A stretch of 20,453 nucleotides of DNA, taken from IMG/VR virus record IMGVR_UViG_3300026519_000460, positions 1-20,453 of that record. The stretch is one strand, 5' to 3'. This DNA is from a virus. Numbering within the stretch: the first letter of the stretch is position 1; every line of letters begins with the position of its first letter. The notes under the pieces were generated by a model, which had not been told where the DNA came from, ran no database searches, and saw nothing but the letters and a program-made list of their open reading frames with translations. The translations under genes and the position numbers were made by a program. This document shows, piece after piece, positions 1 through 20,453 of this stretch.

Positions 1-270
1 ATCCATTACTTCGTTGACCGTGATCTGCACCGGATGGTCGGTCCGGACCGGGTTTCCAGATCCCTGAATGATGTCGAGAATTTCAATGGCGCGATCACCC
101 GGCATTGCAATGAATCCGCCCTGATTATGCGGGGGTTTGCAAAAGACTGGTTGGGCAAGAACCATTTTCACGAGAACAAGGAAATCACCGAGAAGTCCAT
201 TCGTGGGTTCGCAAGCCACACGGTCACGAAAATGCAGGCGGAGCTCGATGCAAGAAAGGGAACAGCGTGA
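1..270 (+). CDS. C-terminal fragment of unknown protein upstream of a QueC-like gene (5' end outside window)
   Basis: The frame is open from base 1 to the TGA at 268-270, giving about 89 residues. The first ATG (34) is internal rather than an obvious start, because the frame is already open before it and no ribosome-binding site precedes it. The fragment is mostly hydrophilic and helical-looking, ends in ELDARKGTA, and has no catalytic motif, signal peptide or membrane segment. I do not recognise the family. Its stop overlaps the GTG start of the QueC-like gene (GTGA at 267-270), so the two are translationally coupled and probably work together. In Qat anti-phage operons a protein of unknown fold (QatB) precedes the QueC-like QatC. 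This could be such a partner, but that rests on position only. Confidence 0.6.
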   Translation: MHYFVDRDLHRMVGPDRVSRSLNDVENFNGAITRHCNESALIMRGFAKDWLGKNHFHENKEITEKSIRGFASHTVTKMQAELDARKGTA

Positions 271-2129
271 GAAAATTCAAGATTGAATGCGGCGGTCAAA
301 CCACCGGCGACAAAGATGCCATTGTGCTGGATGTTCAGGGCGATGCCAGGAACGTCAATCTGCGCGTCGATTATATTACTCGCGGGATGCTCGGGAATGT
401 TCCAGATTTGCTTGCTGACCTGCTGGAAATATCCTCGTATGTTTTTTGCGCAGATCAACGCGCCTCGCGGGGATCAGAGAAGCTGACGAATTACGGTCGC
501 GATTGGCGCCGAGATATGCAATTCAGTATTCCCGTTCGTTGCCCCGATGTCTGGTCAGATGCGCAAGTTCAGAAAGAATTGTGCGACACCCTCGGGTTCC
601 TGTCCGACGATGCCTACACATTTGAATTCACGCTTTCGAAAAATCCGGTGGAAATCCAGGAGCAGTATTTTCCTAACCTGATCGATGCGGCACCAAGCGT
701 GGACGAGGTGGCGCTGTTCTCGGGCGGGATCGATTCCTTTGCAGGCGCAGCGAATGATATCGTGTGCAATAATAAATCCTTGCTGCTTGTCGGCCATTCC
801 GGAGCAACGAAAATTCGCAGTGTTCAGGATATTCTGATCAAGGAATTGAAAGAACGTGGCCATCAACGGCTGGTATCTTTTGTGCCCGTTTGCGTATCCA
901 ACATTGGCGCGCGAACCGTGGAGCACACGCAGCGCACCAGGTCATTCCTGTTCGCATGCCTTGGGCTGGTTATTGCCCAAATGGCGGGGAAAGACCGGTT
1001 CACCTTTTATGAAAATGGCGTCGTCAGCATGAACCCGCCAGTATCCGGTGACATTGTCGGTGGACGCGCAACCCGAACGACTCATCCCCGGGTTCTCCGT
1101 GGACTGGAACGCCTGTTTTCACTGATATTGGAACGGGAAATCTCGATCGATACGCCGCTGCAATGGATGACAAAGCCGGAAGTGGTTCAGTTGATCAAGG
1201 ACGCCGGGATGTCAGACTTACTGCCGATGACGTGCAGTTGCACCAGAACGCATTCGCGAACAAAGGCCCAGCCGCATTGTGGCGAATGCTCTCAGTGTAT
1301 TGACCGTCGATTTGCCGTGCTTGCCGCGGGTATGGAGAAATATGAACCCGCATCAACGTACCGCCTCGATCTGATGACCGCTGACCGCACCGGCAATGAA
1401 AATCTGCGGATGGCGCTGAATTATGTCGCGTTTTTCAACAAGCTGAGGGGCGTTTCCCAAAACCGCTTTCTATTGGAGTATTCCGAGTTTGTTTCGGCCC
1501 TGGGCGAGTTTCCCGGCCTGACTGCGCAAGAGGCCGGAGCGCGGTTGTTTGATATGTTCCAGCGACAAGCGGCGTCGGTTGATTCCGTTATGGTGACGGC
1601 GCTCCGCGACAATGCCGAGGCATTGGTCAAAGGTGAAATTCTCCCTGGGTCACTGCTCGCCTTGTCGAGAAACGTTGAAAATGTCGCCGTTCAGCCGCCG
1701 TCGGACTATGATGCGCAGGCGAAAGAGTTCATTGACCGGCTTGGGGCGCCAATTCTTGAATTTGCTATAGATGATCAGAAGAAGCACGTCCTTTTTCGCA
1801 ACGGCCTGACGCTTGATGGAGTTGATTACAATATGGTTGAAAAGTTGTTGGCCGACTTCCGAGCAGTCAAGCGCGAAGCAGGGACGGCAGAGTGCATATC
1901 CGCGCCAGATTTGGCCAAGGTTCTGGGGAAGACCGAACAATCTATCCGCCAACAACGAAGCCGCATAGGCAAGAAGCTTGCTTCCCTGGCTGCGGACCTC
2001 GGCATTCCTCTGAATGAGGACAGCTTCATCGAAAACCTTCATAGCGAGGGTTACCGGCTCAACCCGAATCTGCGCGAAGTTGCCCTTGCGGATATCAAGA
2101 AAAAGGGGCCGCCACCCACTGAGCCTTGA
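267..2129 (+). CDS. QueC-like PP-loop protein (7-cyano-7-deazaguanine synthase family, Qat/CBASS-type) with C-terminal winged-helix-like domain
   Basis: The start is GTG at 267, overlapping the upstream stop, with a purine-rich AAAGGGA before it. Residues 152-157 read SGGIDS, the PP-loop ATP-pyrophosphatase signature. Residues C323, C325, C338, C341 and C344 form the QueC-type zinc site (CGECSQC ending it). QueC normally turns carboxy-deazaguanine into preQ0 and is about 220-240 residues; this protein has 620. It has about 140 extra N-terminal residues and a long C-terminal part. Residues roughly 505-602 resemble an OmpR-type winged helix, including a terminal GYRLNP hairpin. Long QueC paralogues in defence operons (QatC, Cap9 of type IV CBASS) are known to act outside tRNA modification. 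No other queuosine gene is nearby, so a defence role is more likely than biosynthesis. Family call is firm; system assignment is inference. Confidence 0.85.
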   Translation: MRKFKIECGGQTTGDKDAIVLDVQGDARNVNLRVDYITRGMLGNVPDLLADLLEISSYVFCADQRASRGSEKLTNYGRDWRRDMQFSIPVRCPDVWSDAQVQKELCDTLGFLSDDAYTFEFTLSKNPVEIQEQYFPNLIDAAPSVDEVALFSGGIDSFAGAANDIVCNNKSLLLVGHSGATKIRSVQDILIKELKERGHQRLVSFVPVCVSNIGARTVEHTQRTRSFLFACLGLVIAQMAGKDRFTFYENGVVSMNPPVSGDIVGGRATRTTHPRVLRGLERLFSLILEREISIDTPLQWMTKPEVVQLIKDAGMSDLLPMTCSCTRTHSRTKAQPHCGECSQCIDRRFAVLAAGMEKYEPASTYRLDLMTADRTGNENLRMALNYVAFFNKLRGVSQNRFLLEYSEFVSALGEFPGLTAQEAGARLFDMFQRQAASVDSVMVTALRDNAEALVKGEILPGSLLALSRNVENVAVQPPSDYDAQAKEFIDRLGAPILEFAIDDQKKHVLFRNGLTLDGVDYNMVEKLLADFRAVKREAGTAECISAPDLAKVLGKTEQSIRQQRSRIGKKLASLAADLGIPLNEDSFIENLHSEGYRLNPNLREVALADIKKKGPPPTEP

Positions 2130-2135
2130 TGGGCG

Positions 2136-2220
2136 ATGTCACAAACAAACTGGCGTCATGTCACAATTGAACCGCTCGGGCCCTGATTTTTCAGGGCCTT
2201 TTTCGTGCGGCATGCCACAA
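2136..2220 (+). repeat. Three ATGYCACAA direct repeats
   Basis: ATGTCACAA occurs at 2136-2144 and 2158-2166, exactly 22 bp apart (about two helical turns). A variant, ATGCCACAA, lies at 2212-2220. They flank the terminator and precede the HTH gene. They could be binding sites for that protein, but nothing here proves it. Confidence 0.4.
2179..2203 (+). terminator. Rho-independent terminator after the QueC-like gene
   Basis: An 8-bp perfect GC-rich stem (GGCCCTGA at 2179-2186, TCAGGGCC at 2191-2198) with a TTTT loop is followed by five T. It lies 50 bp after the QueC-like stop and separates that unit from the phage early operon. Confidence 0.88.
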
Positions 2221-2335
2221 AGAAAATTGAGCCTGATTATATAATGAGGCGGCCAAATCTCTGAAATTAATGGGTAACTCCAGACGCCAAAACGTGTCCG
2301 GGAGAAACGCAACCATTAACTTCGTGGAGAGGCCC

Positions 2336-2569
2336 ATGCCTGTCAGACATTTCAACCAGATCGAGCTTGCGGCTCGATGGAACATTTCACCGCGCACACT
2401 GGAGCGGTGGCGTTGGGCCGGTGAAGGCCCGCAATTCATCAAGCTTGGCGGGCGGGTCGTTTACCGACTCGAGGATGTGGAGGCCTTCGAGGCCGAGCAG
2501 ATCCGCCAGGCGACACCTAATGTGCACAGAAATTCTTCGGGCGCAATGGCGCGAGGGGAATGGACATGA
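2336..2569 (+). CDS. Excisionase/MerR-like helix-turn-helix DNA-binding protein
   Basis: A 77-residue protein starting at ATG 2336, chosen because GGAGAGG (2326-2332) sits just before it and homologous sequence begins there; an in-frame ATG at 2270 lacks such a site. Residues about 5-30 (FNQIELAARWNISPRTLERW) form the HTH: first helix, turn, and recognition helix. The following GPQFIKLGGRVVYRLEDVEAF is the wing typical of Xis/AlpA/MerR-like HTH_17 proteins. Such proteins bend DNA for excision or regulate early phage genes. It is the first gene of the replication operon and overlaps the next gene by 4 bp (ATGA). A TATAAT hexamer at 2240-2245 may be its -10 box, but I see no convincing -35. Whether it is an excisionase or a regulator cannot be decided here. 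Confidence 0.8.
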   Translation: MPVRHFNQIELAARWNISPRTLERWRWAGEGPQFIKLGGRVVYRLEDVEAFEAEQIRQATPNVHRNSSGAMARGEWT

Positions 2570-3051
2570 ACATTCCCAATCACATCACACCCGAGACGTT
2601 CAAGCACATGCCCTTGGGAGAAATCGCGAGTTTGCCGGCAGCAGAGCTGGCACGGTTGCAGCAGGAAACGACAAAGGCATTGCGCTCGGCCAAGATGGCC
2701 AGCGACTGGCTCGATGGCGCGCTTGCCCTCAAATACACGGATCAGGCCGATGATTTGCGCCGAGCCGCGCAAAAGGACACCGGAACGGTTCGGTTTGTCG
2801 ACGGTGAAGTCACGGTCAAAACCGACCTTCAGAAACGCGTTGCCTGGGATCAGGCGCAACTAGCCCGGATGGTTGAGCGCATCCGCGCCGCAGGGGATGA
2901 TCCCACCGAGATCATCGACATCAGCTACAAGGTGCCCGAGCGCAAATTTGCAGCCTGGCCCACCTCGATGCAAGAGGCGTTTTGCGATGCCCGCACGGTC
3001 CATCCCGGCAAGCTGAAAATCACCCTCCTGGATGAGGGGGATGCGCAATGA
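2566..3051 (+). CDS. Hypothetical phage protein of the replication operon
   Basis: A 161-residue protein. I place the start at ATG 2566, which overlaps the previous stop (ATGA) and lies 7 nt after GAGGGG (2553-2558). ATG 2560 is also in frame but is only 1 nt from that site. The protein is soluble, highly charged and largely helical in its first 80 residues (LPAAELARLQQETTKALRSA looks like a coiled coil). No enzyme motif is visible. It sits directly before the Sak4-like ATPase and overlaps it (ATGA at 3048-3051). That constant pairing suggests a role in recombination or replication, perhaps as an accessory factor, but I assign no function. Confidence 0.82.
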   Translation: MNIPNHITPETFKHMPLGEIASLPAAELARLQQETTKALRSAKMASDWLDGALALKYTDQADDLRRAAQKDTGTVRFVDGEVTVKTDLQKRVAWDQAQLARMVERIRAAGDDPTEIIDISYKVPERKFAAWPTSMQEAFCDARTVHPGKLKITLLDEGDAQ

Positions 3052-3923
3052 GTCTCCCAATCATCAGTGCCGACGAGCGCTTGGCCGAACAGCGTGGCAT
3101 TAAAGGGTGTATCTTCGGGAAATCCGGAATCGGCAAAACTAGCCTGCTCTGGACGCTCAATCCCGCCACAACCCTGTTCATGGATCTCGAGGCGGGCGAT
3201 CTCGCCATCGAGGGCTGGCAGGGCGACACGATCCGGCCGCGCACCTGGGCCGAGTGCCGGGATTTTGCAGTGTTCATCGGTGGGCCCAATCCAGCCTTGC
3301 GCGATGACCAGCCCTATGGCCCGGCGCATTATGCGGCCGTTTGTGAGCAGTTCGGCGATCCGGCGGCGCTGGAGCGTTACGAGACCATCTTCATCGACTC
3401 GATCACCGTGGCCGGTCGGCTGTGTTTCGGGTGGTGCAAGGGCCAGCCCGAGGCCATGTCGGAAAAGACAGGCAAGCCAGATGTGCGGGGGGCCTACGGG
3501 CTGCATGGCCGCGAAATGATCGGCTGGCTGACGCATCTTCAGCATACGCGGGCAAAAAACATCTGGTTCGTCGGCATTCTCGACGAGAAGCTGGACGATT
3601 TCAATCGCAAGGTATTTTCGCTCCAGATCGACGGGTCCAAAACCGGTCTCGAGCTGCCGGGCATCGTGGACGAGATCATCACGATGGCCGAACTGCCGGG
3701 CGATGACGGCGTGCCATATCGCGCCTTCGTTTGCCAGACGATCAACCCGTGGGGCTTTCCGGCCAAAGATCGCTCGGGTCGCCTCGCGCAAGTCGAGGAG
3801 CCGCATCTCGGCCGCCTGATGGAAAAGATCAGGATGCCCGGTGCACCTGCAATGGAGCGGCTGACCTACACCCAATCCCCCGAACCGGCCGTTGTGGCCG
3901 ATCAGAATACTTCCCCTAACTGA
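3048..3923 (+). CDS. Phage nucleotide-binding AAA ATPase, Sak4/RecA-like
   Basis: A 291-residue P-loop protein. Walker A is GKSGIGKTS at residues 24-32, and Walker B is YETIFIDSIT at 111-120. This spacing and the short RecA-like core match the AAA_24 phage ATP-binding family that includes Sak4, a RecA-like protein that anneals single strands together with a phage SSB. The next gene encodes an SSB-like protein, which fits that pairing. The C-terminal 30 residues are low-complexity and proline-rich. The start ATG overlaps the previous TGA. It presumably acts in recombination-dependent replication or repair of the phage genome. The ATPase call is secure; the annealase role is inferred from family and neighbours. 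Confidence 0.85.
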   Translation: MSLPIISADERLAEQRGIKGCIFGKSGIGKTSLLWTLNPATTLFMDLEAGDLAIEGWQGDTIRPRTWAECRDFAVFIGGPNPALRDDQPYGPAHYAAVCEQFGDPAALERYETIFIDSITVAGRLCFGWCKGQPEAMSEKTGKPDVRGAYGLHGREMIGWLTHLQHTRAKNIWFVGILDEKLDDFNRKVFSLQIDGSKTGLELPGIVDEIITMAELPGDDGVPYRAFVCQTINPWGFPAKDRSGRLAQVEEPHLGRLMEKIRMPGAPAMERLTYTQSPEPAVVADQNTSPN

Positions 3924-3943
3924 ACGAAAAGGAGGGTCCCGCC

Positions 3944-4561
3944 ATGGGTTCCTGGAATGATTTTAACGACGCAAAGACCAATATCAATCTGATCCCCAAG
4001 GGCACGTTGGTCAAGGTTCGCCTGACCATCCGCCCCGGCGGGTTTGATGACCCGAGCCAGGGCTGGACCGGTGGCTACGCTACGCGCGGTTCCACCGGTG
4101 CGGTTTATCTGAACGGCGAATTTACCGTGACCGAGGGCGAATACGCGCGGCGCAAGATATTTACGCTGATCGGGCTTTACAGCCCCAAAGGTCCGGACTG
4201 GACCAACATGGGGCGCAGTTTTGTGCGCGGCATGCTCAATTCGGCACGGGGAATTTCCGACAAGGATATGTCGCCCGAAGCGCAGACGGCGCGGCGGATC
4301 GGTGGCTTTGCCGATCTCGACGGAATCGAGTTCGTTGCCCGTATCGACGTGGGCACCGATGCAAACGGGGATGACAAGAACGAGATCCGTTCTGCGGTGA
4401 CACCTGACCACAAGGATTACGTCCAAATTATGGGTTCGCAGCCCTCGCAGGGTGCAGTGGCTCCGACGCAATCTTCACCGCCACAGAACCCGCAGCAAGG
4501 TCAATCTCCACAAAATCCAGCAGCACCGTCGGTCACTGGCCGGCCGTCCTGGGCACAATAG
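3944..4561 (+). CDS. Putative single-stranded DNA-binding-like protein
   Basis: A 205-residue protein with a strong AAGGAGGG site before ATG 3944. The first 150 residues are beta-rich (LVKVRLTIRPGG, AVYLNGEFTVTEGEY, GIEFVARIDVG), compatible with an OB fold. The last 50 are disordered and rich in Pro, Gln and Ser, ending in GRPSWAQ. This folded head plus flexible tail is the build of SSB proteins, although the tail lacks the usual acidic DDDIPF tip. Together with its place between a Sak4-like ATPase and a helicase, it is best read as the phage SSB. It is only an inference; I do not see a diagnostic motif. The gene ends in TAG, which shows that amber is a working stop codon in this phage. Confidence 0.7.
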   Translation: MGSWNDFNDAKTNINLIPKGTLVKVRLTIRPGGFDDPSQGWTGGYATRGSTGAVYLNGEFTVTEGEYARRKIFTLIGLYSPKGPDWTNMGRSFVRGMLNSARGISDKDMSPEAQTARRIGGFADLDGIEFVARIDVGTDANGDDKNEIRSAVTPDHKDYVQIMGSQPSQGAVAPTQSSPPQNPQQGQSPQNPAAPSVTGRPSWAQ

Positions 4562-4573
4562 GAGGACCTGCGT

Positions 4574-6259
4574 ATGTTACTCCGCCCCCGCCAGAAACTC
4601 TTTGTCGAGCGCAGCATCCGCGCGCTCGATGAACACGGCAATACGATTGGTGTGGCGCCAACAGGTGCCGGCAAGACGATTATGCTGTCGGCGGTGGCCG
4701 GAGACATGGTCGGCGACGGTGACGCCAAGGCCTGTGTGCTTGCGCATCGCGACGAGTTGACGGACCAGAACCGTGGCAAGTTCGCCCGCGTCAACCCCGG
4801 GCTTTCCACCTCGATCGTCGATGCCAAAGAAAAATCATGGCAGGGGCAAGTGACCTTTGCCATGGTGCCGACGCTGACCCGCGCCGCGAATCTCGACGCG
4901 CTGCCCGCGCTTGACCTGCTGGTGATCGACGAAGCCCATCACGCGGCAGCTGACAGCTACCGGCGTATCATCGACAAGGCGCTGGATCGCAATCCCGACT
5001 GTAAGGTTTTCGGGGTCACGGCCACGCCGAACCGGGGTGACAAGAAGGGGCTGCGGCCGGTCTTTTCCAATGTCTCGGACCAGATCCGTACCGGCGAGTT
5101 GATTGCCACAGGTCATCTGGTGCCGCCGCGCACCTTCGTTGTCGATGTCGGTGTGCAGAACGATCTGGGCCGCGTGCGCAAGACGGTGGCAGATTTCGAC
5201 ATGGGCGAGGTCGACGCGATCATGAATCGCGCGCCCGTCACCGACGCCGTGATCGAACATTGGCGCGAAAAGGCAGGGGACCGGCAGACTGTCGTGTTCT
5301 GCTCCACCGTTGATCACGCCCGCAATGTCGCTGACGCGTTCAACGCTGTCGGCGTTCCGACAGGCCTGATTTACGGCGACATGGGCGAGGCCGAACGCAA
5401 GGCGGTGCTGGCGGATTATGGTTCTGGCAAGCTGCGGGTGGTGACAAACGTGGCGGTGCTCGTTGAGGGTTGGGACCATCCGCCCACCTCCTGCGTCGTG
5501 TTGCTGCGGCCGTCGTCCTACAAATCCACCATGATGCAGATGGTTGGTCGGGGCCTGCGCACGGTTGACCCCGGTGAGCATCCGGGTGTTTTGAAAACCG
5601 ATTGCATCGTGCTGGATTTCGGCACTTCGACCCTGCTGCACGGATCGCTCGAACAGGATGTCGATCTCGATGGCTGCGAAGGCAGCGGCGAAGCCCCAAC
5701 CAAGGAATGCCCCGATTGCGAGGCGACCGTGCCGCTGGCGGTGATGGAATGCCCGCTTTGTGGCCATCTCTGGGAACGCGACGAGGCCCACGGGCCCACG
5801 GAGCTTTCCGAATTCGTTATGTCCGAAATCGACCTGCTGAAGCGCTCCAGTTTCCGCTGGTGCGATCTGTTCGGCGATGATGCCGCCCTGATTGCCAACG
5901 GGTTTGCCGCCTGGGGCGGGGTGTTTTTCCTGAATGGTCGCTGGCACGGCATCGGCGGGCGGCAGAAGGAACAGCCCCGATTGCTGGCCGTGGGTGAGCG
6001 CACAGTTTGCCTTGCCGCCGCCGATGACTGGCTGAACACCTACGAGTCCGACGAGAGCGCCCACAAGACCCGGCGCTGGCTGAACCAGCCGCCAACGCAA
6101 AAGCAGCTGCAATATCTGCCTTCGGAATACCGGCAGGATTTCGGGCTGACTCGGTATCAGGCCTCGGCGCTGCTGTCTTTCCGCTTCAATCGCAACGCCA
6201 TCCGCGCGTTGGTGTTTGGTGCCGATAATTCGGCCAATGAAATCGGGAGGGTGGCATGA
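4574..6259 (+). CDS. SF2 DEAD/DEAH-box helicase with C-terminal zinc ribbon
   Basis: A 561-residue superfamily 2 helicase. Motif I is APTGAGKT (28-35), motif II is VIDEAHH (DEAH at 119-122), motif III TATP (149-152), and motif VI QMVGRGLRT (322-330). A zinc ribbon follows, with paired cysteines C379/C382 and C393/C396. About 165 C-terminal residues have no motif I recognise. AGGAGG (4560-4565) precedes the ATG at 4574. The protein should couple ATP hydrolysis to DNA unwinding or translocation and probably opens forks or remodels recombination intermediates. It resembles the UvrB/RAD25-like helicases found in many phage replication modules. The stop overlaps another ATG (ATGA at 6256-6259), but the next gene most likely starts at 6263. 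Confidence 0.9.
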   Translation: MLLRPRQKLFVERSIRALDEHGNTIGVAPTGAGKTIMLSAVAGDMVGDGDAKACVLAHRDELTDQNRGKFARVNPGLSTSIVDAKEKSWQGQVTFAMVPTLTRAANLDALPALDLLVIDEAHHAAADSYRRIIDKALDRNPDCKVFGVTATPNRGDKKGLRPVFSNVSDQIRTGELIATGHLVPPRTFVVDVGVQNDLGRVRKTVADFDMGEVDAIMNRAPVTDAVIEHWREKAGDRQTVVFCSTVDHARNVADAFNAVGVPTGLIYGDMGEAERKAVLADYGSGKLRVVTNVAVLVEGWDHPPTSCVVLLRPSSYKSTMMQMVGRGLRTVDPGEHPGVLKTDCIVLDFGTSTLLHGSLEQDVDLDGCEGSGEAPTKECPDCEATVPLAVMECPLCGHLWERDEAHGPTELSEFVMSEIDLLKRSSFRWCDLFGDDAALIANGFAAWGGVFFLNGRWHGIGGRQKEQPRLLAVGERTVCLAAADDWLNTYESDESAHKTRRWLNQPPTQKQLQYLPSEYRQDFGLTRYQASALLSFRFNRNAIRALVFGADNSANEIGRVA

Positions 6260-6262
6260 GAC

Positions 6263-6679
6263 ATGACCAACTTCCCAACAACAACCGACCGGCAACGCCT
6301 CTGGCATCCGCGTGGCTCGCTCTGTGCAGTCTGCCGGCAACCCACCCGTGGTTTTGGCTGGCGCGATCCGGTGCGCTCGAGTCGACCGCGCCCGTCCTGC
6401 TGGTTCTGTTCGATGGCCTGTCAGGGTTTTTGGGCGGCTCGGGCCCAGGCATCTTCAGGGTGCTCTGTGGCCATGGTTGATCTTACCGAAGAAGAACGTG
6501 CCGCCGTCACCGCCACCATGCAGCGTATCGCCCTGCTGATGGAGGAAATCGGCTGGCAAACCCCGCTAGCCAATCTCACCGAACCACAGGTCCGCGCCCT
6601 GATCGAGGAAGCCGTCGAGGGTTTCCGCGAGGCCATGGCCGATATTGCAAAATCTCAATCGCAGGAGATTCCGTTTTGA
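6263..6679 (+). CDS. DUF6511-type zinc-finger phage protein
   Basis: A 138-residue protein. The N-terminal half has cysteines C21/C24 (CAVC) and C46/C49/C53 (CWFCSMAC), around a GFGW motif, which fits a small zinc-binding domain of the DUF6511 kind found in rhodobacterial prophages. The second half is helical (LTEEERAAVTATMQRIALL and LTEPQVRALIEEAVEGF). The last residues are SQEIPF, recalling the C-terminal tip of SSB proteins. The start is ATG 6263, 3 nt after the helicase stop. An overlapping ORF starting at ATG 6256 in another frame is shorter, hydrophobic and unlikely to be real. The function is unknown; its position suggests replication or recombination. DUF assignment is from memory of the pattern. 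Confidence 0.78.
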   Translation: MTNFPTTTDRQRLWHPRGSLCAVCRQPTRGFGWRDPVRSSRPRPSCWFCSMACQGFWAARAQASSGCSVAMVDLTEEERAAVTATMQRIALLMEEIGWQTPLANLTEPQVRALIEEAVEGFREAMADIAKSQSQEIPF

Positions 6680-7437
6680 TATTGGATTTCAACCACAGGC
6701 CGTCCATGGCTGAGCACATCAACGATCTGGTTGATGCGGCGCTGATTGCCGAGCGGGATGCAGAAATTCCCCGAACCTACCTCGGGGCGTCCCGCCTCGG
6801 CGTAGCCTGCGAACGGGCGCTACAATTCGAGTTCGCGCAAGCGTCAAAGGATGAGGGTAGCGATTTCAGCGGCCAGGTTCTGCGGATCTTCGCCATTGGC
6901 CATATGCTTGAGGATCTGGCCATTCGCTGGTTGCGCGCCGCCGGAATTGATCTGGTGACCCAAAAAACCGACGGGGGTCAGTTCGGGTTCGCGGTTGCCG
7001 GAGGGCGTATTCGTGGGCATGTGGACGGGATCATCATGGGTGCCCCCGCCGCGCTCGGATTGCGCACGCCCGCACTTTGGGAGTGCAAGACCATGAACGC
7101 CAAGAACTGGCGCGCCTGCGTCAAGGATGGCGTGGCGATTTCCAAACCGGTCTACGCTGCACAGATCGCGATCTACCAAGCCTATATGGAGCCGGTCGTG
7201 CCGGGGATTTCCCAAACCCCGGCGCTGTTCACCGCCATTAACAAAGACACGGCCGAGCTTTATCACGAATTTGTCCCGTTCGATGCCGCACTGGCGCAGC
7301 GCATGTCGGACCGCGCCGTGCGTATCTTGCAGGCCACCGATGCGGGCGATCTGCTGCCCCGCATCGCCCAATCCCGCGATTTCTTCGAATGCCGCTTCTG
7401 CTCTTACGCGGACCGCTGCTGGGGGCTGCCTGCATGA
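6676..7437 (+). CDS. PD-(D/E)XK nuclease, Cas4/RecB-like, probable Fe-S protein
   Basis: A 253-residue nuclease. The catalytic core is GHVDGII (D117) and ECK (E136, K138), with Q163 in the next helix as in RecB-type nucleases. Four cysteines frame the domain: C45 near the N-terminus and C239, C242, C248 at the C-terminus (CRFCSYADRC). This is the arrangement that binds a 4Fe-4S cluster in Cas4 and AddB. The likely start is TTG 6676, overlapping the previous stop and 8 nt after AGGAG; TTG 6682 and ATG 6706 are alternatives. It probably resects DNA ends to make single strands for the Sak4-like and SSB-like proteins. No cas1/cas2 or CRISPR array is present, so this is a phage recombination nuclease and not a CRISPR component. 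Confidence 0.87.
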   Translation: MILDFNHRPSMAEHINDLVDAALIAERDAEIPRTYLGASRLGVACERALQFEFAQASKDEGSDFSGQVLRIFAIGHMLEDLAIRWLRAAGIDLVTQKTDGGQFGFAVAGGRIRGHVDGIIMGAPAALGLRTPALWECKTMNAKNWRACVKDGVAISKPVYAAQIAIYQAYMEPVVPGISQTPALFTAINKDTAELYHEFVPFDAALAQRMSDRAVRILQATDAGDLLPRIAQSRDFFECRFCSYADRCWGLPA

Positions 7438-9767
7438 GCGACGACAACATCATTCAGTTCAATCCGTGGACAGATTTCAACGATGCTGCCCCCGCAGGGC
7501 ACGCTGCCCCGCTTGATGATCTGGTCGGGGTGGAGCCGGACGCGGCACAGATCGCAACCTTCCTTGATGTGGTGTTCGGCTATTGCGAGGGCCTGATCCC
7601 CGTGCGCGGTTTTGTCGACAAGGGTCAGGGCAAGGATGGCAGTACGCACCGTTCGCAACGGCCGCATAATATCTGGATCGATGCGGACGATACCGCGCCG
7701 GAAAAACTCGCGATCTTCGCCACATGGGCCTCGCGCGAGGGCGCGGCGGTTTATGTGATCCCGGGCACCGTTGCCGAACCGGGTCAGGCCAGTTCGGCCG
7801 ATGTCCTGCAAATGCAGGCAATCATCGTCGACCTCGATACGGGCGACATCCCGGCCAAGCTCGACCATCTGGTCCAGCATCTCGGCCAGCCCACGCTGAT
7901 TATAGAGAGCGGCGGGCGCACCAAAGGTGGTGCCAACAAGCTGCATGTCTGGTGGAAGCTGACCGAACCGGCCGCAGGCGAAGATCTGGCCCGGTTGTGC
8001 GCCTTGCGTGGCGAAATCGCCATCAAGGTCGGGGGCGACACCCATTTCCGCTCTGCCCACCAGCCAATCCGCGTGGCTGGCAGCGTCTATCACAAGGGCG
8101 GGTTCCAACGTCTCGTGCAAATTCGCGAGCAGAACAACATCGAGGTCGATCTCGACGATTTCGCCGAACTGATTGCCGACATGCCGGCCATTCCCGGCGT
8201 CGGCATGGATCCCACACCGGAAACGCCTGACAAACCGGCTCTCGGATCGGTTCTGACCAACCCTGTGCACGAAGGTGGCACCGATGGTTGGACCCGGTTC
8301 GAGGGAGCTTCTGCTGCCATCGGGCATTTCATCCGCATGGTGCATGAGGGGCGCTTGTCTCCGTATGAAGGCTGGGAGGCCATCCGCGGCTACAACGCCG
8401 CAATGCTGCGACCCTGTTGGTCTGAAGACCGGCTGAAGTCCGAAGCCGATCGGTTATGGGCCAAGCATGTGGAAAAGAACGGCCCGCCGCTGCTGCGCGC
8501 CGACAGCGCCAATACCCCGCTGGAAATGTCCGCGTTCACCCTTGGTGAATTGCTGGATGACACCACTCCGATGCCCGAGGACATTATTGCGCCCCGCGTG
8601 CTGACGCCAGGTGGTCTGCTGGTGCTTGGCGGGGCTCCCAAAGTCGGCAAAAGCGACTTCCTGATCTCCTGGCTGGTGCACATGTCCGCCGGTGTGCCAT
8701 TTTTGGGCTTTACCCCACCACGCCCATTGCGGGTGTTTTATCTGCAAGCCGAGATCCAGTATCATTACCTACGCGAGCGACTGAAACAGATCGCTCTGCC
8801 GCCCGATGTGATTGCCGCCGCACGTGAAACCTTCGTGGCCACGCCCAAGCTGAAACTGCTGCTGGATGAGCAAGGCAGTGCCATGGCCGCGGCTGCCGTC
8901 AGGGAGGCGTTCCCGAACGATCCCGTCGACATTCTCTGCATCGACCCAATCCGCAACGTTTTTGACGGTGGTCCGGACGGCGGCGGTGAAAACGACAACG
9001 GCGCGATGATGTATTTCCTGCGCGACCGCATTGAGGTTTTGCGCGAGGCCGTGAATCCGGAATGCGGCGTAATTCTCGTCCATCACACCAAGAAGCTGGG
9101 CAAGCATCAGGTGAAAGAAGATCCGTTTCTGGCCCTGTCCGGGGCTAGTTCCCTGCGCGGATTTTATACTTCCGGCATCATCATGCACCGCCCCGACGAG
9201 GAAGCCAGTGAGCGAAAACTGGAAATCGAGCTGCGCAACGGACCCGCGCTGCCGTCCAAGCTGATCGACAAGGTCAAGGGCCAGTGGGTCGAACTGAACC
9301 CGATGAACGAGCGCCTCGTGCGCAAGGACGTGGGCGCGAAACACGACGCCGAGCGGGAGCGCAAGGGGGACGTGATCGTCCAGATGATTGCCGAGCAGGC
9401 GGCGCGCGGCAAGATGTTCACGCCGACGCAGTTCGCCGCGAAGTTCGAGAATAAGGGTAGCCTCGGCGGGCAAACCAGCATTCGGGAACGGTTGCGGGTT
9501 TTGGCGACCAAGGGACAGGTGAAGTTCCTGCGCGGCACGAAAGCCACCGAAATCGGGCTCAAGAAAAACCAGTCCAAATTCGGCTATCTCTGCGTCAGGG
9601 ATATGCTGTTGAATATTGGTCAGGATGTGGTCGATCCCGAGACAGGCGAAGTGTCACCGGCGTTCATCAGGGTGCTGCCAAGCGATTTCATGTGCGAGGA
9701 AACCGGCTCCCTGACCCCTGTCGAAGACCCTGAAACATGGGTCGAGCATGGGGAGGACACCCCATGA
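7434..9767 (+). CDS. AEP primase-like / RepA-type AAA helicase fusion (phage replication protein)
   Basis: A 777-residue protein starting at ATG 7434, which overlaps the previous stop (ATGA). Residues about 50-250 look like a RepB-type archaeo-eukaryotic primase domain: IIVDLDTGD (130-138) supplies two metal-binding Asp, HVWWKL at 171-176 the second motif, and PIRVAG (211-216) the third. Residues about 390-600 are a RecA/RepA-type hexameric helicase: Walker A GGAPKVGKSDF (399-409), Walker B LCIDPIRNVF (501-510) and VHHTKK (549-554). The last 150 residues include a possible winged helix (FTPTQFAAKFENKG). It would prime and unwind at the phage origin. The repeat cluster starting right after its stop may be that origin. 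Confidence 0.85.
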   Translation: MSDDNIIQFNPWTDFNDAAPAGHAAPLDDLVGVEPDAAQIATFLDVVFGYCEGLIPVRGFVDKGQGKDGSTHRSQRPHNIWIDADDTAPEKLAIFATWASREGAAVYVIPGTVAEPGQASSADVLQMQAIIVDLDTGDIPAKLDHLVQHLGQPTLIIESGGRTKGGANKLHVWWKLTEPAAGEDLARLCALRGEIAIKVGGDTHFRSAHQPIRVAGSVYHKGGFQRLVQIREQNNIEVDLDDFAELIADMPAIPGVGMDPTPETPDKPALGSVLTNPVHEGGTDGWTRFEGASAAIGHFIRMVHEGRLSPYEGWEAIRGYNAAMLRPCWSEDRLKSEADRLWAKHVEKNGPPLLRADSANTPLEMSAFTLGELLDDTTPMPEDIIAPRVLTPGGLLVLGGAPKVGKSDFLISWLVHMSAGVPFLGFTPPRPLRVFYLQAEIQYHYLRERLKQIALPPDVIAAARETFVATPKLKLLLDEQGSAMAAAAVREAFPNDPVDILCIDPIRNVFDGGPDGGGENDNGAMMYFLRDRIEVLREAVNPECGVILVHHTKKLGKHQVKEDPFLALSGASSLRGFYTSGIIMHRPDEEASERKLEIELRNGPALPSKLIDKVKGQWVELNPMNERLVRKDVGAKHDAERERKGDVIVQMIAEQAARGKMFTPTQFAAKFENKGSLGGQTSIRERLRVLATKGQVKFLRGTKATEIGLKKNQSKFGYLCVRDMLLNIGQDVVDPETGEVSPAFIRVLPSDFMCEETGSLTPVEDPETWVEHGEDTP

Positions 9768-9793
9768 AAATCACCCCCGGATTCCCCCGTTTT

Positions 9794-9818
9794 CAAAACA
9801 CGGATTGTCCGTGTTTTG
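9794..9818. repeat. Perfect inverted repeat with CAAAACAC motif
   Basis: CAAAACACGGA (9794-9804) and its exact complement TCCGTGTTTTG (9808-9818) are separated by TTG: an 11-bp stem with a 3-nt loop. Confidence 0.8.
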
Positions 9819-9820
9819 GC

Positions 9821-9841
9821 CAAAACACAGGTTGTGTTTTG
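9821..9841. repeat. Second perfect inverted repeat with CAAAACAC motif
   Basis: CAAAACACA (9821-9829) and TGTGTTTTG (9833-9841) form a 9-bp stem with loop GGT, 2 bp after the previous inverted repeat. Confidence 0.8.
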
Positions 9842-9859
9842 AACATTCGTGTTTTGTGG

Positions 9860-9913
9860 TTTGAAATTCCACCTTTGAAATCAAGGGCTTGCGTCAAAAC
9901 ACAAAACACAAAT
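9860..9913 (+). repeat. 54-bp direct repeat, copy 1
   Basis: Begins TTTGAAATTC and ends with two overlapping CAAAACAC motifs. It pairs with copy 2 starting 81 bp later, with about ten differences; the last 20 bases before the end are nearly identical. Confidence 0.8.
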
Positions 9914-9940
9914 CGCACCATGGCAAAAACCAATCTGTGT

Positions 9941-9994
9941 TTTGAAATTCGACCTTTAGTTTCAAGTGGTTACGTCAAAACACAAAACACGGAT
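9941..9994 (+). repeat. 54-bp direct repeat, copy 2
   Basis: Same pattern as copy 1: TTTGAAATTC, ACCTTT, TCAAG, then CGTCAAAACACAAAACAC. The 81-bp period is close to eight turns of B-DNA, which would place both copies on the same face. Confidence 0.8.
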
Positions 9995-9997
9995 TTC

Positions 9998-10053
9998 CCT
10001 ACCCTAAGGGGTAGGTGTCCTCCCCGCTACAGGCGGGAGGGACACCACCTACC
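9998..10053 (+). promoter_or_regulatory. Two mutually exclusive hairpins before the RuvC-like gene
   Basis: CCTACCC (9998-10004) pairs with GGGTAGG (10009-10015) around TAAG. The same GGTAGG (10010-10015) can instead pair with CCTACC (10048-10053), extending through TGTCC/GGACA and CCCGC/GCGGG into a long stem with a 3-nt bulge and loop near 10028-10032. The segments resemble an attenuator (1:2 versus 2:3). No U-run follows, so a simple terminator is not indicated. Confidence 0.55.
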
Positions 10054-10112
10054 CCGGGGCCGATCGGGCATCACCAATCAACCAGAGCAGCGAAAATCAC
10101 AGGAGACCACCC

Positions 10113-10661
10113 ATGAACAACTTTCACCCCAGCATCTGCAAACCCGGATCTGCGCCAACCACTCCACCCCCGACCATCGGAGCCACCCTTGCCCTCGATC
10201 TTGGCACCACTACGGGTTGGGCCATGCGCGGGTATGACGGGCAGCGTGCCCTGCGAGGGCTGATCACCAGCGGGACCGTATCGTTTCGCCCGAGGCGTTT
10301 CGATGGCGGGGGCATGCGTTACCTGAGGTTTGTCAATTGGCTGACCGAGTTGGACCAACTCGCGGGGCCAATCGGAACTATCTGGTTCGAGGAGGTTCGC
10401 CGCCACGCTGGCACCGATGCCGCCCATGTCTACGGCGGGTTGATGGCCACGCTGACCGCATGGGCTGAAATGCGGGGTGTACCCTATCAGGGTGTGCCGG
10501 TTGGCACGATCAAGAAACACGCCACCGGCAAGGGCAATGCCAGCAAGGCCATGATGATCGAAGCCGTACAGGCACGGGGCTACCGCCCTGCAGACGACAA
10601 CGAGGCCGACGCCATTGCCATCCTACACTGGGCTCTGGAAACGAAGGGGGGCATGGCATGA
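10113..10661 (+). CDS. RuvC-like Holliday junction resolvase
   Basis: A 182-residue RNase H-fold protein of phage RuvC type. Residue D29 sits in LALDLGTTTGWA, the first strand motif; E93/E94 lie in WFEEV; the last acidic pair is in DDNEADAIAIL (D162, D166). These four acidic positions are the metal-binding set of RuvC-like resolvases. AGGAG lies 8 nt before the ATG. About 22 low-complexity N-terminal residues precede the fold. It should cut four-way junctions made by recombination or replication, resolving branched phage DNA before packaging. It belongs to the same operon as the nuclease and the Sak4-like protein, separated by the repeat-rich gap. The next gene overlaps it by 4 bp. Confidence 0.87.
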   Translation: MNNFHPSICKPGSAPTTPPPTIGATLALDLGTTTGWAMRGYDGQRALRGLITSGTVSFRPRRFDGGGMRYLRFVNWLTELDQLAGPIGTIWFEEVRRHAGTDAAHVYGGLMATLTAWAEMRGVPYQGVPVGTIKKHATGKGNASKAMMIEAVQARGYRPADDNEADAIAILHWALETKGGMA

Positions 10662-10864
10662 ACGGCATGAGGTTTGCTCCGCGTGGTTACGGCGGCACCC
10701 GCCGTTCCCCCGATCAGGTCAAGCGCGAGGGCTGGAAGGAACAGGGGTTGCTGGCGGTGGCACTCGATGATGACCGGCTGACATGGCCGGAACGGGAGCT
10801 GGTGCGCCAGCTGGGTGAAAAACTCTACGGCAAACGCCCACAAGACGGGGAGGCTACGCGATGA
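10658..10864 (+). CDS. Small hypothetical phage protein
   Basis: A 68-residue basic protein, beginning at the ATG that overlaps the RuvC-like stop and ending in an ATGA overlap with the next gene. A second in-frame ATG at 10667 is possible. It has a Gly/Arg-rich head (RFAPRGYGGTRR) and a short helical tail (WPERELVRQLGEKLYG). No motif is recognised. Tight coupling on both sides and normal codon use argue that it is a real gene. Confidence 0.72.
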   Translation: MNGMRFAPRGYGGTRRSPDQVKREGWKEQGLLAVALDDDRLTWPERELVRQLGEKLYGKRPQDGEATR

Positions 10865-11295
10865 ATGACTGGACCCCGAGCCTGGTCGAGGCCCGCCTTG
10901 CCGAGGCGGCCTTCGTCCTCAAACGTCTACCCGAACCGCGCCAACAGGGGTATTTCAACGCCTGGCCGGAATACTTCCACAGCTTTGCTGATCAGGTTGG
11001 GCAGGAATCCAGGCCCATGCGGGTGTTGCCATCACCGCAGGCCATCAGCCGAATGGAGGAAACCCTGACCTGGACCGCGTGCCTCGAGCCGACCGATGGC
11101 AAGATTGTCTGGATGAAAGCCCACGGCCAGCGTTGGAAAACCATTTGCTGGACGGTCGGTTTGCAGCGTTCGGCCGCCAATCAGCATTGGGTTTACGGGC
11201 TTTGTGTGATCGCGCTCACGCTGAATAAACGTCGGTTCAATCGCAGGCTATCGAAACGGCGCATAATAGAACTGGCGGGTGCGTCGCAATTCTGA
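10861..11295 (+). CDS. DUF6362-type helix-turn-helix protein
   Basis: A 144-residue protein. The pattern WTPSLVEARLAEAA...LP...QGYFNAWPEY, then ISRMEETLTW and WKTICWTVGLQRSAANQHW, matches the DUF6362 family of alphaproteobacterial phages as I remember it. The last segment (residues about 95-125) reads like a helix-turn-helix, and the tail is rich in Arg and Lys (LNKRRFNRRLSKRR), so DNA binding is likely. It is the last gene of the early operon and ends just before the long non-coding control region. A role as a switch to late transcription would fit such a position but is inference. The start ATG overlaps the previous stop. Confidence 0.8.
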   Translation: MNDWTPSLVEARLAEAAFVLKRLPEPRQQGYFNAWPEYFHSFADQVGQESRPMRVLPSPQAISRMEETLTWTACLEPTDGKIVWMKAHGQRWKTICWTVGLQRSAANQHWVYGLCVIALTLNKRRFNRRLSKRRIIELAGASQF

Positions 11296-11310
11296 TGGCT
11301 GGATAGAATT

Positions 11311-11329
11311 GTGTCCGGCGGACACTTTT
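11311..11329 (+). terminator. Weak hairpin terminator or palindromic operator after the early operon
   Basis: GTGTCC-GGC-GGACAC is a perfect 6-bp stem with a 3-nt loop (11311-11325) followed by four T. It begins 16 bp after the DUF6362 stop. The short stem and short T-run make it a weak terminator; the palindrome could equally be a protein site. Confidence 0.45.
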
Positions 11330-11517
11330 CGATGGGACAAAAGCCGCCTTACAGGGCTATATTATGGATATACTCGGGAGAGGAACGCGCAGCGATGATC
11401 GCAGCCAAACAGAGCCCGCTATGAGCACCCCAACGATTTGTACGGGTCCCTTCCTGTGCAAAACGTATACGGGGGGGCTAGGCGCGCAAGTTTGCTAGCG
11501 ACAGGGCGAATTTTTTG

Positions 11518-11603
11518 GGAAGCCACCCGGAGTCCAGTTGCGCGATCCCCCACGTTAATGACCAATAAAACAAAGCGTTAGCCGCCCATTAGAGGTGGCT
11601 TCC
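11518..11603. repeat. 10-bp inverted repeat enclosing 66 bp
   Basis: GGAAGCCACC (11518-11527) and GGTGGCTTCC (11594-11603) are exact complements. RNA from this region could form a large stem-loop, or the arms may be protein sites. Confidence 0.6.
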
Positions 11604-11671
11604 ATGTGGACCCCTCGGGGTCCAGAAAATCCAGTTGGAATCCGGTAGCGGAGTCCACCCGCCGGAATCCA
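11529..11671. promoter_or_regulatory. Cluster of six TGGANNCC motifs, candidate operator array
   Basis: Motifs in either orientation lie at 11529-11536, 11607-11614, 11617-11624, 11636-11643, 11650-11657 and 11664-11671. Copies two and three form the palindrome TGGACCCC-TC-GGGGTCCA; copies four and five form a second inverted pair spaced by 6 bp. The cluster ends 33 bp before the methyltransferase start. Confidence 0.45.
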
Positions 11672-11704
11672 CCGGCACCGATCAGAGATCACAGAAAACC
11701 GAAT

Positions 11705-12952
11705 ATGACCCTCAGCTTCGCCCCTGACGCGATCGAGCAATGGCCGCTCGACCGCCTGAAATCTTACGCCCGCAACGCTAAAATGCACGGCGCGGACCAG
11801 GTTGCCAAGATCGCCGCCAGCATGGCCGAGTTCGGCTGGACCGTGCCCTGCCTTGTCGCCGATGATGGCGAGCTGATCGCGGGCCATGGCCGGGTGCTGG
11901 CCGCCGAGCGGCTGGGGCTGAAGGAAGCGCCAGTGATCGTGCTCGGGCATCTGTCGGATGAACAACGCCGTGCCTACCGGATCGCGGACAACAAGCTGAC
12001 CGAATTGGGCGAGTGGGATGAAATCGTCCTGTCCGAGGAACTGCAATTGCTGGCGTCGGAGGATTTCGACCTGTCGCTGATCGGGTTTGATGACGGCGAA
12101 TTGGATGCGTTGCTGTCCGGCCTCGATGGTGAAATCGACACGGACGGCGAGGATGATATTCCCGAGCCACCAGAAGAGCCGGTCAGCCGACCGGGCGACC
12201 TTTGGCTGCTTGGCAACCACCGCCTGCTTTGCGGGGATGCGACAATCGCCACCGATGTCGAGCGGGTGTTGGGCAATGTGAGACCGCTGTTGATGGTCAC
12301 CGATCCGCCTTACGGGGTGGAATACGATCCGGGCTGGCGCAACAAATCCGGAGCCTCGGCTACCAAACGCACCGGCAAGGTGCTGAATGATGACCGTGCC
12401 GACTGGCGGGAGGCTTGGGCGTTGTTTCCGGGTGATGTTGCCTATGTCTGGCATGGGGCGCTGCATGCGGGAGAGGTGGCTGAAAGCCTTGAGGTTTCGG
12501 GGTTCAAGATCCGTTCGCAAATCATCTGGGCCAAGGACCGCTTGGTGCTGAGCCGTGGCGATTATCATTGGCAACATGAACCGTGTCTCTACGCTGTCAA
12601 AAAGACCGGCAAGGGCCATTGGGCCGGGGATCGCAAGCAAACCACGCTGTGGCAGATCGCCAACAAGGATCAGGACGCGGACACGGTGCACGGCACGCAA
12701 AAGCCTGTCGAATGCATGCGCCGCCCGATCCTGAACAATTCCAGCCCCGGTCAGGCAATTTATGAACCGTTCATGGGGTCCGGCACCACGCTGATTGCGG
12801 CCGAGACCACGGGCCGCGTTTGCCACGGGATCGAGTTGAACCCCGCCTATGTCGATGTGGCAGTGGAACGCTGGCAGCAATTCACCGGCCAAGCCGCAAC
12901 GCTGGACGGCACAGATCAGACGTTCGCCGAGCTGGCGGAAACCCCGCGCTGA
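11705..12952 (+). CDS. ParB-like nuclease domain / beta-class DNA methyltransferase fusion
   Basis: A 415-residue protein. Residues about 10-105 are a ParB/Srx-like domain with the IAGHGR motif (58-63) and the RIADNKLTE helix. Residues about 160-395 are an N6-adenine or N4-cytosine methyltransferase: motif IV DPPYGVEY (200-207) comes before motif I EPFMGSGT (354-361), the beta-class order shared with CcrM. HGTQKPVE (329-336) is the conserved segment before motif I. It transfers methyl groups from S-adenosylmethionine to DNA bases. No restriction enzyme is adjacent, so it probably masks phage DNA from host restriction or affects regulation. The ParB part may help DNA binding. The start is ATG 11705, where family similarity begins; the site before it is weak. 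Confidence 0.88.
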   Translation: MTLSFAPDAIEQWPLDRLKSYARNAKMHGADQVAKIAASMAEFGWTVPCLVADDGELIAGHGRVLAAERLGLKEAPVIVLGHLSDEQRRAYRIADNKLTELGEWDEIVLSEELQLLASEDFDLSLIGFDDGELDALLSGLDGEIDTDGEDDIPEPPEEPVSRPGDLWLLGNHRLLCGDATIATDVERVLGNVRPLLMVTDPPYGVEYDPGWRNKSGASATKRTGKVLNDDRADWREAWALFPGDVAYVWHGALHAGEVAESLEVSGFKIRSQIIWAKDRLVLSRGDYHWQHEPCLYAVKKTGKGHWAGDRKQTTLWQIANKDQDADTVHGTQKPVECMRRPILNNSSPGQAIYEPFMGSGTTLIAAETTGRVCHGIELNPAYVDVAVERWQQFTGQAATLDGTDQTFAELAETPR

Positions 12953-12969
12953 GTTCAGCAAATGGGTAG

Positions 12970-12998
12970 TTGCTCGTGAAAAATAGATTGCATAAAAT
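12970..12998 (+). promoter_or_regulatory. Sigma-70-like promoter of the exported ClpP-fold gene
   Basis: TTGCTC (12970-12975) and TAAAAT (12993-12998) are separated by 17 bp. It lies 44 bp before the ATG at 13042, with GGGGG about 10 nt before the start. An own promoter fits a moron transcribed from the prophage state. Confidence 0.5.
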
Positions 12999-13041
12999 CC
13001 CATCGCCGAATACACTTTCATCCTAAATTGGGGGTATAAGA

Positions 13042-14148
13042 ATGATTAGAAGTTTGATTCTATTTCCGATTTTCATTTTTGCCATTGCCTTTGCCTTTGC
13101 CAGCCAAATATCGGCGAAAGACATGACATTCGATATTATTTACGCTAACCACAGCAACTTTGTTGTAGCAGATGGCGAAATTACCGCAGACACTCCCAGT
13201 GTGTTTCAGGATTTTCTTGATACCAAACCGTTTGACGGTTTCACATACTATATTGATTTAAACTCGCCCGGCGGCAACCTCTTGGGTGGCATGGAGCTTG
13301 GCAAGATGATTCGAGCGCAGGGGTTGATTGCGCGAGTAATGTCTTATGCGCCACGCGCACTAGGAGAGGATTACTGGTATCCACGAGAAGAGCCCGGCAT
13401 CTGCATGTCGGCCTGTGCGTTGGCATTCCTCGGAGGCGATGACCGAGAGCTGGATAGTCGATCCATTCTTGGGTTTCATCAGTTCAGCAGTGTGGGCAGT
13501 GCATCTGGAAAGGTTGAAAGCGTACAAATGACCGAGGCCTCTACGCAGGTCATATCGGGCCTCGTCCACGAATACATCGTGACCATGGGAGCTTCACCGA
13601 CACTGTTTTCTAGAATGAGTATGACGCTTCCCGACGAAATTTTTATTCCTTCGACAAAAGAACTTCAGGACTTCAATATCATCCCGCCCGAAGCATTCAG
13701 TAATTTTACGCTTGAGCCCTATGGAAGTGGAATCATTGCATATTCAATTCTGCCAGAGAATGTTCAAGGCAGGAATATCGTGAGTCAGATCACAGCCTAC
13801 TGTCGTAACGGTATACCTTACCTCCTACTATCAAAGCCCGAGACCATGAGGCCCCTGACTGAAGGGTGGCTGAATTCAGCAAACGAAATGCTCGATGGTT
13901 TCTCTCTCTGGCGTCCACCTGGAACGGTGAGAGTAGACTACCCAGCATCGAATGTGGACTTGCGAATCGGCGGCCAAACCCTCGCTGAAATTAGAATTGA
14001 CGCACGTGGTATAGAAATTCTAATGGGTGAAGTAAAAGGTAACGTCCAGCTACCGGGCGTTCTTGGAACCAGTATGTATTTTCTGATACAACCGACTGAT
14101 CCCGATAAAAATATCCTACGCAGTGCTTTTCAGCTATGTATCGACTAA
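13042..14148 (+). CDS. Exported ClpP/crotonase-fold serine protease-like protein (COG3904-like), moron
   Basis: A 368-residue protein with a signal peptide: MIRS, a hydrophobic stretch to about residue 20, and a likely cut after ISA (about residue 25). The mature part has a ClpP-like fold: YIDLNSPGG (70-78), then GICMSACALAFLGG with S123 where the nucleophile is expected, and GFHQF with H146 as the general base. Cysteines C121 and C125 flank the serine. Residues after about 230 show no motif. This matches the periplasmic ClpP-like family often called COG3904. The gene is clearly more AT-rich than both neighbours and has its own promoter, as expected for a cargo gene that alters the lysogen. 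The substrate is unknown. It is distinct from the head protease at the window end. Confidence 0.8.
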   Translation: MIRSLILFPIFIFAIAFAFASQISAKDMTFDIIYANHSNFVVADGEITADTPSVFQDFLDTKPFDGFTYYIDLNSPGGNLLGGMELGKMIRAQGLIARVMSYAPRALGEDYWYPREEPGICMSACALAFLGGDDRELDSRSILGFHQFSSVGSASGKVESVQMTEASTQVISGLVHEYIVTMGASPTLFSRMSMTLPDEIFIPSTKELQDFNIIPPEAFSNFTLEPYGSGIIAYSILPENVQGRNIVSQITAYCRNGIPYLLLSKPETMRPLTEGWLNSANEMLDGFSLWRPPGTVRVDYPASNVDLRIGGQTLAEIRIDARGIEILMGEVKGNVQLPGVLGTSMYFLIQPTDPDKNILRSAFQLCID

Positions 14149-14356
14149 TCTCAAACTTGATCTGACGTCAACGACCTCTTCCCCTAGGCCCTGACAATCA
14201 CCAGGAATGGCGTTCGTTGGCAGGGCATGTTTCAAGCTTAACTCGAATCGCCATAGTGCCGCTGTTTGTGCTCCCCGTTCGTCAAGGCAATCAAAGGCCG
14301 CATTGGTGAAAAAACCGTCGCCCCAATGGAGCAGTGGCGGTAATGAAAAGCATGGG
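14149..14356. other. 208-bp gap between convergent genes, nothing recognised
   Basis: It separates the moron from the end of the minus-strand operon. Short frames exist on both strands but have no start signals or family features. I see no clear terminator hairpin with a T-run. Confidence 0.5.
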
Positions 14357-14863
14357 TCAGGACCCGATTTTGTAGATTCGCCCACGCCCTTCGACTTTCT
14401 CGGAGGTGATGGTTAGCCCCAGCCGTTTTTTCAACGCGCCAGAAATAGCTCCACGGATTGTATGCGGCAACCATTCCGTGGCCTTGGCAATCTCGGCGAT
14501 CGATGCACCGTCAGGGGCTTCGAGCATCTCGATCAACAGCGCCTGCTTGGTGCCAGCGCGGGGTTTCGGCTTGGCCTGTTCCGGCTTGGGCTGCCGCGTT
14601 TCCGTTTCCACCCCGATGACCTCAAGCCCCGCGCCGGTGATGACCAGCGTGATGCCGTGACCATCGCCGGTCTTGCGCCATGTGGGTTCGCCTTTTCGGA
14701 TGTCGGCTTCGACCTCGTCCAGAAAACCCTTCTGGATCAAGGGCACGATCACTTTGTTGGCTGCCCCGCCACGCAGGCGGTCCGGCAGCGGCAGGGCAAT
14801 GCGGTCAGCCTGTTGGGACGCGCGGGATAAAATAAGCGTTTGTGTTTCGGTGAGCTTGGTCAT
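14357..14863 (-). CDS. DUF3489-domain protein
   Basis: A 168-residue protein read on the minus strand. The start is the ATG at 14863-14861, preceded by AAGGAGAAT; an in-frame start 12 codons further out is less likely. The C-terminal 60 residues (LIEMLEAPDGASIAEIAKATEWLPHTIRG and following) are the DUF3489 winged-helix-like domain. A Pro/Lys-rich linker joins it to the N-terminal part, which begins TKLTETQTLILSRAS. The domain looks like a DNA-binding HTH of unknown target. It is the last of three overlapping genes. This family is common in alphaproteobacterial prophages and plasmids. A regulatory role is likely but unproven. Confidence 0.85.
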   Translation of the reverse strand: MTKLTETQTLILSRASQQADRIALPLPDRLRGGAANKVIVPLIQKGFLDEVEADIRKGEPTWRKTGDGHGITLVITGAGLEVIGVETETRQPKPEQAKPKPRAGTKQALLIEMLEAPDGASIAEIAKATEWLPHTIRGAISGALKKRLGLTITSEKVEGRGRIYKIGS

Positions 14864-15075
14864 GCTGAATATTCTCCTTCCTGAAAGGCGCGGTCGCAAA
14901 TCTCGCGCAGGTTCTTTGAAATGTCGGCCAGATCACCAACATGTCCCCAGTGGATCTCGTCGGGGTTGGCTTCGAAATGCTCGTCACTCAGGGCCTGCAG
15001 GCGGGCAAGCATGGTGTCGATCTCGGCCTTGCGGGTCAGGAAGGCGGCAAGGGCCTTGTCGTTGCTGCGGGTCAT
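14860..15075 (-). CDS. Small hypothetical protein of the minus-strand operon
   Basis: A 71-residue acidic, helical protein (MTRSNDKALAAF through NLREICDRAFQEGEYSA). Its ATG overlaps the stop of the gene before it (TAATG) with GGAGGC upstream, and its stop overlaps the DUF3489 start (ATGA). It is therefore coupled on both sides. No motif is recognised. Confidence 0.78.
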   Translation of the reverse strand: MTRSNDKALAAFLTRKAEIDTMLARLQALSDEHFEANPDEIHWGHVGDLADISKNLREICDRAFQEGEYSA

Positions 15076-15269
15076 TATTTTGCCTCCCGTGCGGCGGCCA
15101 GCCCTGCGGCGTAGGCGGCCTCCAAGGCAGCCTGAACGCCCCAGACCGAAACCTCGTGAAAGTCGAGGCTGTCGCGTTTGCGCTCTTCCAGTGTCTCGAT
15201 AAAGAGGTGCTTTTCGGCAATGCCGGCCAGCAGGTCGGCGGGGGCGGTTTGGGTGGTTTTGGTTGTCAT
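15075..15269 (-). CDS. DUF6900-like small protein, first gene of the minus-strand operon
   Basis: A 64-residue protein starting at the ATG 15269-15267, chosen because AAAAAGGAG lies 7 nt before it; the much longer frame reaching 15800 would run through the terminase gene and is not credible. Residues about 20-60 (FIETLEERKRDSLDFHEVSVW followed by an Ala-rich helix) match the DUF6900 pattern as I recall it. Function unknown. It is divergent from the small terminase gene, with 103 bp between them. Confidence 0.78.
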   Translation of the reverse strand: MTTKTTQTAPADLLAGIAEKHLFIETLEERKRDSLDFHEVSVWGVQAALEAAYAAGLAAAREAK

Positions 15270-15372
15270 GGTCTGGCTCCTTTTTGGTGTAATCAGAATC
15301 GCTCTTTCCGCGTGTCTAATCAACGATAATCGAAGCAATAACAGTGCTTTATAAGGAAAGGTTTGATTGTAT
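15270..15372. promoter_or_regulatory. Divergent promoter region between cargo operon and head module
   Basis: This 103-bp AT-richer spacer must hold the start signals of the minus-strand operon, and perhaps a late promoter. I could not identify convincing -35/-10 pairs. Confidence 0.35.
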
Positions 15373-15969
15373 ATGCAAGGTCTGAGCGAACGGAAATACG
15401 CTGCCCGTGTGAGCCTGTCCCGCGGGGCGATCCAGAAGGCGAAAGCGGCCGGGCGATTGGTGCTGTTCGGTGATGGCTCGATTGATGCGGCAGCCTCGGA
15501 CCGGAAGCGCGCGGCAATGACCGATCCGTCAAAGCAGCGCGGCACCGCAAAGGAAAAACTCAAACCGGTGCCCGATGCTGCCCTCTCGGCCGTGGGCGAA
15601 ACCCTGCGCGAACAGGGTCTGCAGGCTCCGGCCACCGGTGGCAACACCACCTTCCTGCAGGCCAAGACCGCCAACGAAGTTCTGAAAGCGCAGGAACGGC
15701 GGCTGAAACTGCAAAAGATGAAGGGCGAGCTGGTCGACAAGGCCCGTGCCAAGGCGCTGGTATTCCGGCTGGCCCGCGAGGAACGCGATGCCTGGGTCAA
15801 CTGGCCTGCACGGGCGGCGGCGTTGATGGCGGCAGAACTGTCCTCGGCACTTTCGGAAAACGGGCAGGATGTAACACTGGAGACCGCTTTGATGCAGAAA
15901 ATCCTGGAGACTCATGTGCGCGCCCAGCTGGAAGAGCTTGGTGCACATGTCCGGTTCGATCTCAGCTGA
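15373..15969 (+). CDS. Phage terminase small subunit (Nu1-like)
   Basis: A 198-residue protein. The N-terminus (GLSERKYAARVSLSRGAIQKAKAAGRL) is an HTH like that of lambda Nu1, which recognises the packaging site. The middle (ANEVLKAQERRLKLQKMKGELVDKARA) is a coiled coil for oligomerisation, and the C-terminal part would contact the large subunit. The start is ATG 15373. TTG 15367 is closer to the AAGGAAAGG site (15353-15361) and is a real alternative, adding two residues. The gene overlaps the large terminase gene by 23 bp, as in the lambda nu1-A arrangement. The identification rests on the fold pattern and on its neighbours and is firm. Confidence 0.87.
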   Translation: MQGLSERKYAARVSLSRGAIQKAKAAGRLVLFGDGSIDAAASDRKRAAMTDPSKQRGTAKEKLKPVPDAALSAVGETLREQGLQAPATGGNTTFLQAKTANEVLKAQERRLKLQKMKGELVDKARAKALVFRLAREERDAWVNWPARAAALMAAELSSALSENGQDVTLETALMQKILETHVRAQLEELGAHVRFDLS

Positions 15970-17932
15970 ACCCGCAACTGGCATCGCGGATTTTGATGGA
16001 AGAGACGATCTCCTGCGGGCCTGGGCGGAAGGCCTCCAACCCGACGCCGATCTGACGGTGTCCGAGTGGGCCGATCGATACCGGATGCTGGCCTCCCGCG
16101 CTTCGGCGGAACCCGGCCGGTATCGTACCAGCCGCACACCCTACATGCGCGAGATCATGGATGCGCTCTCGCCCAGTCATTCGGCCCAACGGGTGGTGTT
16201 CATGAAAGCCGCGCAGGTGGGCGCGACAGAAGCGGGCAACAATATGATCGGCTTCGTGATCGCCCATGCGCCGGGGCCAATGCTGGCGGTGCAGCCGACC
16301 GTGGAACTGGCAAAGAGAAACTCGCGCCAACGCATCGATCCGCTGATCGAGGAAAGCACGGTGTTGCGAAACAAGGTCCGTCCATCACGCTCACGCGATG
16401 CGGGCAACACTATGCTCTCGAAAGAATTCGCAGGCGGCATTCTGATTATGACCGGGGCGAACTCGGCCGTGGGCCTGCGCTCGACCCCGGCACGCTACAT
16501 CTTTCTCGACGAGGTCGATGCCTATCCCGCTTCGGCTGATGAGGAAGGTGATCCGGTTTCGCTGGCCGAAGCGCGATCCTTGACCTTCGCCCATCGTCGC
16601 AAGGTGTTTTTGGTGTCAACGCCAACCGTGAAAGGGGTAAGCCGGATCGAACGGGAATATGAAGCCTCCGACCAGCGCCGGTATTTTGTGCCGTGTCCAC
16701 ATTGTGGGGAGCGCCAATGGCTGAAGTTTGAGCGGCTGCGCTGGGACAAGGGCCAGCCTGAAACAGCGGCCTATCATTGCGAAGCTTGCGAACAGCCGAT
16801 TGCCGAGCACCACAAGACTGCGATGCTGGAAGCAGGTGAATGGCGAGCAACGGCGGAAGGATCTGATCCGGCCACTGTCGGATACCACCTCTCGGCGCTC
16901 TATTCGCCGGTCGGCTGGCTCAGCTGGGAGCGGATTGCGCGCAGCTGGGAGGCCGCGCAGGGATCAGACGATTCCATTCGCGCCTTCAAGAATACGATCC
17001 TTGGCGAAACCTGGGTGGAATCCGGCGAAGCCCCGGATTGGCAACGGCTGCTCGACCGCAAGGAAGACTGGGCCGCAGGAGAGGTTCCGGCAAACGCCCT
17101 GTTTCTGACCGCTGGGGCGGATGTTCAGAAGGACCGAATTGAAGTCGATGTCTGGGCTTGGGGCCGGGGCTTGGAAAGCTGGCTGATCGATCACATTGTG
17201 ATTGACGGCGGTCCGGGTTCGGAGGCCTGCTGGAATGGCCTGACGGAATTGCTCGGCCGGACATGGCACCACGGCAATGGCAGCGAAATGACGATCGCCC
17301 GGCTGGCCGTCGACACCGGTTATGAAACCCCGGCGGTTTACGGCTGGGCGCGAAAAGTCGGCTTTGGGCAGGTGGCCCCGGTCAAGGGCGTGGAAGGGTT
17401 CAATCGCGCCAGTCCGGTCTCGGGGCCCACGTTCGTTGACGCCACCATTGCCGGCAAACGCCTGCGCCGCGGCGCGCGGCTCTGGACGGTGGCGGTGTCG
17501 ACCTTCAAGTCCGAGACCTACCGGTTTTTGCGCCTTGAACGGCCAACGCCCGAGGAACTGGCGGGTGGAACGGATTATCCGCCCGGAGCCCTGCACCTGC
17601 CGGGCTGGATCGACAGCGAATGGCTGAAACAACTGGTCGCCGAGCAACTGGTGACGGTGCGCAACAAGCGCGGGTTCGCCCGGCTGGAATGGCAAAAGCT
17701 GCGCGAACGCAACGAGGCGCTCGATTGCCGGGTCTATGCCCGCGCGGCTGCGTGGATCCTCGGGGCCGATCGCTGGTCGGACAAACAATGGGATGAGCTG
17801 GCGCGGCAGGTGGCGGCTCCCGGTGCCGAGGTCGGCACAGGCACGGTGAAAACAGCGCGGCACACCCGCAGTGGTCGCACCACCCGCCCCGCAAACCAGC
17901 GCCGATCGGTGCGCTCGAATTATATGAGGTGA
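15947..17932 (+). CDS. Phage terminase large subunit, GpA family
   Basis: A 661-residue lambda gpA-type packaging motor and nuclease. The ATPase domain has the variant Walker A KAAQVGATE (87-95) and Walker B YIFLDEVDAYP (184-194). A zinc-binding insert has C250/C253 and C278/C281. The C-terminal nuclease starts near AGADVQKDRIEVDVWAWG, followed by VDTGY. It cuts concatemeric DNA at cos-type sites and pumps it into the prohead. Length and domain order are normal for GpA. I start at ATG 15947 (GGAAGAG upstream); ATG 15914 would add 11 residues. The C-terminal tail is rich in Arg and Thr. Confidence 0.95.
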   Translation: MSGSISAEPATGIADFDGRDDLLRAWAEGLQPDADLTVSEWADRYRMLASRASAEPGRYRTSRTPYMREIMDALSPSHSAQRVVFMKAAQVGATEAGNNMIGFVIAHAPGPMLAVQPTVELAKRNSRQRIDPLIEESTVLRNKVRPSRSRDAGNTMLSKEFAGGILIMTGANSAVGLRSTPARYIFLDEVDAYPASADEEGDPVSLAEARSLTFAHRRKVFLVSTPTVKGVSRIEREYEASDQRRYFVPCPHCGERQWLKFERLRWDKGQPETAAYHCEACEQPIAEHHKTAMLEAGEWRATAEGSDPATVGYHLSALYSPVGWLSWERIARSWEAAQGSDDSIRAFKNTILGETWVESGEAPDWQRLLDRKEDWAAGEVPANALFLTAGADVQKDRIEVDVWAWGRGLESWLIDHIVIDGGPGSEACWNGLTELLGRTWHHGNGSEMTIARLAVDTGYETPAVYGWARKVGFGQVAPVKGVEGFNRASPVSGPTFVDATIAGKRLRRGARLWTVAVSTFKSETYRFLRLERPTPEELAGGTDYPPGALHLPGWIDSEWLKQLVAEQLVTVRNKRGFARLEWQKLRERNEALDCRVYARAAAWILGADRWSDKQWDELARQVAAPGAEVGTGTVKTARHTRSGRTTRPANQRRSVRSNYMR

Positions 17933-17934
17933 TC

Positions 17935-18150
17935 ATGGCCACATTGGCAGAACTTAAAACCCGCCGCGAGGCGCTGGCGGCCTCGCGCGCCAGCGGTGTG
18001 GCCCGCGTCAGCTATGACGGCAAGACGGTGGAATACCGCAGCCTTGCGGAAATCGACCGCGCCATTGATGTGTTGGACCACGAGATTGCCACGCTCGAGG
18101 GCCGCAGGGTGATCCGACAGGTGCGCGTGTCCACAAGCAAGGGATTGTAA
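17935..18150 (+). CDS. gpW-like head-tail joining protein
   Basis: A 71-residue protein: helical N-terminus (LAELKTRREALAASRAS), a beta hairpin (VARVSYDGKTVEYRS), and a second helix (LAEIDRAIDVLDHEIATLE). This is the size, fold pattern and position (between terminase and portal) of lambda gpW, which closes the portal after packaging and makes the site for tail attachment. The start is ATG 17935; a GTG at 17929 overlaps the terminase stop and is an alternative. Its stop overlaps the portal start (TAATG). Confidence 0.87.
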   Translation: MATLAELKTRREALAASRASGVARVSYDGKTVEYRSLAEIDRAIDVLDHEIATLEGRRVIRQVRVSTSKGL

Positions 18151-19637
18151 TGGGCCTGTTTGATGCTTTTCGCCGCCAACCCACCGGTGGCCCAAGCGGC
18201 GTGCGCGCCCGCCTCGAAGGGGCGATGTCGCGCCGCCGCCTGCGCGGCTGGCAACCGCCGCTGGAAAACATCAACTCGCTGGTGGCCTCGGGTGGGCCGC
18301 GTCTGTTAGCGCGCTCGCGCGAGTTGGTAGTGACCAACGGCTATGCGGCCAATGCCTGCGAAGCCTATGCGGCCAATCTGGTCGGCGACGGGATCAAGCC
18401 CTCGTCGCTGATCGAAGATCCGGAGCTTCGGGACACGATCCAACGCCTGTGGCTGGCCTGGACCGATCAGGCCGACGCCGACGGGCTGACCGATTTCTAT
18501 GGGCTGCAGGCCATGATTGCCCGCGAAATGTTCGTGGCGGGCGAATGCTTCGTGCGCATCCGGCCACGTCGCGCCGAGGACGGGCTGCTGGTGCCGATGC
18601 AATTGCAGCTCCTGCAATCGGAAATGCTGCCGTTCGAGAAGACCGAAACCGCCCCAAGCGGCAATCCCATTCGCTGCGGCATCGAGTTCGATCTGATTGG
18701 GCGTCGCGTGGCCTATCACTTCCGCCGCCGTCACCCCGGTGACAGCACGGACAGAGGCGGCCCGTTCATGGGCACCGTCATTCCGGACACAACGCGGGTG
18801 CCCGCCGAGGACGTGCTGCACATCTATCGCCCCATCGACGCGGGGCAAATCAGGGGCCTGCCGCATGTGGCGCCTGCCATGGTGCGGCTGTTTTTGCTCG
18901 ATCAATATGATGACGCGGAGCTCGACCGCAAGAAAACCGCTGCGATGTTTGCGGGCTTCATCACCAAGAACGCCCCGGAAGAGGCGTTGATGGGGGAAGT
19001 GGAAGATACCGGCGAAGGGATTGGCATCGCCAGTCTCGAACCCGGCACCTTGCAGGTTCTGCTGCCCGGCGAAGACATCAAGTTTTCCAGCCCTGCCGAT
19101 GTTGGCGGTGGCTATGAGGCGTTCCAATATCGCACCTTGCTGTCGATCTCGGCCTCGCTTGGTCTGCCCTATCATCTGGTTACCGGCGACGTGCGGCAGG
19201 CCAATTACTCGAGCCTGCGGGCTGAACTGGTCGAGTTCCGTCGCCGGATCGGCCAATTGCAACACGGGGTGATGGCGCATCAATTCTGCCGTCCCATCTG
19301 GCAGCGGTGGCTGGAAACGGCCGCCCTGTCTGGCGCGCTTGATCTGCCGGACATGGCCAAGGCCAAACCGGTGCACTGGATCCCGCCACGCTGGGATTGG
19401 GTCGATCCGCTGAAAGATATTCAGGCGCAATTGCTGGGGATCGAGGCCGGACTGGTATCGCGCAGGAAAGCGGTCGAGGCGACAGGTTATGACATCGAAG
19501 AAATCGACCGCGAGAATGCGGCGGATGCGGAGCGCGCCGCAGCTCTCGGCCTCCATTATAGCACCAGCCCCGGCGAGACGCAGGGCGCGCGGGCTACGCC
19601 CGTGAAACCGGCAGACCCTGAAGAAATATCGCAATAA
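18150..19637 (+). CDS. Phage portal protein, lambda gpB family
   Basis: A 495-residue portal protein. It shows the lambda-type features: a basic N-terminus, LVVTNGYAANACEAYAANLVGDG (residues about 60-82), FYGLQAMIAREMFVAGECFV, and the conserved LLDQYDDAELDRKKTAAMFAGF and SLGLPYHLVTGDVRQANYSSLR segments. It forms the dodecameric ring through which DNA enters the head and on which the terminase docks. Length is near that of lambda gpB (533). The ATG overlaps the gpW stop. The last 30 residues are variable and rich in Ala and Pro. Confidence 0.95.
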   Translation: MGLFDAFRRQPTGGPSGVRARLEGAMSRRRLRGWQPPLENINSLVASGGPRLLARSRELVVTNGYAANACEAYAANLVGDGIKPSSLIEDPELRDTIQRLWLAWTDQADADGLTDFYGLQAMIAREMFVAGECFVRIRPRRAEDGLLVPMQLQLLQSEMLPFEKTETAPSGNPIRCGIEFDLIGRRVAYHFRRRHPGDSTDRGGPFMGTVIPDTTRVPAEDVLHIYRPIDAGQIRGLPHVAPAMVRLFLLDQYDDAELDRKKTAAMFAGFITKNAPEEALMGEVEDTGEGIGIASLEPGTLQVLLPGEDIKFSSPADVGGGYEAFQYRTLLSISASLGLPYHLVTGDVRQANYSSLRAELVEFRRRIGQLQHGVMAHQFCRPIWQRWLETAALSGALDLPDMAKAKPVHWIPPRWDWVDPLKDIQAQLLGIEAGLVSRRKAVEATGYDIEEIDRENAADAERAAALGLHYSTSPGETQGARATPVKPADPEEISQ

Positions 19638-19649
19638 TAAGGAAACCCC

Positions 19650-20453
19650 ATGAATAACTGGTATTCGATCTGCGCCCTGAACGAGGGTGCGGAAATCTTG
19701 ATCTATGATGAAATCGGCGCTTATGGCGTCTCGGCCAAGGCCTTTCTGGCCGATCTTGGCAAGCTGCCGGACAAGGCCCCGCTGACGCTCAGGCTCAACA
19801 GCCCGGGCGGGTCGGTGTTCGATGCGGTGGCGATCTACAACGCCCTGCAGCGCCACGCGGGCAATGTCACCGTGAGCATCGACGGCATTGCCGCGTCCGC
19901 CGCCTCCTACATCGCCATGGCCGGTGATGAAATCATCATGCCGGAGAACGCCTTTCTGATGATCCATGATCCTTCCGGCATGGTGATGGGCACGGCGGCC
20001 GACATGCGATCCATGGCCGAGGCGCTCGACTAGATCGGTGCCAGCCTGCTGCGCGGCTATGCGGCCAAATCCGGCAAGGCGGAAAAGGACATCGCGAAGA
20101 TGATGGCCAAGGAAACCTGGCTGGATGCGGCCGAGGCGCTGGAGATGGGCTTTGCTGACACAATGTCCGAGCCGGTCAAAATGGCCGCCAGCTTTGATGT
20201 GAGCCAATTCAAAAACACACCGCCGGAAATCGTCGAGGCGGTGAAGGCAAAGGATGAACCCGTCGCGATGAAATCGGAGCCTGAACCGAACTCTGCCCCC
20301 GAGGGCGAAACCGATCCCGTGCCTGAACCCGCCGCCATCCGCACCGAGGCCATGACCTACGCCAAAACCGTCGTCGATCTTTGCCGCCTCGCGGGGCAAC
20401 CGCAGATGGCGGCATCATTCCTCTCCTCTGAAGCCAGCCTCGAGGATATCCGC
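19650..20453 (+). pseudogene. ClpP-like head maturation protease (gpC-like) interrupted by an in-frame amber codon; 3' end outside window
   Basis: The frame begins at ATG 19650 with AAGGAAA upstream. RLNSPGGSVFDAV (48-60), GIAASAASYIAMAG with S83, and FLMIHDPSG with H106 are the ClpP-type oxyanion loop, nucleophile and base. A TAG at 20031-20033 stops translation after residue 127. The same frame then stays open for 140 codons to the window end and is still family-like (IGASLLRGYAAKSGKAEKDI, TWLDAAEALEMGFADTM), so the break is a single nonsense codon. The catalytic acid and the substrate-binding helix lie beyond it, so the truncated product should be inactive. AAG to TAG is the simplest change. 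In lambda-like heads this protease matures the portal and scaffold. Suppression of the amber or a sequencing error remains possible. Confidence 0.85.

What the first reader, a model, noticed from the sequence alone, without database searches (positions are those of the whole stretch)
267..2129. QueC-like enzyme fused to a winged-helix-like C-terminal domain
The SGGIDS loop and five-Cys zinc site are plainly present, yet the protein is more than twice the length of QueC. It ends in an OmpR-like winged helix (about residues 505-602). QueC paralogues in Qat and type IV CBASS are reported to act on proteins or nucleic acid in defence. A DNA-binding-like module on the same chain would be an unusual build and might tie base or protein modification to sensing of DNA.
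Basis: partly seen in the sequence, partly recalled or inferred. Interest (0 to 1): 0.62.

Follow-up and report, generated by a model that had tools for sequence, protein, structure and literature searches.

The report
Defence-type enzyme as prophage DNA-binding switch
A phage gene fuses an enzyme related to the bacterial antiviral protein QatC to a DNA-binding domain that appears to recognise the control switch of the phage's own early genes, which suggests that a protein-modifying immune enzyme was recruited to control prophages.

Summary
ORF 267-2129 is a QatC-type enzyme (Foldseek E 3e-20 to the QatC crystal structure) plus an extra C-terminal OmpR-type winged helix (residues ~496-604). 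It belongs to a large, apparently undescribed sister clade of QatC: about 150 loci from about ten phyla, most from phages or integrative elements.

The clade always lacks QatA and QatD. It sits beside a ~260-aa partner beginning MGHxRLGxLP; canonical QatC sits with MGTS-type QatB, QatA and QatD. C-terminal modules are swapped: several winged helices, a DpnII/MboI-type nuclease, others.

New here: winged-helix members co-occur with a triple direct repeat YGTCACA (spacing ~22 and ~54) at the promoter of a xis-like gene (window 2136, 2158, 2212). Of 75 exact arrays, 74 lie there. Same-phage relatives without QatBC lack it (0/55, against 9/9 with it), as do other C-terminal types (0/51). Where recognition-helix Arg561 is lost the repeats read GTCAG, at least twice independently. 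In relatives the same slot can hold a CI-like repressor.

Best reading: a QatB/QatC-like pair whose winged helix binds its own element's early operator, as an immunity or excision switch. DNA binding, modification of the partner and regulation are all inferred, not shown.

The parts
1..270 (+). 3' end (89 codons) of the partner gene (QatB-like position); complete in relatives (L003:165-950, L006:7216-8001) as 262 aa beginning MGHQRLGKLPAH; overlaps the next gene by 4 bp
   Evidence: cut by the contig end in the window
267..2129 (+). QatC-like enzyme with C-terminal winged helix, 620 aa, GTG start
267..1676 (+). QatC-equivalent region (residues 1-470), covering the N-terminal extension, the PP-loop/QueC fold and the C-terminal helices of QatC
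   Evidence: Foldseek to 9y01_B over 465 columns, TM 0.76 by target length, E 3.4e-20
720..737 (+). SGGIDS ATP pyrophosphate loop (residues 152-157)
   Evidence: residues 152, 153, 154, 156 and 157 invariant in 80/80 relatives
1239..1298 (+). zinc site C325, C338, C341, C344
1752..2078 (+). OmpR-type winged helix (residues ~496-604); recognition helix 557-578 (nt 1935-2000); wing GYR 595-597
2136..2144 (+). operator repeat 1, ATGTCACAA
2158..2166 (+). operator repeat 2, ATGTCACAA (22 bp after repeat 1)
2178..2199 (+). intrinsic terminator of the partner/QatC unit, hairpin plus T-run, conserved in L002, L003 and L006
   Evidence: z -4.7
2212..2220 (+). operator repeat 3, ATGCCACAA (one mismatch; ATGTCACAA in L002, L003 and L006), 54 bp after repeat 2
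2240..2245 (+). TATAAT, candidate -10 of the xis-like operon; the third repeat lies about 21-25 bp before a -10-like sequence in most relatives
   Evidence: consensus match only
2270..2569 (+). xis-like HTH_17 gene (excisionase/transcriptional regulator family), first gene of the early operon; alternative ATG at 2336
   Evidence: Pfam HTH_17 4e-9; phrog_66 1.4e-9

Best explanation
The gene encodes the enzyme half of a two-gene module: an upstream ~260-aa helical partner with an N-terminal MGHxRLGxLP tail, and a QatC-type ATP-dependent enzyme. By analogy with QatBC and Cap9/CdnD, the enzyme binds the partner and conjugates a small group to its N-terminal glycine (inferred). In this branch the enzyme carries an OmpR-type winged helix that binds three direct repeats YGTCACA at the promoter of the element's own xis-like/early operon (supported by co-occurrence and by co-variation with recognition-helix residue 561; binding not shown). 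The module therefore most likely works as an exchangeable immunity or excision control unit of a prophage: the QatC/partner complex sits on the early operator, and its enzymatic state decides whether xis and replication genes are expressed, giving lysogeny control and possibly homoimmunity to related phages (inferred).
For: Fold and active site: QatC by Foldseek and PDB sequence search. SGGxDS, R223/R225, TRTTHP and the four Cys are conserved as in QatC; the matching QatC residues in PMC13279940 are S156/D160/S161, T278/T280 and loop N265-H282. Partner: immediately upstream, usually overlapping, with MGH in 120/125 identified partners and L6, G7, L9 and P10 near-invariant at 20-30% overall identity. 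Winged helix. Array: at least two repeats in 56/60 window-clade loci. Exact triples in 72 of 90 Arg561 loci, 0 of 51 loci with other C-terminal types, and 1 in 0.8 Mb of shuffled sequence. 74 of 75 triples lie <600 bp upstream of, and on the strand of, a xis-like gene, including Roseobacter-type elements where QatC is ~2 kb away and convergent. Within one phage lineage 9/9 loci with QatC have the array and 0/55 without QatC do, although xis-like genes are found in many of the latter. A motif-only scan of viral contigs gives 26 hits: 22 with QatC overlapping or within ~160 bp upstream, one with QatC elsewhere in the contig, one at a contig edge and three inside coding sequence. Co-variation: Arg561 goes with GTCAC (Lys in L071 also keeps GTCAC); L119 (Tyr), L048 (His) and L155/L157 (Ala) all have GTCAG repeats, in two well-separated parts of the tree. 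Slot: in relatives the same position holds a CI-like S24 repressor (8/45) or other proteins, two of which end in winged-helix-like sequence by eye.
Against: No binding, modification or regulation was measured. The partner is not confidently QatB by sequence (hhalign 46%) or fold (Foldseek prob 0.75, E 0.18, TM 0.33-0.39), and its predicted disordered tail (~14 residues) is shorter than QatB's (30-90). Clade members with other C-termini (nuclease, others) have no array, so the clade's common function may be defence. 18 of 90 Arg561 loci, the window among them, lack an exact triple; several of these show partial arrays. The array could be bound by another protein that travels with QatBC. The co-variation rests on two independent events.
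Confidence: 0.6

Rival explanations
1. Prophage-borne anti-phage defence cargo that works like QatBC: the complex modifies the partner on infection and restricts incoming phage; the winged helix recruits it to DNA and stands in for the DNA-binding QatA, and the array only autoregulates or is incidental.
For: QatBC alone defends against lambda, and QatA binds DNA (PMC13279940). Sister members carry a DpnII/MboI-type nuclease with intact PD..ExK in 5/5. Roseobacter-type elements carry restriction-modification genes beside it. It forms an own transcription unit with a terminator.
Against: The array sits at the xis promoter, not the qatBC promoter, even when QatC is ~2 kb away and convergent; the slot is occupied by a CI-like repressor in relatives.
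Confidence: 0.3
2. The array is the operator of the xis-like protein or of another regulator, and QatC's winged helix binds elsewhere or serves as a protein-interaction domain.
For: The array nearly always precedes the xis-like gene (74/75); excisionase-family HTH proteins do bind direct repeats (general knowledge).
Against: Relatives with a xis-like gene but no QatBC lack the array (0/55); it tracks the winged-helix type (0/51 otherwise) and QatC residue 561.
Confidence: 0.2
3. A diverged nucleotide-modification enzyme (QueC-like) that makes a 7-deazaguanine for phage DNA protection.
For: QueC family fold; other phages encode QueC (BFVD hits) and deazaguanines occur in phage DNA (PMC13329287).
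Against: The base-recognition Tyr/Asp are replaced by Thr; no other deazaguanine-pathway gene was recognised among the window ORFs searched; strict pairing with an MGH-type partner; E. coli QatC does not complement queC (PMC13329287).
Confidence: 0.03
4. An ordinary QatC of a qatABCD system with a chance C-terminal read-through.
For: QatC HMM matches.
Against: No QatA/QatD in any of 155 loci, while the same models detect them beside canonical QatC; separate clade, support 100/99; the extension is conserved, folded and under purifying selection.
Confidence: 0.01

Closest known systems
QatC/QatB of qatABCD anti-phage systems (NF041925; PDB 9y01, 9y02, 9zee, 9vlk)
   Same: fold over the whole QatC length, SGGxDS loop, Thr pair replacing Tyr/Asp, N256-H273 loop of equal length, four-Cys zinc site, small helical partner gene directly upstream with an N-terminal Met-Gly motif
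   Different: separate clade; no QatA or QatD; partner motif MGHxRLGxLP instead of MGTS; extra C-terminal module; frequent in prophages; operator array at the xis promoter
Cap9 of type IV CBASS
   Same: QueC-family enzyme with a protein N-terminal glycine as (here only proposed) substrate
   Different: Cap9 is ~185 aa, keeps the Tyr/Asp nucleobase recognition and modifies a CD-NTase (PMC13329287, PMC13279940); none of this here
OmpR/PhoB/ToxR-type winged-helix regulators (PF00486)
   Same: winged-helix topology, recognition-helix Arg, GYR wing, direct-repeat sites phased near multiples of a DNA turn
   Different: no receiver or membrane domain; fused to an enzyme; Pfam Trans_reg_C is matched only weakly, by 12 of 48 members
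CI-like S24 repressors of temperate phages
   Same: occupy the same genomic slot upstream of the xis-like/early operon in 8 of 45 relatives
   Different: unrelated protein; here a two-gene enzyme module, on the same strand as the early operon in the window clade

Membership tests
qatABCD system | QatA (KAP NTPase) and QatD (TatD nuclease) in the operon | tested here: not met
   0 of 155 loci; positive control: 9 of 11 clear canonical viral loci have both and the other two have one of them
qatABCD system | QatB with N-terminal MGTS | tested here: not met
   partners begin MGHxRLGxLP; canonical QatB begin MGTS
QatC protein family | NCBIfam NF041925 equivalog cut-off (280 bits) | tested here: not met
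   199.5 bits
QatC protein family | QatC fold with N- and C-terminal extensions beyond QueC | tested here: met
   Foldseek 9y01_B, 465 columns, TM 0.76
QatC protein family | SGGxDS, RxRSF, ExG, TRTTHP, TK, four-Cys zinc site | tested here: met
   column counts in 80 family members against 9 canonical
QatC protein family | binds and modifies the N-terminal glycine of its partner | not testable with these tools
   unproven chemically even for QatC (PMC13279940)
QatB protein family | QatB helical fold | tested here: inconclusive
   Foldseek prob 0.75 but E 0.18, TM 0.33/0.39; hhalign 46%
Cap9 / type IV CBASS | Tyr/Asp nucleobase-recognition pair and adjacent CD-NTase | tested here: not met
   T269/T271 at that place; the upstream partner matches no family and is not a recognisable CD-NTase
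OmpR-type winged helix domain | winged-helix topology and conserved DNA-contact residues | tested here: met
OmpR-type winged helix domain | sequence-specific binding to direct repeats | tested here: inconclusive
   array co-occurrence and residue-561 co-variation; no binding assay

The most novel reading that the evidence does not exclude
A new class of lysogeny/immunity switch in which a QueC-family enzyme, by modifying the N-terminus of a partner protein, controls its own sequence-specific binding to the prophage early operator; that is, a phage regulator driven by protein conjugation chemistry and built from a bacterial immune enzyme.
Probability: 0.4. Interest if true: 0.9.

Novelty: new variant of a known kind. 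Interest (0 to 1): 0.78.

Why it matters
QatC's reaction and what its modification does are open questions (PMC13279940). A sister clade that dispenses with QatA/QatD, has its own invariant substrate tail and carries exchangeable C-terminal outputs (winged helices, a nuclease) offers simpler systems in which the output can be read directly: operator binding and xis transcription for this branch, DNA cleavage for the nuclease branch. It would also be, to my knowledge, the first link between deazaguanine-type protein modification enzymes and control of prophage excision, and it supplies a predicted recognition code (Arg561 with GTCAC, non-basic with GTCAG) that a single gel shift could test.

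Tried and rejected
(1) GGTAAGC-N4-GGTAAGC tandem repeats near the partner gene in Roseobacter-type elements looked like a PhoB-type box, but the same pair lies beside the other end of the L052 element near its 56-bp tRNA repeat, so they are better read as integrase arm sites. (2) tRNA-derived direct repeats marking a minimal element: found only in L052 (13.9 kb, after fetching more DNA); none in the nine loci searched within their fetched stretches. (3) Partner as plain QatB: weak. (4) Cluster-1 C-termini: no Pfam or PDB identity. (5) Close known phage relatives: only two unannotated Listeria phage records with a 27% match; no QatC-like fold in BFVD beyond QueC. (6) Literature: none of the held papers found describes a winged-helix QatC or a natural QatBC without QatA/D; subscription papers and bioRxiv are not held.

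Full report
What is there. The window is a 20,453-bp IMG/VR virus record with terminase, portal and ClpP-like genes. ORF 267-2129 encodes 620 aa. Residues 49-375 match QatC models (NCBIfam E 8e-59, but 199.5 bits against a 280-bit equivalog cut-off; PADLOC E 5e-50). The AlphaFold2 model (mean pLDDT 87) matches the QatC crystal structure over 465 columns (E 3e-20, TM 0.76 by target), so residues 1-470 correspond to the whole of QatC. The remaining ~150 residues contain a winged helix with OmpR-type topology. A 48-member profile of the C-terminus finds TcpP and ArlR DNA-binding domains first among PDB sequences. Wing residues GYR (595-597) are invariant and recognition-helix R561/R566 nearly so.

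Active site. Against nine canonical QatC from annotated or recognisable plasmid qat operons the ATP loop, RxR, N256-H273 interface loop, the Thr pair that replaces the QueC Tyr/Asp base-recognition residues, and four zinc Cys are conserved.

The partner. Immediately upstream, overlapping by 4 bp in the window clade, is a gene cut by the contig edge in the window but complete in relatives. It encodes ~260 helical residues and begins MGHxRLGxLPxxRKW; His3, Leu6, Gly7, Leu9 and Pro10 are near-invariant although the proteins share only 20-30% identity at their most distant. Starts were chosen to have Gly after Met, so Met1-Gly2 themselves are selected; the rest of the motif is not. QatB (MGTS) and CBASS CdnD (MGGS) have essential N-terminal glycine motifs (PMC13279940). 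The partner matches no QatB model. Its fold resembles QatB only weakly, although QatB has the highest Foldseek probability among the listed PDB matches (0.75, E 0.18).

A sister clade of QatC. Searches of genomes and viral contigs returned about 150 loci. A tree separates them from canonical QatC with 100/99 support. None of 155 loci has QatA or QatD. An independent search that started from canonical QatC gave a clean split: of 11 clear canonical viral loci all are ~407-487 aa, ten have an MGTS partner and all have QatA and/or QatD, whereas ~55 loci of the new clade have an MGH-type partner wherever one was identified (one MGQ exception) and no QatA/D. C-terminal modules are swapped on the tree: OmpR-type winged helix, Trans_reg_C-type winged helix (Pfam E 2e-4), DpnII/MboI-type nuclease with intact PD..ExK in 5/5 (Pfam E 5e-8), a coiled-coil module and others. 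Hosts include Pseudomonadota, Acidobacteriota, Planctomycetota, Verrucomicrobiota, Myxococcota, Chloroflexota, Bacteroidota and, on a plasmid, Leptospira.

Mobile context. In the window clade the pair usually lies a few kb from a large serine recombinase and directly upstream of a xis-like HTH_17 gene, a Gam-like gene and an AAA gene. In Roseobacter-type loci it lies next to a tRNA 3' end (Lys, Arg or Thr) and is followed by a convergent tyrosine recombinase and two HTH_17 genes. L052 has a 56-bp tRNA repeat 13.9 kb away and restriction-modification genes inside. A strong intrinsic terminator follows the window gene (2178-2199).

The operator. After the stop codon lie direct repeats ATGTCACAA (2136, 2158; a third with one mismatch at 2212). 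In the window clade YGTCACA copies occur at about +8, +30 and +84, with spacing 22 and 54; 56 of 60 loci have at least two. The array does not simply mark the 3' end of QatC. In Roseobacter-type elements it lies ~2 kb away on the other strand, upstream of xis; in L020 and L349 it also precedes the xis-like gene away from QatC. Of 75 exact triples, 74 lie within 600 bp upstream of a xis-like gene on the same strand, and most have a -10-like sequence 21-25 bp after the third repeat. Loci of the clade with other C-terminal modules have none (0/51), and shuffled sequence gives 1 in 0.8 Mb against about 75 in 1.27 Mb.

Test with the same phage backbone. Among phages sharing the AAA gene, 9/9 loci with QatC have the array and 0/55 without QatC do. 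A scan of 2.9 million viral contigs for the motif alone returned 26 stretches: 22 have QatC overlapping or within ~160 bp upstream, L349 has QatC elsewhere in the contig, L352 is cut at the relevant edge, and L332, L350 and L357 lie within long open frames.

Residue-base co-variation. Position 561, in the recognition helix, is Arg in all but six winged-helix members. Loci with Arg have GTCAC (72 exact triples, none GTCAG); L071 with Lys also has GTCAC copies. L119 (Tyr), L048 (His) and L155/L157 (Ala) have GTCAG in their repeats. L119 and L048/L155 lie in well-separated parts of the tree, so this is at least two independent joint changes. Arg contact with the G opposite that C is the obvious structural reading (inference).

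The slot. In same-phage relatives without QatBC the position upstream of xis holds a CI-like S24 repressor (8 of 45 loci with enough flank) or other one- or two-gene units, and the ends of two of these proteins look like winged helices by eye. This fits an exchangeable immunity/regulation slot.

Interpretation. Shown by sequence: QatC-type enzyme, own partner family, winged helix, operator array with the stated associations. Inferred: partner modification at Gly2, winged-helix binding to the array, control of xis/early genes. I place 0.6 on the whole statement. Anti-phage defence by the same complex is not excluded and could coexist as superinfection immunity, so the rivals are not all mutually exclusive.

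Novelty. The held literature describes QatC with C-terminal helices only and reports that only about a third of QatC-cluster genes lie near qatA/qatD (PMC13329287). No held paper found mentions a winged helix on QatC or this clade. I file it as a new variant of the QatBC kind, with a possibly categorically new function.

Noticed in passing
L067, L063, L064, L069, L005 (C-terminal ~145 aa of the QatC-like protein): The same enzyme/partner pair is fused instead to a DpnII/MboI-type nuclease domain with intact PD..ExK; a candidate effector-bearing QatBC.
   Followed up: partly
L052 6976-7110 and ~13.8 kb downstream; also L024, L034, L037, L039, L045, L047, L054, L055: GGTAAGC-N4-GGTAAGC tandem repeats beside a tRNA; in L052 also beside the far att repeat; probably integrase arm sites of a tRNA-targeting element family carrying QatBC and, in some, restriction-modification genes.
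   Followed up: partly
L253:2480-3418, L308:2698-4804, L330:2586-4818: Unnamed one- and two-gene units (316, 395, 315 aa; no Pfam match) occupy the slot upstream of xis in the same phages; two end in winged-helix-like sequence and may be further unusual immunity modules.
   Followed up: no
L006:5899-7068 (- strand) and similar genes in other window-clade loci: A Fic/DOC protein is encoded divergently just upstream of the partner gene in about ten loci.
   Followed up: no
window 11606-12952 (+): A DNA N6/N4 methylase with a weak ParB-N match, overlapped antisense by the 488-aa ORF 11555-13021, which is probably spurious.
   Followed up: no
window 13042-14148: A low-GC (0.48) gene of 368 aa with no Pfam match and only weak PHROG protease matches, between the methylase and the terminase genes.
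   Followed up: no
C-terminal 110 codons of QatC in L003 against L006: dS in the winged helix (0.25) is less than half of that in the core (0.59), suggesting recombination of the DNA-binding module between relatives.
   Followed up: no
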